DNA of 64,000 nt from an uncultured Dehalococcoidia bacterium (lineage in GTDB: Bacteria > Chloroflexota > Dehalococcoidia > Lucifugimonadales > UBA1127): NCBI GenBank assembly GCA_913049785.1, contig CAJWXP010000001.1, positions 1 to 64,000 of the forward strand. The letters run 5' to 3'. Position numbers and translations under genes: made by a program. Under the pieces are notes generated by a model. The model was given only the letters and a program-made list of their open reading frames with translations. It did not search any database and had not been told where the DNA came from. Shown piece after piece: positions 1 to 64,000 of the stretch. Every line of letters starts with the position of its first letter. Positions within the stretch are counted from its first letter, which is position 1.

Positions 1-714
1 TATGGCACCGACCTGCAGTTAGAAATCGGGGATCTTCTGACGATCCAAGTGCTGGACAAAAACGACGATCCTATCAGTGCCCCTGAAGAGTTTGAGATCG
101 TCGGCATTACTGACATAGACCCCATCGCTATCAACATCTTCGGATGGATGTACACGGCAAGCGATCCCTTCGCCGAGGCTGGACTGCCTGCGTGGATAAA
201 CATGGGTATCGTCCAGGTAGGAGACGATGACCGGGATGAACTGGTCAGGTCGCTCAACCTGGAGCTTGATTCCGTCCTGGTGCTGGAAGTGCAGGTCTTC
301 ACAGACCTCTTTGCAGACCTGTTAAGACAGTTCCGTACGTTCCCGCTGGTGCTATCTGGTCTCGCCCTCCTAGCGGCAGCGGTCATCGTGGCCAACGCCG
401 TGGCGCTCTCCACCATTGAACGGCGCAAGGAGATAGGTTTGCTCAAGTCTATGGGCGCCAAGGCGCGGTGGGTCATCGTGCAGCTGGTACTGGAGAACAC
501 ACTACTTGGTTTCGTCGGAGGTGTGATAGGCCTTTCGCTGGCCGTAGCCAACGTAGTGGCCCTGACCGGACTCCTTGGTATAGACCTGGTTATATCACCA
601 CAGATCATCGTGGGGGTGCTGGTTCTCACCGTCGTCTTGTCTTCCAGTGTCACCCTATTCAGCGCGGTGCCTGCAGCCCGAGAACGCCCCATGGACATCT
701 TGCGTGGAGAGTAA
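1..714 (+). CDS. ABC transporter permease (FtsX/MacB type), 5' end missing
   Basis: This is the C-terminal part of an FtsX-like permease; the reading frame is open from base 1, so the start lies outside the window. An extracytoplasmic segment is followed by three hydrophobic stretches. The conserved ERRKEIGLLKSMGA coupling-helix region and a final AARERPMDILRGE tail are typical of MacB/LolC-type permeases. It probably works with the ATPase that starts directly after its stop codon, exporting a lipophilic compound or peptide or acting mechanically in the envelope. The substrate cannot be told from sequence. Confidence 0.88.
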   Translation, partial: YGTDLQLEIGDLLTIQVLDKNDDPISAPEEFEIVGITDIDPIAINIFGWMYTASDPFAEAGLPAWINMGIVQVGDDDRDELVRSLNLELDSVLVLEVQVFTDLFADLLRQFRTFPLVLSGLALLAAAVIVANAVALSTIERRKEIGLLKSMGAKARWVIVQLVLENTLLGFVGGVIGLSLAVANVVALTGLLGIDLVISPQIIVGVLVLTVVLSSSVTLFSAVPAARERPMDILRGE

Positions 715-1410
715 ATGGCTATGACTGAAAACAAAGTGATCATGCAGGGCACGGGCCTGACCAAGACGTTTAGTTCAGGCGACCTGGTGGTTGAGGCGTT
801 GAGAGGTGTGGATGTGACCATTTCTCGAGGCGAGGTCGTTGCCATCATCGGCCCCTCGGGCAGCGGTAAATCGACGTTGATGGGCATCCTTGGCGGGCTG
901 GACTCGCCCACATCGGGGAACCTCCAGGTCGAGGGCATCGATATCACGACGATGGGAGAGAACCGGTTGGCGGAGATCCGCAACGACTACATCGGCTTCG
1001 TATTCCAGCAGTTCAACCTGATGCCCACGTTGACGGCCCTAGAGAACGTAGCCCTGCCTGTCCAGTTCTCCAGCAAGCCCAAGTTCAACCCCAGACAGCG
1101 GGCAACAGACCTCCTGACACGATTTGGACTGGATGGGCGACTACGGAACCGTCCGGCACAGTTATCGGGAGGTGAACAGCAGCGGGTGGCTATCGCTCGT
1201 GCGCTGGCCAACGACCCGCCGCTGCTCCTTTGCGATGAACCTACCGGCGCCCTGGACACAGAGAACGGCGACCTGGTGATGGAGACCCTGTTCCAGGCGC
1301 AGCGTGACCTGAATACAGCAGTGGTCATCGTCACGCATGACCCTCGCATCGCAGAGCGTGCAGACCGTCGGTTAGTGATGACAGACGGTCGATTCGTCGA
1401 CCAGAGTTGA
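715..1410 (+). CDS. ABC transporter ATP-binding protein (LolD/MacB-type)
   Basis: A 231-residue ABC ATPase that should energise the permease encoded just upstream. Walker A is GPSGSGKS at residues 46-53, the Q-loop lies near residue 99, the signature LSGGEQQR is at 151-158, Walker B LLLCDEP is at 171-177 and the switch histidine is H209. The ATG directly follows the permease TAA, so the two genes are translationally coupled. Length and motif spacing match the LolD/MacB/FtsE group. A membrane-fusion partner would be upstream of the window, if there is one. Confidence 0.95.
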   Translation: MAMTENKVIMQGTGLTKTFSSGDLVVEALRGVDVTISRGEVVAIIGPSGSGKSTLMGILGGLDSPTSGNLQVEGIDITTMGENRLAEIRNDYIGFVFQQFNLMPTLTALENVALPVQFSSKPKFNPRQRATDLLTRFGLDGRLRNRPAQLSGGEQQRVAIARALANDPPLLLCDEPTGALDTENGDLVMETLFQAQRDLNTAVVIVTHDPRIAERADRRLVMTDGRFVDQS

Positions 1411-1464
1411 CGCTCGCGACGCGTCGCGGTAGCCTAGTTTCAATCTCAATGCTAAGGGAGAACT

Positions 1465-2778
1465 ATGCTAAACCAACAGGATAACGAGCTCCTTTCCAAG
1501 GTCGGCCCCGGCACACCTATGGGAAACCTGATGCGACAGTATTGGATTCCCTTTGGCATCTCCAGCGAGCTAGCTGAGCCGGACTGCGCTCCAGTTCGCA
1601 TCATGCTCCTTGGCGAGGAGTTGGTCGCCTTCCGTGACACGGATGGAAAGCTCGGCCTCATCGACAACTACTGTCCGCATCGTCGTGCAAGTTTGTTCTT
1701 CGGTCGTAACGAGGAATGTGGCCTCCGCTGTGTGTATCACGGCTGGAAGTTTGACATAAATGGCGACTGCATCGACATGCCATCGGAGCCGGCAGAGAGT
1801 AACTTCAAGGACAAAGTAAAAGTAACTGCATACCCGGTTCAAGAACGCGGAGGCCTTCTGTGGGCATACATGGGCCCGCGTGGCACCGCTCCCGAGCTTC
1901 CGCACCTAGAGTCCAACATGGTGGAGAACACCAGCATTCAGATCTACCAGCGCGAGTGCAACTGGATGCAGGCGCTTGAGGGTGACATTGATACGGTACA
2001 TACCCTCTTCCTGCACCTGGGCCTAGCGCAATATGAGGACGCTCCTGAGGGGAGCTGGGCTTGGTGGCATCTTCAGAACCGTGCACCACACTTTGTTGCA
2101 GTAGATACAGAGTTTGGGACTCTCTACGGCGCATTTAGGCCCACAGAGAAGGGTATGAACTACTGGCGTTTTGCCAACTTCCTAATGCCCTTCTACGCCA
2201 TGACCCCTCCCGGGGTTTTGGGTCTGGGTAGCAAGTTCCGCGCATGGGTTCCCATGGACGATACTCATACTCTTGCGATTTCCGTGAATGAAACCGCTCC
2301 TGGCGGAAGGAAGCCACCATCAGAAGGCAACTGGGCCACTGGACAAACGGAACTCCATCCCCAGGGCACAGGCTTGTTTGATCGCTTCCGGTGCGTAGGA
2401 GATAGGGAAAATGATTACCTCATCGATCGTGAACTGCAGCGGACTAAGAGCTATGCGGGCCTTCCGAGCATCTTCCTAGAGGATCAGGCGGTAACCACTA
2501 GCATGGGCGATATTGTGGACCGTACCAAGGAACGTCTGGGCACGAGTGACCAGATGATCATCCGCACTCGACAGCGCCTTATCAAGGCCGCGAGAGCATT
2601 GTTGGAGGGTGAGAGCCCACCAGAGCCGGACCACCCCGAGTGGTACGGCGTACGTTCTGGCGGTGCAATGCTGCCCGTAGGCGTAGATTGGGTCGAGGCT
2701 TCTAGCGAGCTACGGAAGGGCTTCATCAAGCATCCTGAGCTTGACCTGGCAGTAATCGGCGGTATTCCTGCCGTCTAA
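1465..2778 (+). CDS. Rieske non-heme iron oxygenase, large subunit (paralog A)
   Basis: A 437-residue ring-hydroxylating oxygenase of the phthalate-dioxygenase-like group. The Rieske [2Fe-2S] ligands are C70-x-H72 and C89-x2-H92 within CPHRR and CVYHGW. The mononuclear iron site is D-x2-H-x4-H, with H179 and H184, in EGDIDTVHTLFLH. It is expected to add oxygen to an aromatic or similar ring and needs a reductase/ferredoxin that is not encoded nearby. An SD (AAGGGAG) precedes the ATG. Two further paralogs, at 44426 and 48209, have exactly the same length. A strong terminator follows the gene. The substrate is unknown. Confidence 0.93.
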   Translation: MLNQQDNELLSKVGPGTPMGNLMRQYWIPFGISSELAEPDCAPVRIMLLGEELVAFRDTDGKLGLIDNYCPHRRASLFFGRNEECGLRCVYHGWKFDINGDCIDMPSEPAESNFKDKVKVTAYPVQERGGLLWAYMGPRGTAPELPHLESNMVENTSIQIYQRECNWMQALEGDIDTVHTLFLHLGLAQYEDAPEGSWAWWHLQNRAPHFVAVDTEFGTLYGAFRPTEKGMNYWRFANFLMPFYAMTPPGVLGLGSKFRAWVPMDDTHTLAISVNETAPGGRKPPSEGNWATGQTELHPQGTGLFDRFRCVGDRENDYLIDRELQRTKSYAGLPSIFLEDQAVTTSMGDIVDRTKERLGTSDQMIIRTRQRLIKAARALLEGESPPEPDHPEWYGVRSGGAMLPVGVDWVEASSELRKGFIKHPELDLAVIGGIPAV

Positions 2779-2801
2779 CGACAGCTAATCTTCGTAAATG
2801 C

Positions 2802-2845
2802 ACAAGGGCTGCAGTTCCTATATGGGGTCGCAGCCCTTGTTTTTG
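2802..2845 (+). terminator. Intrinsic terminator after Rieske oxygenase A
   Basis: The perfect 11-bp stem ACAAGGGCTGC / GCAGCCCTTGT is followed directly by TTTT. It lies about 25 bases after the oxygenase stop codon. Confidence 0.9.
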
Positions 2846-3060
2846 CTTATAACAAAGGGTGGAGACGCCAGGGGGATCTAGCATCCCTGACGCCTGCTGA
2901 GGAGGGCCTCGCTTAACCCGACGGGCCAGGCAGTTCGTTCTCTTGGGCCTGATGCCTGGATGGTCAAAGTTCTATCGGCCTGTGATTTACCCAGCACTGG
3001 CCGCATGGCTACGCTAACACTGGCGTTGGTGCCAGAACACCTGCGCGCATCAATAAGACC

Positions 3061-3228
3061 GGGCTACCAGCGTGTCGTACAACCCTGTCTGCAACGCTGT
3101 CAAGGACGTACCGCCCGGAGGCCATAGGTGGAGAATTCAAAGTGGACAGCGTGCCTGGCCAGGGTACGACCGTCCGTGTCTGGATACCGGGAGTTGTCTA
3201 TCCAAGAACTGGGGGAGACACACAGTGA
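3061..3228 (+). pseudogene. Histidine kinase C-terminal remnant
   Basis: The frame ending in TGA at 3226-3228 encodes the end of a sensor-kinase ATPase domain: GGEFKVDS, then PGQGTTVRVWIP, which is the usual G2 box and last beta strand. Upstream of about 3120 the frame stays open but no longer resembles a kinase, and the N box, G1 box and dimerisation domain are absent. The remnant still overlaps the following response-regulator fragment by GTGA, as in an intact two-component operon. I read it as the 3' stub of a deleted gene. Confidence 0.65.
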
Positions 3229-3383
3229 GAGTAATGCTTGTTGACGATTAACCGTTGGTGCGAAACGGCATCGCCAGTTTGCTGCAGTCACGCGGACATG
3301 AAGTGGTGGCGGAGGCGTCCAACGGTCGTGAGGCCTTCTATATCGTCAAGGACGCTGCCCCGGACCACACCTTATTTAGATAA
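3225..3383 (+). pseudogene. NarL-type response regulator remnant with nonsense codon
   Basis: A GTG start overlaps the kinase stop. The frame reads VRVMLVDD, then a TAA at 3249-3251 where family members have His or a similar residue, then PLVRNGIASLLQSRGHEVV and EASNGREA. It ends at a stop just before the position where the phospho-accepting aspartate would lie. The receiver domain is therefore broken twice, and no DNA-binding domain follows. Together with the kinase stub this is a dead two-component locus. Confidence 0.7.
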
Positions 3384-3551
3384 TCTGTGACAAGGGGAGG
3401 GCTCGCGTAAGGAGTATGTTGAGCACCCCAGAAATAGGATTGATCTGCTTCTTCAGCACTTGCTCACTCAACGGGGAACTCGTTGCCGTTGTCATAGTGG
3501 TAGGTCGTTGTGAATGCTGCCATAGTCTCTTCCCCAGGTGTTGCGAGCTGG
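3384..3551. other. Intergenic, no recognisable feature
   Basis: This spacer lies between the dead regulator fragment and the convergent PrpD gene. The 69-residue ORF starting at 3416 runs into the PrpD gene on the opposite strand and shows no family features, so I treat it as chance. Confidence 0.5.
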
Positions 3552-4925
3552 CTACTTCCCCGACAATAAAGGCCGCAGCTCTCGGATGCTGGTCACTCTC
3601 TCGATGTTCAGCATCTTATCGATAAGCTCCTCCGTGTGACTCTTGCCCAGCACCGTCGTCATCAGGTCCAGCGCCTTGGCGGTCACACCGGCCGTGTCCA
3701 GCGGGTTCTGTGCAGTGCCCGGAGCGTACTTGGTGTGGTGGGTCAGTGTGCGACCGTCCTTCGTGGTCACCTCGACGATGGCCTGGCGGGGAGCCTCTGC
3801 CATGACCAGGTTTGCGTCCGGAACCAATTCCACTTTCTCCTTCATTGCCAGAATCACAGGGTCGTTCATCCGCTCGTAATCGTGCGTGGATACGAATGAG
3901 ATGCCATCGTCGATCAGCATCAGCGCGATGCAGTGCCTGATGTTCACGTCGGGCATGGCACGATCGTTGACCACGCCTGCGCCGTCGGTAGGCAGCTTGG
4001 CAATGACCTTGACCACATCCGAGGCTTTTACGCCATCGTGTGACATGATCGTCGACAAAGCGTCCATCGCTGACTGTATCGGGTAGCCGACCGAGTAGGG
4101 TTTGATGGCGGTGGCTGCAATGCTGAACTCGATGCCCAGGCCGTCCATTAGCGCTTCCGGGTGTGGGTCTGTGGAGAACGCTTGCAGCACGTTGTGCTCG
4201 CCTTCCAGCACGTCAGGGACGCCGGTGAAGCCTGCTTGCACCATCGTGGCGGCTGTAACGCCGTTCCGCGCGCCCATCCCAGCAAAGTCGAAGGACTTCT
4301 CAACGTGCTCCTCGTCGCGTACCCACGCCCAGATGCCGGAGGCCTGTTGCGCTGCATAGGACAGCACGTATCGCATCTGCGTGGAGTCCAGCTTGGCGAT
4401 GGACGCGGCTGCGCCCGTAGCGCCCCACGTTGAACCCAGACCCTCTGCACTGCGATGGCTCTTGCGTACCAGGTCCGCGTTCATGGCATGGAGCATTCTG
4501 ACTGCCAGGTCGTAGCCCAGCGCCACTGCTCGTATCAGTTCAGTGCCCGTAGCGCCATCGCGTTCCGCCATTGCCCATGCGGCAGGGATTACGCTACATC
4601 CCGGGTGGGCCTTGGATGAGGGGTCGAAGTCGTCCGTCTCGTCAGAATGGCCGAGCATGCCGTTGGCCATCGCCGCGTTGGCTGCCGACGTGACATCGCC
4701 CGTGGTCATCAACATCGATTCAGGAGTGCCGCCCAGAGTGCGCACGTACTGCAACGCCATCTGCCCGGGCTTTAACGTGCTGCCGGACACGATCGCTGCA
4801 AGGCTGTCCAGGATGCGGTGCTTGGCCTCCCGGTCAACATCAGATGGGAGGGGTCGATTACGCGCCTCCGCCATGTAGGCTGCCAGGTTGCCGGTGAGGT
4901 TGTAGTCAGATTGGCCAATGACCAT
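3552..4925 (-). CDS. MmgE/PrpD family protein
   Basis: A 457-residue MmgE/PrpD-fold protein. Known members include 2-methylcitrate dehydratase and related dehydratases or isomerases acting on tricarboxylic-acid-like substrates. Family features are the N-terminal helical domain with ILDSLAAIVSG, the GHSDETDDFD segment, HPGCSVIPAAWA and the later SVGYPIQSAMDAL stretch. The length is typical. The ATG is preceded by GGGAG. No methylcitrate synthase or lyase is adjacent, so the propionate pathway is not shown and the substrate is open. Confidence 0.88.
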   Translation of the reverse strand: MVIGQSDYNLTGNLAAYMAEARNRPLPSDVDREAKHRILDSLAAIVSGSTLKPGQMALQYVRTLGGTPESMLMTTGDVTSAANAAMANGMLGHSDETDDFDPSSKAHPGCSVIPAAWAMAERDGATGTELIRAVALGYDLAVRMLHAMNADLVRKSHRSAEGLGSTWGATGAAASIAKLDSTQMRYVLSYAAQQASGIWAWVRDEEHVEKSFDFAGMGARNGVTAATMVQAGFTGVPDVLEGEHNVLQAFSTDPHPEALMDGLGIEFSIAATAIKPYSVGYPIQSAMDALSTIMSHDGVKASDVVKVIAKLPTDGAGVVNDRAMPDVNIRHCIALMLIDDGISFVSTHDYERMNDPVILAMKEKVELVPDANLVMAEAPRQAIVEVTTKDGRTLTHHTKYAPGTAQNPLDTAGVTAKALDLMTTVLGKSHTEELIDKMLNIERVTSIRELRPLLSGK

Positions 4926-4967
4926 GGTGCTCCCTTCGCGTGTCAGCTTCAGACAGGTACGCGCCCT

Positions 4968-4995
4968 AGTATATCGATACCTGTAGACGTAGCAA
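4968..4995 (-). promoter_or_regulatory. Possible sigma70 promoter for the PrpD gene
   Basis: On the minus strand a TATACT -10 box sits 43 bases before the ATG. The best -35 candidate is only TTGCTA at a 16-base spacing, so the -10 is convincing and the -35 weak. Confidence 0.35.
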
Positions 4996-5173
4996 GGGAC
5001 ACCTCTACCCCCTCAGGAGAGATGCCCCTGATAGCCACGCAATGGGGACAGCAAAGAGGTGCTCGCCAGCGTCGTGGTTGCAAGATTAGAACACACGTTC
5101 CATAATTGTCAAGCGTTGTTTGGCGCGATGGGTCTTGGGGGGTGTGCCCCCGACGATAAATTGGAGCAGATCA

Positions 5174-5602
5174 ATGATTGAAGTTTCCTGGCAGGCGTTC
5201 CTCGTGGCAATTGGCGCGATAGTGGCTGCGACGATGCTGGTGTACTGGATAGGCCTGGTCAAAGGCGGGCGACGTGCCACCCTGCGACACGAAGCCGCAA
5301 CCAGCGACCACTTGAGGCGCAGTAGGCAAACATTGGGGGGGCGGTTTGCGGAACAGATGGCTCCTTACTTCGATGAGTTTGACTACGACCCCACGGAGGC
5401 GCGGTTCCTCGGCAGTCCCATCGATTTTGTGGTGTTTCCGGGCATCGCGACGGGCGAGCCCCGGGGAATCGTATTCGTAGAGGTGAAGAGCGGCAAGGCG
5501 CAGCTCGACAGCGGTCAACGCAAGCTGCGCGATATCGTGGAGCGTATAGGGAGCAAAGACATCCGCTTTGAGACGATAAGGCTGCTTAAAGATGGAGTCT
5601 GA
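5174..5602 (+). CDS. Membrane-anchored Holliday-junction-resolvase-like endonuclease domain protein
   Basis: The protein has one N-terminal membrane helix (VSWQAFLVAIGAIVAATMLVYWIGLV) followed by a basic linker and a PD-(D/E)XK-like nuclease core. The core shows FDYDPTEARFLGSPIDFVVF with a central Asp and then the EVKSG motif with the catalytic E-x-K. This matches the predicted secreted endonuclease family distantly related to archaeal Holliday junction resolvase. I choose ATG 5174, giving 142 residues, because GGAG lies 7 bases upstream; the ORF-track TTG at 5120 has no SD. Its in vivo substrate is unknown. Confidence 0.75.
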   Translation: MIEVSWQAFLVAIGAIVAATMLVYWIGLVKGGRRATLRHEAATSDHLRRSRQTLGGRFAEQMAPYFDEFDYDPTEARFLGSPIDFVVFPGIATGEPRGIVFVEVKSGKAQLDSGQRKLRDIVERIGSKDIRFETIRLLKDGV

Positions 5603-5665
5603 TTCAGGGGCGATAATCACGTTCGGTGGAGTAGGAGATCCGCCCCCCACAGAAGAACCTAAGGT

Positions 5666-6637
5666 TCAGTAGCCCACGTCTTCCAGGAAGATGGGGTCGT
5701 TGCGCCACTCCTTCCACACCTGCACCCACACTTCTAGGAAAACCTCTCGACCAAACACCTGCTCCATCTGGAGTCGGGCCGCCGTGGCCACTTCCTTCAT
5801 AGCGCCTCCGCCCTTGCCAATGAGTATGCGACGCTGTGACGGTTTGTTCACGTACACAACCACCTGGATGTAGTCCTTCAATCGGTCTGCGCCGTCCGCC
5901 TCCTGGAACTCCTCTACCTCTACCGCAGTGTCATAGGGGATCTCCTGACCAAAGGTGCGGAAGAGCTGCTCTCGTACCAACTCAGATGCCAGGTACCGCT
6001 CGGAGCGGTCAGTGACCTCATCCTCACCGTATTCGGCTTTACGATGTGGCAGGTGCTCCACCATCACTTGCAGCAGCAGGTCTGTGCCATCAGACCGAAG
6101 CGCGCTGATGGGCACGATCTCCATATCCGGGTTCAGCCTGAGGTAGGACTCCATAAGCGGCAGGAGCGAGGGCTTGTCCGTGATGTCGACTTTGTTGATG
6201 ACGAGGATGGTGGGCGTTTTCTCCTGGGTCAGCGTCTTGAGCAGTCGTCGCTCCGTCTCGCCAGGAGGCTTAGGTTCCACCACCAGCAGCGCAAGGTCCG
6301 CAGCAAGCAGCGCTTCCTGGACGTGGCTGAGCATACGGCGATCAAGGGCGTCCCGCGTGCGGCGCATGTAGCCGGGGGTGTCCCAAAAAACGATCTGGTA
6401 TTCCTTGTGCGTTAGGATACCGAGGAGTTGCTGTCGTGTCGTCTGGGGTTTGGGCGATGTGATGGCCAGCTTCTGCCCCAGCAGGGCGTTCAGAAGGGTG
6501 GATTTCCCTACATTTGGTCGTCCCATGATGGAGACAAAGCCCATACGGTGCGGGGGGCGTTTGGGTTGACGCTTCTTGGCCGTAGAAGGGGTTGCCTTCT
6601 TCCGGGGAGTCTTTGTAGGCGCTTTCTCTTCTGTCAT
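5666..6637 (-). CDS. era: GTPase Era
   Basis: Era is a ribosome-assembly GTPase that binds 16S rRNA. G1 is GRPNVGKST, the switch region TSPKPQTTR is intact, G3 is DTPGY, G4 is NKVD, G5 is near ISALRSDG, and the C-terminal KH domain carries IGKGGGAMK. The ORF-track start at 6781 adds 48 residues with no similarity and overlaps the next gene; ATG 6637 gives 323 residues. Even from there an unusual 30-residue Lys/Pro/Thr-rich N-terminal extension precedes the G domain and may add RNA contacts. The DUF4177 gene lies just upstream on the same strand. Confidence 0.95.
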   Translation of the reverse strand: MTEEKAPTKTPRKKATPSTAKKRQPKRPPHRMGFVSIMGRPNVGKSTLLNALLGQKLAITSPKPQTTRQQLLGILTHKEYQIVFWDTPGYMRRTRDALDRRMLSHVQEALLAADLALLVVEPKPPGETERRLLKTLTQEKTPTILVINKVDITDKPSLLPLMESYLRLNPDMEIVPISALRSDGTDLLLQVMVEHLPHRKAEYGEDEVTDRSERYLASELVREQLFRTFGQEIPYDTAVEVEEFQEADGADRLKDYIQVVVYVNKPSQRRILIGKGGGAMKEVATAARLQMEQVFGREVFLEVWVQVWKEWRNDPIFLEDVGY

Positions 6638-6669
6638 AGGCAGTAGCGGGCTGTTTGGGACAGCCCTGT

Positions 6670-6885
6670 TTAGGCCTTCTCTCGCTTCAGGTATGCCACT
6701 GTTGCGCCGGAAGCAATACCTTCGCCGTCCGGGTCGAAGGTGTCGACGTACTCGGTCTCTGTCACGGACACAAGCTCCCAACCCTCATCGCCCAGGGTGT
6801 TCAACACCTCTTCGTAGGCGACTGTGCGATCGGCATCCTGTTCTTCATCCTCAAACTCAATGACCCTGTATTCCCATTTTGCCAT
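6670..6885 (-). CDS. DUF4177 domain-containing small protein
   Basis: A 71-residue protein with the DUF4177 pattern: KWEYRVIEF near the start, LGDEGWELVSV in the middle and AYLKRE at the end. ATG 6885 is chosen because AGGAG lies 8 bases upstream; the ORF-track start is nine codons earlier without an SD. Its biochemical role is unknown for the family. It precedes era by 32 bases on the same strand and may be co-transcribed. Confidence 0.85.
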   Translation of the reverse strand: MAKWEYRVIEFEDEEQDADRTVAYEEVLNTLGDEGWELVSVTETEYVDTFDPDGEGIASGATVAYLKREKA

Positions 6886-6987
6886 TAGGCACTCCTGATA
6901 TTCGTGTGGCATTAGCGTATGCGCAACGTGGTGCGGGCGTCCACTCTGGAACGCCCGAGATAGGTGAGATGATAGGGGATTCCCGGA

Positions 6988-8130
6988 CTAGCGACCCTGG
7001 GCGATCTGGTAGATCTTGCCTTCAGCCTTGATGTCCGGTGCGTAGATCAATTCCGTCTGTTGGAGTTCGCGAAGGTTGAACGCGCCGACCATGCCCATGC
7101 ATGCTCTGAGTGCGCCCGTCAGATTCATGGTGCCGTCTGTGCGGGACGATGGCCCGAAGAGGACTTCTTGCAGCGTGCCTTTGATGCCCACACTTATCCG
7201 GGTGCCGCGGGGTAGTGCCGGGTCCGGTGTGGCCATACCCCAGTTGTGTCCTCTGCCTGGTGCTTCTGCCGCCTGGGCGAAGGGTGTGCCGATCATGACG
7301 CCGTCTGCTCCGGCAACAAAGGACTTGCAGACATCGCCGCCGGTCCGGATGCCGCCGTCCGTGATGACGGAGACGTAGCGGCCTGTGCGGTGGAGGTATT
7401 CCTCTCGAGCAGCAGCGCAGTCCATGGTGGCTGTGACCTGCGGGACGCCGATGCCGACGACTTCGCGGCTGGTGCAAGCGGCGCCTGGCCCAATGCCGAC
7501 CAGGAGTCCCTGGATGCCGTTCTCCATGAGCTCCAGCGCCACGTCGTAACCGACGCAGTTGCCCACGACGACGGGGATCTTGATCTGTTCAACCAGCTCT
7601 GAGAAGACAAGGCCGTGGTAGCTCTTGGAGATGTGCTTCGCTGTGGTGACGGTGGATTGGACTACCAGCATGTCTGCCCCTGCCTCTACGGCAATGGGGG
7701 CGAAACGCTTGGCCTTCTGCGGCGTGACTGCTACAGCGCACTTCACATCGCCGGCCTTGATCTCATGGACTCGTTGGGCAATAAGCTCCTCCTGGATCGG
7801 TGCGGTGTAGAGGCTTTGCAGCAGTGCGGTGGCTTGTTCCAACGGGGTCTCAGCAACCTCCGCCAGCTTGTCCTCCGCGTCCTGGTATCGGGTCCACAGT
7901 CCCTCCAGGTTGAGGACGGCGATGCCGCCCTTCCTCCCCATCTGTATGGCGAAGCTCGGCGAGACTATGGCGTCCATGGCGGATGCCATCACGGGAATAT
8001 CAAACTTCAGATCCCCGATGGACATGCTCATGTCGGCCTGCTCTGGATTGATGGTGACCTGCCCCGGGACAATGGCAACCTCGTCGAACCCATAACTGCG
8101 ACGTATCTCCTTGAACTGGGGCACCGCCAT
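6988..8130 (-). CDS. guaB3: GuaB3 family IMP dehydrogenase-related protein
   Basis: A 380-residue IMPDH/GMPR-fold TIM barrel lacking the CBS pair of classical IMP dehydrogenase. It has the purine-binding region MASAMDAIVSP, the cysteine loop GPGAACTSREVVG with the catalytic Cys, and the phosphate-binding SVITDGGIRTGGDVCKSF. It matches GuaB3 proteins common in Actinobacteria and also found in cyanobacteria and Chloroflexota. GuaB3 enzymes act in purine nucleotide redox metabolism, but the exact reaction cannot be read here. A good promoter lies just upstream (8168-8196). Confidence 0.9.
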   Translation of the reverse strand: MAVPQFKEIRRSYGFDEVAIVPGQVTINPEQADMSMSIGDLKFDIPVMASAMDAIVSPSFAIQMGRKGGIAVLNLEGLWTRYQDAEDKLAEVAETPLEQATALLQSLYTAPIQEELIAQRVHEIKAGDVKCAVAVTPQKAKRFAPIAVEAGADMLVVQSTVTTAKHISKSYHGLVFSELVEQIKIPVVVGNCVGYDVALELMENGIQGLLVGIGPGAACTSREVVGIGVPQVTATMDCAAAREEYLHRTGRYVSVITDGGIRTGGDVCKSFVAGADGVMIGTPFAQAAEAPGRGHNWGMATPDPALPRGTRISVGIKGTLQEVLFGPSSRTDGTMNLTGALRACMGMVGAFNLRELQQTELIYAPDIKAEGKIYQIAQGR

Positions 8131-8167
8131 AAGCCACTTCCTTTCAGCTTTTCAATATATTCGGGCG

Positions 8168-8196
8168 AGTGTATCAACGCACAAATTCATCGTCAA
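8168..8196 (-). promoter_or_regulatory. Sigma70-type promoter of guaB3
   Basis: The minus strand reads TTGACG, a 17-base spacer, then TACACT, 38 bases before the guaB3 ATG. Confidence 0.65.
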
Positions 8197-8262
8197 TGAA
8201 TTGTGATTCATGTTTTGACCGGTTTTGATGATCTCCATCTGGCCATCCTTGTGACAGCTATA

Positions 8263-8300
8263 AAAGAGAGGGGCCCGTCGCGCAGACGAGCCCCTTTCTT
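8263..8300. terminator. Hairpin terminator downstream of the FAH gene
   Basis: The stem AGGGGC-C-CGTC / GACG-A-GCCCCT has one mismatch and a 5-base loop. It is followed by CTCTTTTAT on the minus strand, where it would end the FAH transcript. It also has a T-rich flank on the plus strand. Confidence 0.75.
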
Positions 8301-8344
8301 ATTTCATCCGTTCAGTATTTCTACAGATGAGGTTCATTGGTGGG

Positions 8345-9109
8345 TTATTCACTCACGACAGGGTTTCGGAGGACTCCGATGCCCGGAATCTCAACTTCAA
8401 CCACATCGCCGGGCTGCAACTGACTGGTCTGGCCTGGTGTGCCGCTGTAGATGATGTCGCCGGGGTCCAGGGTGACATACTTGCTGATCTCTGCGATCAC
8501 CGTTGGGATGTCAAAGATCAGGTCCTTGGAGTGGGCTTTGTTTGCGGTCTTCTCTCCGTTGACCAGCACCTGGATGGTGAAGTCAAAGGGGTCTATGTCC
8601 GTGCTGATGACGGGGCCAAGCGGGCCGAAGGTGTCTGCACCCTTGGCACGCCACCACTGCATGTCCTTCTCAGGGCCGTTCTGCCAATCGCGGGCGCTGA
8701 CATCGTTGCCAATGGTGTAGCCCATGACGTAGTCAAGCGCATTTTCCTTGGAGACGTTCTTGGCCGTCTTGCCGATGATGATGACCAGCTCGCCTTCCTC
8801 GTCCACGCGACCTGCATCGGCTGGGAGGACGATGTTCTCGCCGTCAGCGATGATGCAGTTGTGAGGCTTGTAGAAGCCCTCTACGCGCTTGGGAGCGGGT
8901 CGCTCACCCAGATGGGTGCTGTAGTTCAGTGCGATGGCAACTACTTTGCCGGGGACGACGGGGGCCAGGAGTTGTACGTGCTCCAGCGGATGAGCGTGAT
9001 CCGTGACCTGATAGTCTTCAAATGGTGTGGTGGTGATCTGTTTCACCATACCGTCTTCTACAACGCCGTAGGCGATTTCGCCGTGAGCGAGGTACCGCGC
9101 GAACTGCAT
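8345..9109 (-). CDS. Fumarylacetoacetate hydrolase family protein (FAH 1)
   Basis: A 254-residue FAH-fold enzyme. The family cleaves or decarboxylates beta-diketo acids, as in fumarylpyruvate hydrolase and HpcE-type decarboxylases. The divalent-metal site is suggested by VDEEGELVIIIGK (Glu pair) and IGNDVSARDWQ (Asp). The end carries GDIIYSGTPGQTSQLQPGDVVEVEIPGIG, typical of the family. ATG 9109 has AGGAGGGT upstream; the ORF-track start 50 codons earlier crosses the promoter. It is monocistronic with its own promoter and terminator. The substrate is probably an aromatic ring-cleavage product, by context only. Confidence 0.9.
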   Translation of the reverse strand: MQFARYLAHGEIAYGVVEDGMVKQITTTPFEDYQVTDHAHPLEHVQLLAPVVPGKVVAIALNYSTHLGERPAPKRVEGFYKPHNCIIADGENIVLPADAGRVDEEGELVIIIGKTAKNVSKENALDYVMGYTIGNDVSARDWQNGPEKDMQWWRAKGADTFGPLGPVISTDIDPFDFTIQVLVNGEKTANKAHSKDLIFDIPTVIAEISKYVTLDPGDIIYSGTPGQTSQLQPGDVVEVEIPGIGVLRNPVVSE

Positions 9110-9151
9110 GAACCCTCCTTTTTGTCTCTGCCAACTCTTGATATTCAGACT

Positions 9152-9180
9152 AGTATAACGAAAAACGTCGCAATACCCAA
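9152..9180 (-). promoter_or_regulatory. Promoter of FAH 1
   Basis: The minus strand reads TTGGGT, a 17-base spacer, then a perfect TATACT -10, 43 bases before the FAH start. Confidence 0.6.
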
Positions 9181-9241
9181 GGGGTATTACGGAGCAATTC
9201 CCATATTGGAAATTAGGGCTTGTCTGGTTGAATCTAGAGCA

Positions 9242-9286
9242 TAAAAGAAGGCGGCTCATCGCGCTTGATGTGTGAATCGCCGCCTA
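9242..9286 (-). terminator. Terminator of the methyltransferase gene
   Basis: On the minus strand an AGGCGG / CCGCCT stem with a large, partly paired loop is followed by TCTTTTAT, about 45 bases after the methyltransferase stop. Confidence 0.6.
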
Positions 9287-9330
9287 TCTTTCGATACTCG
9301 CCAGCCAGGTGGGTACAGGGCCAGTCCGGC

Positions 9331-10410
9331 CTACGAGGGCTTGGTGGTGATGAAGTAGGAGTTCTCGATGTCGCCATCAACGCGCTTGATCTCCTCTACC
9401 TTCAGGCCGGTAGCCTCCAGCATCTCTTGGGCCAACTCGATCCCCCAGACGGTTCCAAGGCCTTCACCGCCCAGCGCCAGCGCCACCGTCATGCAGTGGA
9501 AGACGGAGAACGCAAAGAGCAGCGGCCCGATGGGGTGGTCGAGGTTCTTTTCAAGATGCGTAGACGCGTCCTCGTCCACCATCAGGTACGTGCCGCCGGG
9601 CTTGAGCGCATCTGCGATGGCTTGAAGCACCTGGCCGGGCTTGGCTTGGTCATGGATGGCGTCAAAGGACGTCATGAAATCGTACTTGCCTTTGACAGTG
9701 AGGTCGGAAACATCCTGGGCCTCAAAGGTCGCATTGGTCAGGCCCCAGGCATTGGCTTCGGCCCGCGCGGTGCTGAACCCCTCATCGGAGAAGTCGTAAC
9801 CCACGAAGCGACTCTTCGGGAACGCCCGCGCCATGACGTTTATCGCACGGCCCTGGCCGCACCCGATGTCCGCCACGTCGATACCGTGCTCAAGCTTCTC
9901 CGTCATGCCGGGAACCAGGGGCAGAATGGTGTCAACCATGGAGGCATCGTGGACCATGGAGCTGATCTCACCCATGATCTTCTGGAACGTGGGGTACTGG
10001 GAGTACGGAACGCCGCCACCCTTGTGGAACGAATCTACGATCTGGTCCTCCACCAGGCCGAACAGCGCGAAGAACTGGGCAAAGGTTGCCAGATTGTCGG
10101 TGCCGGCAGCCTGGGTCATGAACGCTGCGTGTTCAGGTGGTAGCGCGTACGTCTTGCCGTCCGGTGTGTAGTCGATGATCCTGCTGACAACCATGCCACC
10201 GAGCCACTCACGAACGTACCGCTCGTTCAACTTGGCAGCATCGGCGATCTGCTGGCTTGTTGATGGAGGCATATCACCCATCACATTGAACAGCCCCGTC
10301 CGATGACCAAGGCTGACCATCATGGCGGTGGATGCGTCATTAAGCACCCCCATCATCCGGTCTGCGAATGCATCAGCTTTCCCTTGGTCTATATCGGAAA
10401 TCGTAGTCAT
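9331..10410 (-). CDS. Class I SAM-dependent methyltransferase with winged-helix N-terminus
   Basis: A 359-residue methyltransferase. Residues 1-110 form a helical, winged-helix-like dimerisation domain containing NERYVREWLGGMV. The Rossmann domain has motif I VADIGCGQGRA, motif II VGYDFS, an acidic DVSDL segment and the post-motif LKPGGTYLMVDE. This layout matches O-/small-molecule methyltransferases of the type common in Actinobacteria. AGGAG precedes ATG 10410. The acceptor substrate is unknown. Confidence 0.88.
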   Translation of the reverse strand: MTTISDIDQGKADAFADRMMGVLNDASTAMMVSLGHRTGLFNVMGDMPPSTSQQIADAAKLNERYVREWLGGMVVSRIIDYTPDGKTYALPPEHAAFMTQAAGTDNLATFAQFFALFGLVEDQIVDSFHKGGGVPYSQYPTFQKIMGEISSMVHDASMVDTILPLVPGMTEKLEHGIDVADIGCGQGRAINVMARAFPKSRFVGYDFSDEGFSTARAEANAWGLTNATFEAQDVSDLTVKGKYDFMTSFDAIHDQAKPGQVLQAIADALKPGGTYLMVDEDASTHLEKNLDHPIGPLLFAFSVFHCMTVALALGGEGLGTVWGIELAQEMLEATGLKVEEIKRVDGDIENSYFITTKPS

Positions 10411-10532
10411 GTTTTTCTCTCCTTAGTCGTTATTTACCTAATTGGGGGTAGCTTCAAAACACGGTAAGATTGGAGCACAGTACAAACCAACACAGATGTC
10501 CGTCAGGGAGTATAGGTACAGGATGCATCCTG

Positions 10533-11204
10533 TTAGATGCCGGTGATGCGAATAGACGAGTGGGCCTTGTACGTCCTATTGATGTTCAGTAGCAAGGCTG
10601 TCAGGTCCTCTACATAGCGCGAGTTTGCCAGCCCGCCGCCGTTCACCGCACGGACGCCCAGGATCATCTCTGCTAGCCCCATGATCCGGGTCTTGGCTGA
10701 GTCGTCGTCGCTGCACACGATAACATCGCAGTCAAGGCTCCGGTCGGGCACCATGAGGTCTGCTGCGCTGATGTTGTGGAACGCGCTGACGATCTTGGAG
10801 TTGGGCAAGATCTGCGCCGCCTCTTCCGCTGCGGAGCCTGCTTCCACGATCGTTGCGCTCGCTCGACCTTTCTCGAAGGCCAGCGGCACCACCACGTCTA
10901 CGATGACCTTGTTTTTCAGTGATTCCGTCAGGGCTTTCAACGTGTCCTTGTGGGCTGCGTACGGCACCGCGATGAACACCGCGTCGCCGAGTTGAGCGTA
11001 GCCGGTGTTCGCTGCTTCTTCGTTCGCGCCACCACGGATGTAGTCCTTGGGCAGTCCTGCCGGGAGCAGCTCCTGGACTTCTGTCGCCGCTGCGAGCCCT
11101 CGCTCGGCGTCTCGTGAACCGATAAAGACCCGCTCCCCCGCAATTGCGAATCGCAGGGCAAGCCCTTTACCTTCCGGACCTGTTCCCCCAATGAAGGAGA
11201 TCAT
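10533..11204 (-). CDS. npdG: NADPH-dependent F420 reductase
   Basis: A 223-residue protein with the Fno/NpdG pattern: the N-terminal dinucleotide motif FIGGTGPEGKGLALRFA, the NADPH-phosphate region IGSRDAERG, the AVFIAVPYAAHKDTL strand-helix and a C-terminal NGGGLANSRYVEDLTALLL helix. The family moves hydride between NADP(H) and coenzyme F420. ATG 11204 is preceded by GAGGTG. The ORF-track start 54 codons upstream is unlikely because the dinucleotide motif must be N-terminal. It implies F420 use and is consistent with the LLM genes later in the window. Confidence 0.9.
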   Translation of the reverse strand: MISFIGGTGPEGKGLALRFAIAGERVFIGSRDAERGLAAATEVQELLPAGLPKDYIRGGANEEAANTGYAQLGDAVFIAVPYAAHKDTLKALTESLKNKVIVDVVVPLAFEKGRASATIVEAGSAAEEAAQILPNSKIVSAFHNISAADLMVPDRSLDCDVIVCSDDDSAKTRIMGLAEMILGVRAVNGGGLANSRYVEDLTALLLNINRTYKAHSSIRITGI

Positions 11205-11418
11205 CTGCACCTCGTCAATAGGTATTGTCGACCGACAGGATAGAGCAGCCACGTCGTTCTTGGAAGGGCGACACAATATCATCACCTTGACTGTGCCCGA
11301 ACCGCAACGGATACTGACGCGGATTTCATCGCATGTGCCCCCTTGACTCATGTGAAACCGGTGCATGGACTAGCAACAGCGGAGCACTAGGGATTTAGCA
11401 AACGGCAGGAGACACCAA

Positions 11419-12603
11419 ATGAAACGAAGCACAGACAGGATACTGACCACCCACGCGGGCAAGCTGCCCAACCCCACAAACATGGCGGAAGTGCAGAAGG
11501 CCAAGGCTTCTGGGGACCAAGCAAAGATCGATGACGTGGTGACGGCGGGCATCCTGGAAGCGTTCGTCCGGCAGCGTGAACTGAAGAACGATATTCACAG
11601 CGACGGCGAGTTCTGGAAGAGTCGTGACGAGACCTACTTCGCAGGTAGGACTACGGGAGTGGAAGCCAAGCCGGTCACTCCTGACAACCCGGCGTCCATG
11701 CTGGCCAACATGCAGGAGCGGCACAGCGGGCAGTTCGATGACTTCTATGCGGCGTTCGACCGTGTGGGCAACACGCCCCAACCGGGACAGGACAACCCCG
11801 CTCCAACGCAGCGATGGGTCATCACCGGCGCTATGGAGAACAAAGACGAGGCGTCCAGCAAACACGAAGTCGCAGTGGTCAAGGCCGCGCTGGAAAAGGC
11901 GGGCGTCGACAAGGAGGACTTCTTCTATCCGGTGCTGAGTCCGGGCTGGCTGGGTCATTCCCTGTGGAACGAGTACTACAAGACCGAGGAAGAGTACGTC
12001 TATGCGATGGCTGAGTTCTATCGTCAGGACTACGAGGCCGTGGCGGAGGCTGGGTTCCTCCTGCAGATCGACGACCCTGATCTGGTGGACGCCTTCTGCA
12101 TGTTCACCCCAGCTAAAAGCGTTGAGGAGTACCGGAAGTACGTCGACCTTCGCATCGAGGCGTTGAACTACGGTCTGCGCAACGTTCCAGAAGAACAGAT
12201 CCGCTACCACACCTGCTGGGGAAGCTGGCACACCCCTCATGTTACAGACCTCCCCTTTGAGCACACGGTGGACATCATGCTCAAGGTGAAGGCCCAGGCT
12301 TACTCCGTTGAGGCGGCGGACGCGCAGCACATCCTGGACTACAAGGTCTGGGACAGGATCAAATTCCCGGACGGCAAGATATACATCCCAGGCGTAGTAG
12401 CTCACAAGACCACCACGGTGGAGACGCCTGAGGTGGTGGCAGACCGCATCATCACCTACGCAAACATCATGGGTAAAGAGAACGTAATCGCTGGGACAGA
12501 CTGCGGTTACGGCGGCAGGACGTATCCGGACATCGCGTGGGCCAAGATGCGGGCAATGGCGGCGGGCGCTGAGCTAGCAACCAAGCAACTCTGGGGCAAG
12601 TAG
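11419..12603 (+). CDS. MetE/UROD-superfamily protein (cobalamin-independent methionine-synthase-like), paralog 1
   Basis: A 394-residue single-domain protein resembling the C-terminal barrel of MetE and epoxyalkane:CoM transferase-like enzymes. It begins ILTTHAGKLPNP, keeps the DGEFWKSRDETYF segment, and has likely zinc-thiolate ligands in YHTCWGSWH (His-x-Cys) and GTDCGYGG (Cys). These families activate a thiol at zinc for alkyl transfer. The N-terminal half of MetE is absent, so true methionine synthase activity is doubtful. GCAGGAG precedes the ATG. A second, divergent member lies at 18848. Confidence 0.85.
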   Translation: MKRSTDRILTTHAGKLPNPTNMAEVQKAKASGDQAKIDDVVTAGILEAFVRQRELKNDIHSDGEFWKSRDETYFAGRTTGVEAKPVTPDNPASMLANMQERHSGQFDDFYAAFDRVGNTPQPGQDNPAPTQRWVITGAMENKDEASSKHEVAVVKAALEKAGVDKEDFFYPVLSPGWLGHSLWNEYYKTEEEYVYAMAEFYRQDYEAVAEAGFLLQIDDPDLVDAFCMFTPAKSVEEYRKYVDLRIEALNYGLRNVPEEQIRYHTCWGSWHTPHVTDLPFEHTVDIMLKVKAQAYSVEAADAQHILDYKVWDRIKFPDGKIYIPGVVAHKTTTVETPEVVADRIITYANIMGKENVIAGTDCGYGGRTYPDIAWAKMRAMAAGAELATKQLWGK

Positions 12604-12719
12604 TCAGGGCTCGCCTGCAGGAACACTGAATTGCTAAGGCATCGCGTGAAAAAAGAACGATGCTGGAGTAAACTATCGCATCAAGGTTTTTAAACCCGGA
12701 ATTCGGGGAGGAGGACGAT

Positions 12720-13115
12720 ATGGGACTGAGTCTGGATCACACCATTGTTCCGTCCAAGGGCAAAGAGGCAGCGGCAAAGTGGATGGCAGGTATCCTGGGA
12801 GTGGAGTACACCGGAATGTGGGGCCACTTCGCTCCAGTCAAAATCAATGATCTCTTGAGCTTCGACTTCGATGACCGCGAGGAGTTTGAGTCTCACCACT
12901 ATGCTCTACTGGCCACCGATCAAGAGTTCGATGAGATATTGGACAGGGTCAAGGGAGAGGGTATCCCGTACGGCAGTGGCCCCCGGGCACGCACAGATAT
13001 GGAGATCAATCACCTCCACACCGGGCGTGGCTTCTACTTTGAGGACAAGGATCGCCACGTTTGGGAAGTCATCACCCACACCTATGGAGAGTTTCCCGGC
13101 CAGTCGCAACCTTAG
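12720..13115 (+). CDS. VOC family (glyoxalase/dioxygenase fold) protein
   Basis: A 131-residue protein with one vicinal-oxygen-chelate repeat pair. It starts SLDHTIVPSKGKEAAAKWMAGILG, has ESHHYALLATDQEFDEIL in the middle and ends GRGFYFEDKDRHVWEVITH. The H7, H59-60 and E-rich C-terminal positions are candidate metal ligands. GGGGAGGAGG precedes the ATG. The reaction (lyase, isomerase or dioxygenase) cannot be predicted. Confidence 0.85.
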   Translation: MGLSLDHTIVPSKGKEAAAKWMAGILGVEYTGMWGHFAPVKINDLLSFDFDDREEFESHHYALLATDQEFDEILDRVKGEGIPYGSGPRARTDMEINHLHTGRGFYFEDKDRHVWEVITHTYGEFPGQSQP

Positions 13116-13135
13116 CAACTAACCACGAATAGCGA

Positions 13136-13178
13136 AAAACAACGAACCCGCTTCACGTTGATTGGGGCGGGTTCGTTG
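13136..13178 (-). terminator. Hairpin with terminator character on the minus strand
   Basis: The 12-bp stem CAACGAACCCGC / GCGGGTTCGTTG has a 15-base loop and is followed by TTTTTC on the minus strand only. The adjacent genes run on the plus strand, so it may instead act as a weak plus-strand terminator or an antisense block. Confidence 0.4.
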
Positions 13179-13219
13179 CGTCAAGCGGCCTTTCTTGTGT
13201 AACCGCCAGGCATATGAGT

Positions 13220-13236
13220 CCAGGGTCTCACCCTGG
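13220..13236. repeat. CCAGGG-CCCTGG palindrome, copy 1
   Basis: CCAGGGT-CTC-ACCCTGG lies 19 bases upstream of the first CitE-like start codon. It is the same palindrome as at 32023, 32141 and 49534, which suggests a common protein-binding site or a short dispersed element. Confidence 0.55.
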
Positions 13237-13254
13237 TGTGATATCCTGCCAGGT

Positions 13255-14169
13255 ATGGAAGCGGGTACACGAGTGCTGGTACGTCGATCCCTGCTGGTGG
13301 TGTCACCACTGGACGATAGGGGACTTACGGACGCAGCCAATAGCGTAGCCGACGCCATAGTGGTCGATCTGACCTCCCGCGTTCCCAAACCCCAACGTGA
13401 TGACGCACGCCGTGCCACTCCGTCCGCGGTGGAACGCCTGTCGGGCAGCGGCGCTGAGTTGCTTCTGTGGACGGACCCTAAGGGCGTTTCGGCTGACCTT
13501 GCGGCCTGCGGATTTGAAGCTATCACCGGAGTGGTTGCAGCCGTTGATACACCTGAGGAAGCTAACAGTATCGACGAAGCCCTGGCTACGTGGGAATCGG
13601 CCAACAACATCCCAAACGGCACGCTGACCATGGAGCTTGTCCTTGCATCTGCCAAAGCTGTGGGCAACGTAGACCAACTAGCGGCTGCCAGCCGTCGTAT
13701 CGCGGCGATGGCCCTTGACGATGAAACGCTGCTGTGTGAAATGGGCGTTGCATCTTCTGGCCCTTCAGACAGGTTGCTCTATCAACGGGGTAAGATGGTC
13801 ATGTCCGCCCGGTCGGCAGGGATACAGGTACACGCACTGGGGCATATAGGCGACAGCCTCGTCGACCGCGCAGTCGCAGCTCGCCAGGCCGGACTTCGAG
13901 GGGCATTGTGCTTCAACTCGATTGAAGTCCTGGCTCTTAATACCGGTTTTAGTCCCCTTATCGAAGAAATCGAGGCCGCGAGACAAGTTCTGGAAGTCAT
14001 GCAGGAAGCTGTCGATGGCGGTCGCGGCGCGGTTGCCGTGTCCAGCGGACAGATGGCAGACCTGGCCAACGTCCGGGGCGCGCAGGCCATCATCGCGTGG
14101 AGCGAAGCCGTCGAAGCCCGAGAATCTCTTCGCAGGCAGCCTGCCTCGTCGCAAATAAGCCTGGAGTGA
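13255..14169 (+). CDS. Degenerate CitE-like (HpcH/HpaI fold) protein, triplet member 1
   Basis: A 304-residue protein that follows the CitE/HpcH barrel layout (VRRSLLVVSP, then ADAIVVDLTSRVPKPQRDDAR), but the usual DLED/IED metal-site acids are replaced by DLTS. The later E-D-L segment reads ALDDETLL, so lyase chemistry may be lost or altered. ATG 13255 fits the family N-terminus; the ORF-track start is 31 codons upstream across a palindrome. It is the first of three tandem plus-strand paralogs with gaps of 31 and 10 bases, and is probably co-transcribed with them. The function is unknown. Confidence 0.7.
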   Translation: MEAGTRVLVRRSLLVVSPLDDRGLTDAANSVADAIVVDLTSRVPKPQRDDARRATPSAVERLSGSGAELLLWTDPKGVSADLAACGFEAITGVVAAVDTPEEANSIDEALATWESANNIPNGTLTMELVLASAKAVGNVDQLAAASRRIAAMALDDETLLCEMGVASSGPSDRLLYQRGKMVMSARSAGIQVHALGHIGDSLVDRAVAARQAGLRGALCFNSIEVLALNTGFSPLIEEIEAARQVLEVMQEAVDGGRGAVAVSSGQMADLANVRGAQAIIAWSEAVEARESLRRQPASSQISLE

Positions 14170-14200
14170 TAGACAACTCGACTCAAGAAAGGGAAACCTT

Positions 14201-15709
14201 TTGGCTATAGAGGATTACATACAACCCGGCGAGCGTATCGTTGCTGAGTGCGCGGGGGTGTATGCCACAAACCATCGAATCATCCACTACACGCCGCGGT
14301 CAAAGAGCCTGACCTTCCGTGAGTATGCTTACCCCCAGATCACAGCGCTCAAGCTGGTGCCGAAAGCACGTTTCTCCACGGTGTTTCTTGGCTTCATCGT
14401 CACATTGCTCAGCCTTCTAGCCGGACCCGGCAGCCCCTTTCAAGTAGGTGTTGCAGCTCTGGGAGTGGGCGCAATGGGGATGGGGCTTCTCCTGGGTGAC
14501 CGGTATCTGGAGGTCACCGGCGACGCGGACGACGGTAAACCTGCTCAGTGGCGACTGAGAGATGCTTCCGACAAAGAGAGCAAAGAGTTCCTAGCGGCTG
14601 CGCGAGCTGCGATGGCTGGCCCTCCTGCACTGGTTGCTGTAACACCCGCCATAGTCATAGAAACATCGATGTCTGGCACCGTGCCGAGATCAGTCCTATT
14701 GATTCCCGCCGACCAGCCTTCGCAAGTGCGATCCGCGCTGGAAAGCGTCGCGGACGTTGTTTGCATCGATATGGCTGACCTGGTGCATCCTGCCAACCGG
14801 GCCGCAGCCCGACTCATGATGTGGGGAGAGGTCACTGCGGCAGCACGATCATCCAAGGGCGTTTGGGCACAAATCGGCGTGGAGTCGCTTCAAGAGGATC
14901 TGGAAGCCTGTGTGTGGCCCGGTCTTGGCGCTGTCGTCGCACACGTGGACTCCGCTGAGGCTGTACGCGGGTTGGACGATGCACTAGCCGCCTGGGAGAA
15001 GGAACGGGACGTGCAATCCCAAGTGAGCATCGTGGTTGCTCTGGACACCGCCGCTGCGGTCTGGTCTGTCCGCGAGACCCTTGTTGCAAGCCCAAGGGTA
15101 TTGGCAGCGGCTGTCGGGGGGCAAGACCTCCTCCACCTGCCGGAAACTATCTCACCGAGACAACTCTTCTCAGCTCAGGAATACATGCAGGGTCGGATAG
15201 CCGCTGGGGCGATCGAAGCCGGCGTGCCGATGCTGGGAAAGATCGGCACAGACATCGCGCTGGGACATCTGGCTGAGGCTTTAGGGACAATCGTAGATAC
15301 TCGAATATTCCGGGCTGCACAGACGGCTCGCGGCGATGGGTTCCACGGCGCAGTCACCACTCACCTTGAGGCCCTAAGCGCCTGCAACACAGCCTTCCCG
15401 CTTTCCGTGCCAATGCTGACCCCGCTACAACCACCGGCCCCATTGGCCGCGCATCTGCAACCCGTTGTGCCATCGCACTTTGAACTGGCGCAGATTGCTC
15501 CGCAAACAACTCCGACTCCCTCAGCTTATAACCCTGTAGTGCCGTCCCACTTCGACGTTAAACCACAAACAATGCCGCCGGTGCCCGAGAGATCGCGACC
15601 CGTCGCGGCTCCACGCGGGCTAAAGTCCTTGCCGCTGTCGCCCAGTAATTGGCGACCGGTAGTGCCGTCACATTTTGGGCGTGTCGTCCCACCTCCTGAG
15701 GCTGGCTAG
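14201..15709 (+). CDS. Fusion: membrane PH-like domain + degenerate CitE barrel + VVPSHF-repeat tail (triplet member 2)
   Basis: A 502-residue three-part protein. Residues 1-60 resemble a bacterial PH-like domain (GERIVAECAGVYATNHRII). Two membrane helices follow at about 62-77 and 82-97. Residues 165-410 form a CitE-type barrel (VPRSVLLIPADQ, VVCIDMADLV) missing the catalytic Glu, Lys and Asp residues. The Pro-rich tail carries PVVPSHF three times. It starts with TTG behind AAGGGAAA. It sits between two other CitE-like genes, which suggests tandem duplication and neofunctionalisation into a membrane-bound, probably non-enzymatic partner. I know no described protein with this architecture. 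Confidence 0.75.
   Translation: MAIEDYIQPGERIVAECAGVYATNHRIIHYTPRSKSLTFREYAYPQITALKLVPKARFSTVFLGFIVTLLSLLAGPGSPFQVGVAALGVGAMGMGLLLGDRYLEVTGDADDGKPAQWRLRDASDKESKEFLAAARAAMAGPPALVAVTPAIVIETSMSGTVPRSVLLIPADQPSQVRSALESVADVVCIDMADLVHPANRAAARLMMWGEVTAAARSSKGVWAQIGVESLQEDLEACVWPGLGAVVAHVDSAEAVRGLDDALAAWEKERDVQSQVSIVVALDTAAAVWSVRETLVASPRVLAAAVGGQDLLHLPETISPRQLFSAQEYMQGRIAAGAIEAGVPMLGKIGTDIALGHLAEALGTIVDTRIFRAAQTARGDGFHGAVTTHLEALSACNTAFPLSVPMLTPLQPPAPLAAHLQPVVPSHFELAQIAPQTTPTPSAYNPVVPSHFDVKPQTMPPVPERSRPVAAPRGLKSLPLSPSNWRPVVPSHFGRVVPPPEAG
15461..15676 (+). repeat. Three PVVPSHF-coding repeats in the C-terminal tail
   Basis: The heptapeptide PVVPSHF is encoded at 15461-15481, about 15533-15553 and 15656-15676. 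The codons differ between copies, so the peptide rather than the DNA appears to be conserved. Linkers are Pro/Ala/Thr-rich. Confidence 0.85.
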
Positions 15710-15719
15710 GCTTCCGGCG

Positions 15720-16676
15720 ATGACCTTCGTCCGCCGCTCCATGCTGTTCACCCCTGCCAACGTGCGTCGCTTTGTGGAGGGCGTCTGGAAGCACAGCCCC
15801 GACATGGTGGTGCTTGACATTGAGGACTCGGTGGCGCCCGACCAGAAGCAGTCGGCGCAAGCCATGATGCAGGACGCCATACCCCTGGCTGCGCGAGGTG
15901 GCGCAGAGGTCGCAGTGCGCGTGAACAGTGACACCGTGGCAGAGGACTGCAACGCCGCGATATGGCCCGGCTTGTGTGCCGTGGTACTCCCCAAGGCTGA
16001 AACTCAAGAGCAGATCACAACGTTGGACGCCCTACTCACCCGACTTGAAGCCGAGCGTGGCCTGCCTCCTATGTCTGTGGAGATCATGCCCATGATAGAG
16101 TCGGCGATAGGGGTCCAGAACGCCTACGCAATCGCCTCTGCCAGCAGGCGTATCAAATCGTTCGGCGTGCTGGGAGAAGCGGATCTCACGGCCGACCTGG
16201 GAGCATCGTTCGACGCACTGCAATCCCACGACGTGCTTGCGTACCCACGTGGCGAGGTTGGCCTAGCAGCATGCGCTCTGGGACTGACGGTAAACGGTCG
16301 AGCGTGGACACCGGGCAAAGCGACCATCGCCGACTACGGCGACCTCGAAGCTCTAGAACGGTCTATGCGGGCTTCGTGGTTGGCGGGGTGTCGCAGCACC
16401 TTCTGCATCCATCCCCGACAGGTGGCCGCCGCAAACGAGCACCTGCGCCCATCGGCGTCAGACGTTGCTCAGGCTTCCGAGATGGTGCGAGCGTACACAG
16501 AGGCCGACCGGGCACGGCTGCCTTACGGCGTGCTTGACGGGTTGGTCGTTGACGCCAAAAGCGCCCAGACTGCTCAGAACATCATCGATTACGCGGCGGC
16601 GTGTGATGCCAAAGATGCAGCCAAGGCCAGCCGTCGCGCCAAGTTGGAAGTCGAGGCACGCAATGAGCCTGTATAA
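15720..16676 (+). CDS. HpcH/HpaI aldolase / citrate lyase beta-like (CitE) protein, triplet member 3
   Basis: A 318-residue CoA-ester lyase-type barrel with the active-site pattern intact: RRSMLFTPAN, VVLDIEDSVAPDQK, VRVNS, VVLPKAE, MPMIESAIGV and GEADLTADLG. Family members cleave citryl-CoA, malyl-CoA or similar CoA esters, or act as malate synthase-like enzymes. ATG 15720 gives the canonical N-terminus; the ORF-track start at 15675 overlaps the previous gene. It is the only catalytically complete member of the triplet. The stop overlaps the start of the next, HAD-type gene by 14 bases. Confidence 0.88.
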   Translation: MTFVRRSMLFTPANVRRFVEGVWKHSPDMVVLDIEDSVAPDQKQSAQAMMQDAIPLAARGGAEVAVRVNSDTVAEDCNAAIWPGLCAVVLPKAETQEQITTLDALLTRLEAERGLPPMSVEIMPMIESAIGVQNAYAIASASRRIKSFGVLGEADLTADLGASFDALQSHDVLAYPRGEVGLAACALGLTVNGRAWTPGKATIADYGDLEALERSMRASWLAGCRSTFCIHPRQVAAANEHLRPSASDVAQASEMVRAYTEADRARLPYGVLDGLVVDAKSAQTAQNIIDYAAACDAKDAAKASRRAKLEVEARNEPV

Positions 16677-17330
16677 AGCGGTGTTGTTTGATCTTGATGG
16701 CACTCTGATCACCGCGTTGCGGCGTTCGGACGTGTAGCCGGAGCACTGCACGAGGACGAGCCAGCGATTCAAGCTGCACTATCACGGGAGAAGTTCGTTG
16801 AGCAGATGCTGACGTGGGACGAGGATGGATACGCTCCCAGGGAAGATGTGTATAGTCTGGTTCTCAAATTATGGCCTGGCGTGACCCGCTCTCTCCAGGA
16901 CCTGCTGGCATTCCACAACCGGACACAACCCGTCTCCACGTTGCCTGATGAACGAGTTGTGGTATTTTTGCGGGAGTTGCACGACGCCGGAGTGCGTTGG
17001 GGTGTTATCACTAATGGAGGCTCGACCCAACGACCAAAAATCGAATCGTCAGGGTTTGGAGACATCATGCCGTTCGTCGTCGTGTCTGGCGAAGTTGGGT
17101 ACGAGAAGCCAGACCCACGCATCTACCAGGACGGGTTGAAGCAGCTAGGCGATGTATCGGCCGCAAACACGCTCTTCGTGGGCGACAACGTCGAAACGGA
17201 CATTGGTGGTGCGCAGTCGGCCGGAATGGCAACGGCGTGGGTGCGGCGAGGTAGCGAATGGCCAGCAGCCAATGAGCCGCCCAGCTACGAGGTCGACCAT
17301 GTGGACGAGCTACGGTCAGTGTTGCTCTAG
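16663..17330 (+). pseudogene. HAD superfamily hydrolase, frameshifted
   Basis: A HAD-IA phosphatase split over two frames. The start ATG at 16663 encodes SLYKAVLFDLDGTLI, which is motif I with both Asp residues. That frame then stops at 16738. From about 16722 the next frame continues AFGRVAGALHEDEPAIQ and holds motif II VITNGG, the KPDPRIY lysine and motif III VGDNVETDIGG through to 17330. One missing base or two extra bases near 16712-16722 explains it. It is either a pseudogene or a sequence error; the rest of the gene is well preserved. An intact version would resemble phosphoglycolate phosphatase-type enzymes. Confidence 0.8.
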
Positions 17331-17365
17331 CGTATGCCGGGGGCACATCCCTCGGAGCCCTTTGC

Positions 17366-17383
17366 CAGAGGGGTTCCCCTCTG
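17366..17383. repeat. Short perfect inverted repeat
   Basis: CAGAGGGG-TT-CCCCTCTG lies between the convergent HAD and aminotransferase genes. It has no T-run, so its terminator role is uncertain. Confidence 0.5.
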
Positions 17384-17412
17384 AACTCCCCAGTGTTGGT
17401 ACTTGGCAAGAG

Positions 17413-17436
17413 CGGCTTTAGTCTCCTCGTCGCAGC
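17413..17436. repeat. 24-bp dispersed repeat, copy A
   Basis: CGGCTTTAGTCTCCTCGTCGC plus AGC is repeated at 17468 with two changes. The core GGGGACTAAAGCCG recurs inverted at 22365. It looks like a short dispersed intergenic element. Confidence 0.6.
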
Positions 17437-17467
17437 GCGTATGCCAGGGACTGGCCTGAGGGCCAGA

Positions 17468-17491
17468 CGGCTTTAGTCCCCTCGCCGCAGC
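17468..17491. repeat. 24-bp dispersed repeat, copy B
   Basis: This is the second copy of the 17413 element, starting 55 bases later with 22 of 24 positions identical, just beyond the aminotransferase stop. Confidence 0.6.
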
Positions 17492-17504
17492 TACACAAAC
17501 CCTG

Positions 17505-18827
17505 CTAAACCCTGCCGTCAGCGCGCAGTGCGGAGAATGTCTCCTCAAAGTACCCTAGCGTCTCCTGGATATCGGCGTCAGTGTGGGCTGATGAGACCAG
17601 TCCGGAGCGCCCGCCCATCAGGTCCATGCCTGAGTTCAACGCAGCCAACCGCAGTTGCCTGACCAATGCCGGTGGGGTCGCGCCCTGCGATTCTGACGGG
17701 TGCTGGTGCTCGGCGTCCGTACACTGGCACTGCATCCCCAACCGAAGCTGGAAGATCGATGCCATGCCGTAGCAGCAACCGGGTATCTCCATGCGCGTCA
17801 TGAGGTCGTTGATGCCGCGTCGCAGCACCGTGGCTGTGGCGTCCGCCTTGGCGTTGTGCTCACCGGTTGCAACGAGTTTCAGCGCCGCCGTGCCCGCAGC
17901 CGCTGCCAGAGGATTGGCGTTGAACGTGCCGGCGTGGCCCACACGGTTGTCGCCGTTGCTCTCATCGTGGGCGATCATGTTCAGGATGTCAGCGCGACCC
18001 GACACGGCGCCGCCGGGCAGCCCGCCAGCGAGGATCTTGGCCAGCGTTGTGACGTCCGGGGTCACGCCGTAGAGGGACTGTGCGCCTCCTGTGGAGATAC
18101 GAAAGCCTGTTACCACCTCGTCGAAAATCAGTACGACGCCATGCTTGGTTGTGACGTCTCGTAGCTCCTGCAAGAACTCCGGGTACACGGGAATCTGGCC
18201 CATGCCAGCGCCTGTGGGCTCTAGGATGACCGCTGCGATGTCGTCGTGCTCCTCCAGCGTGCGCGCTACTGCGCCATTGTCGTTGGGCTGCAGAACGTAG
18301 GACAGGGCGGCGACCTCCGGGGCGATGCCACCCATGTTGCGACCTGAGCCTGCCAGCAGGAAGTCATGCCAGCCGTGGAAGTGGCTCTGGAACTTGATGA
18401 CTTTGTACTTCCCGGTGAACGCTCGAACCAGGCGCAGGGCCAGCAGCGTCGCTTCCGTGCCGGAGGATGTGAATCGCACGCGTTCGGCGGAGGGGATGAG
18501 CTTCTGCACCAGACGACCCCATTCGATCTCCTCCTTGGTGTTGGCTCCCAGATGGGTGCCCTGGGTCACCTTGTCGGTAACGGCCTTTACCACATCCGGG
18601 TGGCCGTGGCCCAGGAGAAGCGCACCGTGGCCCATGACATAATCAACGTACTCATTGCCGTCAACGTCCCACTTGCGGCTTCCCTTGGCGTGGGTAGCCA
18701 CAACGGGGAAGGGCATCAGGAAACGGTTGTCGTGGGTGACGCCGTCGGGGAAGATGTCCATGGCATCGGCGTAGGTCTCCTGCGACGTTGGGTGCTTTGC
18801 TTGATACTGCTCTTCAATGGTCGGCAT
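17505..18827 (-). CDS. Class III aminotransferase (glutamate-1-semialdehyde aminomutase-like)
   Basis: A 440-residue PLP enzyme of the HemL-like subgroup of class III aminotransferases. It shows the VDYVMGHGALLLGHGHP N-terminal region, the cofactor-phosphate SSGTEATLLALRL, FHGWHDF, the VILEPTGAGMG and IFDEVVTGFR segments, and the PLP lysine in TLAKILAGGLPGGAV. No haem-biosynthesis neighbour is present, so a catabolic aminotransferase or aminomutase is as likely as HemL. A Cys-rich CQCTDAEHQH insert near residue 360 is unusual. Confidence 0.9.
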   Translation of the reverse strand: MPTIEEQYQAKHPTSQETYADAMDIFPDGVTHDNRFLMPFPVVATHAKGSRKWDVDGNEYVDYVMGHGALLLGHGHPDVVKAVTDKVTQGTHLGANTKEEIEWGRLVQKLIPSAERVRFTSSGTEATLLALRLVRAFTGKYKVIKFQSHFHGWHDFLLAGSGRNMGGIAPEVAALSYVLQPNDNGAVARTLEEHDDIAAVILEPTGAGMGQIPVYPEFLQELRDVTTKHGVVLIFDEVVTGFRISTGGAQSLYGVTPDVTTLAKILAGGLPGGAVSGRADILNMIAHDESNGDNRVGHAGTFNANPLAAAAGTAALKLVATGEHNAKADATATVLRRGINDLMTRMEIPGCCYGMASIFQLRLGMQCQCTDAEHQHPSESQGATPPALVRQLRLAALNSGMDLMGGRSGLVSSAHTDADIQETLGYFEETFSALRADGRV

Positions 18828-18847
18828 GGTGCGTCTCCCTTGTTTGT

Positions 18848-19885
18848 TTATCGTGGGTCTGCCAGTTGCGTATGTATCTTAAGTAGGCCGGGGACGGTAT
18901 CGGCGGGTCGTCGCGAAAGGCCGCACTCCGTTGCCACGCCGAAGCTACTGCACGACTTTGTTGCCGCCGTGACGCGGGCTTGTGCGCCTTCTAGGCCGTC
19001 CGTGTTGTGGATGAGGCCAAGGAAGACGTCTGTGCCTTCAGACAGCTTCAGGTCTTTCAGCGGTGCGAAGTAGGCATCGTCGTTGCGGTCACGGGGAACG
19101 GGCATGTGCATCCAGGTGACCTGGCGATGGACGCCGCTCACGATGCCGTTGGCGACGCGCACCATGATACCCATGTCTGCAGGCTGCTTGAAGTGTTTGT
19201 GGCCAGAGTCCCCGTAGCAGAAGTGATACCCCACCTGCGCTGGCTCCGGAACAGCGTCAGTCAGGGCAGCGAGCCGGGCGGGAATCTCCGACCACGGATC
19301 TTTCATGATGGTATCGTAGGCGTCTTCCAGGATGGCAAGCTGGTACACGAATTCCCACTGGATGGCCAACTCGTTGTTGGGTATGGCGTCCAGTATCTGA
19401 TCAAGTTCGCCCATCAACGCCTTCTCGTAGATCGGTCCCATGAGGGTATGGGTGTCCGTCTCGAAGTGGCCGATGGCTGGTTCTAGTGGCGCCGGTAGTC
19501 CCACCTGGAAGCGCACATGGGTGGGTATCTTACCCTCGTCCTTCAAGCGCTTGAACACCGCGTAGGACTCGATGGCGGCTTCGGCGTAGCCCAGCGGGCC
19601 CAGGTCTATATCGGCAGCGGTGACGCCGTACTTGGCATGGAGTCGAGGTCGTTGCACGTATGCGTCCGGCGCGGGGTCAACATCCTCAAACTTCCCCTCC
19701 AACTTGTTGAAGACGGCGCGCTGCCAGGCGATCCAGACCGCTCGGTTGCCAAGTTCGCCGTCTGGAAGTCGCTCGATGTGCTGGCCCAGGGCATTGCTGA
19801 GGGTCGTCATGACCACTTCGACGCTCTCCAACGGCACGCTGCCTATGAGTTGAGCTCCTTTGGGGCGCGGGTTGCTGGTCGTCAT
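18848..19885 (-). CDS. MetE/UROD-superfamily protein, paralog 2
   Basis: A 345-residue MetE-C-like protein. It has IGSVPLESVEVVM near the N-terminus, LPDGELGNRAVWIAWQ (the MetE DGE segment), the likely zinc ligands YHFCYGDSGH (His-x-Cys) and a final Cys in FGVATECGLSRR. ATG 19885 has GAGGTG upstream and is preferred over the GTG used in the ORF track. It lies 20 bases downstream of the aminotransferase start on the minus strand. The two MetE-like genes of this window are only distantly similar, so they probably act on different thiol or alkyl substrates. Confidence 0.82.
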   Translation of the reverse strand: MTTSNPRPKGAQLIGSVPLESVEVVMTTLSNALGQHIERLPDGELGNRAVWIAWQRAVFNKLEGKFEDVDPAPDAYVQRPRLHAKYGVTAADIDLGPLGYAEAAIESYAVFKRLKDEGKIPTHVRFQVGLPAPLEPAIGHFETDTHTLMGPIYEKALMGELDQILDAIPNNELAIQWEFVYQLAILEDAYDTIMKDPWSEIPARLAALTDAVPEPAQVGYHFCYGDSGHKHFKQPADMGIMVRVANGIVSGVHRQVTWMHMPVPRDRNDDAYFAPLKDLKLSEGTDVFLGLIHNTDGLEGAQARVTAATKSCSSFGVATECGLSRRPADTVPGLLKIHTQLADPR

Positions 19886-20045
19886 CGCACACCTCACCTC
19901 GCATCGGAATTCCTCGTATGGTCACGCATTATCTGTGGCGCAGGGCAGCTTGTCTACGTATGAGGGCATCGTCGACCGTGAACGAATAAAAACGGCTTGC
20001 AGCTATGCTATGATTGCCGAACGAAATCCATAGCTGGACGGAACA

Positions 20046-21224
20046 ATGAAAAGCTACCTGACCCACCTGGAATGCACGGCCTGCGGGCTGCGCCACGATG
20101 CATCTGAACTCCACACGGTGTGTACGGCCTGCGCCAAGGTGCTGTACCCGCGATACGACCTGGCAGCGGTGAAGGCTGTGGTCTCGCCCTGGGACCTGGC
20201 CTCCCGCGAGCAGACGATGTGGCGCTACTTTGAGGTACTGCCGGTGCTGGACGCGACGAACGTGGCCACGCTGGGCGAGGGCGGTACGCCGTTGCTGCGA
20301 GCCAATCAGCTTGGCGAAGCCCTTGGCTGCACGGACCTGTACATCAAGGATGAGGGGCTGAACCCCACGGCGTCGTTCAAGGCGCGGGGAATGGCTGCGG
20401 CGGTGTCCAAGGCCAAAGAGCTTGGCGTGACGCGCATGATGGTGCCATCGGCGGGGAACGCTGCAGGAGCGATGGCTGCCTATGCCGCCAGAGCAGGGAT
20501 CGAAGCACACCTGTTCATGCCGAAATCGACACCGCAGTCCAACATCCTGGAATCGGGCATCGCCGGCGCAGAGGTGGAGCTTGTTGACGGCCACATCGGA
20601 GACGCAGGCCGCATCGCTCGGGAACGGGCCGCAGAGATACCGATGTTCGACATGTCGACGATGAAGGAGCCGTACCGGGTGGAGGGCAAGAAGACCCTGG
20701 GCTATGAGATCGCGGAGGCCCTGGGCTGGCGGCTGCCGGACGTGATCGTATACCCAACGGGCGGCGGGACGGGGTTGCTGGGGATGTGGAAGGCCTTTGC
20801 GGAGATGGAGGAGATGGGTTGGCTGCCTGACTCGCACCGACCAAGCATGATCGCTGTGCAGGCCGAGGGGTGCGCGCCGGTGGTGAAGGCTTTCCTGGAT
20901 GGCGCGGATCACTGCGAGCCATGGGAGAACGCTCAGACGGTGGCTGCCGGACTTCGGGTGCCCGGGCCCTATGCCGATTACTTGATCCTGCAATGCCTGC
21001 GAGAGAGTGGCGGCACGGCCCTGACGGTTACTGACGACGAAGCCCTGGCGTGCGTGCCGGAGATGGCCGCTGCGGAGGGCATCTTCCCCTGCCCCGAAGG
21101 CGCTGCGACGCTGGCTGCGCTGAAGAAGCTGCTGGCTGATGGCACTGTCGACAAGGACGAGCGCATCGTGCTGCTGAACACGGGCAGCGGCCTGAAGTAT
21201 CTGGACTTGTTTACGGGCCCATGA
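20046..21224 (+). CDS. thrC: Threonine synthase
   Basis: Threonine synthase converts O-phosphohomoserine to threonine with PLP. The 392-residue protein has an N-terminal zinc ribbon (C10, C13, C26, C29) before the catalytic domain, the GEGGTPLL substrate loop, the PLP lysine in NPTASFKARG, the SAGNAAGAMAAYAARAG helix and the phosphate-binding PTGGGTGLLGM. The zinc-ribbon form is common in Chloroflexota and archaea. Its TGA overlaps the ATG of the next small gene. Confidence 0.93.
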   Translation: MKSYLTHLECTACGLRHDASELHTVCTACAKVLYPRYDLAAVKAVVSPWDLASREQTMWRYFEVLPVLDATNVATLGEGGTPLLRANQLGEALGCTDLYIKDEGLNPTASFKARGMAAAVSKAKELGVTRMMVPSAGNAAGAMAAYAARAGIEAHLFMPKSTPQSNILESGIAGAEVELVDGHIGDAGRIARERAAEIPMFDMSTMKEPYRVEGKKTLGYEIAEALGWRLPDVIVYPTGGGTGLLGMWKAFAEMEEMGWLPDSHRPSMIAVQAEGCAPVVKAFLDGADHCEPWENAQTVAAGLRVPGPYADYLILQCLRESGGTALTVTDDEALACVPEMAAAEGIFPCPEGAATLAALKKLLADGTVDKDERIVLLNTGSGLKYLDLFTGP

Positions 21225-21508
21225 CCCAAGACACCGGATGCCCCCACGAGCACCGCGTCCACCTTGGCGAGGAGACACGTCGCGAGGTGGAGCCGTTCTT
21301 CGATGGGCTAGAGGTGTCTACAGGCACCGTGGACCTGTTTGACGGAGCGGACACCGCTGTGTTAGACATCCGGAACGCCGAGGCCGTCTCCTGGTGCCGC
21401 GACTGCTCCCACGTCCTCATCACCTGGCTCATAGGCGACGACCCGCTGGACATGCCCTTCCCCAACACCGCCGCAGAGGGGTTTCTGAGGGTGCGACTCC
21501 AGGCTTAG
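21221..21508 (+). CDS. Small hypothetical protein coupled to thrC
   Basis: A 95-residue acidic protein whose ATG overlaps the thrC stop as ATGA, implying translational coupling. It contains CPHEHRVHLGEETRR near the start and VSWCRDCSHVLITWLIG later. The C-x5-H and C-x2-C arrangement could bind a metal. I do not recognise the family. Its fixed position behind threonine synthase suggests co-expression but not a function. Confidence 0.65.
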   Translation: MTQDTGCPHEHRVHLGEETRREVEPFFDGLEVSTGTVDLFDGADTAVLDIRNAEAVSWCRDCSHVLITWLIGDDPLDMPFPNTAAEGFLRVRLQA

Positions 21509-22097
21509 GAGCCTTAGGGTCTTTTGTTGGATAGGCCTCTTTGTACTAGACCTGGTCGCAGGTGGGGTTGTAGCTGACAGAAGGGCCCCCTTTTTGTGCT
21601 AACCTGCAAGCATGTGGATCGCCATAATGATTGCTTGGATTATTGGACTAATGGGCCTTCCGTTGTTGTGGTTGATTTACCAAGAACGTATCCACCAAAA
21701 GGCCACCCCATCGGGAATTTTTTAATCATGTTCTGGCCAATCCTGCCTTCTGTTAGGGCGTTAGCATTTGCATCTTGGTGGCCGACCCCTTCGGATGAGA
21801 ATCAGATGATGGCATTAGGCCTTGGGCTGGAGTTGTTTGGCGCTCAGTATTTTCTTGTCAAATTTCCATAACACATGTCCCAGCAGGGATAATGTTCCAT
21901 TGGCAGAATGAATCTGGTACCTAATGCCACCACTCGTTATCTTTGTGGCTTGAGTTGGCACCTCACTGCCGGATTATTGATTTGCGCCCCCTCCCGTCCC
22001 GTGAATCTTGTTGCTGCGCTGTCGGTGGCGTATAGTGCGCGGTAAATGGGTCTAGGCTCTCGTTGCAACAAGTTGAAGTGGATGTGGAGGTGAGTAA
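21509..22097. other. Long intergenic stretch, possible tiny membrane peptide only
   Basis: About 590 bases without a convincing gene. Base use is more AT-rich than in the neighbours around 21600-21900. A short ORF at 21612-21725 is listed separately; the 91-residue ORF at 21596 overlaps it in another frame and lacks family features. I see no RNA gene. Confidence 0.5.
21612..21725 (+). CDS. Putative 37-residue single-pass membrane peptide
   Basis: ATG 21612 opens MWIAIMIAWIIGLMGLPLLWLI, a clean transmembrane helix followed by a charged tail (YQERIHQK). It is too short for the ORF track. The SD is weak, so coding status rests on composition alone. Confidence 0.3.
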   Translation: MWIAIMIAWIIGLMGLPLLWLIYQERIHQKATPSGIF

Positions 22098-22346
22098 ATG
22101 GCAACGTTAACGTCACCCAGTAGTACACGGAAAAACAAGACCGTCCTCCAGGGTGAGGAGACCAAGGTCATCAAGGTACTGCCCCTCTATCGCTCCGGCC
22201 AGGTAGGCCTCGGCCTCAAGCGAGTAGCCGAGCTTGGCAAACTCCCCTCCAAGGACGCTTCCGCCGTCCTGCAGCGGCTTCGACACCAGAAGCGAGTCAC
22301 CATCAAGATCGCTTCGAACGGCTATCACTACTTCCGTATGCCGTAG
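22098..22346 (+). CDS. Small basic protein, winged-helix-like
   Basis: An 82-residue basic protein behind a very strong SD (GGAGGTGA). Residues 1-25 are Ser/Thr/Lys-rich. Residues 30-80 (KVLPLYRSGQVGLGLKRVAELGKLPSKDASAVLQRLRHQKRV) look like a helix-turn-helix with a following beta wing ending YHYFRMP. A DNA- or RNA-binding role is an inference from this pattern. I recognise no named family. Confidence 0.6.
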   Translation: MATLTSPSSTRKNKTVLQGEETKVIKVLPLYRSGQVGLGLKRVAELGKLPSKDASAVLQRLRHQKRVTIKIASNGYHYFRMP

Positions 22347-22364
22347 CGCTTATGCTCTCCAGCA

Positions 22365-22378
22365 GGGGACTAAAGCCG
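22365..22378. repeat. Dispersed repeat core GGGGACTAAAGCCG (inverted relative to 17468)
   Basis: It is identical over 14 bases to the reverse complement of the repeat core at 17468-17481. It lies between two small genes. Confidence 0.5.
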
Positions 22379-22431
22379 GTTCTTCGTGTCCTTACTGATG
22401 CTGATGTGTGTAGTGGTGGTGAGGAGGGGAT

Positions 22432-22647
22432 ATGCCAGCTCAATTCGTTTCCGGCCAGCCAGTCAGGGTCATTGCCGATTATGGCCCACAGGACCCCACG
22501 CCCATGCAGGACATCCTGGGTCGATCAGGCATCGTCCGGTTCGTGCACACGCTGCCGGGCGAAGCCCACCCGCAGTACGACGTTAAGTTCCTTGAGGGCA
22601 CGCCTGATACCGCTCTCTGTCGAGAACACTGGCTCATAGCTGAATAA
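22432..22647 (+). CDS. Small SH3/KOW-like protein 1
   Basis: A 71-residue protein with a strong SD (GAGGAGGGG). The pattern FVSGQPVRVIADYG, then LGRSGIVRFVHT, then YDVKFLEG and CREHWLI resembles a small SH3-like barrel: a beta strand, a G-x-V turn and a final strand with E-x-W-L. It shares this layout with the next gene. The function is unknown. Confidence 0.6.
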   Translation: MPAQFVSGQPVRVIADYGPQDPTPMQDILGRSGIVRFVHTLPGEAHPQYDVKFLEGTPDTALCREHWLIAE

Positions 22648-22800
22648 CGTCTGCCCGTATTAACTCCCACTATTCACAAAATATTCATGTATGCCTTCAC
22701 TTATTCATGCTGAATCTACAACCCTCGTACTATGCTCATCTCACTGAATTCACTGGTGGGGTGCCGCAGTAAACCGGCCCCTCGCCACAGGGAGGGAGCC

Positions 22801-23019
22801 ATGACGATGCACCACATCGCATCGAGAGTCCGTATTCGCAAGGGTGATGGAGAGGCCCCCTTGGGCATGTGGGGAAAAGCCGGCCTGGTTGTGGGCATTG
22901 ATGCTTCGCCAGACCCCCGAGTCGAGGGTGTCCAGAGGCACCATCAGAGTTATGCAGTCCTGTTTGACGGCGATAGCGCTCCCATGGACATCTATGAACG
23001 TTGGCTTGAGAGCGCGTAG
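22801..23019 (+). CDS. Small SH3/KOW-like protein 2
   Basis: A 72-residue protein starting at ATG 22801 behind GGGAGGG; the ORF-track start is 23 codons upstream and lacks an SD. Residues SRVRIRKGDGEAPLGMWGKAGLVVGI and then SYAVLFDGDSAPMDIYERWLES mirror the neighbouring 71-residue protein, so the pair probably arose by duplication of a small SH3-like fold. The function is unknown. Confidence 0.6.
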   Translation: MTMHHIASRVRIRKGDGEAPLGMWGKAGLVVGIDASPDPRVEGVQRHHQSYAVLFDGDSAPMDIYERWLESA

Positions 23020-23101
23020 CATCCCCAATTCTCTTCACCGTGCCCCTCGGAGGTACCTCCCATCCTTCCGGAGATTAGCGGCGTGCCTTAGCCATCAGAC
23101 T

Positions 23102-23129
23102 TTGTACCTGCCCACGTTTCTGGTACACT
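23102..23129 (+). promoter_or_regulatory. Promoter of the zinc-ribbon/RGG gene
   Basis: TTGTAC, a 16-base spacer and TACACT lie 64 bases upstream of the ATG. Confidence 0.55.
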
Positions 23130-23192
23130 GTGTTTAATCCAACAACTAAGAATGCATTAGCCCTATGTCACTGAGGAGAAAAGAAAACAACT

Positions 23193-23489
23193 ATGGCAAC
23201 CTTTAAGAACCCATCACGAATGGTCTGGCACACATCGGTCTGCTCCCGCTGCAACAAAGTCATCACACGGGTGCAGCTACCGGGACTGTTCAAGGTCACA
23301 TCCCATCGTATTTGCGATGCGTGCCTCTCAGAGGGCGGAGCAGCCCAGGCCGCTGCGGCTGCACCGGCAGGTGTGGGTAGCGGAACACCGGCCCCCGCAG
23401 CAGCACCAGCACGTCGACCACGTGGCGGTGGCGGAGCCCGGGGTGGTGGCGGCGGACGCAGAGGCGGAGCAGCACCAGCGGCTGAATAG
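23193..23489 (+). CDS. Zinc-ribbon protein with RGG-rich tail
   Basis: A 98-residue protein. Residues 1-50 hold CSRC and CDAC knuckles (C-x2-C, about 22 residues, C-x2-C). Residues 50-75 are Ala/Pro-rich, and the tail is Arg/Gly-rich (RRPRGGGGARGGGGGRRGG). Its own promoter and a terminator make it monocistronic, and an SD (GAGGAGA) precedes the start. Zinc ribbon plus RGG tail suggests RNA or ribosome binding. I recognise no named family. Confidence 0.75.
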   Translation: MATFKNPSRMVWHTSVCSRCNKVITRVQLPGLFKVTSHRICDACLSEGGAAQAAAAAPAGVGSGTPAPAAAPARRPRGGGGARGGGGGRRGGAAPAAE

Positions 23490-23516
23490 ACCCGTCAACC
23501 AAACATCGTAACTGTG

Positions 23517-23556
23517 GAGCCAGTCGTTCTTTTGAGGGAGGCTGGTTCTTCTTTTT
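23517..23556 (+). terminator. Terminator of the zinc-ribbon/RGG gene
   Basis: A 9-bp stem GAGCCAGTC / GGCTGGTTC, with G-T pairs, is followed by TTCTTTTT. Confidence 0.7.
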
Positions 23557-23634
23557 CCTCGCGTCGTATTGGCACATGCGTGCTAAATGATGTATCGTTC
23601 CCGTGGGCAAAGAATCCCTGACTGGGGAGCGAGA

Positions 23635-24744
23635 TTGCGACACATCCTGCACGCTGACATGGACGCCTTCTACGCGTCTGTGGAGCAGTACGACAACCCG
23701 GAGATCCGTGGCAAGCCCGTGCTTGTCGGCGGTTCACCCACGTCACGAGGGGTGGTCGCTGCAGCGTCGTACGAGGCCAGGAAGTTCGGCGTCCACTCCG
23801 CCATGCCAATGAGCTCCGCCGTTCGACGATGCCCTAACGCCGTCATCGTCCGGCCCCGGTTCGATCGCTACCACGAAATATCGCAACAGATACGCGCCAT
23901 CTTCCATCGCGTGACGCCGCTGGTGGAGCCACTATCGCTGGATGAGGCCTACTTGGACGTGACGGACGTGGTCACGGAGGACAGGACAGCGGAGGCCATC
24001 GCGCGAGAGATCAAGCTGCGCGTCAAGATGGACGTCGGCTTGACAATCTCAGTAGGCGTCGCCACGTGCAAATCTGTGGCCAAAGTGGCTTCGGACTTCG
24101 ATAAGCCTGACGGGCTGACCGTGATCCCGCCGGGCACAGAGGCCGCGTTCTTTGCGCCGTTGCCTGTGGGCAAGCTCCAGGGAATCGGGCCGAAGACAGC
24201 AGAACGCTTGAAGCCTGACGGCATCAACACTATCGGTCAGCTGGCCGACAAGCCGGAATCGTGGTTCATCCAGCGGTTCGGCAAGCGCGGCCCCGATCTT
24301 CGCATGATGGCGCTGGGTCAGGACGACCATCCAGTGGCCACAGAGCGAGAGGCAAAGTCGGTCAGCGCCGAGACCACCCTGGCGGAGGATGTGACAGAGC
24401 TTGAAGACCTGCGGGCCATCGTCCGTCAGCAGAGCGAGCGTGTCGCGGGGCACCTTGAGGGCTCAGGCCTCCAGGGGAAGACGGTGACGCTGAAGCTGCG
24501 CCTGTCTGACTTCACCACGTTCACTCGACAAGTAACGGTCACACACCCGGTCTCCGAGGCTGACCAGATCGATGCTGTGGCCCAGGTCATTCTTGAGCGA
24601 GAGATCGCGCCGGACCGCTGGTTCCGGCTGATCGGCGTTGGCGTATCCCACTTCGGCGAGGAGCCGGACAACCCGCAACTAACCCTGTTCGGCACCGATG
24701 ACGAGGAATCGAACGAAGAGCCGGATGAGTTGAGCATAGACTGA
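23635..24744 (+). CDS. dinB: DNA polymerase IV (Y-family)
   Basis: A translesion DNA polymerase. The catalytic acids lie in HADMDAFYASVEQ and SLDEAYLDVTD, the YxxR region is in AASYEARKFGV, and GIGPKTAERL is the helix-hairpin-helix. The little-finger domain runs from about residue 240, and the C-terminus is acidic. TTG 23635 (369 residues) is preferred: GGGGAG lies 6-7 bases upstream and the protein then starts MRHILHADMDAF as in homologs. The ORF-track ATG at 23587 has no SD. The LTLF tail motif (QLTLFGTDD) is a plausible beta-clamp-binding peptide. Confidence 0.93.
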   Translation: MRHILHADMDAFYASVEQYDNPEIRGKPVLVGGSPTSRGVVAAASYEARKFGVHSAMPMSSAVRRCPNAVIVRPRFDRYHEISQQIRAIFHRVTPLVEPLSLDEAYLDVTDVVTEDRTAEAIAREIKLRVKMDVGLTISVGVATCKSVAKVASDFDKPDGLTVIPPGTEAAFFAPLPVGKLQGIGPKTAERLKPDGINTIGQLADKPESWFIQRFGKRGPDLRMMALGQDDHPVATEREAKSVSAETTLAEDVTELEDLRAIVRQQSERVAGHLEGSGLQGKTVTLKLRLSDFTTFTRQVTVTHPVSEADQIDAVAQVILEREIAPDRWFRLIGVGVSHFGEEPDNPQLTLFGTDDEESNEEPDELSID

Positions 24745-24764
24745 CGACGGAGTAGCATTGGCGT

Positions 24765-25715
24765 ATGGAAGTCATTCTAGGATCGCCCAGAGGGTTCTGC
24801 GCTGGCGTGGTGCGGGCTATCGACATCGTCGAGTTGTCGCTCATCAAGTACGGCAGCCCGGTATACGTCCGACATGAGATCGTGCATAACCCCTTCGTAG
24901 TCGACGACCTTCGCGCAAAGGGTGCCATCTTTGTCGATGAGCTTGAAGAAGTACCGGACGGGCAGATGGTCATATTCAGTGCCCACGGTGTCCCGCCGGA
25001 AGTCCGCAAGGAGGCCGACAGGCGTGGGCTCCGAGTGCTGGACGCTACGTGTCCGCTGGTGACCAAAGTGCACGTCGAGGCGGTGAGGTTCGGCGGCAAG
25101 GACCACACCATCCTGCTGGTAGGGCATCGAGACCATCCGGAGACCATAGGCACGCTGGGCGAAGCGCCTGACCGGACGGTAGTGGTGGAGACGGTTGAAG
25201 ATGCGGAGGCGGTGCAGGTGCCGGACCCCAACAAGGTGGTGGTGCTGACCCAGACCACGCTGAGCGTGGATGACACCAGCGAGGTTGTGAACATTCTCCG
25301 GACCCGCTTCCCCAACGTCATTCTGCGCAACGATATCTGCTATGCCACCACCAACCGCCAGATGGCCGCCAAGGTCCTTGCGGCGGAGGCGGATGTGGTG
25401 CTTGTTATCGGCGCGCGCAATAGCTCCAACTGCAATCGACTTCGAGAGGTGGTGGAGGCTGCCGGCGTCAGGGCCTACCTGGTTAACGGCCCGGAAGAGG
25501 TGACCAAGGAACAGGTCAAAGGAGCGAAGATAGTCGGCATCGTGTCCGGCGCGTCCACCCCGGAGTCGCTGGTTGAGGCCGTTGTGGCGATGCTTGAGCC
25601 ATCCAGCATCGTATCGAGGAAAGTCATCGATGAAGATGTGACCTTCGTTCTACCGAAAGAGCTGCAAGGAATGGGCGCTGATGCTGCTGGCATCGCCGGC
25701 AAACGGGTACTTTAG
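24765..25715 (+). CDS. ispH: 4-hydroxy-3-methylbut-2-enyl diphosphate reductase
   Basis: The last enzyme of the MEP isoprenoid pathway, which makes IPP and DMAPP using a [4Fe-4S] cluster. The cluster cysteines are C12 (PRGFCAG), C96 (DATCPLV) and C192 (NDICYATTNRQ). Substrate contacts are seen at RHEIVHN, SAHGVPP, the VGHRDHPE histidine, TQTT, and NSSNCNRL. The 316-residue length is normal. It lies 20 bases after dinB. Presence of IspH indicates that the host uses the MEP pathway. Confidence 0.95.
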   Translation: MEVILGSPRGFCAGVVRAIDIVELSLIKYGSPVYVRHEIVHNPFVVDDLRAKGAIFVDELEEVPDGQMVIFSAHGVPPEVRKEADRRGLRVLDATCPLVTKVHVEAVRFGGKDHTILLVGHRDHPETIGTLGEAPDRTVVVETVEDAEAVQVPDPNKVVVLTQTTLSVDDTSEVVNILRTRFPNVILRNDICYATTNRQMAAKVLAAEADVVLVIGARNSSNCNRLREVVEAAGVRAYLVNGPEEVTKEQVKGAKIVGIVSGASTPESLVEAVVAMLEPSSIVSRKVIDEDVTFVLPKELQGMGADAAGIAGKRVL

Positions 25716-25857
25716 CTCCATAATTGCGAAAAGAGGACTGAAGGGAGCACTCCACCAGCCGATCAGCGATCACCCCACAGAGGTCTGGGAGATGGTCGCG
25801 TGCAGGAACTCTCCTGTTGAGATCGTTGAGGAGTACATCCCGCAAGTGAGAGACTGA
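25681..25857 (+). CDS. Short ORF overlapping the ispH end (possible gene remnant)
   Basis: A 58-residue reading frame, below the ORF-track limit, that overlaps the last codons of ispH. Its second half (HPTEVWEMVACRNSPVEIVEEYIPQVRD) reads like real protein and is loosely reminiscent of the antitoxin-like DUF433 pattern (short helix, S-P-x-E-I, YP). There is no SD. It could be the 3' end of a decayed gene rather than a functional one. Confidence 0.3.
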   Translation: MLLASPANGYFSSIIAKRGLKGALHQPISDHPTEVWEMVACRNSPVEIVEEYIPQVRD

Positions 25858-25864
25858 AGCCTAA

Positions 25865-25902
25865 GAGAAATCCCCTTCCAGTTGGAAGGGGATTTCTCTA
25901 TT
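25865..25902. terminator. Strong bidirectional terminator
   Basis: The perfect 17-bp stem AGAGAAATCCCCTTCCA / TGGAAGGGGATTTCTCT has a 2-base spacer at the tip and T-rich flanks. It separates the convergent ispH and GlcG-like genes. Confidence 0.88.
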
Positions 25903-25925
25903 TGAGGCTAGTGCTGTGATACCTT

Positions 25926-26324
25926 CTACCCTAGAGCAGCGATACCGAATGCAGCGATGTCTTCGTCCTGCTGGCTGGTCGCACCGCCTACTCCGCAAGA
26001 GCCCACAGTGACATCGCCTTCCTTGATGGGCATTGCGCCCTGGTGGAAGACGAACCGGCCGCCGGACTGCAGCAACGCGGACTGCATGATGGGCAGGTTT
26101 GCTCGCTCAGATAGCGCCCCAGAGGGTTGGCCGTAGGTGGCGGAAGCAAACGCTTTGCCCTGGGAGAAGTTAGCGGTGCCCCACCGTGCTCCGTCCATGC
26201 GATAGAGGCCCAGCAGGTCTCCCCGCGCATCCACCACGGCGATGCTGACCTTCACGCCCATCTCTACGGCTTTGGCGTTGGCAGCTTCCAATATCTTCTT
26301 GACTCCATCTAGATTCAGTGCCAT
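25926..26324 (-). CDS. GlcG/HbpS family (heme-degrading-like) protein
   Basis: A 132-residue GlcG/HbpS-fold protein. The family signature includes KVSIAVVDARGDLLGLYRMDGA, KAFASATYGQPSG, and GGRFVFHQGAMPI with GSCGVGGATSQQDEDIAAFGI at the end. Members bind haem, corrinoid or small organic ligands, or stand beside glycolate/diol utilisation genes; none of these is next to it here. It has its own promoter and GGGAGG SD. Confidence 0.88.
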   Translation of the reverse strand: MALNLDGVKKILEAANAKAVEMGVKVSIAVVDARGDLLGLYRMDGARWGTANFSQGKAFASATYGQPSGALSERANLPIMQSALLQSGGRFVFHQGAMPIKEGDVTVGSCGVGGATSQQDEDIAAFGIAALG

Positions 26325-26356
26325 GTGTATCCTCCCTGATTTTTTTGGTACGGCGG

Positions 26357-26386
26357 AGTATAGGTTTGTCCCTACAGAAGGGTCAA
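26357..26386 (-). promoter_or_regulatory. Promoter of the GlcG-like gene
   Basis: The minus strand reads TTGACC, an 18-base spacer, then TATACT. The sequence around the -10 (TATACTCCGCC) is repeated in the promoter at 27471. Confidence 0.7.
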
Positions 26387-26404
26387 GGCAATTTCGAGTT
26401 CGAT

Positions 26405-27421
26405 CTAGATGACCGATGATTCATAAATCTGGTTTATCAACTCCCAAGTTTTGACGGCGTCTGCGAAGTTGCTGGATGGTTGCCGGGATTCTTTGATGCA
26501 GTCGATGAACTTCCGTGTTTGATGCCAGAAGCCCAGCCAGTGTTCCGGATCGCTGCCTGCCGACTCCCCAAACACCTTGGAATCGAAGACCTCCTGCTCT
26601 CCGCTGTCGGAGACGATGGTGCTCAGACGGTCGGCGTCCACAGTGGCGCTGATGTTCTTGCCGTGGATCTCAGCCCGGAAGTAGCCCGCCGCCGTGGCAC
26701 CCGGCTGCAGCGATGCCCCGCCGGTGACCATGCTGTAGTGGAGTTGCCCGACGACGCCGTTGGAGAACTCCACCTGTGCCATGACGTTATTGGCCACAGG
26801 CCCGGGTATGTAGAGCGTATCGACGTGGCTCGTCACCCATTCGACTTCCCCACCGGCCAGCCATCGGAGGTTGTCCACTGCGTGCATCCCATCGCTGGTC
26901 AGTTGATCGAGCGCGCCGTTGCCCGTAATACGGTTGAAGTCGTTAGTGGATTTCAGGTTGGCGACCATCACCGAGTGGATGGGACCGCGCTCTTCGACTC
27001 GCGCTTTCAACGCCGTCATCGCGGGCACGAATCGACGCTGGAAGCCTACCATGCTCAAGACGTTGTTGACCTCAGCGTAGTGGGCCAGTACCTTGATCTG
27101 GTTCAGGTTCAGTCCCGGTGGCTTTTCGATGAAGACATGGCGTCCCTGGTTGAGCGCGTAACTTGCCGGCTCAAGTACATCTTTCGGGTTCGTGATGATG
27201 AAGACAGCCTGAGGATCCACCTCTTCAAGCATCTGTTTGTAGTCCTGGTAGGTCTTGGGCACGCCCCACTTCTTGGCAGTCTCGTCCGCCTTTTCAGAAC
27301 TGAAATCGCACAGGGCAGCGAGCTCCACATCGGGCATGCTGGTCACGGGCGAGTAGTGACGCCAGTTCGCCTGTTTCCCTGCGCCGATGAATGCGACGCG
27401 AAGTTTACCGTTATCCATCAT
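26405..27421 (-). CDS. Gfo/Idh/MocA family oxidoreductase
   Basis: A 338-residue NAD(P)-dependent dehydrogenase. The N-terminal Rossmann motif is VAFIGAGKQANWRHYSP. The EKPPGLNLNQIK segment carries the family EKP lysine, followed by VGFQRRFVPAMTALK and the TSDGMHAVDNLRWLAGG active-site helix with its His. Family members oxidise sugars, inositols or related hydroxyls. ATG 27421 is chosen over the ORF-track start, which crosses the promoter. It is transcribed divergently from the selenoprotein gene. Confidence 0.88.
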   Translation of the reverse strand: MMDNGKLRVAFIGAGKQANWRHYSPVTSMPDVELAALCDFSSEKADETAKKWGVPKTYQDYKQMLEEVDPQAVFIITNPKDVLEPASYALNQGRHVFIEKPPGLNLNQIKVLAHYAEVNNVLSMVGFQRRFVPAMTALKARVEERGPIHSVMVANLKSTNDFNRITGNGALDQLTSDGMHAVDNLRWLAGGEVEWVTSHVDTLYIPGPVANNVMAQVEFSNGVVGQLHYSMVTGGASLQPGATAAGYFRAEIHGKNISATVDADRLSTIVSDSGEQEVFDSKVFGESAGSDPEHWLGFWHQTRKFIDCIKESRQPSSNFADAVKTWELINQIYESSVI

Positions 27422-27470
27422 GGTTGCCTTTCTGATTGGCAGATTATCAGGGGCTGTGTTGACTTGGCGG

Positions 27471-27499
27471 AGTATAGGATTGGGGCGATAGAGGGTCAA
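27471..27499 (-). promoter_or_regulatory. Promoter of the Gfo/Idh/MocA gene
   Basis: The minus strand reads TTGACC, a 17-base spacer, then TATACTCCGCC. It is nearly identical in -35, -10 and discriminator to the GlcG-like promoter. Confidence 0.7.
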
Positions 27500-27518
27500 G
27501 ACGATAATGCTGGCAAGG

Positions 27519-27546
27519 TTGACACCTGATGACGCGAGAGTATCCT
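27519..27546 (+). promoter_or_regulatory. Promoter of the selenoprotein gene
   Basis: A perfect TTGACA, a 16-base spacer and TATCCT lie 50 bases upstream of the ATG. It is back to back with the Gfo/Idh/MocA promoter. Confidence 0.65.
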
Positions 27547-27595
27547 AAAACGGCATTAGTGACACACCAATTAAGCGTTGAACAGAGGAGAAAAC

Positions 27596-28270
27596 ATGGG
27601 CGAGTGGCTAGGTAGGGAATACAACTATTCGGATTGGAGACCTTCTCAGGATGAGTTCCAACTCCTGAAGGAAATCCATCACGCCGGGGACGTTGCTCCG
27701 GACTTCACATTGCCGTTGCTTGATGGCGGGGAGCTTAGCCTCTCTGATCTGAAGGGCAAGCCGGTAGTCATAGAGTTCGGGTCCATTACCTGACCCCCCT
27801 GCCAAGGGGAGTTTCCCCTTATGGATCAGCTGGCCCGCGACTACGCCGACAAGGCGCACTTCGTGTTCATCTACGCTCGAGAGGCCCATCCGGACGACTT
27901 CCCGCAGTGGCCTGAGCACAAGACCATCGAACAGAAGTTTGAACAGGCCAAGATCATGAAGGAGCGCCATGGTACGCCACGCACCATCGTGATCGACGAC
28001 GTGGAGGGTGGCGTCCATCGACAATGGAGCGGCATGCCCAACATGAGCTGGATCATCGACCACACCGGTCGCGTTTTCTTCAAGGCTGGCTGGACAGTAG
28101 CAGCTGACCTTCGCTCGAGCCTGGAGGATTTTTTCGAACTGCGAGAGAAGATGCGAGAAGGTTCCACGGGCCGGTACTACAAGGAATACATCACGGCCAC
28201 ACCACGGATGCGTGAGGGCACCGGACAGCCTCAGCGACAGCAAAAGGAAGCCGCTGGTTCTGGCGGCTAG
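27596..28270 (+). CDS. Deiodinase-like redoxin, probable selenoprotein (UGA at codon 66 = Sec)
   Basis: The ORF track splits this gene at TGA 27791-27793, but both halves are in one frame and together encode a 224-residue thioredoxin-fold protein. The frame reads VAPDFTLPLLDGGELSLSDLKG, VVIEFGSIT-U-PPCQGEF, then FVFIYAREAHP. The SxTUPP motif and EAHP segment are the hallmarks of iodothyronine-deiodinase-like proteins, where U is Sec or Cys. The extra Cys makes a U-x-x-C redox pair. A hairpin consistent with a bacterial SECIS follows the UGA. AGAGGAG precedes ATG 27596. Bacterial members are not shown to deiodinate; thiol-peroxidase or reductive roles are equally possible. Confidence 0.88.
27791..27826 (+). 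promoter_or_regulatory. UGA(Sec) codon with bacterial SECIS-like stem-loop
   Basis: After TGA 27791-27793 come ten bases, then the stem AAGGGGA / TCCCCTT (27804-27810 and 27814-27820) with a GTT loop beginning in G. A lower CC/GG pair flanks it. Distance, stem size and a loop G match what is known of bacterial SECIS elements, which lie inside the ORF just after the UGA. Confidence 0.75.
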
Positions 28271-28296
28271 CCAGGGCCGCAGGACTAAGAGATAGT

Positions 28297-28334
28297 AGAA
28301 GAGCCTTCCCATTATGGGAAGGCTCTTCTTTTTG
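28297..28334 (+). terminator. Terminator of the selenoprotein gene
   Basis: The perfect 14-bp stem AGAAGAGCCTTCCC / GGGAAGGCTCTTCT has a 5-base loop and is followed by TTTTT. Confidence 0.92.
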
Positions 28335-28353
28335 TGCTAACTGGAGAGACCGG

Positions 28354-29226
28354 TTACTTGAGGGCGTCAGCCACCGTCTTGAAGTGACGTATCGCGTCGA
28401 TGTGCTGCTGGGGTGTTTCAAGTCCGGCACCCATCGTCGAGACATCAAGGTGGGTTGCGCCCAGGTCATGCCACGCAGCCACCGCCGTGGCCCAATCGTC
28501 CTCCGTGGCGTTTTTGATGTCGGTGCGGCCTTCAATGCCGATAGCAGAGGAATCGCGTCCAGCCTCTCCGGCCAGCGCGTACATCTCCTCGACTCGCTTC
28601 CGTCCATCGGCATCAGGCTTGATGGGTGCAATCCACCCGTCCGACTGTGTGGCGATACGGCGAAGCACAGCGTCCGCGTTCCCGCCCATCCAGATGGGGA
28701 TGGGCCGCTGGACCGGCATCGGGTTGATCCCAGCTCCTATAACGCTCTCCCATTCGCCTTCAAAGGTGACCGATTCCTGGGTCCATAGCAGGCGAAGCAG
28801 TTCAACCTGCTCTGTGACTCTTTGGCCCCTGTTGTGGAAGTCCTTCCCCATCGCTTCGTATTCAAGCTGGTTCCAGCCAAGGCCGATGCCCATGCGGAGC
28901 CTGCCGTTGCTGAGCACGTCTACTTCGGCGGCCTGCTTGGCTACAAGCGCGGTCTGTCGCTGAGGGAGAATGACGATGCCCGTTGCAAGGGTGATGTCCT
29001 TGGTGACCCCAGCCAGGTACCCAAAGAGCACAAAGGGTTCATGGAAGGCGGAGTCTATAGTGTACATTCCCTTCCAGTCAGGCCTGTTGGTGATGTCAGC
29101 GCCAAGCACGTGTTCGTAGGCCAGAATCTGGTTGTACCCAAGCTCCTCTGCGGCCTGGGCGAACTCGCGTACCGCGCCAGGGTCTGAACCGATCTCTGTT
29201 TGGGGGAAAATCACGCCGAGCTTCAT
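28354..29226 (-). CDS. LLM class F420-dependent oxidoreductase, paralog 1
   Basis: A 290-residue luciferase-like TIM barrel. Features are MKLGVIFPQTEIGSDP, ILAYEHVLGAD, ITLATGIVILPQRQTALVAKQAAEVD, RLRMGIGLGWNQLEYEAMG and PIPIWMGGNADAVLRR, which together fit the F420-dependent TIGR-type LLM group. Such enzymes reduce or oxygenate small organics with F420H2 or FMNH2. The ATG is preceded by GGGAG. The NADPH-F420 reductase at 10533 would supply F420H2. The substrate is unknown. Confidence 0.9.
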   Translation of the reverse strand: MKLGVIFPQTEIGSDPGAVREFAQAAEELGYNQILAYEHVLGADITNRPDWKGMYTIDSAFHEPFVLFGYLAGVTKDITLATGIVILPQRQTALVAKQAAEVDVLSNGRLRMGIGLGWNQLEYEAMGKDFHNRGQRVTEQVELLRLLWTQESVTFEGEWESVIGAGINPMPVQRPIPIWMGGNADAVLRRIATQSDGWIAPIKPDADGRKRVEEMYALAGEAGRDSSAIGIEGRTDIKNATEDDWATAVAAWHDLGATHLDVSTMGAGLETPQQHIDAIRHFKTVADALK

Positions 29227-29333
29227 GTATCTACTCCCTTTGGGCTAGATTGGTGCGAGTATGGGCAGGGATATGTCGTGTGTCAATGAGTTTGAGCGAC
29301 GGCTATTTGTAGCAGTGCGCAGGCAAACCATGT

Positions 29334-29373
29334 AATAGAGAAGAGGCCCGAATCACCGGGCCTCTTCTCTATT
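29334..29373. terminator. Long bidirectional hairpin terminator
   Basis: The perfect 17-bp stem AATAGAGAAGAGGCCCG / CGGGCCTCTTCTCTATT has a 6-base loop. It lies 22 bases beyond the MFS stop codon on the minus strand. Confidence 0.85.
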
Positions 29374-29395
29374 CAAGTCGACTATAGCAGCAGGA

Positions 29396-30664
29396 CTATC
29401 GAGCGATCGGGTTCCTCACCCATTTGCCCGTGACTTCCGGCAGCGCCAGAGATGCCAGGGTCCCTACGGCGTAGAAGATGGCTGCGTAGATGAAGAAGAC
29501 CTCAACGCCAAAGGAGAGTGTAAGGACCCCAAGGATGATGGGAGAAGCAGCACCGAACAGGGCATTCACGCCCCAGAGCAGGCCGATCATGCTGCCTTCC
29601 AGGTTCATGCCGTCCGCCATGTCCATTGAACCGGCCTGAGTGAGGGAGTTCACGGAGAACATGAAAATACCAGAGAGTGCTACCAGGAGGGCCAGCGTGA
29701 TGCCGTTATCGAAGAAAACCATGAAGGACATGATCACTGTAGATGCGGCCATGATCAGGAGGATGACCGGGCCTCGCCCCATCTTGTCAGACAGACTGCC
29801 GAACAGTGGGCCACTGAAGATGGCTACTGCGGTCAGCAACGATATGTGTACACCGATACCTATCGGTCCCATATCCAGTTCTTGCCTCAAGTAGATAGGT
29901 AGGAACAGGATGAGGGCATTATCGGCGATGCCTCGCACGCCTCCGACAAACAGCAAGGCAACGAAGCCTCGGATCTTGAAGAGTTTGCCTATTGCCCCCA
30001 TTTGCTCGCGGAGGCTACGTTCTTCACCCTGAACCATCTGCCCCTTAACGCCGCCTACGTTCCTGAGGAAAATCAAGAGGGCAATGGACACCAGAGCAGC
30101 GAAGGGGAAAACACCCAGCAGTACCGCTTGCCATGCAAAGACTGCAATGATGAGTCCGAAGGCAAGAGGGGCTATCGTCTCTCCTACGTTTCCTGCTGAG
30201 CGGTGGAGAGAGATGTAGAAGCCTCGTCGTTCGGGGAAACGCTGGGAAAGGATGCCCAACGCCGGGGGATGCCAGATGGAGCCTGCCGCAGCGGCGAAGC
30301 CTACTGCTACGAGTATGACGTAGTAACTGGGAGCTATTCCGACAATGAGGTAACCGAAGCCCATCAACCCGATGCTGCCCGATAGGATATAGCCGCGTAG
30401 GTGCTGGAAGCGGTCTGTGAGGACTCCGCCACCCATGCTGGCCACGCCACTGCTGATGCGGCGGATGCCGTCAAGCATTCCTGCTGCAAGAGTGCCGAAT
30501 CCCAGGGACTCCATCATGAAGGGAAGTACGACCACGAAGCCACGGGAGTAGACGTGCTGCATTGTATGAGCGCTGATGATCATGATGGCAACAAACATGT
30601 TGCTATCTCTGCGGCTTACCGGTCTTTCCTGAACTGTGCCGTGAGTGGCTTCTGCTTGGGCCAT
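29396..30664 (-). CDS. MFS transporter 1
   Basis: A 422-residue major facilitator with twelve predicted membrane helices. The loop 2-3 motif appears as GGGVLTDRFQHLRGY, and the equivalent motif of the second half as FGSLSDKMGRGP. An Arg in the first helix region (YSRGFVVVLPF) and GSIWHPPALGILSQRFPERRG recall fosmidomycin-resistance or organic-anion-type MFS carriers. AGGGGAGG precedes the ATG. It is on the same strand as the amidohydrolase and may export or import the substrate of that branch. Confidence 0.9.
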   Translation of the reverse strand: MAQAEATHGTVQERPVSRRDSNMFVAIMIISAHTMQHVYSRGFVVVLPFMMESLGFGTLAAGMLDGIRRISSGVASMGGGVLTDRFQHLRGYILSGSIGLMGFGYLIVGIAPSYYVILVAVGFAAAAGSIWHPPALGILSQRFPERRGFYISLHRSAGNVGETIAPLAFGLIIAVFAWQAVLLGVFPFAALVSIALLIFLRNVGGVKGQMVQGEERSLREQMGAIGKLFKIRGFVALLFVGGVRGIADNALILFLPIYLRQELDMGPIGIGVHISLLTAVAIFSGPLFGSLSDKMGRGPVILLIMAASTVIMSFMVFFDNGITLALLVALSGIFMFSVNSLTQAGSMDMADGMNLEGSMIGLLWGVNALFGAASPIILGVLTLSFGVEVFFIYAAIFYAVGTLASLALPEVTGKWVRNPIAR

Positions 30665-30858
30665 AGGATCCTCCCCTGAAACTACGAGGTTGGGCGCTGC
30701 GTACCGGGGAGAAGGGCTCTGCCCGGTGCAATTGATATCTGTTGCAATGTGCTGGGAGGGCCTAACGGCTACTTCAGCACATCCTGCGATTCTAAATCGG
30801 ATAGTACCGATGACCCGTCAGGAGTGTCAAGCGTGCTCACCATTGCCGTCGTATGCGA

Positions 30859-31959
30859 CTATTCGATGTGGAAGATGCTGGCGGCGTTGTCCCAAAGCAC
30901 CTTCTTCTTCTGCTCGTCGGTCAGGGCGGAATCCCCAACGAAATTATCCAACTCATTGGGGAACGTCGATAGCAGGGGCCACGGGTACTGGCTTCCCCAG
31001 ACCACTACGTTGTCCCCGACCTCCTCGAACACATCGGGCGTGCTGGTCTCCCACGGCGCACTGGCGGCGAATCCCTGCTGCTTGAACAGGTAGTCTGGTG
31101 GCAGGGTGGAGGGGCAATCGTTGCCGAAGGGTATCTCACCCCAGTGCTCTTCCAGTCGCTCTATCCAGAACGGGAGCCAGCCTGCACCGGCGCCAAGGAA
31201 GCCCACCTTCAAGCCTGGGAAACGCTCCAGGACGTTGTGGCCGAAGAAGGACATCATGGCTACCCAGAGTTCAAAGGTGTCAGACACAGCCTCGTGGGAG
31301 AACTTGTCGTCCGGATAGCGGTCTGTGCCAAGCTCCGGGAGGACGCTGCCAGTAGCCTCGCTGATGACGATGGGCACGCCCAGGTCAAGGGCTTCCTGGT
31401 AGAGGGGGTCGTAGTCGGTATCGTGAAGCAGCCGATGAACCACCGGATTGGAGCGCATGAACGCGGCCACAAACCCCAACTCCTTCACCGCACGTCGCAG
31501 CTCTTTCACCGACTCCTCGACGCTCTGGAGAGGCAGGAGGGCTATCCCTTTGAGACGCTTCGTGTCGGCGTTGCAGTAGTCGGCCAGGTAGTTGTTGTAC
31601 GCCCGGGCCATAGCCGCCGCCAGGGGTGCATCGATGTGGTCAGACCAGATGGCGTACAGGCCTGCGGTAGGCAGGAGGATGCCGACATCCACACCCTCTT
31701 TGTCCATGTCTGCCAGGTGCGATTGGCTGGAGAAGTCGGCGGCTGATGCATCGTCGTAGACCTTCTGGTACGCGGGGTTGGCAAGGAAGTTGGTCTGATT
31801 CCGGGAAACCGGGCGACCTTTCACGGTCATCGCCACACGGCTGCTGTCCATCTTCACGGGTCGTTGGGTCTTGAAGGGCTCCTCAAGCCATGTGTCCCAC
31901 AGGTCGACCGGCTCTATGACGTGGCGTGTCGTATCGATGACCTGGAACTGACCCTTCAT
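30859..31959 (-). CDS. Amidohydrolase-family protein with altered metal site
   Basis: A 366-residue protein of the ACMSD / amidohydrolase-2 family. Family landmarks are IDTTRHVIEPVDLW, DMDKEGVDVGILLPT, the RRAVKELGFVAAFMR region, ERFPGLKVGFLGAGAGWLPFWIERL and WGSQYPWPLLSTFPN. Several metal-ligand positions differ: the first H-x-H reads R-H, the VH-G-G strand reads VISEATG, and the final S-D-Y-P-H Asp is Gln. Decarboxylase or hydrolase activity is therefore doubtful, or uses another metal geometry. GGAGG precedes the ATG. It is divergent from FAH 2. Confidence 0.85.
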   Translation of the reverse strand: MKGQFQVIDTTRHVIEPVDLWDTWLEEPFKTQRPVKMDSSRVAMTVKGRPVSRNQTNFLANPAYQKVYDDASAADFSSQSHLADMDKEGVDVGILLPTAGLYAIWSDHIDAPLAAAMARAYNNYLADYCNADTKRLKGIALLPLQSVEESVKELRRAVKELGFVAAFMRSNPVVHRLLHDTDYDPLYQEALDLGVPIVISEATGSVLPELGTDRYPDDKFSHEAVSDTFELWVAMMSFFGHNVLERFPGLKVGFLGAGAGWLPFWIERLEEHWGEIPFGNDCPSTLPPDYLFKQQGFAASAPWETSTPDVFEEVGDNVVVWGSQYPWPLLSTFPNELDNFVGDSALTDEQKKKVLWDNAASIFHIE

Positions 31960-31993
31960 GGTTCCTCCGCGATGCTATTTGTGATCAAAGGCT

Positions 31994-32022
31994 ATGCTAG
32001 CTGCGCCCTCAACCCCCGTCAA
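31994..32022 (-). promoter_or_regulatory. Promoter of the amidohydrolase gene
   Basis: The minus strand reads TTGACG, a 17-base spacer, then TAGCAT. The palindrome at 32023-32039 abuts the -35 box. Confidence 0.55.
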
Positions 32023-32039
32023 CCAGGGCAGTGCCCTGG
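32023..32039. repeat. CCAGGG-CCCTGG palindrome, copy 2 (operator-like)
   Basis: CCAGGGCA-G-TGCCCTGG sits immediately upstream of the amidohydrolase -35 box. The same arrangement is seen at copy 3 for the divergent gene. Confidence 0.6.
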
Positions 32040-32140
32040 GCCCAGGCTCACCGATTGGCTGTTTCGTTTTGTTGCTGGCCGTGTAAAGTAAGAGGTAAAA
32101 CTAAGGACACCTGCCTTTGGTAGCCGCAGGCACAGGGGGC

Positions 32141-32156
32141 CCAGGGTGAACCCTGG
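32141..32156. repeat. CCAGGG-CCCTGG palindrome, copy 3 (operator-like)
   Basis: CCAGGGT-GA-ACCCTGG ends 3 bases before the TTGACC -35 box of the FAH 2 promoter. Confidence 0.6.
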
Positions 32157-32159
32157 TGG

Positions 32160-32188
32160 TTGACCGTGAGGAAGGCCACAGATACCAT
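32160..32188 (+). promoter_or_regulatory. Promoter of FAH 2 and the dehydrogenase genes
   Basis: TTGACC, a 17-base spacer and TACCAT lie 33 bases upstream of the FAH 2 ATG, directly after palindrome copy 3. Confidence 0.55.
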
Positions 32189-32220
32189 GTCGCCACTCCA
32201 AAATCCAAGGGAGATGCACT

Positions 32221-33162
32221 ATGAAACTCGTACGATTTACAGACACGGCAGGAGCCACCGACAGCGCTGCCAAGCCCGGATTGGTGAAGGGTGACGCCGT
32301 GGTGGACATATCATCCGTTGTGGCAGGCCTCCCCGCGTCCACGCCCCAGATGCTGATGGAATCGATCATCGATAACTTTGGGTCGCTGCGACCTGAATTT
32401 GAGAAGCTACTGGAATCGGGTGCGTCTGCGCCCATCGCCAGCGTGAAGCTGCGCCCGCCGCTGCCCCGTCCAAGCAAGATACTCTGCTGCATCGGCAACT
32501 ACTGGGAGCACATGCAGCGAGAGGCGGGCCCACTGAACATGTTCTTGAAGTCGCCGGACGCGGTCATCGGCGATGGCGACACGGTGGTGCTTCCCAACAA
32601 CACCAGCCCGTACATGTTCCAGCATGAGGCCGAGCTTGCCATCGTGTTCAAGGGGCCGGCAAAGGACGTGAGCCAGGCCGACCACAAAAATGCCATCTTC
32701 GGCTACACTTGCATCATCGATGTGTCTGCCCGAGCTGAAGGACGCCGTACATGGCGTCAGGGAAGCTGGATGGGCAAGTCGTTCGACACGTTCGCGCCCA
32801 TAGGCCCCTGCATCGTCACCGCTGACGAGATCGAAGACCCTAACTCTCTGTGGGTGAAGTTCTGGAACAACGGCGACCTTCGACACGACTACGTGACCGA
32901 CGATATGGAGCACCGCGTACCAGAGTTGATCGAGTTCTCCACCAACATCATGACCATGAACTCCGGCGATCTCCTGAGCTGTGGGACCAACCATGAGGGG
33001 CTGGGGCCGTTGCAGGACGGCGAGACTGGTGAGATCGAGATTCAGGGTATTGGCCGGCTGACCATCCACGTGTCAGACCCGCTGAAGCGCTCATGGGATC
33101 GTGGCATCTTCATGGGAGAGGGCTCAACAAACCCGGAGGCGCGAGCGCAGCAAAATAAGTAA
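32221..33162 (+). CDS. Fumarylacetoacetate hydrolase family protein (FAH 2)
   Basis: A 313-residue FAH-type enzyme with an N-terminal cap domain (residues 1-80) and the FAH barrel. The ILCCIGNYWEHM strand, MFQHEAELAIVFKG (metal Glu pair) and GYTCIIDVSARAE (metal Asp), GKSFDTFAPIGPCIVTADEI and MNSGDLLSCGTNHEGLGPLQDGE are diagnostic. The lid Gly/Thr motif carries an NHEGLG variant. GGGAG precedes the ATG. It is first in a likely operon with the E1 alpha/beta genes and the split-barrel protein, perhaps acting on the keto acid they process. Confidence 0.9.
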   Translation: MKLVRFTDTAGATDSAAKPGLVKGDAVVDISSVVAGLPASTPQMLMESIIDNFGSLRPEFEKLLESGASAPIASVKLRPPLPRPSKILCCIGNYWEHMQREAGPLNMFLKSPDAVIGDGDTVVLPNNTSPYMFQHEAELAIVFKGPAKDVSQADHKNAIFGYTCIIDVSARAEGRRTWRQGSWMGKSFDTFAPIGPCIVTADEIEDPNSLWVKFWNNGDLRHDYVTDDMEHRVPELIEFSTNIMTMNSGDLLSCGTNHEGLGPLQDGETGEIEIQGIGRLTIHVSDPLKRSWDRGIFMGEGSTNPEARAQQNK

Positions 33163-33194
33163 TTCGTTCCAAAGGTAGACCAGGGAGACAGCAA

Positions 33195-34202
33195 ATGGAG
33201 ATTACCCATGAAGCTCTGCTGAAGATGTTCGAGACCATGGTGACCATCCGGCAGTTCGAGTTAAGGGCGTTCGCAGAGGTCGGTCAGCGGAGCCTGCGCG
33301 GTGCCATCCACCTCTCCGTGGGGCAGGAGGCTGTGCCAACGGGCATTTGCGCCCACCTGACTGATGACGATTATTTGGCTTCCACCCACCGGGGTCATGG
33401 CCACTGCATCGCCAAGGGAGTCGATGTCCAGGGCATGATGGCGGAGATCCTTCAGAAATCCACAGGGACCAACAAGGGCAAGGGTGGCTCCATGCACATC
33501 GCCGATATTAGCAAGGGCATGTTGGGAGCTAACGGAGTCGTCGGCTCCAGCGTCCCGCTGGCGGTAGGAGCGGCGCTGGCTGCAAAACGCAGGAGCACAG
33601 ACCAGGTGGCCATCGCGTTCTTTGGCGATGGCGCTGTGAACCAGGGTGTGGTCCACGAGAGCATGAACCTGGCCGCCATCTGGAAGCTGCCTGTCATCTT
33701 TGCCTGTGAGAATAACCATTATGCAGAGTCGACGCCGGTGGAGTACGCCACACCCATTGCGAATATCGCAGAGCGGGCAAAGGGCTACAACATGCCCGGC
33801 GTGGTCGTCGATGGCATGGACGCCTTCGCGGTGTACGACGCTGCAGGGACCGCCATCGGTCGGGCGAGGGCAGGCTTAGGGCCGACGTTGCTTGAGTGCA
33901 AGACGTATCGCTATTACGGCCACGCGGCGTTCGACAACCCCAAGAGCTACCGATCTACTGAAGAGGAAGATGAGTGGAAGGCCCGGGATGCCATCATGAA
34001 GTTCCGGGAGCGTGTCCTAGAAGAAGGTACTTTGAGCCAGGCTGAGATGGACGAGACGGAGGCCAAGGTCACGGAGCAGATGGACGAAGCAGTCCGATTC
34101 TCCGACGAATCGCCCGCGCCTGGCCTGAGCGAGCTGCTCACTGATGTGTACGTCGATGCTCCCAAGGGTTCGCTTGGTCGGAGTTCCCATCTGTTTACAT
34201 AA
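33195..34202 (+). CDS. Thiamine-diphosphate-dependent dehydrogenase E1 component, alpha subunit
   Basis: A 335-residue alpha subunit of the pyruvate/acetoin/2-oxoacid dehydrogenase family. The ThDP-Mg motif runs GDGAVNQGVVHESMNLAAIWKLPVIF to ENNHYA. Other landmarks are RGHGHCIAKG, GKGGSMHIAD and the YRYYGHAAFDNPKSYRS phospho-loop-like segment. It pairs with the beta subunit 20 bases downstream. GGGAG precedes the start. No E2 or E3 gene is in the window, so the acceptor (lipoyl-E2 or a dye/ferredoxin) is unknown. Acetoin dehydrogenase is the closest guess. Confidence 0.92.
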   Translation: MEITHEALLKMFETMVTIRQFELRAFAEVGQRSLRGAIHLSVGQEAVPTGICAHLTDDDYLASTHRGHGHCIAKGVDVQGMMAEILQKSTGTNKGKGGSMHIADISKGMLGANGVVGSSVPLAVGAALAAKRRSTDQVAIAFFGDGAVNQGVVHESMNLAAIWKLPVIFACENNHYAESTPVEYATPIANIAERAKGYNMPGVVVDGMDAFAVYDAAGTAIGRARAGLGPTLLECKTYRYYGHAAFDNPKSYRSTEEEDEWKARDAIMKFRERVLEEGTLSQAEMDETEAKVTEQMDEAVRFSDESPAPGLSELLTDVYVDAPKGSLGRSSHLFT

Positions 34203-34222
34203 ATGACGATTCGGAGTGTGTC

Positions 34223-35251
34223 ATGACATCGAAAACCACGCGTATGCTCTCCTACAGGGATGCCATCAACGAAGCGTTGCAGCAGGAGATGGAACGTAAC
34301 CCGGACATCACCCTCATGGGAGAGGACATTGCTGGCGCGGCTGGCAGGGCAGATCAGGGGTTTGTCGACGCGTGGGGCGGGCCGTTCCGTACGACCCAGG
34401 GCCTGATCCAACAGTTCGGTGAAGAGCGTGTCAGGGACACCCCCATTTCAGAGGCGGCGTTCATCGGCACAGCTATAGGTGCAGCCGCAGCGGGTGTTCG
34501 CACGGTGGCTGAGCTCATGTACTTCGATTTCATTGGCGTCTGTTTCGACCAACTCCTGAACAACGCGGCGAAGATGCACTACATGTATGGCGGCAACGTC
34601 ACCCTGCCATTCACGCTGCTAACGCGCATAGGTGCGGGCGTGGGCTCTGCGGCGCAACACTCTGAGACGCTGTACTCGCTGATGGCCCACATCCCGGGCC
34701 TGAAGGGTGTTGTTCCGTCCGATGCTTACACGGCCAAGGGCTTGCTGACGGCGGCACTGAGGTCAAACGACCCGGTCATCTTCTTTGAGCACAAACTCCT
34801 CTACCACGAACAGTGCGAGGTGCCTGAAGAGTCGTACGAACTCCCCATCGGCGATGCCAGGACAATGCGCGAGGGTACAGACATCACTCTAGTTGGCATC
34901 TCCAAGATGACCTCCGTGTGTCTAGAGGCAGCTGAGCTTTTGGCAGCAGAAGGCATAAATGCCGAAGTCGTCGACCTGCTCAGCGTGTTCCCCATCGACT
35001 ATGACCACATCATCGCGTCGATCCAGAAGACGCACAGGATGGTGGTTGTCGACGAGGACACGCCTACGTGCAGCGTCGCAGCGGACATCGCGGCCACAGT
35101 GGGCGAAGAGGCATTCGACTCTCTGGACGCTCCAATCATGCGGGTGCAGGCGCCCCACACCCCGGTGCCCTACGCCAGAGACCTGGAGCTTGCCTACATC
35201 CCGGACGCCCAGCGAGTGGTGAAGACCGTGCGGGAGGTCTTTGGGAGCTAA
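34223..35251 (+). CDS. Thiamine-diphosphate-dependent dehydrogenase E1 component, beta subunit
   Basis: A 342-residue beta subunit. It begins MLSYRDAINEALQQEMERNPDITLMGEDI, has the DTPISEAAFIGTAIGAA motif and ELMYFDFIGVCFDQLLNNAAKMHYMYGG, followed by the transketolase C-domain with VVDLLSVFPIDYDHI. Together with the alpha gene it forms the heterotetrameric E1. It precedes the split-barrel protein by 38 bases. Confidence 0.93.
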   Translation: MTSKTTRMLSYRDAINEALQQEMERNPDITLMGEDIAGAAGRADQGFVDAWGGPFRTTQGLIQQFGEERVRDTPISEAAFIGTAIGAAAAGVRTVAELMYFDFIGVCFDQLLNNAAKMHYMYGGNVTLPFTLLTRIGAGVGSAAQHSETLYSLMAHIPGLKGVVPSDAYTAKGLLTAALRSNDPVIFFEHKLLYHEQCEVPEESYELPIGDARTMREGTDITLVGISKMTSVCLEAAELLAAEGINAEVVDLLSVFPIDYDHIIASIQKTHRMVVVDEDTPTCSVAADIAATVGEEAFDSLDAPIMRVQAPHTPVPYARDLELAYIPDAQRVVKTVREVFGS

Positions 35252-35289
35252 CGAGGATCACAGAGGGCGATATTCGCCAGGAGGAACCG

Positions 35290-35712
35290 ATGGAGTTTAC
35301 AGCCGCCAAAGCGTTTCTGGAGACCAACCACCGTGGGGTGGTGACTACGACCCAGAAGAATGGCGCAGCCCACGATAGCATCGTGGTGTGTGGTCACTAT
35401 AAGGACAAGATGCTCTTCGTGTCCGTCCTGGGCAACTCGCGCAAGGTACATAACCTCCGCCGAGACCCACGCTGCACGGTATTGGGCGTGTCTGACGATT
35501 GGGGCAAATACGTCGTCGTCGAAGGGCAAGCGCAGCTCATGGACTACAGCAACATTGATCCAGAGGAATTCCGAGTGCTTCTCCGCGATGCGTTCCGTGC
35601 CTGTGGCGGGGGTGAACACTCGGACTGGGACGAATACGACCAGTCCATGCGTAAACAGGATGCTGTGATGGTGTTGGTCTCCCCGGAAAACGTCTACGGC
35701 AGGATTCGCTAG
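35290..35712 (+). CDS. Pyridoxamine-5'-phosphate-oxidase-like split-barrel protein (PPOX/F420 family)
   Basis: A 140-residue FMN/F420-binding split barrel. Features are AKAFLETNHRGVVTTTQKNGAAHDSIV, MLFVSVLGNSRKVHNLRRDPRCTVLGVSDD and a final VSPENVYGRIR. This is the usual PPOX-class F420-dependent pattern. ATG 35290 has GGAGG upstream; the ORF-track start at 35068 lies inside the E1 beta gene. It could reduce an intermediate of the FAH/E1 operon using F420H2, by inference. Confidence 0.88.
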   Translation: MEFTAAKAFLETNHRGVVTTTQKNGAAHDSIVVCGHYKDKMLFVSVLGNSRKVHNLRRDPRCTVLGVSDDWGKYVVVEGQAQLMDYSNIDPEEFRVLLRDAFRACGGGEHSDWDEYDQSMRKQDAVMVLVSPENVYGRIR

Positions 35713-35829
35713 TCGTCACAACGTGCCTACATCTATTCACGTCAACTACGTTGACTCATCCTCTGAACGCCCATAGGATGAATGTGCCCCTTGATCCCTT
35801 TGCATCTAACGTATGGGAGTTCCTACTGC

Positions 35830-37152
35830 ATGGGTAACCATTCAATGTTTTCATCGACTCGGCTTGGTGGTGTCCACTACGCCTGGGTGATCGTTGGCCT
35901 GGCGTTTGGAATCCAGACTGCAAGCTCCTCGATGCGTCTGGCTTTTGGCACCTTTGTTGACCCGCTGGCGGAAACATACGGCTGGTCCAACGGTTCTATC
36001 GGCCTGGCCTATGCCATTCAGTTCGCCGCTTCCGCAGCGTTCGCACCGGTTGCCGGTTGGATGGGCGATGTCTATGGGACACGACGCACCCTCCTTGTAG
36101 GTGTGGTGCTGTTTGCTGTGGGGATTATGCTGACGGGCAGCATGGATAGCCTGTGGGAGTTCTACCTCTATTACGGCGTCATCGTCGGCGTTGCCCTCGC
36201 GGTATTCATGGTGCTGCTGGTCTCAGCGGTCTCCTACTGGTTCAAGACCCAGCAAGGGCTAGCCATAGGGGTGCTTATGGCGTCCTTTGGCGTTGGCCCG
36301 TTGATCGCCGCACCCCTAATCGTCTACGTCATCAACCGATTCGGCTGGGGAACGGCCATGACTGTCGCCGGTCTTGGCTCCGGCCTGATAATGCTGGTCC
36401 TCATCGCCAAATTTTACGGAAAGCCTGCTGACAATGGCGCTAAACCCTATGGCGCGTTGCCGTCAGACCCCATTGAGGCCGTGGCGGACAGGGCAACAGT
36501 GACCGCAGAATCCAAGGCGTTCTTCAATCGAGCGCGAGGCACGTTCAATTTCTGGAACTTGGTGAACATCCACTTCCTGGGGTGCGTGGGCCATTCCATC
36601 ATCATTGTGTACGGCGCATCTATTGCTATCCATGAGGGGATCGATCCTGTGGTGGCTGCGGGAGTAGTCAGCACCTTCTTTGGATTGAGCATCGCCTCAA
36701 GGTTCTGGACGGCCTTTCTGGCAGACTACTTCAGCCCACGAGGCATTATGGTGGCCTCCTTCTTTCTCCAGGGAGTCACGGTGTTCATGCTGTTGGAATC
36801 CACCGCTGTCTGGCATTTCTACCTCTTCGCCGTGGTCTTCGGCATCGGGTACGGTGGAGAGGGGACCGTGTTCCCTATGTTGGACCGGAGTTACTACAAG
36901 AAGGCACCCTTTGGCACGTCGTACGGTTGGCAGATGTTCGGGGCCAGCCTAGGCATGGGCCTGGGGGGATGGATCGGCGGCTATCTGTTTGACATAACCG
37001 GTACGTATACCCTGACCATCCTCGTATCGGCGGCCACAAGCCTCGGCGGGATGGTGAGCATCTTATTCCTGGCGGATCCTCGCAAAGAGTTGATACCTGA
37101 CTGGAATAAGGACATCGTCGTAGACGGCGGCGCGTTGCGTCACGTTCACTAA
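35830..37152 (+). CDS. MFS transporter 2 (oxalate:formate / monocarboxylate antiporter-like)
   Basis: A 440-residue major facilitator with about twelve membrane helices. The pattern HYAWVIVGLAFGIQ, GWSNGSIGLAYAIQFAASAAFAPVAGWMGDVYGTRRTLL and SYWFKTQQGLAIGVLMASFGVGPL resembles the OFA/monocarboxylate branch of MFS. ATG 35830 has GGGAG upstream; the earlier ORF-track start adds 16 poorly hydrophobic residues. It could import the carboxylate used by the preceding operon. Confidence 0.9.
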   Translation: MGNHSMFSSTRLGGVHYAWVIVGLAFGIQTASSSMRLAFGTFVDPLAETYGWSNGSIGLAYAIQFAASAAFAPVAGWMGDVYGTRRTLLVGVVLFAVGIMLTGSMDSLWEFYLYYGVIVGVALAVFMVLLVSAVSYWFKTQQGLAIGVLMASFGVGPLIAAPLIVYVINRFGWGTAMTVAGLGSGLIMLVLIAKFYGKPADNGAKPYGALPSDPIEAVADRATVTAESKAFFNRARGTFNFWNLVNIHFLGCVGHSIIIVYGASIAIHEGIDPVVAAGVVSTFFGLSIASRFWTAFLADYFSPRGIMVASFFLQGVTVFMLLESTAVWHFYLFAVVFGIGYGGEGTVFPMLDRSYYKKAPFGTSYGWQMFGASLGMGLGGWIGGYLFDITGTYTLTILVSAATSLGGMVSILFLADPRKELIPDWNKDIVVDGGALRHVH

Positions 37153-37182
37153 CCAGTTGACCTTCCGTAATTCCCCTAGGAG

Positions 37183-38106
37183 ATGAATGTGTCCCTCTGG
37201 CTGCTGTTAGCGCTGATCGTTCCCTTCATGCTGGCTGCCGTGAACATGATCGATAAGCTGGTAGTAGACCGGCACATCAGCACAACTCTCCTGTATCCCT
37301 TCTACGTCGGCATCGTTGAGGTAGTGCTCGCTACTACCCTACTCACGACACTACTTCTGACCGGGTTGGAAGATGCGGACTGGCGGGTGATAGGCGGTGC
37401 AATGGCCATGGGTTCGTTGCGCGGAATAAGTCTGGCCACCATGGTCCTTGCGCTGCGGTTGGAACAGGTCTCCCGGGTCATCGCACTCTGGTTCCTCAAC
37501 CCCATCATGGTCGTAGGCATGGCCGTCGCCTTCCTCAGCGAGTCGATATCAGTTCTGGCGATCGGAGCTATCGCGATGGCATCGTTGGGCGCTGGGGTGG
37601 TGTCGTGGACGGGAGGCAAAACGTCAGGAGGTTTCATGCCACCCAAGGTCATCGTCCTGGCGCTGGTGTCTGCGTTGGCCTGGGCCACGGCGAACATCCT
37701 GACGAAGCAGTTTGTTGACGATGAGTCCTTCTGGCAGCTCTACTTCGGCTCTCGCGCAGGCTTCGGCGCAGTGATGATGGTGTTGATATTCAGCAAAGAG
37801 GTGCGACGGGCTGCTCGGACCGAATGGCGGTCTCGACCGCTAATAGGCCTGTTCCTGCTGGCGGAACTGATCGTCACCATCAGCCTTATCCTCTACTACT
37901 CCGCTATCAACCTGGGGCCGGTGTCCCTGGTCTCCGCCATCGGCGCGATACAACCGCTTACGGTGCTTATCTACTCCATTGCGCTTGCCCTGCTGTTCCC
38001 GGCTATCTTCAGCGGCTGGGTTACCAGAGGTAGAGGCAAACTTGTGCCGCAGCTCATCGGCACCCTGGTGCTGGCCGTGGGTGTCAGCATTGTCAGCGTT
38101 CAGTAG
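37183..38106 (+). CDS. EamA/DMT-superfamily transporter
   Basis: A 307-residue protein with ten predicted membrane helices in two EamA repeats (residues 3-145 and 155-300). The strongest SD (AGGAG) is adjacent to ATG 37183 and 6 bases before GTG 37189, so translation may start at the GTG two codons in. DMT carriers export amino acids, nucleobases or metabolites; the substrate is unknown. It follows the MFS gene by 30 bases. Confidence 0.87.
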   Translation: MNVSLWLLLALIVPFMLAAVNMIDKLVVDRHISTTLLYPFYVGIVEVVLATTLLTTLLLTGLEDADWRVIGGAMAMGSLRGISLATMVLALRLEQVSRVIALWFLNPIMVVGMAVAFLSESISVLAIGAIAMASLGAGVVSWTGGKTSGGFMPPKVIVLALVSALAWATANILTKQFVDDESFWQLYFGSRAGFGAVMMVLIFSKEVRRAARTEWRSRPLIGLFLLAELIVTISLILYYSAINLGPVSLVSAIGAIQPLTVLIYSIALALLFPAIFSGWVTRGRGKLVPQLIGTLVLAVGVSIVSVQ

Positions 38107-38228
38107 CAGCCTTTGTGGTGCTAGGCGCGTTGACATGACCGCCGGGGCGATGCACCCTTCACCTTGGCGACAGCATCGGAATAAGTACGAACGAATCTGA
38201 GCGAGTCAGGGTCGGGTGATAGTGATCG

Positions 38229-39638
38229 ATGCGCAAGACCAAGATTGTTGCTACGTTAGGGCCGGCCTCTTCCGGCGAGGAACAGGTAAGCGAGCTGTTG
38301 CAGGCTGGTGTTGACGTCTTCCGCCTCAATTTCTCCCACGGCACCCATGAAGAACATACGGCCACAGTAGGTCTGATCCGCAAACACGCCGAGCAGCAAG
38401 GCCGATCAGTGGCCATACTCCAGGACCTGCAGGGCCCACGCATCCGCACAGGCATGTTAGCTGGCGGCGTTCCCGTCCACCTTCAACCCGGCACCCCACT
38501 TATCCTCACCACAAAGCAGGTCGACGGCTCTGCCGACATGGTCTCTGTCACGTACGGCGGGCTTCCCAAAGACGCGCACGTAGGCAGTCGCATCTTTATC
38601 GCAGATGGGTCGATAGAGTTGCGAGTGGTGACAGCGACATCCACCGAGCTTCGCACTGAGGTCGTCCGTGGGGGGAAGTTGGGGGAGCGGAAGGGCATCA
38701 ACGCCCCGGAAGTCCACCTGAACGTCAAGAGTTTCACGGACAAGGATCAGGAGGATCTCCACCTGGGGGTGAGCTTGGGCGTCGACTACATCGCATTGAG
38801 TTTTGTGCGTAGCGCCGCTGACGTGGAGGAAGTCCGAAGCGCGATATGGGCGTCGGGCGCCTCGATTCCCATCATCGCGAAGATCGAGAGCCAGGAAGCC
38901 GTAGAGCGCCTGGACGAGATACTGCAGGCAAGTGATGGGGTCATGGTCGCTCGGGGAGACCTTGGGGTGGAGTTGGGCCCAGAAAGGGTCCCCATGCTCC
39001 AGAAATCGATACTGCGCCGGGCGAACGAGCTTGGAGTCCCGTCCATCACCGCAACGCAGATGCTGGAATCCATGATCACCAGCCCATCGCCGACGAGGGC
39101 AGAGGCCAGCGATGTGGCCAACGCCATCCTTGACGGTACTGACGCCGTGATGCTCTCAGGCGAAACGGCTGTGGGCCGGTATCCTTTGGAAGCAGTACGA
39201 ACTATGGATAGCATCGCCCTGGAGGTAGAATCACACGCCCCTCGAATCGACATGCACTTGGAATACTCAAGCGACCACAGCCATAGCCTAGCGCATGCTG
39301 CAACCCTGGTGGCGGAAGAAGTGGATGCCACCGCCATTGCCGTATTCACCAACAGTGGATTCACGGCGCAACTCCTGTCAAAACAGGCTCCCATGATCCC
39401 TATCTACGCGTTCACGTCGCGGGAGGATACGTACCACAGACTTGCGCTGTGGCACGGAGTGACGGCACTACGTGGCGAATTTGCGGAGGATACAGACGCC
39501 TTAATTGCAGGGATGCTTGGGGAGTTACGGGACCGTCAGTTTGCCGAGCTAGGGCGTAACGTAGTAGTGGTTCGGCTTTCTCCTCCCGGGGGCAGGCACC
39601 TGGCAAATTTTATTACGGTGCGTGTTATTACTCTTTGA
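38229..39638 (+). CDS. pyk: Pyruvate kinase
   Basis: The final step of glycolysis, phosphoenolpyruvate + ADP to pyruvate + ATP. The 469-residue protein has RKTKIVATLGPASS, RLNFSHGTHEEH, LQDLQGPRIRTG, the catalytic Lys region IIAKIES, VMVARGDLGVELG (metal Asp) and TATQMLESMI with PTRAEASDVANA. The C-terminal allosteric domain (residues 350-469) is present, including AIAVFTNSGFTAQLLSK. The first base of the ATG lies 9 bases after a GGTGAT-like SD. Close to E1, it would feed pyruvate forward. Confidence 0.95.
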   Translation: MRKTKIVATLGPASSGEEQVSELLQAGVDVFRLNFSHGTHEEHTATVGLIRKHAEQQGRSVAILQDLQGPRIRTGMLAGGVPVHLQPGTPLILTTKQVDGSADMVSVTYGGLPKDAHVGSRIFIADGSIELRVVTATSTELRTEVVRGGKLGERKGINAPEVHLNVKSFTDKDQEDLHLGVSLGVDYIALSFVRSAADVEEVRSAIWASGASIPIIAKIESQEAVERLDEILQASDGVMVARGDLGVELGPERVPMLQKSILRRANELGVPSITATQMLESMITSPSPTRAEASDVANAILDGTDAVMLSGETAVGRYPLEAVRTMDSIALEVESHAPRIDMHLEYSSDHSHSLAHAATLVAEEVDATAIAVFTNSGFTAQLLSKQAPMIPIYAFTSREDTYHRLALWHGVTALRGEFAEDTDALIAGMLGELRDRQFAELGRNVVVVRLSPPGGRHLANFITVRVITL

Positions 39639-39830
39639 ACCTTTTTCAATCACTATGACCTTCTCTTGCGCCTTGGTCAGAGGCAGGATCGAGCTAGTTC
39701 TATTCCGATCCTCCTTCTAGCACTCTAGGCATCTATTTCATCAAAGAAACATGTCACTCATGACTATCGCTGGTTCCCACTGGCAGATACGGTGTTTACG
39801 ATAATCGCAACAGATTGTTGTACCTAGGCC

Positions 39831-39859
39831 TTGACACGTAGTTATTTGTCCTGTAGCTT
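39831..39859 (+). promoter_or_regulatory. Promoter of the peptide-type binding protein gene
   Basis: A perfect TTGACA, a 17-base spacer and TAGCTT lie 65 bases upstream of the ATG. Confidence 0.6.
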
Positions 39860-39890
39860 GCTTAAGGTTTTAATAGGCGTTTCGACTGTC

Positions 39891-39905
39891 ATATGACCGT
39901 CATAT
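39891..39905. promoter_or_regulatory. Operator-like palindrome upstream of the binding protein
   Basis: The perfect palindrome ATATGAC-C-GTCATAT lies in the leader between the promoter and the SD. Its size and position fit a dimeric repressor site; no regulator gene is adjacent. Confidence 0.45.
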
Positions 39906-39924
39906 ACAAAAGGGGGGTAGAGTT

Positions 39925-41667
39925 ATGGTTCGATTACTACGTGGTGGGAGCACTACGATCATCCTGGGGCTAATGGCCCTTATGTTGCTGGCCGCGTGCA
40001 GCAGCGACGGCGACGATGAAAGCACGTCAGGAGCAGCAGCACCAACTGCAGTGCCTGCCACCGCTGTTGCTCCTGCTCCAGACGCAAAGCCGACAGTGGA
40101 GAAATTGGTCATCTCCGACGCAATTCCTTCTGTGGAGTCCAACAACCCCTGGAAGCTTGAAAACCCCCGGACTCCCTATTACATGCGACCTATGTATGAA
40201 TCACTCATTGGCGTTGACGCCCTCACCGGGGAGTTTGTGCCACAGTTGGCAACGGAGTTCAGTGTTGAGCCGGACGGAACATCCCTCCGCTTCATACTCC
40301 GCAAGGGTGTCAGGTTCCACGGCGACAACGGTGAGTTCACTGCGGCAGATGTGGTGGCCACCCACGCCAATTCTTCTGCGGAGGACTCCGTCCACACCCA
40401 TAGGACCCAATATCGCAGGGTCACCGTTGAAGTGGTCAACGACTACGAGATCGTCTTCCGCACTGACGTACCCAACCCGGAGCTGATCCCCAACATCTCC
40501 GAGCGGAACACCATTTCCATGGAGCCCTATAGCGCCAAGGATATGGCTGCACTGGGTGGTAACCCAGACCTATCCAGCAGGCTTCCGGCGGGCACGGGCT
40601 TCTACGAGTATGATGACCGGTTCCAGGGCCAATTCTTCCGAATGAAGCGCGTCCCCTACCAGCACTGGGAGAACCAGGGGCAGTTCGAAGAGATAGAGAT
40701 GCGTTTTATCAGTGAGGCGTCCACCCGCCTGGCGGGACTGCTGACGGCAGAGATCCACATGGGCCAGCTCCCGCGGGATCAGCAACAACAGGCGGTGGCT
40801 GAGGGCCTGAAGGTGGCCCGGGCCAAGGTACTGGCCCGAGAGCGGACCTTGCTGTTCGGTGGGATGCAACTCGACAAGAAATACGCAAACTATGAAGCGC
40901 AAGGCACCGCTTGCGGATACGCCCACTGTGACTCGGTCTTCCTTGACGTCAAAGTGCGCAGGGCCCTGAGCAAGGCCATCAACCGGGCTTCCCTCAACAA
41001 CGCCTTCTTCGGCGGCGAGGGTATTGAAGTCCACAACATCCATATGATACCCACAGCCTCCTACTGGAACCCGGCATGGGACCAGAACTTCCAGGAACAG
41101 TATGGGTACGACCCGGCAGCAGCCCTGGCCCTGCTGGCCGAGGCGGGCTATAGCACCAGCAACCCCCTGGAATTTAAGATTGATGGTACCGCCGTCGGAG
41201 GGTTCCCTGAGGCGGGGGACTTTGCCGAGACGTTCGTTGGGTTCTGGCAGGAAATCGGGGTCAAGGCCACTCTTGATCTGACAGATAGCACTACCAGCCG
41301 GGCATGGGGCAGGTCCTTTGATGTGAAACTTAATAACCGCATGGCGGGGTGGATGACCAGCAACATCGTGGAGACCCAGGCCTTCCGCGTCCACAACTGG
41401 GCTGGCTCGGCGCCACGGGGCGGCCCCGAGTTCCCAGAACTTGAGGTGGCCATCCTGGCCCAACGGAACACGGTGGACCCGGTGAGGGCCCTGGACGGGT
41501 TGCGGCAGGTGGGAGACGTGATATTCCCGCTGCACATCGGCATACCCATCTTCTGGATCCCTGACGACATCGTCTACAACCCAGAAGTCGTCGCATCCTA
41601 CGAGTGGTCAGGCGTACCGCTGGGAACATACAGCAGCTTCCAGCAGATCAAGGCTGTTCTGGAGTAA
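39925..41667 (+). CDS. ABC transporter substrate-binding lipoprotein (family 5)
   Basis: A 580-residue peptide/nickel/opine-type periplasmic-binding-protein homolog. The N-terminus has a signal with the lipobox LLAAC, followed by an Ala/Pro-rich linker. The SBP_bac_5 domain contains YESLIGVDALTGEFVPQLATEF, LRFILRKGVRFHGDNGEFTAADVVAT and the late AINRASLNNAFF. It likely captures oligopeptides or similar solutes outside the membrane. GGGGGG precedes the ATG. No permease genes follow, so it relies on a distant transporter or acts as an orphan receptor. Confidence 0.92.
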   Translation: MVRLLRGGSTTIILGLMALMLLAACSSDGDDESTSGAAAPTAVPATAVAPAPDAKPTVEKLVISDAIPSVESNNPWKLENPRTPYYMRPMYESLIGVDALTGEFVPQLATEFSVEPDGTSLRFILRKGVRFHGDNGEFTAADVVATHANSSAEDSVHTHRTQYRRVTVEVVNDYEIVFRTDVPNPELIPNISERNTISMEPYSAKDMAALGGNPDLSSRLPAGTGFYEYDDRFQGQFFRMKRVPYQHWENQGQFEEIEMRFISEASTRLAGLLTAEIHMGQLPRDQQQQAVAEGLKVARAKVLARERTLLFGGMQLDKKYANYEAQGTACGYAHCDSVFLDVKVRRALSKAINRASLNNAFFGGEGIEVHNIHMIPTASYWNPAWDQNFQEQYGYDPAAALALLAEAGYSTSNPLEFKIDGTAVGGFPEAGDFAETFVGFWQEIGVKATLDLTDSTTSRAWGRSFDVKLNNRMAGWMTSNIVETQAFRVHNWAGSAPRGGPEFPELEVAILAQRNTVDPVRALDGLRQVGDVIFPLHIGIPIFWIPDDIVYNPEVVASYEWSGVPLGTYSSFQQIKAVLE

Positions 41668-41697
41668 TACCGACCACAGCGTTCAATAGAGACTGAG

Positions 41698-41736
41698 AAC
41701 TGGGTGACACGGAATTCCGTGTCACCCAGTTCGTTT
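41698..41736 (+). terminator. Terminator of the binding-protein gene
   Basis: A perfect palindrome, AACTGGGTGACACGGAA / TTCCGTGTCACCCAGTT (17 bp per arm), is followed by CGTTTTG. Confidence 0.85.
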
Positions 41737-41830
41737 TGTGTGGGAGATGTGCCTCGTCGTATTGCTGCCCCTTGCTTGACGCTACCTATGGCGCCTCATA
41801 CCATGCGCTGAACCACAGTAAGGGGGATTC

Positions 41831-42817
41831 ATGGAGGGTACTCCACAGGATCCGGGCTCAAGTTTCCGGGCGAACATCATCCGCGTCAAAACCTTCTGAG
41901 AGATCGGCCTCCACCTGGTCAGTGACCCCAGCATCACCTACGGCGGCAACCGGGACATGACCATCACTATAGGCAGTGGCGCTCACGAGGACTTTCAACC
42001 ATCGCTGCGCATGGCCACGGGTTCCATCATCCTTGCCCACGGCGTTGCCAGTGGTGACGTGGACATGGCCTTCGTGAACCCTTCGGCGTGTCTCACCCAG
42101 GCGTACAAGGGGACTGGCATGTTCGATAAGCCCCTGCCCGTTCGCATCGTTGCCAGCTATCCCTCGTGGGACCGCTTTGTGGTTGTGGCGCACCCTAGGA
42201 TCGGCATCACCTCGCTGGCTGAGATCAAGGAGCGTCGAACCCCCGTCCGCATGTCCATACGCGAAGACCCCACCCACTCCACGCTGGTGCTGCTGAACCA
42301 GATCCTCGCCGTGCATGGCTTCAGCCTGGCGGACATCGAGTCATGGGGCGGCAGCTTCCAACTGAACGGCCCGCCGCACGATAAACGGCGCATGGACGCG
42401 CTTTACGCCGACGAACTGGACATCATCTGCGACGAAGGTATCCCCACCATGTGGTTCGACGAAGCCCTTCAGCAGGGTATGCAGCCCATAACGCTGGACG
42501 ACAAGGTGTTTGGGGCGATGGAGGCCATCGGGTGGCGGAAGGTGACGATACCTGCCGGCCGGTTCCCCCATCTGACGCAGGACTATGACTGCATCGATTT
42601 CAGCGGCTGGCCCATCTACACCCGGGCAGGGCTGGACGACGAGACGGTATACAAGGTGTGCGCTGCCATCCACGCCAAGGACGATGCTATCCCCTGGGAC
42701 GGCGACTCCTACACGGACATCAACCAGGTGTGGCAGGAGACGGAAGCCACGCCGGTAGACGTGCCGTTCCATCCTGGCGCGCTCCAGTGGTACAAGGAGC
42801 ACGGCGTTAAGCTTTGA
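41831..42817 (+). pseudogene. TAXI-family (TRAP-type) solute-binding-like protein with internal UGA
   Basis: GGGGGA precedes ATG 41831, which opens MEGTPQDPGSSFRANIIRVKTF, then TGA at 41897-41899, then EIGLHLVSDPSITYGGNRD and the remainder to 42817. The ORF track shows only the part from 41957, which has no SD. The stop sits where Trp is expected (TF-W-EIG), a one-base change from TGG. The rest, with MTITIGSG, ASGDVDMAFVNPSA and KEHGVKL, resembles TAXI-type solute receptors but has no signal peptide. It is probably inactivated by a single nonsense change or is a sequence error. Confidence 0.7.
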
Positions 42818-42917
42818 GCAAGGCCGTGCTCTGCAGTTGTCGTTGCGAGACTTTCACGTTGTTCAGGGTACACTCCGCGAAGGAGTCTGGTGGGATGACT
42901 GCGCTCCAAACATCTGG

Positions 42918-42950
42918 ATTGCCACGCTCGACGCTGTCGATGCTCGCAAT
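42918..42950. repeat. REP-like palindromic repeat
   Basis: ATTGCCACGCTCGAC-GCT-GTCGATGCTCGCAAT has paired ATTGC/GCAAT ends and a TCGAC/GTCGA core, followed by GACGA. The 'GGATTGCCACG...CGCAATGACGA' pattern is a recurring intergenic repeat type in many bacteria. The rest of the 42818-43100 gap holds only a second GGGAGG-type hairpin near 43060. Confidence 0.6.
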
Positions 42951-43100
42951 GACGAAAGGCTTTGAGGGGCAAGGGTGTAGCGGAATTTATTGACGCAGCT
43001 AGAGGATGGCTGATACGCTTCGCCCGCTACGAGGGCATGAAGCCCCCACCCCATCCCTCCCCACGAGGGAGGGAGATAACGCAAAGCTAGGTGATTCGGC

Positions 43101-44321
43101 ATGGCAGACCATACGTATGACATCGCAATAATCGGCGGCGGGATACTGGGCATTGCCACGGCTATGGAGCTCACCCACCGCTTCCCCAAGCTCACCGTGG
43201 GCGTGGTGGAGAAGGAAAAGAGGCTGGCTGCCCATCAGACAGGGCACAACAGCGGCGTCATCCACTCCGGCATCTACTACAAGCCAGGCTCACTCAAAGC
43301 TCAGAACTGCGTGACGGGCGTAAGTTCCCTGCTGGCGTTCTGCGACGAGAACAACATCAAGTACGACCTGTGCGGCAAGGTCATCGTGGCTACCGGGGAA
43401 GACGAGCTTGGTCGCCTCGACGACCTGTTTGAGCGAGGGAAGGCCAACGGCGTCCCCGGCCTGGAGATGATCGGCCCGGAGCGGCTGAAGGAGATAGAGC
43501 CCCACGCGGCGGGCATCAAAGCGCTCTGGTCGCCGAACACAGGCATCATCGACTACACAGAGGTCACAGAGGCGTATGGTCGCAAGTTCAGGGAGAACGG
43601 CGGGGAGATTCTGACGGATGCCAAGGTTGAGGACATCAAGAAGGGCAGTGACGGTCGCGTGACCCTCATCACGAACCAGGGCGATGTCAGCGCCAAGTAC
43701 ATGGTCAACTGCGCCGGGTTGCACGCCCACACCATAGCCCACAAGATGGGTGTGCCCTACGACCTGCGCATCATCCCCTTCCGTGGCGAGTACTTCACAC
43801 TGTCGCCGGAAGGACAGGAGTTGGTGAAAGGGCTTATCTACCCGGTGCCGGATCCCCGGTTCCCGTTCCTGGGCGTGCACTTCACTCGCGGCATCCACGG
43901 TGATGTAGAGGCCGGGCCGAACGCCGTGCTGGCCCTTGCTCAGGAGGGGTATACCAAGTTCAAGATCAACGTGAAGGAAACCCTAGCTACTCTGACCTTC
44001 AAGGGCTTCTGGATCATGGCAGCCAAGCACTGGAAGACGGCGTGCCAGGAGTACTATCGCTCCTTCAGCAAAGGCACATTCACTAAGTCGCTGCAGCGAC
44101 TGGTGCCGGAGATAGAGAAGCATCACCTCACTGGCGGCGGCGCTGGTGTCCGAGCCCAGGCTGTCGAGCGCAACGGATTCCTCGTCGATGACTTCCGCAT
44201 CAGCCAGACGGAGAACGCCATCCACGTTCGCAACGCACCATCGCCGGGGGCCACGGCATCGCTGTCGATCAGTCGAGGCATCGTCGATATGGCTGAAGAG
44301 GCGTTCGACCTCCAGGCGTAG
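43101..44321 (+). CDS. lhgO: L-2-hydroxyglutarate oxidase
   Basis: A 406-residue FAD-dependent oxidase of the DAO fold. The N-terminal dinucleotide motif is DIAIIGGGILGIATAMEL. Typical LhgO segments are VEKEKRLAAHQTGHNSGVIHSGIYYKPGSLKA, LWSPNTGIIDYTEVTEAY and YPVPDPRFPFLGVHFTRGIHGDVEAGPNAVLAL. It oxidises L-2-hydroxyglutarate to 2-oxoglutarate and passes electrons to the membrane quinone pool. The first ATG is preceded only by a weak GGTGAT SD. Confidence 0.93.
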   Translation: MADHTYDIAIIGGGILGIATAMELTHRFPKLTVGVVEKEKRLAAHQTGHNSGVIHSGIYYKPGSLKAQNCVTGVSSLLAFCDENNIKYDLCGKVIVATGEDELGRLDDLFERGKANGVPGLEMIGPERLKEIEPHAAGIKALWSPNTGIIDYTEVTEAYGRKFRENGGEILTDAKVEDIKKGSDGRVTLITNQGDVSAKYMVNCAGLHAHTIAHKMGVPYDLRIIPFRGEYFTLSPEGQELVKGLIYPVPDPRFPFLGVHFTRGIHGDVEAGPNAVLALAQEGYTKFKINVKETLATLTFKGFWIMAAKHWKTACQEYYRSFSKGTFTKSLQRLVPEIEKHHLTGGGAGVRAQAVERNGFLVDDFRISQTENAIHVRNAPSPGATASLSISRGIVDMAEEAFDLQA

Positions 44322-44425
44322 CCTTCTCAGAATCAACCGACTCTTGACAGCCCCTAGCTAGTGTCGTGTACTGTTTTCGAGGCTCAGTTGCCTTCAAGCC
44401 AAGAACCTAACAAGGAGGATTCCTG

Positions 44426-45739
44426 ATGCTGACCCACGAAGAAAATGACATGTTGACCCAGACCGGGAAGGGCACTCCTATGGGGGAGCTGTTCCGGCGA
44501 TTCTGGGTTCCGGCTTGCCTATCTGAAGAGATTCCTGGCGCTGACAGTACGCCCGCGCGAGTGAAGCTGATGGGCGAGGACCTCATCGCCTTCCGTGACA
44601 GCGATGGTAATCCTGGCTTGGTTGATGCTCACTGTCCCCATCGTGGCGCGCCTATGTTCTTTGCTCGCAATGAGGAGTGCGGCTTGCGCTGCGTCTACCA
44701 CGGATGGAAGTTCGATATAAACGGCAAGTGCGTCGATCTGCCGAACTCACCCGAAGGCGAGACGTACAAGGTCAAGGTCAGCATCACCGCGTATCCTGCG
44801 TTTGACGCTGCGGGCATGGTGTGGGCGTACCTGGGGCCCAAGGACCATCTGCCTCCCAGGCCTCAGTTCGATTGGATGGAGTTCGGGCCTGACCGGACCT
44901 ACGTGCGCAAGTATCACCTGCGTTGCAACTTCTTCCAGGCCATCGAGGGCGACTACGACCCGAGCCACGCGGCGTTCCTGCACACCACTCGCGATCTTAA
45001 CGTCCCTAGCGCCATTGAGAACGCAGCTCCTGCGCTGGGCGCGTTACTGGGCAACAAGAGCTTCCTGCGGATGAAGTATGTAACCTATGACGACACCGAC
45101 TACGGCATGCTGCAAATTGCTGTGACCCCTGAGAGTGATGGCACACAGACGGTGTCCGCCAGCCAGTTCTACATGCCCTGCTTCAGTTCGGCGGGCATCG
45201 CAGGCGCGGGCGTGTTCTCAAGCAACATGCGCATCCCCATCGACGATGAGAGCTGCTACATGTATCGCTTCCGCTGGAGCTATGAGCCGTTTGTGCAGAA
45301 GCAGATCGAGGAAGACCGGTTCGGCAACTTCACCTTCCCGGAGCAGATACCAGGCTCGTTCATGGCTGTGGAGAACAAGGACAACGATTATCTAGTTGAC
45401 CGGGTGGCGCAGAAGAACTATTCCTACACCGGCATCAAGTCCTTCCCCATCCAGGACCTGGCGTTGGTGGAAGACCAGTGGGGCCCAAGGGCTGACCGCT
45501 CGTTGGAGCATCTGGTGACGTCTGACGAGCCGATCATGCACGTGAGGCGGAGGCTACTCAACGCTGCCCGCGAGTTGATGGAGGGGCAGGAGCCTGCCGG
45601 GCCTCATAACCCGGAGGGCTTCAGGGTTCACACTGCACGCATGAGCATAGCGGGAGGTGTGCCGGTCATAGAGGCCATTGAGCAGATCAAGAAGCAGACG
45701 TTGGGGCCGGTACCACCGGCCAAGGTGCACGCAGCCTAA
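44426..45739 (+). CDS. Rieske non-heme iron oxygenase, large subunit (paralog B)
   Basis: A 437-residue homolog of oxygenases A and C, exactly the same length. Rieske ligands are C70, H72, C89 and H92; the iron site is EGDYDPSHAAFLH with H181 and H186. AAGGAGG precedes the ATG. Its stop codon overlaps that of the convergent nadX gene, so the two genes meet tail to tail with no terminator between. The reductase partner is not nearby. The substrate differs, judging by the altered pocket region after residue 190. Confidence 0.93.
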   Translation: MLTHEENDMLTQTGKGTPMGELFRRFWVPACLSEEIPGADSTPARVKLMGEDLIAFRDSDGNPGLVDAHCPHRGAPMFFARNEECGLRCVYHGWKFDINGKCVDLPNSPEGETYKVKVSITAYPAFDAAGMVWAYLGPKDHLPPRPQFDWMEFGPDRTYVRKYHLRCNFFQAIEGDYDPSHAAFLHTTRDLNVPSAIENAAPALGALLGNKSFLRMKYVTYDDTDYGMLQIAVTPESDGTQTVSASQFYMPCFSSAGIAGAGVFSSNMRIPIDDESCYMYRFRWSYEPFVQKQIEEDRFGNFTFPEQIPGSFMAVENKDNDYLVDRVAQKNYSYTGIKSFPIQDLALVEDQWGPRADRSLEHLVTSDEPIMHVRRRLLNAARELMEGQEPAGPHNPEGFRVHTARMSIAGGVPVIEAIEQIKKQTLGPVPPAKVHAA

Positions 45740-46536
45740 GTCCCTATCTGCAGCGGGTTCTCAATGCCCTGTAGCGTCGTGATGATGGACATCACGGTCA
45801 GCCTGCCTGTACGCGGGTTCTCCGTGGGGATGTTCTCGATTTCGATGTGCAGCCTGCCGAACTCACCCTCTACCAGGATGTCGTGGCAGTTCCGCTCAAG
45901 GCCTGGTACGGCGAAGATGCGGATGCGCGTCTTGTCGGGCCCGATTCCCGCGAAGCTGACGGCAGCCGAGACATTCACATTGGCGGGGAATCCTTTGCAG
46001 GCCTCTCGCGCAGTGCCAGAGAATATCTCCTGCTCCTCTGTGAAGCCGAGGACTGAAATGCCACGCTCCACCAGATACGGCGAGCCTTCCAGCGCCTTCA
46101 ACGGCTTCCGTGTGGTCATGGTTACGTGGTCGATGCGTCCGGACGATGCCGACTTGATGCCGTCCAGTCCCGCTATCGCGCCAGAAGGCGCATAGAGCTT
46201 GCAGCCTCGCTCCTTGGCCATCTCCAGGATCTCAGGGTGGTCCAGCAACGCGCCGATGCTGATAGCCATGAGGTCCTTGCCAGCCTCGAAGGTCGCCCGG
46301 GCAAGGTCGGGCACTACGTCGCCGCCAGCAGCTTCGACCATCAAGTCGGCGTTGGCGATCAGCTCGTCGCGAGAGCAGTACCCCGGCGGGTTTTTAAGAG
46401 TGGCCAGGAATGCCTTCGCGGTCTCATCAGTCCTACTGGTGATGCCGATAATGGGGAGCGTCATCGCGCCGGACTCGGACGCCTTCAGAAGCGCCTGGCC
46501 CACTGCACCACATCCCACTATCCCAATGGTTGTCAT
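45736..46536 (-). CDS. nadX: Aspartate dehydrogenase family protein
   Basis: A 266-residue NAD(P)-dependent dehydrogenase with Rossmann motif TIGIVGCGAVGQALLKA, then LMVEAAGGDVV, DLMAISIGALLDHPEI (the active-site His is in the family position) and YAPSGAIAGLDGIKSA. NadX oxidises L-aspartate to iminoaspartate for NAD synthesis or aspartate turnover. ATG 46536 has AAGGGTGG upstream, seven codons after the ORF-track start. No nadA or nadC is adjacent, so the physiological role is open. Confidence 0.85.
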   Translation of the reverse strand: MTTIGIVGCGAVGQALLKASESGAMTLPIIGITSRTDETAKAFLATLKNPPGYCSRDELIANADLMVEAAGGDVVPDLARATFEAGKDLMAISIGALLDHPEILEMAKERGCKLYAPSGAIAGLDGIKSASSGRIDHVTMTTRKPLKALEGSPYLVERGISVLGFTEEQEIFSGTAREACKGFPANVNVSAAVSFAGIGPDKTRIRIFAVPGLERNCHDILVEGEFGRLHIEIENIPTENPRTGRLTVMSIITTLQGIENPLQIGT

Positions 46537-46683
46537 TGTCTGAACCACCCTTCTCATACTACGTTCTGGAACTGCGGCAACACTGTAGCATGTATTGCCC
46601 TACCGTAGCCACGCTAGCTAGGAATCCGGTACACTCCGCTTGTCCGAATTCAGCCTTATGTGGCTAATCGAAAGGAATCATCA

Positions 46684-46972
46684 ATGACCTACATTGATCC
46701 GGTTGAAGTATCTGGAGAAAACTACAAGCTGCTGTTGGAGAACGATGCAGTTAAAGTGCTGGAAATGACTCTGAAGGCTGGCACCTCTGATATCGAGCAC
46801 TCCCACCACATATTTCATCACCGGTGGCAAGGCGAAGGTCCATATTCCTGACGGCGGCTCTGCGGAGTTGGAGTTCCCTGACGGCTTTGTGATGTGGCAT
46901 GAGGCATGGACCCACAGGGTTGAGAACGTGGGAACTACGGCCATCCGCGCCATCATCGTGGAGCCCAAGTAA
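46684..46972 (+). pseudogene. Cupin domain protein, frameshifted
   Basis: A small cupin in two frames. ATG 46684 gives TYIDPVEVSGENYKLLLENDAVKVLEM and HSHH. The frame then goes out of register at about 46807-46814, and the remainder (FITGGKAKVHIPDGG, ELEFPDGFVMWHEAWTHRVENVG) continues in the next frame to 46972. One extra base, or two missing, restores a single ~95-residue cupin with HxH metal ligands. An AAGGAA SD precedes the start. It is either a recent pseudogene or a consensus error. Confidence 0.75.
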
Positions 46973-47373
46973 CCAGCAGAGGCATCAACGGCTAGCCCGA
47001 ATTAACGAAGCACCCTCGCTAAGGCAGCGAGGGTGCTTTTTGTGGCTTTGGGGGGCACTGGCACGATGTTAGCCTCAATATCTTGCTTTCCACCGATTAG
47101 GGTGAGTACAACCTTAAGGAAATCACACACATTTCACACCTTTATGGAATTATGGATTTCAAAGCGCCGTTGACAACTTGTTAATGGAGTGAGAAAGGGG
47201 TGAGGCGGCTTCACCGCAAAGAAGTAATCCTTTTCCATAATACGATTCACCCCCTATAGCGATGCCGAATCATGCGTGGAGGCGATGTTCAGAGCCTGCT
47301 GTAGATATAGGCTGATTGTGTACTGATAAACAAGACATTAATGAGTCAGCCGAAGACAGCAGGAGAAAACGAG
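46973..47373. other. Intergenic, 400 bases, terminator plus unassigned leader
   Basis: Apart from the terminator at 47010 I find no gene. A GGTGAGGCGGCTTCACC hairpin followed by GCAAAG near 47200 looks structured, but I could not match it to a known riboswitch consensus. Confidence 0.45.
47010..47041 (+). terminator. Terminator of the cupin gene
   Basis: The perfect 11-bp stem GCACCCTCGCT / AGCGAGGGTGC has a 5-base loop and is followed by TTTTT. Confidence 0.92.
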
Positions 47374-48135
47374 ATGAAGATTTTGACACGGATGGTTGCA
47401 CTAGAACTGGTACTGGGGGCCACACTGATGGTCACAGTGTCCAGCCTCATGGCCGATTCCTCCGTTCAATTCAAGGTCTCTCCCGGCTGGACGCTCATCT
47501 CTGTCCCCTTCATCCAGGCAGACCCGGCCATAGACGCGGTCATCCCCGCAGACCAACCCATCGACGTAGTGATGGAGTGGGATGCCGAGGCAAGGATGTG
47601 GTACGTTGCTTGACGCAATGCCGCAACGGGGTTGTTCGAGGGTGATGTGAAGACCATCCGCCCGGACACTGGGTACTTCATCTGGGCAACCGATGCAGCC
47701 ACACTGAGATGGAAGCAGGCACAACCAGTCCCGGCCAGTTTCCAGGAGCCCACAGCCACACAGAAAGGGCTGAACCTGATCCCCGTGCTGTACGGCTCAC
47801 GACCGAGCCCCTGGCCGTTGCTGCCGATGATTACCTGGACGGCGTTGATTGGGTGAAGGCCTTCACCTTCAGCCCGGCCACCGACAAGTGGACCACGGTG
47901 AAGCGTGGACAGACCATAGAGGTCGGCTACGGCTTCGATAACCCCTGCACCGGGGCGCCGGTAGTGCCCGCCCAACGTAGAAGCCGGCACGGAGCCCTGC
48001 CAGGCGACCGAGTACGGAGACCGGTACTTCAACAAGGTCTTCACACCCCTGGACATCGTAGAGATTAAGGCACCACTGTTCTTGGGGAACGCCTACTGGC
48101 TCCACACCATGGATGACGGAGTAATCGTCCGATAA
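47374..48135 (+). pseudogene. Secreted surface/adhesion-like protein, degraded
   Basis: AGGAGA precedes ATG 47374. A signal peptide (KILTRMVALELVLGATLMVTVSSLMA) leads into VSPGWTLISVPFIQADPAIDAVIP, a module seen near the C-terminus of large Chloroflexota surface proteins. A TGA at 47611-47613 interrupts WYVA-RNAATGLF. The frame then continues to about 47790, shifts to give LAVAADDYLDGVDWVKAF and TIEVGYGFDNPC, and shifts back near 47971 (NVEAGTEPCQ) to end at TAA 48133. Three lesions make inactivation likely, though sequence error is not excluded. Confidence 0.7.
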
Positions 48136-48151
48136 CCGAACAAGCTAACGG

Positions 48152-48188
48152 AAAAGAACCCTCTCATCAAGTGAGAGGGTTCTTTTTT
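48152..48188 (+). terminator. Terminator after the surface-protein remnant
   Basis: The 12-bp stem AGAACCCTCTCA / TGAGAGGGTTCT has a 5-base loop and is followed by TTTT. Confidence 0.9.
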
Positions 48189-48208
48189 ATGTTTCGTATC
48201 AGCGGGTA

Positions 48209-49522
48209 TCAGGCCGGGGTGTACTCCGGGGAGTAGTTCGCCTTCTGGTAGAACTCCTTGTGCAAGGCAGTTCGCCAATCAACATCGGACGGGAGGATCT
48301 TTTCGATAGCACGCAGGTCATAGATGTTGGTACCTAGACCTGGAGGGTCGCCGCCGTCCTCTACTATCCTTGCGGCCTCCAGCATCATCTTTCGGGTCAT
48401 GATGATGGCTCTGTCTGTGGTGCCAAGGTGCTCCTGCGTACGGTCACAGATGGTGCCCATGCTCTCCTGCACGGCTCTGTCCTGGGTATTGATGCCGTTT
48501 ATTCCCGTGAAATTCTTGGTGCGCTGCATCTCACGGTCAAGGAAGTAGTCGTTTCCAGCGTTGGCAATGGAGCGGAAGCCGTTTGCCGGGTCAATGTCCT
48601 TGTGCATCTCGTTGCCGCTGCCCTCTTGCTGCCGCTCGCCCTCCGTCAGCGGGACATCAGTGAAGCTGTAGGTGAAGTTCCAAACCATGGTGTTCTCATC
48701 GTCGACAGGCACCCATGCGTGGCCTGAGATGATGGGCTTCACATCGCCGCGGCCCGTTATCACTGAACCCAGTTGGGCCGCTCGTAGCTGATAGAAAGGC
48801 ATGATGAAGTGGTATCCGCGCACGAAGTTGCCGCCATCGTCAGGCATCGGCCGAATACCAGCGTAGGTGTAACCGAAATCGGTCGGCTGCACTTCAAGGG
48901 TGGCCGCTGCCGACTTCTTGATGGCCTCATCACGGGCCGAGATGCCGAACCCTGCCATCCTTCGATGGAGGAAGGTGCTGTGGACGGTGTCTATGCCGCC
49001 TTCCAACCCCTGAAGCCAACCGCAGGGCTGCAGGATTTTGTTCACGCCTCTGTGTGTGTCTGGCACCTGGGTCCACTCCATCTTAGGTAGTGGAGGAACG
49101 GACTCCTTGGGCCCCATGTAGAGCCAGATAACCTCGCCGAACTCAGCGGTCTGGTACGCGATGATCTTCACCTTGTCTTTGAAGTTACTTTCTGCGGGTT
49201 CTGAGGGCATATCGACGCAGTTGCCTTCGATATCGAACTTCCAGCCGTGGTAAACGCATCGCAGCCCACATTCCTCGTTGCGACCGAAGAATAAGCTTGC
49301 TCGACGATGCGGGCAGTATTTGTCGAGGACGCCCACGTTGCCATCGGTATCGCGAAAGGCGACCATGTCCTCGCCCAGAAGGCGCAGTCGAATCGGTGGG
49401 CAATCGGCTTCCGGGAGCTCCCAGGAGAGCATGGCAGGCATCCAGTATCGCCGGAACAGGTTTCCGATAGGTGTGCCCGGCCCTACGTTGGCCAGTCGCT
49501 CGTTCTCTTCAGGTGTCAGCAT
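48209..49522 (-). CDS. Rieske non-heme iron oxygenase, large subunit (paralog C)
   Basis: A 437-residue oxygenase with Rieske ligands C70, H72, C89 and H92, and iron ligands H181 and H186 in EGGIDTVHSTFLH. It is more like paralog A than B in the Rieske domain (CPHRRASLFFGRNEECGLRCVYHGW shared) and carries the same DMPSEPAESNFKDKVK segment. ATG 49522 is chosen because GGGGAGG lies upstream; the ORF-track start adds 22 residues. A hairpin-forming palindrome lies just before the SD. The substrate is unknown. Confidence 0.93.
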   Translation of the reverse strand: MLTPEENERLANVGPGTPIGNLFRRYWMPAMLSWELPEADCPPIRLRLLGEDMVAFRDTDGNVGVLDKYCPHRRASLFFGRNEECGLRCVYHGWKFDIEGNCVDMPSEPAESNFKDKVKIIAYQTAEFGEVIWLYMGPKESVPPLPKMEWTQVPDTHRGVNKILQPCGWLQGLEGGIDTVHSTFLHRRMAGFGISARDEAIKKSAAATLEVQPTDFGYTYAGIRPMPDDGGNFVRGYHFIMPFYQLRAAQLGSVITGRGDVKPIISGHAWVPVDDENTMVWNFTYSFTDVPLTEGERQQEGSGNEMHKDIDPANGFRSIANAGNDYFLDREMQRTKNFTGINGINTQDRAVQESMGTICDRTQEHLGTTDRAIIMTRKMMLEAARIVEDGGDPPGLGTNIYDLRAIEKILPSDVDWRTALHKEFYQKANYSPEYTPA

Positions 49523-49533
49523 ATTTAGCCTCC

Positions 49534-49549
49534 CCAGGGCGAGCCCTGG
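49534..49549. repeat. CCAGGG-CCCTGG palindrome, copy 4
   Basis: CCAGGGC-GA-GCCCTGG sits in the 5' leader of oxygenase C and touches its SD. It could be an operator or, in RNA, a hairpin that occludes the ribosome site. Confidence 0.55.
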
Positions 49550-49622
49550 ACTCATGTATCTGTGGGGCAGCAATGTAGCGCTGGCCACATTCTACACCAC
49601 GTGAACCAACGCTGAACCGGCG

Positions 49623-50468
49623 TTACCCGATGGACTTTGCGTACGTGTCCAACAGGGGTAGCACGACGTCTCTCTCTGCAGCGGGAAGCGAGAATATTGC
49701 CCGCTCGACACCAGCCCCGCCGAGTCGTGCGATGTTCGCTTCGTCTGGTTGAGCACTGAACACAGATATAGAGATGGATGAGGGGTCACGGCCAGCCTCA
49801 GCCGTACGCTGCTTCAGGATTGCGATCTTCTCCGGCAGGTCTGGGCCTTCTGAGGGTCTACCCTGGATGGGCATCCAGCCATCGCAGAACTCTATGACAC
49901 GATCGAAGGTGGTGGGGCCATCGCCTCCCATGATGACAGGCGGGTGGGGCTGCTGCAGCGGCTTGGGATACGCCCATATCTTATCGAAATCCACGAAGTC
50001 TCCGTGGAACTCCACCTATTCCTGGGTCCATATCTCCTTCATGGCCAATACCTTCTCTCGGAGCTGCCGGAACCTGGCCTTGAATGCGGTGTCGTGGTTC
50101 TCGATCTCCTCCACATTCCAACCCCCTCCGATGCCGAAGAGGAACCGGCCGCCGGAGAGTCGGTCGAGGCTGGCGATCTGTTTTGCCAACGTTAGCGGGT
50201 CATGCTGGATGATGAGGCAGATGCCTGTGGCAAGCTTCAGCGTGGTGGTAACGGCTGCCGCCGCTGTGAGGGCCACAAACGGGTCGTAGGTGTGCCAGTA
50301 ATCCCTTGGCAGGTCCGGTCCACCAGGCCACGGCGTGTTGTGACTGGCGGGGATGTGCGTGTGCTCTGGCGACCAGTACGACTCGAATCCGCGATCCTCT
50401 AGTTCCTTTGCCAGCTCGTCCGGAAGTATGGCGTAGTCCGTTGGGAACATGGTTACTCCGAAATCCAT
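49623..50468 (-). pseudogene. LLM class flavin/F420 oxidoreductase with internal UAG
   Basis: The two ORF-track pieces (50016-50468 and 49623-50015) are in one frame separated only by TAG at 50016-50018. The joint protein of about 281 residues reads MDFGVTMFPTDYAILPDELA, SYWSPEHTHIPASHNTPWPGG, LATGICLIIQHDPLTLAKQIASLD, FGIGGGWNVEEIENH, IWTQE-stop-VEFHGDFVDF, and PPVIMGGDGP. Homologs have an acidic or similar residue at the stop position, so GAG or AAG to TAG is the likely change. It has a GGGTCAG-like SD. It is a probable single-mutation pseudogene, or an error. Confidence 0.75.
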
Positions 50469-50492
50469 CTGACCCTTCCTGTGATGTTTGCC

Positions 50493-51494
50493 TTACTTAA
50501 AGTGTGGCATGACCTGTTCAGCTACAAGTCGCATGCAGTTGGCGGTCGGCTCTACACTCATGCCCGCCCACCGCATCCGCAGTCCCATGTGGGTGACGCC
50601 AAGGGCCTCGTATCGCTTCAGATCGGCGACTACATCCTCTACGCTCCCAACGATGAACCGATCTTTCGCCAGCTCCTCGAACGCGCTCGTGAAGGCTTGC
50701 TCGCCGTCCAAAGCCTGGTCCTGGCCCCATTGGGCGTAGGTCTCATATTTTCCAGCAAGGAATGGCTGGCATATGCGGATTGCTTCATCCCTGTTATCAG
50801 CTACAAAGAACTCTCTCAGTGCCGGCAGCGTCGTGACGTTACTGTGCCCTGCGTCCTTGAGCGCGGCGCGGTACATGGCCACCTGACGCTCCACTGTTGG
50901 GTAGTCGGCATGGTTGATGAGCCATGGATAGCCCAGCCGCCCCGCACGCTCCACAGCTACGTCAGCGCTTGCGGCTATCCAGACAGGTGGCGACGGCTGC
51001 TGCACCGGGTTCAGGCCGATGTGTACATCAGAAAGCTGGAAGTGCTTACCGTTGTACGAGACTTTCTCCCCGGACCAGAGCAGCTTCATAACCTCTAGCG
51101 ACTCGACCATGCGTGAGACGCGGTCTCCTCGTTTTACCCCGAAAGAGTCGTGCTCTTCCTCTCGATATCCTAGTGCGACGGCGAGGACTGCATGGCCGTT
51201 GGTGATGACGTCAAGGGATGCCACCTGCTCCGCTAGATCGACAGGGTTGTAGAGGGGTAGGACAGCCGTGAAGACCTGATCCATGCCCGGAGCCTCGGCA
51301 GCCAGTCGCCCCATCACCGGCAACGGCTGCAACATCTGGTATGGGTCACTCAGGTAGTGTTGACCTGCGTACACGTACGAGAACCCTAGCTCGTTTGCCA
51401 ATCGCACCAGCCCTACCGCTTCTTCCAGGCTCTGTACCATGTCCGTGCCCTGGGGTTGTTGGAGCATGCCGGTCATTGAAAGTCCGAATTTCAA
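50493..51494 (-). CDS. LLM class oxidoreductase, paralog 3
   Basis: A 333-residue luciferase-like protein. It shows MKFGLSMTGML, FSYVYAGQHYLSDPYQMLQPLPVMGRLAAEA, FTAVLPLYNPVDLAEQVASLDVI and VLAVALGYREEEHDSFGV, then PPVWIAASADVAVERAGR. The pattern fits the FMN/F420 LLM family that includes alkanal and nitrilotriacetate-type monooxygenases. It is on the same strand as the interrupted LLM gene, 24 bases upstream, and is likely co-transcribed. GAGGAGA precedes the ATG. Confidence 0.9.
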   Translation of the reverse strand: MKFGLSMTGMLQQPQGTDMVQSLEEAVGLVRLANELGFSYVYAGQHYLSDPYQMLQPLPVMGRLAAEAPGMDQVFTAVLPLYNPVDLAEQVASLDVITNGHAVLAVALGYREEEHDSFGVKRGDRVSRMVESLEVMKLLWSGEKVSYNGKHFQLSDVHIGLNPVQQPSPPVWIAASADVAVERAGRLGYPWLINHADYPTVERQVAMYRAALKDAGHSNVTTLPALREFFVADNRDEAIRICQPFLAGKYETYAQWGQDQALDGEQAFTSAFEELAKDRFIVGSVEDVVADLKRYEALGVTHMGLRMRWAGMSVEPTANCMRLVAEQVMPHFK

Positions 51495-51669
51495 GCGATG
51501 TCTCCTCTTCTTCGTATCGGGTAGTCATTGCCGCAATTCGGCATTACTATCGGCTTCCGATGTCATTTGTTAGAATTGGGCCATTAGGTTTACGGTTGGA
51601 TGGAACCAGCACATCGGGCCACCAGGGCGTAAACGTCATTTAGTAGACGCCCTTTAAAGGCGATTGATT

Positions 51670-52944
51670 ATGGATCAGGTAATCCACTGGCATGACAGCC
51701 CGTATCCAATGCTACTTCTGCTGGCAGGAGTAGCCACCTCTACGCTGACGTTTCTGGCCTGAAACCGTCGCAGCGCGCCTGGTGCGTACCCGCTCATTTT
51801 CCTTGGTCTGGGCGCTGCCATCTGGCAGGTGGCATTCGGTCTGGCCCTCTTCACTGATCCCAGCGAATTCCGAATCGTCCTGGCCAAAGTGCAATACATT
51901 GGGATTGTCATAGTGCCTACGGCATGGCTGACGTTCGCCATTCAGTATACAGGCAGGAGAAACTGGCTCAACGCCAAGACTATCCCATTACTGGCGGTGA
52001 TGCCTATCGCCATCCTTGCTTTGGTTTGGACCAATGGATCGCATCATCTTATCTGGGCCACCATAGAGTTTGACGTTACCGGAGATCTGTCACTTCTGAA
52101 CCTCACATATGGCAACGCATTCTGGGTACATACCGTGTACTCCTACGTGGCAATGCTTGCCGGTATCCTGATTGTTGCTGAGGACATCTTCTACTCCCAC
52201 TGCCTCTTCTGGCAGCAATCTGCGGCCATGCTGGTATCCGCGATTACGCCGTGGGTTGCCAACTGGCTCTTCTTCATTGAAGCGGGCCCAGTGGAAAACC
52301 TTGACCCAACGCCTTTTGCCTTCCTGGCGAGCGTCGCTGTTCTTTGGTGGACCGTATACCGCGTTCGATTGCTAGACATAACTCCAGTGGCGTTGAAGGC
52401 GATCTTTGAGAATATCACGAGCGGGGTCATCGGCCTTGACGAGCTGGAACGGGTAGTAGCCTCCAACGAGGCAGCGAAGGCGATAGTCGGCCAGCCTGGT
52501 TTGGAGACGATAGGCCGCCCGCTTAAGGAAGTGTGGCCCAGCGGTGCTTCAATGCTGCATACGCAGGTGGGCGAGCCGACAACGTATCCAGACGTTGTGT
52601 TTGAGGATGAGCCGGAGGTTAGAGAGGTACAACGCCGGCTTTTGGAGAAAGACCCAAGGCTGACTGTGATCGGGGAGGCGTCGTCCGGCGAGGAGGCGTT
52701 GGAATCCGTTTGCAATATGGCTCCGGACGTGATCACTATGGATTTACTGATGCCCGGAATGGACGGCCTTGAGGCCACACGTCGAATCAAGGACAGCTAC
52801 CCGGATATCAAGGTGGTGGTGGTCAGCGCGTATGGCGGAGAGTACCTGCAGAGGAGCGTTGATACGGGCGCGGACGGGTACGTTCTTAAATCTCTAGCTT
52901 CAACTGCCCTTGCTGAAAGACTTCTAGAGGTGATGAAGCAGTAG
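51670..52944 (+). pseudogene. 7TM-histidine-kinase N-terminus fused to a receiver domain; kinase core missing, UGA at codon 31
   Basis: ATG 51670 opens the 7TM sensor module, with a TGA at 51760-51762 before NRRSAPGAYPLIFLGLGAA. The frame stays open to 52944. Six or seven membrane helices (to about residue 235) lead into a partial PAS-like segment (VALKAIFENITSGVIGLDE). The receiver part then starts at DEPEVREVQRRLLEKDP and keeps PDVITMDLLMPGMDG (phospho-Asp) and the late Lys (YVLKS). HisKA and HATPase domains and the first receiver strand are absent, as if an internal deletion joined adjacent kinase and regulator genes. Confidence 0.75.
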
Positions 52945-53109
52945 CCACAGGTTAGCGATTCCGAAGGAAAGGGCCCATCAAGCGATTCACACCCCAGTCT
53001 CCCCACAGCCTTTGAAGGCTATGTACCTACGAGGAATGGCTTTTGTTCTGTCTGAGACGTGCGACTCCTGCTGTATCGATGGCGATTCACTGCAACGTTA
53101 GTTCATTGG

Positions 53110-53115
53110 TATACT
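53110..53115 (+). promoter_or_regulatory. TATACT -10 box adjacent to the IscA-like start
   Basis: TATACT ends 6 bases before ATG 53122. With usual spacing, transcription would start at or next to the ATG, giving a leaderless mRNA. The -35 is not clear. Confidence 0.4.
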
Positions 53116-53121
53116 CTGCTC

Positions 53122-53406
53122 ATGATGTTTCAAGTGACAGAAGCGGCCCTGAAAGCGCTCTACAAGGGCCGAATCGATGCTGCTCACCCTGAGGGTGAAG
53201 CTATGCGGCTTATCAAAGAAGGCGATGGGTTTGGTTTCAAGTTGGGTGCTGCTCGACTCACAGACATGGTGTTTCAGCATGAAGGGCAGGATGTTCTTCT
53301 GGTGGCCTCGGTGTTGAATCGTACAATGGGCCATATGCGGTTGGATACAGTGACCAGGAACGGGAAGAACACTTTTGTGCTGAATGAGCAGCCCAGCAGT
53401 AAATGA
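53122..53406 (+). CDS. HesB/IscA-like small protein
   Basis: A 94-residue protein with the A-type iron-sulfur carrier layout: FQVTEAALKALYKGRID, then MRLIKEG, FGFKLGAARLTDMVFQHEGQDVLLV and MRLDTVTRNG. The conserved cysteines of IscA/ErpA are absent, so it is unlikely to carry clusters in the classical way. ATG 53122 or 53125 starts the fold; the ORF-track start is 21 codons earlier and covers the promoter. The tRNA-Lys gene follows on the other strand. Confidence 0.65.
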   Translation: MMFQVTEAALKALYKGRIDAAHPEGEAMRLIKEGDGFGFKLGAARLTDMVFQHEGQDVLLVASVLNRTMGHMRLDTVTRNGKNTFVLNEQPSSK

Positions 53407-53423
53407 GCAGGGTGGGGGGGAAG

Positions 53424-53499
53424 TGGTGGGCCGTCAGGGGCTCGAACCCTGGACACCCGGATTAAAAGTCCGGTGCTCTGCCAACTGAGCTAACGGCCC
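53424..53499 (-). tRNA. tRNA-Lys (anticodon UUU)
   Basis: The minus strand folds into a full cloverleaf: acceptor GGGCCGT/ACGGCCC, D-stem GCTC/GAGC, anticodon stem CCGGA/TCCGG around CTTTTAA, T-stem CAGGG/CCCTG with TTCGAGC, and an encoded CCA. The anticodon is UUU. The total is 76 bases including CCA. Confidence 0.97.
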
Positions 53500-53616
53500 A
53501 CGGAAGGGATTGTAGCAAGAATTCCGGAAGTTGTCAGAAGATGGAATTGTAAATCGTATTGAATCCATTTGTTATTCAATCGAAATACAATATAGTAAAT
53601 CGAAATAAATCTATAT

Positions 53617-54261
53617 CTATCTCAAGAAGCCCAACACAGCGCTGAGGGTCTCAATACTAGGAAGCGGCCAGTAAGAAAACCATGCTTTGCCAACGATATT
53701 CTCTTGGGGTATCGGGCCCAGCCCTCGAGAGTCGTAGCTCGCCGAACGATTGTCGCCGAGAACGAAATAAAACCCGGGCTGGACGAACACAGGGGCGAGA
53801 TTGCTGGTATCCCGTTTGCCGAGATACGGTTCTTCAAGGAGGTTGCCGTTGACATAAACAACACCAAACTTCATCTCTACTGTGTTGCCGGGAACTCCAA
53901 TGATGCGCTTAACGAAGTCTCTGGTGGGATCGGTTGGTTCATGGAAAACGATCACATCGCCCTGTTCCGGAGGATGGAATGGAAAGATCCAGCGTCTGAT
54001 GTTGGGAGTAACCTGGCCGTTCACCGTTTCTTCGGACTGGAAAGGAATGGGCTCATACACTAACTTGTTCACCAGAAGGTATTGGCCATGAGTCAGGGTA
54101 GGGTCCATGCTGATACCCTCGACGCGGAAGTTCTGCACGCTGGCTTGCAGGATCAGGAATACGGCCAACGCTAAAAGAACTGTTTCTAACGATTCAAAAA
54201 GAAACCCGCGCACTATCCTTGCCTCATTTGGATTGCCTCTTCCACTATAACGATTAAACAC
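53617..54261 (-). CDS. lepB: Signal peptidase I
   Basis: Cleaves signal peptides at the membrane. The 214-residue protein has a membrane anchor at about residues 22-42. The catalytic Ser is S51 in RVEGISMDPTL and the catalytic Lys is K118 in RDFVKRIIGVPG. VVYVNGNLL, FYFVLGDNRSASYDSRGLGP and the C-terminal VGKAWFSYWP are conserved boxes. It is divergent from the ECF sigma-factor operon, with 110 bases between. Confidence 0.93.
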   Translation of the reverse strand: MFNRYSGRGNPNEARIVRGFLFESLETVLLALAVFLILQASVQNFRVEGISMDPTLTHGQYLLVNKLVYEPIPFQSEETVNGQVTPNIRRWIFPFHPPEQGDVIVFHEPTDPTRDFVKRIIGVPGNTVEMKFGVVYVNGNLLEEPYLGKRDTSNLAPVFVQPGFYFVLGDNRSASYDSRGLGPIPQENIVGKAWFSYWPLPSIETLSAVLGFLR

Positions 54262-54313
54262 TGATAATGTGTAGCAGTAGTATTACGGTCCAAGGAAAAT
54301 CTATTTGTCATAA

Positions 54314-54342
54314 ATGACCGCAGTTCTTTATTATGTTATACT
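54314..54342 (+). promoter_or_regulatory. Possible promoter of the ECF sigma operon
   Basis: ATGACC, a 17-base spacer and a perfect TATACT lie 29 bases before the sigma-factor ATG. The -35 is weak. Confidence 0.4.
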
Positions 54343-54371
54343 GCGTCCACTTTGACTATGGCAGGTAAGCC

Positions 54372-54950
54372 ATGGATGAACAAACGCTTTTGCAGGCCAG
54401 CAAAGACGGCGATGCCGAAGCCTACAACAGTCTGGTGCTCCAGTATCAGACATCGATCTACAACGTAGCTCTTCGCATGGTGGGGGAAACCGCCGTGGCG
54501 GAGGACATTGCCCAAGAAACATTTGTTTCTGCGTATCGTGCCCTCCATACGTTTGCAGCGGGAAACTTCCGAGCCTGGCTTTTCCGCATCGCCACCAACG
54601 CCTGCCGCGATCACCTGCGCTCCGCCCATGTCAGACGCAATACCTCACTCGACCTCTTGGTGGAGAACCCCACGTTCAGCGTCGCCAGTGACGAAGAATC
54701 CCCAGAGGACTATACGGTTCGCCGTGAGTTGTCGAGTTTCATCCAACAATCTCTGACCAGATTGCCTGAAGACCAACGCGTGGTCCTGATTTTAGTTGAC
54801 ATCCAGGCCTTCAGTTACGAGGAAGCAGCTCAGATCCTGAAGACTCCAGTTGGGACAGTGAAGTCGAGGCTCAGCCGTGCACGAGAGGCCATGCGGGCGA
54901 CGCTCTCGACCCAACGGGAACTTTTACCTGGGCAATTCCGTTCTGGTTAG
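54372..54950 (+). CDS. ECF-type RNA polymerase sigma factor
   Basis: A 192-residue RpoE-like sigma factor. Region 2 spans about residues 20-90 (YQTSIYNVALRMVGETAVAEDIAQETF, then FRAWLFRIATNACRDHLR). Region 4 spans about 128-178 (LTRLPEDQRVVLILVDIQAFSYEEAAQILKTPVGTVKSRLSRAREAM). It precedes a zinc-finger anti-sigma candidate and a SIMPL lipoprotein, the usual arrangement for envelope-stress control. Its target promoter cannot be defined here. Confidence 0.93.
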   Translation: MDEQTLLQASKDGDAEAYNSLVLQYQTSIYNVALRMVGETAVAEDIAQETFVSAYRALHTFAAGNFRAWLFRIATNACRDHLRSAHVRRNTSLDLLVENPTFSVASDEESPEDYTVRRELSSFIQQSLTRLPEDQRVVLILVDIQAFSYEEAAQILKTPVGTVKSRLSRAREAMRATLSTQRELLPGQFRSG

Positions 54951-54963
54951 TGGAGGATAGATA

Positions 54964-55626
54964 ATGAAGCTCTTTTCACGAAGCTCAGTGGATGGTCACA
55001 TTTCTCAGGAAATAGTTTCCGCTTTTCTTGATGGTGCGCTCAGCACGAAAGAGATGAGCAGGGTTGACCATCATATGACATCGTGTGAAGTCTGCGTCCA
55101 GGAAGCAGACGAGCTACGTTCCGTGGTAAGCGTCCTCCGTGCGATGCCCACCGTTCCCGCACCCAGGAGCTTCGCCATCCCCGTGCCCGCCAGGGCATGG
55201 GTACCGGAGCCTTCCCGCCCATGGTGGTCACCTGTACCTCTGGTGGGCCTACGTGCCGCAGCCGCTGGAGCAGCCATTGCACTGGCGATTGTGTTCGCCG
55301 GGGACCTCTCTGGAAACCTTGGCTCCTCTCCTGACGTGCCGATTCAGGTCGGACTGGCAGAGCCCGCTGCTGTGATCATCAGTGGAACCCCAGCAGGCGC
55401 TGAGAAGTCCTTGCCGTTGGGTGAGGATATCGTTGTGGATGCTGGAACATCAGCCGCCGTTGAGAACACTGCCGATACATTCAGCTCAGCTGACATCCAG
55501 CCAAGCCTTGTAACGGATGACGGGTTCTCGTTGGGCCTCTGGCCACTAGAACTAGGTCTGTTGATCCTAGTAGTGGCGCTTGGTGGCTTTAACTTCATCC
55601 TTCGCCGCCGTTCTTCCTCCCTGTAA
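54964..55626 (+). CDS. Anti-sigma factor, zinc-finger (zf-HC2) type, membrane-anchored
   Basis: A 220-residue protein. The N-terminal zf-HC2 motif is H37-x3-C41-x2-C44 in HHMTSCEVC. A Pro-rich linker, a membrane helix at about 97-116, an extracytoplasmic region and a second hydrophobic helix near the C-terminus (LGLLILVVALGGFNFIL) follow. It should hold the preceding sigma factor inactive until an envelope signal. It starts 13 bases after the sigma stop. The C-terminal RRRSSSL tail is cytoplasmic by the positive-inside rule. Confidence 0.82.
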   Translation: MKLFSRSSVDGHISQEIVSAFLDGALSTKEMSRVDHHMTSCEVCVQEADELRSVVSVLRAMPTVPAPRSFAIPVPARAWVPEPSRPWWSPVPLVGLRAAAAGAAIALAIVFAGDLSGNLGSSPDVPIQVGLAEPAAVIISGTPAGAEKSLPLGEDIVVDAGTSAAVENTADTFSSADIQPSLVTDDGFSLGLWPLELGLLILVVALGGFNFILRRRSSSL

Positions 55627-55720
55627 TCCTCTGTAACCTCTTCTGGGAACCTAAAACCTCCTGCCGTCGTCCTTTGTCGTGAAGGGGACATCCCCAAACA
55701 ACATTGCAGGAGGCATCATC

Positions 55721-56575
55721 ATGCACCACGTTCGTTTTCCTCGAGTATTTCTTGGATTAGCCCTGGTAGCCGTTTTGGCGCTGGCTACTGCGTGCAGTAG
55801 CGACGACCCCTCAACACTATCGACCTCGACCAACCTTCCCGTTGGTGCACCTGCGGGCGTTGTGAGTGGCATTGATGGATTAGCCAGAGCATCTACAGGG
55901 CTTACGAGCGTAAGCTCGCAGCAAGCCGGGATATGGGTCAATGGAGTTGGAACGGTGGTCACAGAACCGAACATCACCAACTTGAGCCTTGGCGTAGAAG
56001 CCAGCGCATCCACGGTCACCCTAGCTCGCAACGAAGCTGCGACGGCCATGACGGCTATCGTCGCGTTTCTCACCTCCAACGGCGTAGCGGAGCGGGATAT
56101 CCGTACTCAGTCATTCAACATATCCCCGCAGTACACCTTCAGGGAGAGGTTGGAAGATGGTTTCCGCACCAATGAACGCGTATTGACCGGATACCAGGTG
56201 ACCAACACCGTATCTGTGAAAGTGCGTGAGCTTGACCAGACAGGGGCCATTTTGGACGGCGTGGTCAAGGCTGGAGGAGACCTGATCAGGATCAATGGGA
56301 TCAGCTTCACCGTCGACGACCCATCACCGCTAAAGGTCCAAGCTAGGGAACTGGCGGTTCAAGAGGCGATGAAGAAGGCGCAGGAGCTGGCCACCCTTGC
56401 TGGTGTGGGCCTGGGTCAGCTGATATTCATCTCTGAGACCAGCAGCACCCCTATCTTTAATCAGGTAGAGGCGCGAGGCGACTTTGCGCTGGCTGCCTCG
56501 TTTGCGGCCACTCCCATCAGCGCAGGAGAGACGCAGATCCAGGTCAGTGTCCAGGCGGTCTTCGCCATTCAGTAG
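55721..56575 (+). CDS. SIMPL-domain (DUF541) lipoprotein
   Basis: A 284-residue secreted lipoprotein with lipobox LATAC near residue 22 and an Asp/Ser-rich linker. The SIMPL core carries GIWVNGVGTVVTEPNITNLSLGVEASAS, VAERDIRTQSFNISPQYTF, RVLTGYQVTNTVSVKVREL and INGISFTVDDPSPLKVQARELAVQEAMKKAQELATLAGVGLGQL. ATG 55721 has AGGAGG upstream. It is third in the sigma/anti-sigma operon and may be an envelope-stress effector. The biochemical role of the family is poorly defined. Confidence 0.88.
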   Translation: MHHVRFPRVFLGLALVAVLALATACSSDDPSTLSTSTNLPVGAPAGVVSGIDGLARASTGLTSVSSQQAGIWVNGVGTVVTEPNITNLSLGVEASASTVTLARNEAATAMTAIVAFLTSNGVAERDIRTQSFNISPQYTFRERLEDGFRTNERVLTGYQVTNTVSVKVRELDQTGAILDGVVKAGGDLIRINGISFTVDDPSPLKVQARELAVQEAMKKAQELATLAGVGLGQLIFISETSSTPIFNQVEARGDFALAASFAATPISAGETQIQVSVQAVFAIQ

Positions 56576-56625
56576 ACAAAGCGACGTGGATAACGATTCC
56601 TTCTCCTTGTTCAAAGTGTGGAAGA

Positions 56626-58554
56626 TCAGGGAGTTCTGTCTTCGGGCGTAGAATCGCCTTCTGCGCTGACAGGTTCCTCGTCTGCTTCCTCAGAGATCCC
56701 AGGGAACATGAACACCTTGGTCTCCTTACAGGCTTTCGTTGTACCACTACCCTTTTTGCCCTTGCCGCCTTCCACCTCATACCCTTCCAGCGTCTCCACC
56801 TCTTGGGCCAAGAACTGGTGGTAGTAGGTGGTGTACTCTCCCTTGTTCCGGAACCGCTTGTGCCGCCTATTATGGAGCCTACCCACAGTGACGCCCTGCA
56901 CTCGAGCTACCGCCCGTACCAGAGCCCTCTCAAGCGTGTATGCGGAGGCCTCAGGGTCCGTGTGAGCGCCACCTTCAGGTTCAGGCACTACGGTGTCTAT
57001 GATCTTCATCTCAAGGCCATCCATGGCGGTCAGTCGGAGGGAGTAGGCAGCATCTTCCGCCCGGCTATCGTCTCGATACAGCACAGACGCCGCAGCTTCC
57101 GGCGATACCGGCGCGTAGATCGCGCCTTCCAGCATCAGAATCCGGTCAGCAATGCTCAGCGCCAGGCCGCTTTCCCTGCCACCCTCGCTCAAGATGACCG
57201 CGACTGTCGGGACAGGGAGGTTGGCCATTGTTGCTATCGTCGTAGCTATGGCATGCCCCAGTCCCCCTTCTTCAGCCTCCAGCGTTTGGGCCGGGCCTGC
57301 AGAATCGATCAGGGTTATAAGGGGGATTCCGAACTTGACTGCCATGTGCATGGCGCGCTGGGCCTTACGGAACCCATCAGGCCCTATATACGGGCCCTGC
57401 GGCTCTCCTGCGGCTCTTGGGGTGCGCTGCTGCGCTATGACCATGACGCTGGCGCCGTACAGGTCACCTATACCGCATACGATGTTGGGGTCGTCAGACG
57501 TCAGGCGATCTCCGTGTATCTCCACGAACCCACCGAACACCCTTGATATGTAGTCGCGGGCGGTTGGCCGTTCCGGATGCCGCGAGCGCTGCACCGCCTC
57601 CCACGCGTCTATTGGGCCCTTGGGCTTCTGTTCACGGCCTCTGGGGCGAAGGAGCCGCACTTTGGTCCTCGCCGGCACCAGACGTCGCATGAGCGACGAA
57701 AGGGTGTCTCTCAGCTCTTCTCGATCGACTACGGCATCCAACATGCCATGCTTCAGGTGGGACTCGGCGGTGTGTGACTCTATCGGCAACGGCTGGTCCG
57801 CCATCTCCTGGAGGACGCGTAGGGGGGCAAAGCCCATCAGTGCGCCCGGCTCTGCCAGCAGCACGTCCGCCATGTTGGCAAAGCTGGCGTATGACTGGCC
57901 GGTAGTGGGGTTGGCGAAGACGGCGATATACGGCAGACCCTTCCTGTGGAGGGCGTTTACTGCTGTGGCAGTTTTGGCCATCTGCATCAGTGAGAGAGCC
58001 CCTTCTTGCAATCGAGCGCCACCGCTGGTGACGATGGCTATCAGTGGCAATCGTTTCTTGCTGGCCAGCTCACAGGCTAAGGCTACTTTTTCGCCTACGA
58101 CGAGGCCCATGCTGCCGCCCAGGAAGCTGAAGTCCAGCGCTACGACTACCGTGGATATGCCATCGATCTTGCACTGGCCTACCACGGCGGCTTCTGTAAG
58201 CCCGGTTGTCTTCTGTGCATCGAAGATACGGCTTCTGTATGCGACCTTGCTGCTGAATGCTAGGGGATCCAGAGAGGTGACGGTGCGGAACTTCTCCTTG
58301 AAACTCTTTGGGTCAGCAAGTAGCTGTATTCGCTCCCGAGCAGTGATGCTGTAGTGGAAGCGACAATTGGGGCATACGCGGGCCTGCTGGTACAGCTCTG
58401 ACTCCAACAATGGAGCATCACATACCAGACAGTGCTCCTGGGCAAGCAAACTCTGACCGCCGAGGTTCCCTCTGCGACCGAAAAGCACGCTGAGAACGTC
58501 TGTTAATCCCCTTGCCACTGTGTCCCCTTTGCGTTGCGTCTCACCTGATGCCAA
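56626..58554 (-). CDS. accDA: Acetyl-CoA carboxylase carboxyltransferase, fused beta-alpha subunits
   Basis: A 642-residue natural fusion. Residues 1-290 correspond to AccD with the zinc ribbon C42/C45/C61/C64 (CLVCDAPL, CPNC), GGSMGLVVGEK and SGGARLQEGALSLMQMAKT. Residues 300-620 correspond to AccA with RHPERPTARDYI, GEPQGPYIGPDGFRKAQRAM and LIDSAGPAQTLEAEEGGLGHAIA. The product transfers carboxyl groups from biotin to acetyl-CoA in fatty-acid synthesis. Biotin carboxylase and carrier are not in the window. The Glu/Asp-rich C-terminal tail of about 40 residues is extra. Confidence 0.93.
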   Translation of the reverse strand: MASGETQRKGDTVARGLTDVLSVLFGRRGNLGGQSLLAQEHCLVCDAPLLESELYQQARVCPNCRFHYSITARERIQLLADPKSFKEKFRTVTSLDPLAFSSKVAYRSRIFDAQKTTGLTEAAVVGQCKIDGISTVVVALDFSFLGGSMGLVVGEKVALACELASKKRLPLIAIVTSGGARLQEGALSLMQMAKTATAVNALHRKGLPYIAVFANPTTGQSYASFANMADVLLAEPGALMGFAPLRVLQEMADQPLPIESHTAESHLKHGMLDAVVDREELRDTLSSLMRRLVPARTKVRLLRPRGREQKPKGPIDAWEAVQRSRHPERPTARDYISRVFGGFVEIHGDRLTSDDPNIVCGIGDLYGASVMVIAQQRTPRAAGEPQGPYIGPDGFRKAQRAMHMAVKFGIPLITLIDSAGPAQTLEAEEGGLGHAIATTIATMANLPVPTVAVILSEGGRESGLALSIADRILMLEGAIYAPVSPEAAASVLYRDDSRAEDAAYSLRLTAMDGLEMKIIDTVVPEPEGGAHTDPEASAYTLERALVRAVARVQGVTVGRLHNRRHKRFRNKGEYTTYYHQFLAQEVETLEGYEVEGGKGKKGSGTTKACKETKVFMFPGISEEADEEPVSAEGDSTPEDRTP

Positions 58555-58596
58555 CGCTAGCCACTTGTTTCTATGACGACTGTCAAACCTATCGGG

Positions 58597-61260
58597 TTAG
58601 CCGGGTGTTATGACTTCCCGTGACTTGCCGGGGTCTCCTGGCCCCACGATCCCCTTGTCCTCAAGGTGATCCAGCAGGCTCGACGCCTTTGCGTACCCGA
58701 TGCCGAGTTTGCGCTGCAACAACGATGCTGATATGCGGTTGTGCTTGATAGCCAGACTCTGGGCATCCTGTAGCAGTACGTCTTCTTCGTCCTCGGAGTC
58801 AGCCGGAGCCAGATCGACTTGTACCGTAGGCAGGATCTTGCCTTTTTGCTTCTGCCAGAAGGACACGATGCTGTCCACTTCTTCGTCGGAGATGTACGTG
58901 CCCTGAACGCGTTTGGGCTTAGGCGCGTTGGTGGGCATGAAGAGCATATCACCACGACCCAGCAGCTTCTCAGCACCTGCGCCGTCCAACACGGTCCGGG
59001 AGTCCACTTGCGACGATACAGCGAAGCTTGCTCTGCTTGGGAAGTTCGCTTTGATGAGTCCTGTCAGCACATCGACAGAAGGTCGCTGCGTGGCTACTAC
59101 CAGGTGGATACCTGTTGCGCGGCCAAGCTGCGCCAAACGACAGAGGGCCCATTCCACGTCTGCTGGAGAGGTCATCATCAGGTCCGCAAGCTCGTCGATG
59201 ACCAGCATCAGATACGGGATGCGGTCCTCTTGTTTGGACATTTTGGCGTTATAGACCTGGATGTTCCGTGCACCCTGGGCTTCGAAGCGCTTGTATCGAG
59301 ACTGCATCTCGGCGATGAGCGCATGGAGGGCGGGCACTGCCTGGTCCGCTTCTACCAGGACTGGCCCAGCAAGGTGAGGCAACCCGTTGTACGCGGTCAG
59401 CTCAACGCGCTTTGGGTCAACCAGGTACATCTGAAGCTCAAGGGGCGTCAATTGCATCATCAATGAGCAGATGATGGTGTTTATACAGACACTCTTGCCG
59501 CTGCCGGTTGCGCCCGCAATCAGGAGGTGTGGCATATCCGCAAGGTCTGTGATGACCGGCTCTCCGCCACTGCCTAAGCCAAGGGCAACCGGTAGTTTGG
59601 CCTTGGCCTGAAGCGTCTGGAATGCGCTGCTCTCGAGGATGGTTCGAAGGGCGACTACTTCTCTGCGGGCGTTGGGCACTTCAAGCCCAACAAAGGACTC
59701 TCCCGGCACCGGGGCCTCAAACCGCAAACTAGGGGCAGCCAGCGCCAGCGCCAGGTCCTTTTCCCTTGCGAGGATGTGGTCCACCTTGACCCGGGTCTTC
59801 TCTTCTATGCGACTGCTAATCAGCTTACCGTCTTCGCCTCGGGCTTGAGAGCCGTCAGGGTTGCGCTCCTTGACCTCCCGATAACGTCGCACCCAACCTG
59901 GGACAAGGCCGTATTGGGTGACCACGGGGCCGGGCCTGATCTCCTTGACGGTGACCTCGATGCTGTATTCGCTGAGGGTCTGTTCAATGAGCCTGGCGAC
60001 GGCCTGATGCTCTTCTTCCGAGACGTCGCGATGTTCTCCGACCTTTAGCAGGTCCAGAGGAGGCACTGCCCAACTGGATTTGGAGGAGGTGATCGTCCCG
60101 CCACTACGGGCTTCCTTGCTGCTGAGGTCTATCATCACAGGCAGCGGTGCGTTAGCGGCGAGTTCATCTTCCAGGTCATCGTTTTCTTCGATTTCGATCG
60201 CGGTGGGCTTGTCTTCCGGTTCCGCTTCACCCTTAACCGTTAATACAGCCTCGATGTCTTCGGGCGATACTTCTTCAACTTCCGGATACGATTCCTCTTC
60301 GTCGACCTCGTCTTCGTCCTCAAGTGCAGGTATGTCTTCATACTCGTCAGCTTCATCATCCTCTTCATCCTGCAGCCACGGTGGGAGGGTTTGGGCACCC
60401 ATAGGCGGCGCAGCCACATCAACAGCGACGTCCGGCTCAGCAATTGCGACATTTCCAGCCTCAAGGGGCTCGTAGGCGAAGGCGATTGCTGGTTCTGGGT
60501 ATGTATCGACTTCTGACTTGCTTCGACTGAACCGTTGTCGAACCGACCGGATGGCCAGGGCTGTTCCTGTAGTGACCCACGCCAGGAGGATCAGGTGGGC
60601 GGGATAGCGGCGATAGAGCGCTAACGTCCTTTGTGCTAGTCGCCATGTCTTCTGCCCCATCGACACGAACCTTACCCTGATGAGCTTAACGCCGGCACCG
60701 AGGCGCTGAGAGCCCCCTGTGGAGCGCATACCTGTCCAGACGCCGAGTTGCTGTGCAACGTCAGATGCCTGACCAAGCAGTCGCAACGTCGTTTGAGGTG
60801 CGCTCACCGCCAGCGACAGGGCGAAGATGGCGGCTATGCGAAGAATTCCCCCTGCGGCCGTAGGCCCAATGACGTTCTCGCCGAAGGTCCCGCCGAAATG
60901 GGGCTGGGATAGCTGCAATGAGCCTGCAACCACCGGCAACAGGATGAGTCCTGCAAGGAACACGTTGCCTTTGTGGGCGATAAGGGATGGACGGCTCCAG
61001 AGGGCAAGCCCTGAGATCACTACCCAGGCGCAAATCGCTATCACGGAGTATTGCAGTGATGACCAAAGCGATTCTCTGGCGGATTGGATCGGAGCCCACC
61101 ATGTCGCCACAGCTACAATCCCCGCTACAGATACGAGGGTCGCCAGGGCGAGGATGAACTGCAGTTTCCGGCCGGATTTCGCTTCGCGCCTCCCAATGAA
61201 GGGTATAGGGATACCAAAGAGGGTAAAGTGCCAGCTTTGGTTGTCTTGTGCGTCTAACAT
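58597..61260 (-). CDS. ftsK: DNA translocase FtsK/SpoIIIE
   Basis: An 887-residue translocase that pumps DNA at division. Four membrane helices lie within about residues 30-160. A long, strongly acidic linker (about residues 285-375, rich in Glu and Asp) precedes the RecA-like motor. Walker A is GATGSGKS and Walker B is LMLVIDELADL. VDPKRVELTAYNGLPHL and the ATGIHLVVATQRPSVDVLTG segment are diagnostic. The C-terminal gamma winged helix (SASLLQRKLGIGYAKASSLLDHLEDKGIV) would read polar DNA motifs. It is co-directional with rnj and accDA. Confidence 0.94.
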   Translation of the reverse strand: MLDAQDNQSWHFTLFGIPIPFIGRREAKSGRKLQFILALATLVSVAGIVAVATWWAPIQSARESLWSSLQYSVIAICAWVVISGLALWSRPSLIAHKGNVFLAGLILLPVVAGSLQLSQPHFGGTFGENVIGPTAAGGILRIAAIFALSLAVSAPQTTLRLLGQASDVAQQLGVWTGMRSTGGSQRLGAGVKLIRVRFVSMGQKTWRLAQRTLALYRRYPAHLILLAWVTTGTALAIRSVRQRFSRSKSEVDTYPEPAIAFAYEPLEAGNVAIAEPDVAVDVAAPPMGAQTLPPWLQDEEDDEADEYEDIPALEDEDEVDEEESYPEVEEVSPEDIEAVLTVKGEAEPEDKPTAIEIEENDDLEDELAANAPLPVMIDLSSKEARSGGTITSSKSSWAVPPLDLLKVGEHRDVSEEEHQAVARLIEQTLSEYSIEVTVKEIRPGPVVTQYGLVPGWVRRYREVKERNPDGSQARGEDGKLISSRIEEKTRVKVDHILAREKDLALALAAPSLRFEAPVPGESFVGLEVPNARREVVALRTILESSAFQTLQAKAKLPVALGLGSGGEPVITDLADMPHLLIAGATGSGKSVCINTIICSLMMQLTPLELQMYLVDPKRVELTAYNGLPHLAGPVLVEADQAVPALHALIAEMQSRYKRFEAQGARNIQVYNAKMSKQEDRIPYLMLVIDELADLMMTSPADVEWALCRLAQLGRATGIHLVVATQRPSVDVLTGLIKANFPSRASFAVSSQVDSRTVLDGAGAEKLLGRGDMLFMPTNAPKPKRVQGTYISDEEVDSIVSFWQKQKGKILPTVQVDLAPADSEDEEDVLLQDAQSLAIKHNRISASLLQRKLGIGYAKASSLLDHLEDKGIVGPGDPGKSREVITPG

Positions 61261-61359
61261 GACTGTGCCCTCAAGAGGATAGCCATTGGAGTAGAAGGTG
61301 GTGGCACCGTGGCTACATTTACTAAACGCGTGAGGCGCGCATGAGGTTCCCTGATTTGG

Positions 61360-63150
61360 CTACACCGGGGAAATTACGACCAATACTACGGGGCGTCGAC
61401 CTGTCTTATCCCGCAGGAACTTGCCAAGCACATCGGACGTTCGCTGCTTGAGCGCATTTTCCGGTTGGTCCTGATCCCATTGCTGCTGGCCCAGCACTTC
61501 CTTCAACCGCTGACACGCCAGATCCATGATCTCTTCGTGGTCCTCAGGTGCTTCAAACCCATGGGTGGTCACAGTCGGTGTTCCCTTGAGATCCCCGGTA
61601 ATCGTGTCAAGCGCAAGGGCGACGACGATCACGCCGTCTCGGCCCAGCGATTGGCGGTCTTTGAACACGCTGTTGGACGGGTCCCAGAGTCTACGACCTA
61701 GAACGAATATGTGCCCGGCAGGGATCCGATCAACGACTGCTGCTTCTTGGTCGTTCAGCTCAAGGATATCGCCGTCTTCCATGACGAAAATGTGATCTTC
61801 CGGCATTCCCATTTTAAACGCGATGCCGGCGTGGGCGACCAGGTGCCGATACTCGCCGTGGATAGGGACGAAGAAGCGGGGCTTGATCATACGGAGCATG
61901 AGCTTGAGCTCTTCCTGGCTGGCATGGCCGTGAACGTGCACTGTGGCGTTCTTGGCATGGAGCACGCGGGTCCCCTGCCGGAGGAGGTTGTCTATCGTCT
62001 TGTTGATGAGACCCTCGTTGCCAGGGATTGGCGAAGCTGAGAACACGATGGTGTCGCCTTCCGCCAGTGTGATATCGCGATGGTCATGGTTGGCTACTCG
62101 GGAGAGCGCGGATGTAGGCTCGCCCTGGGCACCGGTCATGATGATGACCGTCTTCTCCATAGGGAGGCCAGCCAGGCTCTCCCAGGGGACGATCACGCCG
62201 TCGGGGACGTCCATGTAGCCCATCTGTTGGGCCATAGCCAAGTTATTGACCATGCTCCTGCCCACCACGGCCACCTTGCGTCCAGCTCTGTCAGCGGCGT
62301 TGGCTATCTGTTGGATACGGGCGATGAGTGATGCGAACGTGGCCACCATCACCCGTCCCGGGGCCTCGGCAATGATGCGCTCTAGGTTTTCGTCGAGGAC
62401 CGCTTCGGAGGGTGTGTACCCCTCCATCTCCGCATAGGTGGAATCGGCAAGGAGGAGCGTGACGCCTTCGATGCCAAGCTCCGCCAATCGAGCGAAGTCC
62501 GTGGGCTTCTTGTCGACGGGGGTGTGATCGAACTTGAAATCGCCGGTGTGCACCACCAGCCCGATGGGTGTGTGGATTGCGATGCCCATAGCGTCCGGGA
62601 TGCTGTGGCAGACACGGAAGAACTCAGCCTGGAATACACCGAAGTTGAAGACCTCTCCAGGCTCTATCTGATGAAGCTCCGATGCAGTGAGGAGCCGGTG
62701 CTCCTTGAGCTTGACCTGGATGAGGCCGTGGGCAAGCCTCGGGGCATAGACGGGCACGTTCAATCTGGGAAGTACGAAGGGGATTGCTCCTGTGTGGTCC
62801 TCATGGCCGTGGGTTATGAGAATGGCGCGAACCTTTTCTCGGTTCTCCATGAGGTAGTCAGTGTTGGCGATGACTAGGTCTACCCCGGGCATGTCCTCTT
62901 CAGGAAACATGACGCCAGCGTCCACGATGATGATGTCATCACCGAACTCCAGGGCCATCATGTTCTTGCCGATTTCGCCAAGTCCACCCAAGGGGACAAT
63001 ACGGAGCTTTCCAGGTGTAACGGTGGTGAATTGGCCTGCGCGCCCCGTGCGAACGAGAGGCTCAGGAACGGGGTTGTCCTGGGTGTCGTTATCTGTAGCT
63101 TGGTCTGGAGAGTCGTCTGACCGTTTTAACCAGCGTCCTACTTGTTGCAT
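61360..63150 (-). CDS. rnj: Ribonuclease J
   Basis: A 596-residue metallo-beta-lactamase/beta-CASP ribonuclease with 5'-exonuclease and endonuclease activity in mRNA decay and rRNA processing. The zinc site is ITHGHEDHTGAIPF, plus the GDFKFDHTP Asp and HVHGHASQEEL. VPLGGLGEIGKNMMALEF near the start and IPIHGEYRHLVAHAGIA are typical. About 40 extra N-terminal residues (Asp/Thr/Pro-rich) precede the core. Confidence 0.94.
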   Translation of the reverse strand: MQQVGRWLKRSDDSPDQATDNDTQDNPVPEPLVRTGRAGQFTTVTPGKLRIVPLGGLGEIGKNMMALEFGDDIIIVDAGVMFPEEDMPGVDLVIANTDYLMENREKVRAILITHGHEDHTGAIPFVLPRLNVPVYAPRLAHGLIQVKLKEHRLLTASELHQIEPGEVFNFGVFQAEFFRVCHSIPDAMGIAIHTPIGLVVHTGDFKFDHTPVDKKPTDFARLAELGIEGVTLLLADSTYAEMEGYTPSEAVLDENLERIIAEAPGRVMVATFASLIARIQQIANAADRAGRKVAVVGRSMVNNLAMAQQMGYMDVPDGVIVPWESLAGLPMEKTVIIMTGAQGEPTSALSRVANHDHRDITLAEGDTIVFSASPIPGNEGLINKTIDNLLRQGTRVLHAKNATVHVHGHASQEELKLMLRMIKPRFFVPIHGEYRHLVAHAGIAFKMGMPEDHIFVMEDGDILELNDQEAAVVDRIPAGHIFVLGRRLWDPSNSVFKDRQSLGRDGVIVVALALDTITGDLKGTPTVTTHGFEAPEDHEEIMDLACQRLKEVLGQQQWDQDQPENALKQRTSDVLGKFLRDKTGRRPVVLVVISPV

Positions 63151-63237
63151 CTAAGAAGTTCGAGCCTCGATAGTCTCTAGATTGCCGTAATCGCATGTCT
63201 AACCTGTGTCTATCTTACACTCGATGTGGTTGGCTGA

Positions 63238-63855
63238 CTACAGCATGGTGAGTTGCTCAGGCTGTGGGGGCTCCTCAGCAACGTTTTCTTCTGCTAAGGA
63301 CTCAGTCTGAATAAGCTGGAGCAACACTGGCAGTTTCCGCATATCCTCTTCCAAAACATGGCGTAGATTGCCCTGGTGAAGCGCCGCTGCTGGGTGGTAC
63401 ATGGGGAATATGTAGCGATGCCCCCAGAGTCGAGGTTGGCCGTGGACCTTGGAGATGGTCTCCTGGGGTAGGAACCGTATAAGGGAGAACCGCCCCAGAG
63501 TCACAATGACTTTAGGGTCTATCAATCGAATCTGCTGATCAAGGTACTTGCGACAGGCTTTGATCTCCTCCGGGAGCGGGTCACGGTTGTTGGGAGGCCT
63601 ACACTTCACCACGTTGGCGATGTACACGTCTGGCCTGGACAGGCCGATCAGGCCAAGGAGGTCGTCCAACAATTTGCCGGAAGGGCCCACAAACGGGCGC
63701 CCTTGCTGGTCCTCATGGAACCCTGGGCCTTCTCCAATGAACAGGATGTCTGATGTTTCCGAACCTTCGCCTGGAACGCTGAAGGTGCGAGTCTCACAGA
63801 GCCTGCAGTCAGTGCAGACTGCTACCGCTTGTTCTAATGCTTTGATGGTGTCCAT
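63238..63855 (-). CDS. Uracil-DNA glycosylase, family 4 (Fe-S)
   Basis: A 205-residue family-4 UDG that removes uracil from DNA. Cluster cysteines are C14 and C17 (VCTDCRLCE, with a third Cys at 20) and those in VVKCRPPNNRDP and IKACRKYL. Motif A is GEGPGFHEDQQGRPFVG and the His motif is MYHPAAALHQ. An extra 25-residue acidic C-terminal tail follows. ATG 63855 is preceded by GGAGG. Confidence 0.92.
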   Translation of the reverse strand: MDTIKALEQAVAVCTDCRLCETRTFSVPGEGSETSDILFIGEGPGFHEDQQGRPFVGPSGKLLDDLLGLIGLSRPDVYIANVVKCRPPNNRDPLPEEIKACRKYLDQQIRLIDPKVIVTLGRFSLIRFLPQETISKVHGQPRLWGHRYIFPMYHPAAALHQGNLRHVLEEDMRKLPVLLQLIQTESLAEENVAEEPPQPEQLTML

Positions 63856-64000
63856 TGACCCTCCGTGCCACCCTGTTTGCAGCGGAATCTTAGCATGGTG
63901 TCAGAAGGCGCAGTCAATGGGGATTCAGGACTGCTCTTGCCGTAAATCCAGGGAGATAAAACGAAAATTCAGAGTTGCGAAATCCGTAATAAACCCATAG
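63856..64000. other. Window edge, no gene seen
   Basis: The last 145 bases hold the likely promoter region of the glycosylase gene and no supported ORF. The plus-strand ORF starting at 63548 is the shadow of the glycosylase. Confidence 0.5.

Follow-up and report, generated by a model that had tools for sequence, protein, structure and literature searches.

In the window analysed here, a 64,000 nt stretch of DNA from an uncultured Dehalococcoidia bacterium, we identified a gene (gene B; Table 1) whose product joins a predicted PH-like membrane domain, a CitE-like barrel that stops short of its lid and a proline-rich tail. The fusion of domains is real and specific to the genus, and it arose within an older cassette of three CitE-like genes, A, B and C. 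The products of the three genes probably make up one mixed enzyme, with the complete set of catalytic residues in a single subunit. At the level of the whole order, we tentatively propose, with somewhat less than even confidence, that SAR202-type Dehalococcoidia possess three-chain CitE-like lyases in which pseudoenzymes, arranged with the single active subunit in a ring of set order, would lend it their lids, such that the lid of B and the site of A decay jointly; in one genus, the lid-less B would have taken on the role of anchoring to the membrane, its PVVPSHF tail providing multivalent docking.

Table 1. Location of genes A, B and C and of the features of gene B in the window
Feature	Position	Strand	Description or basis
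Gene A, CitE-like pseudoenzyme	13255..14169	+	Pfam PF03328, E = 2e-13; residue mapping
GAAAGGGA, ribosome-binding-site-like, before TTG start of B	14187..14194	+	
Gene B	14201..15709	+	502 aa, TTG start, TAG stop; PH-like membrane domain, lid-less CitE-like barrel and Pro-rich tail
B residues 1–140, predicted bacterial PH-like fold interrupted by a membrane hairpin	14201..14620	+	AlphaFold2, fold search
B residues 58–98, hairpin of two hydrophobic helices that separates strands 5 and 6	14372..14494	+	Hydropathy, AlphaFold2
B residues 160–402, CitE/malyl-CoA-lyase TIM barrel, stopping before the C-terminal lid domain	14678..15406	+	Pfam, AlphaFold2, fold search
B residues 403–502, Pro-rich disordered tail where the lid would be	15407..15706	+	AlphaFold2 pLDDT <50
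PVVPSHF copy 1, residues 421–427	15461..15481	+	Position common to all orthologs (QPVVPSxF)
PVVPSHF copy 2, residues 445–451	15533..15553	+	Lineage-specific; G004 has PAVPSMV and the three other orthologs lack the copy
PVVPSHF copy 3, residues 486–492	15656..15676	+	Position common to all orthologs (WxPVVPSxF)
Gene C, intact CitE-like/malyl-CoA-lyase-like enzyme	15720..16676	+	PF03328, E = 1e-28; residue mapping

Gene B is a single gene conserved throughout its genus

Full-length B is found in all five genomes of the window's genus, with 41–61 % identity between the four orthologs and B of the window, and it invariably lies between A and C, separated from them by short gaps or overlapping them. 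In the four orthologs the TTG start is identical and a GAAGGGA box occurs at about the same place. Three of them have a 10-base overlap between the end of A and the start of B, with C beginning a few bases past B. As the start and box recur in the orthologs, and as A and B overlap, the N-terminal region is part of gene B. A preliminary description of this region, made from the window sequence, had proposed a fusion protein, and the open reading frame, the start and box conserved in five genomes, and purifying selection on the N-terminal domain bear this out; the possibility of a separate gene or a frameshift product at the N-terminus was rejected, since there is one frame with the box and TTG in five genomes. 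When back-translated B peptides were compared with the genome contigs, no close relatives of window B were found.

A predicted PH-like membrane domain that also occurs alone

The N-terminal domain of window B is predicted to adopt a PH fold that carries a membrane hairpin. In the AlphaFold2 model of B, for which the five genus orthologs served as input, this region contains strands at residues 13–17, 20–23, 26–33, 36–43, 47–55, 100–107 and 115–118, together with helices at 58–71 and 79–97 (the hairpin) and at 124–138; residues 1–145 modelled alone reached a pLDDT of 82. The best fold matches of the domain model were the bacterial PH domains 3dcx (E = 1.1e-3, probability 1.00) and 3hsa, and in each of the five species the hydropathy of both helices is sufficient for a membrane hairpin. 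At the sequence level, the Pfam bPH families gave no match in window B or its four orthologs, and the domain had no significant match in the PDB; in a wider alignment of the domain, 9 of 23 members matched bPH_3 (PF14470), the best with E = 2.7e-5.

Elsewhere in the class the domain exists as a stand-alone protein, mostly of 145–250 aa (matches in 27 of 393 genomes), which identifies the N-terminus of B as a genuine fusion. The fused form is present in 5/5 genomes of the genus and in 0/1 of the sister genus. The strongest stand-alone relatives belong to family f16 (G049, G050), where an unfused A-B-C cassette is also found (L057, L206) and where, from our reading of the ORF, the stand-alone domain adjoins a CaiB-like CoA-transferase. 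A stand-alone paralog also occurs within the genus, both in the window's own genome outside the window (G000:C21:259-543) and at L102, L103 and L104, the last three, in G002–G004, directly adjoining a MetE-like gene; a MetE-like gene is likewise present in the window, at 11419–12603, upstream of A.

The lid-less barrel lies between a pseudoenzyme and an intact enzyme

The barrel of B scores above the Pfam gathering cut-off for PF03328 (E = 1.1e-10) and matches the fold of malyl-CoA lyases with E ∼1e-12. In the AlphaFold2 model of B the TIM barrel spans residues 164–398, and disorder sets in at about residue 403. The C-terminal lid, which carries a catalytic Asp, is absent, and the barrel runs directly into the disordered tail. 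At the positions of the catalytic Arg, Glu and Asp, window B has Q, D and D, and its orthologs R, E or D, and D. The order of domains given in the preliminary description (PH-like region, hairpin, CitE barrel, Pro-rich tail) stands, whereas its term 'degenerate' suits the barrel only in part: the lid is truly missing, but most orthologs keep the Arg/Glu/Asp set. With these residues mostly retained in the genus, the barrel of B may still bind substrate.

Gene C possesses all of the residues expected of an active enzyme, R67, E127, D155 and the lid residue D278, which are invariant in the genus and correspond to Arg76, Glu141, Asp168 and Asp299 in R. sphaeroides numbering. It falls under the NCBIfam equivalog cut-offs for citE (119.9 versus 443 bits), RipC (97.9 versus 375) and haloarchaeal malyl-CoA lyase (51 versus 500). 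In A, by comparison, the R, E and D positions are occupied by W, A and T and the lid Asp is retained; orthologs of A are present in 5/5 genomes of the genus. The neighbouring CitE gene had been called intact, which is correct for C; what had been overlooked is A, a second, upstream CitE paralog with a dead site. Beyond C, on the opposite strand, lies a glutamate-1-semialdehyde-aminotransferase-like gene (17505–18827 in the window), also seen in several species of the genus (flanks of L071 and L073).

An A-B-C cassette across the order

Three-gene CitE-like cassettes, first located by a profile search with B, occur across the order and in at least ten families of the class. We read 37 of them, a few cut by contig ends; nine of the families represented belong to the order (f1, f6, f12, f16, f19, f24, f33, f36 and f38), and a tenth, f63, does not. 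By tree and by type-specific profiles, the genes form three ortholog groups, A, B and C, with the assignment of A and B from f1, f16 and f38 to the other A and B groups resting partly on long branches. The profiles separate the groups cleanly: genes of the order-wide cassettes score ∼420–520 bits with the profile of their own type and ∼140–260 bits with those of the other types. Most families have the arrangement B-C-A, and f1, f16 and f38 have A-B-C. Neighbouring genes include a CaiB-like CoA-transferase (L057) and, directly upstream of one cassette, an ADP-forming hydroxyacid-CoA-ligase-like gene (L069:991-3132), in line with CoA-thioester chemistry.

Several further arrangements were observed. 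ORFs similar to this ligase flank the cassettes in L055, L060, L064 and L065, and a B-C-A cassette outside the window's order is found at L188 (G320, same class). At L059 (G054; 3114–7090) there is a run of four CitE-like genes. Two are C-type, and in the second of these the metal-binding Glu is replaced by Asp.

Loss of the B lid is associated with loss of the A site

We mapped the residues of the 37 cassettes on the malyl-CoA lyase structure 4l9y, scoring the B lid as absent in the window's genus. C keeps Arg, Glu, Asp and the lid Asp in 35/37 cassettes, the exceptions being one lid Phe and one gene cut by a contig end. A retains its lid Asp in all 36 readable cases and has lost the metal Asp in 31/37. 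B mostly keeps its acidic metal positions, and its lid or lid Asp is gone in most lineages. These losses are associated across genes: the lid Asp of B is kept in 6/6 cassettes where the metal Asp of A is intact and lost in 29 of the 31 where it is not (Fisher p = 1e-5, not corrected for relatedness). On a concatenated tree there are four independent losses of the B lid, none with the A site intact, so that the association rests on about four independent events. In two lineages, f19 and f63, the B lid is intact and the A site dead, so the A site appears to decay before the B lid.

Malyl-CoA lyase is active only as a trimer, in which the lid of each subunit shuts the active site next to it and contributes Asp299 (PMC3832036). 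Transferred to three different chains, this allows two ring orders, and only one of them leaves C with a lid Asp, the alternative giving C the lost lid of B; the lids would hence pass from B to A, from A to C and from C to B. We infer from these losses that paralogs A, B and C may assemble into a trimer of three different chains, in which C would do the catalytic work. A would close the active site of C with its swapped C-terminal lid and the Asp on it, and the lid of C would close the site of B. The lid of B, meant for the dead site of A, would be dispensable, and in the window's genus would have been replaced by the disordered tail. There, the PH-like domain and hairpin would hold the complex at the inner face of the membrane. 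We give an even chance to this reading, in which B tethers a heteromeric CitE-like C–C lyase, acting on a CoA thioester, to the membrane and has little or no catalytic activity of its own.

The same observations bear on two other readings. The tandem-duplicated A, B and C might act separately on diverged substrates, with B itself a membrane-bound lyase and its tail binding something unrelated; we regard this as unlikely. Most B orthologs do keep Arg, Glu/Asp and Asp, and the variation of gene order between families (B-C-A or A-B-C) would fit independent proteins, but CitE-like enzymes need a swapped lid with a catalytic Asp (PMC3832036), which B lacks, A is devoid of all three site residues in the genus, and lid and site losses are associated across different genes. 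Alternatively, B could be a sensor or regulator whose PH-like hairpin and barrel detect a CoA thioester or the lipid state at the membrane and which recruits or regulates C via the tail motifs, with no stoichiometric heterotrimer. The PH-like membrane domain, the multivalent disordered tail and a barrel that has metal ligands and no lid all suit such a role; this account, however, leaves the co-loss of B lid and A site unexplained in families without any membrane domain, and we rate it slightly lower still.

Two copies of the PVVPSHF repeat are under selection

The tail of window B does contain the heptapeptide PVVPSHF three times, as the preliminary description had claimed, but this does not extend across the genus, where only two copies are conserved. 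Both are present in all genus orthologs, and the His of both is replaced, by Tyr and Asp, in G004. The repeat exceeds chance: out of 20,000 sequences shuffled from the tail composition, just 43 contained any 5-mer at least three times, and the observed repeat is a 7-mer. The proposal that selection acts on the peptide is upheld on three counts. The three copies are encoded by different synonymous codons; of the 20 tail columns invariant among genus orthologs, 13 fall within the 16 motif columns (hypergeometric p = 6e-9); and dN/dS is 0–0.03 in the two conserved motifs, compared with 0.27–0.62 in the other tail codons. That the motifs are a functionless, low-complexity by-product of recent repeat expansion is, as such, very hard to credit: the tail is indeed disordered and Pro-rich and its middle copy lineage-specific, but two positions are kept in 5/5 species with almost only synonymous changes whilst the linkers diverge, and codons differ among the copies.

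The PVVPSHF copies could act as short linear motifs, by which a partner would be bound at more than one site. Docking of the tail to the adjacent intact CitE enzyme C is plausible, given the age and co-evolution of the A-B-C cassette. We also looked for a partner protein that shares the motif and found none in the genome; an additional VVPSHF-coding match in the genus (L025) lies, by our own reading, in transposase-like sequence on the other strand. The exact DNA-coded PVVPSHF was absent elsewhere in the genus genomes; across 245 further genomes from the order it occurred only three times, and a reversed control pattern was equally frequent. One of these three singletons (L110) lies in a 115 aa ORF, and the other two have no PVVPxHF in an ORF of at least 50 aa. 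The papers searched contained nothing on VVPSHF.

Comparison with known systems

If the proposed heterotrimer is correct, a TIM-barrel family of swapped-lid homo-oligomers became a heterotrimer in a group of uncultured bacteria, and the sequence record preserves the order in which paired parts decay, first the site and then the lid that serves it. It would also suggest concretely what the 'subunits of the trifunctional lyase' noted in SAR202 genomes (PMC5395668) may be and, in one genus, place the reaction at the membrane. Among the literature matches listed, none described a heteromeric CitE-like lyase.

The closest relatives of the barrel are the malyl-CoA lyases (PF03328; 4l9y from R. sphaeroides, 4l7z and 4l80 from Chloroflexus aurantiacus, and 5ugr from M. 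extorquens), with which the TIM barrel is shared; they are the best match of the B barrel by both fold and profile, and C has the same set of Arg, Glu, Asp and lid Asp. Malyl-CoA lyases are, however, hexamers (dimers of trimers) of one chain, whereas here there are three diverged chains, one of which, B, bears a predicted membrane domain and no lid. With the bacterial PH-like domains (bPH_3, PF14470; DUF1696-type 3dcx and 3hsa), the N-terminus of B has in common a predicted seven-strand PH fold with a C-terminal helix, and it differs from them in the two-helix hairpin between strands 5 and 6 and in its fusion to a lyase barrel. A further parallel is metformin hydrolase, a two-gene heteromeric ureohydrolase (PMC11399263), in which the products of adjacent paralogous genes are reported to form one enzyme. 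The present system has three adjacent paralogous genes and a decay of lid and site that runs across them, and its putative heteromer is proposed from sequence.
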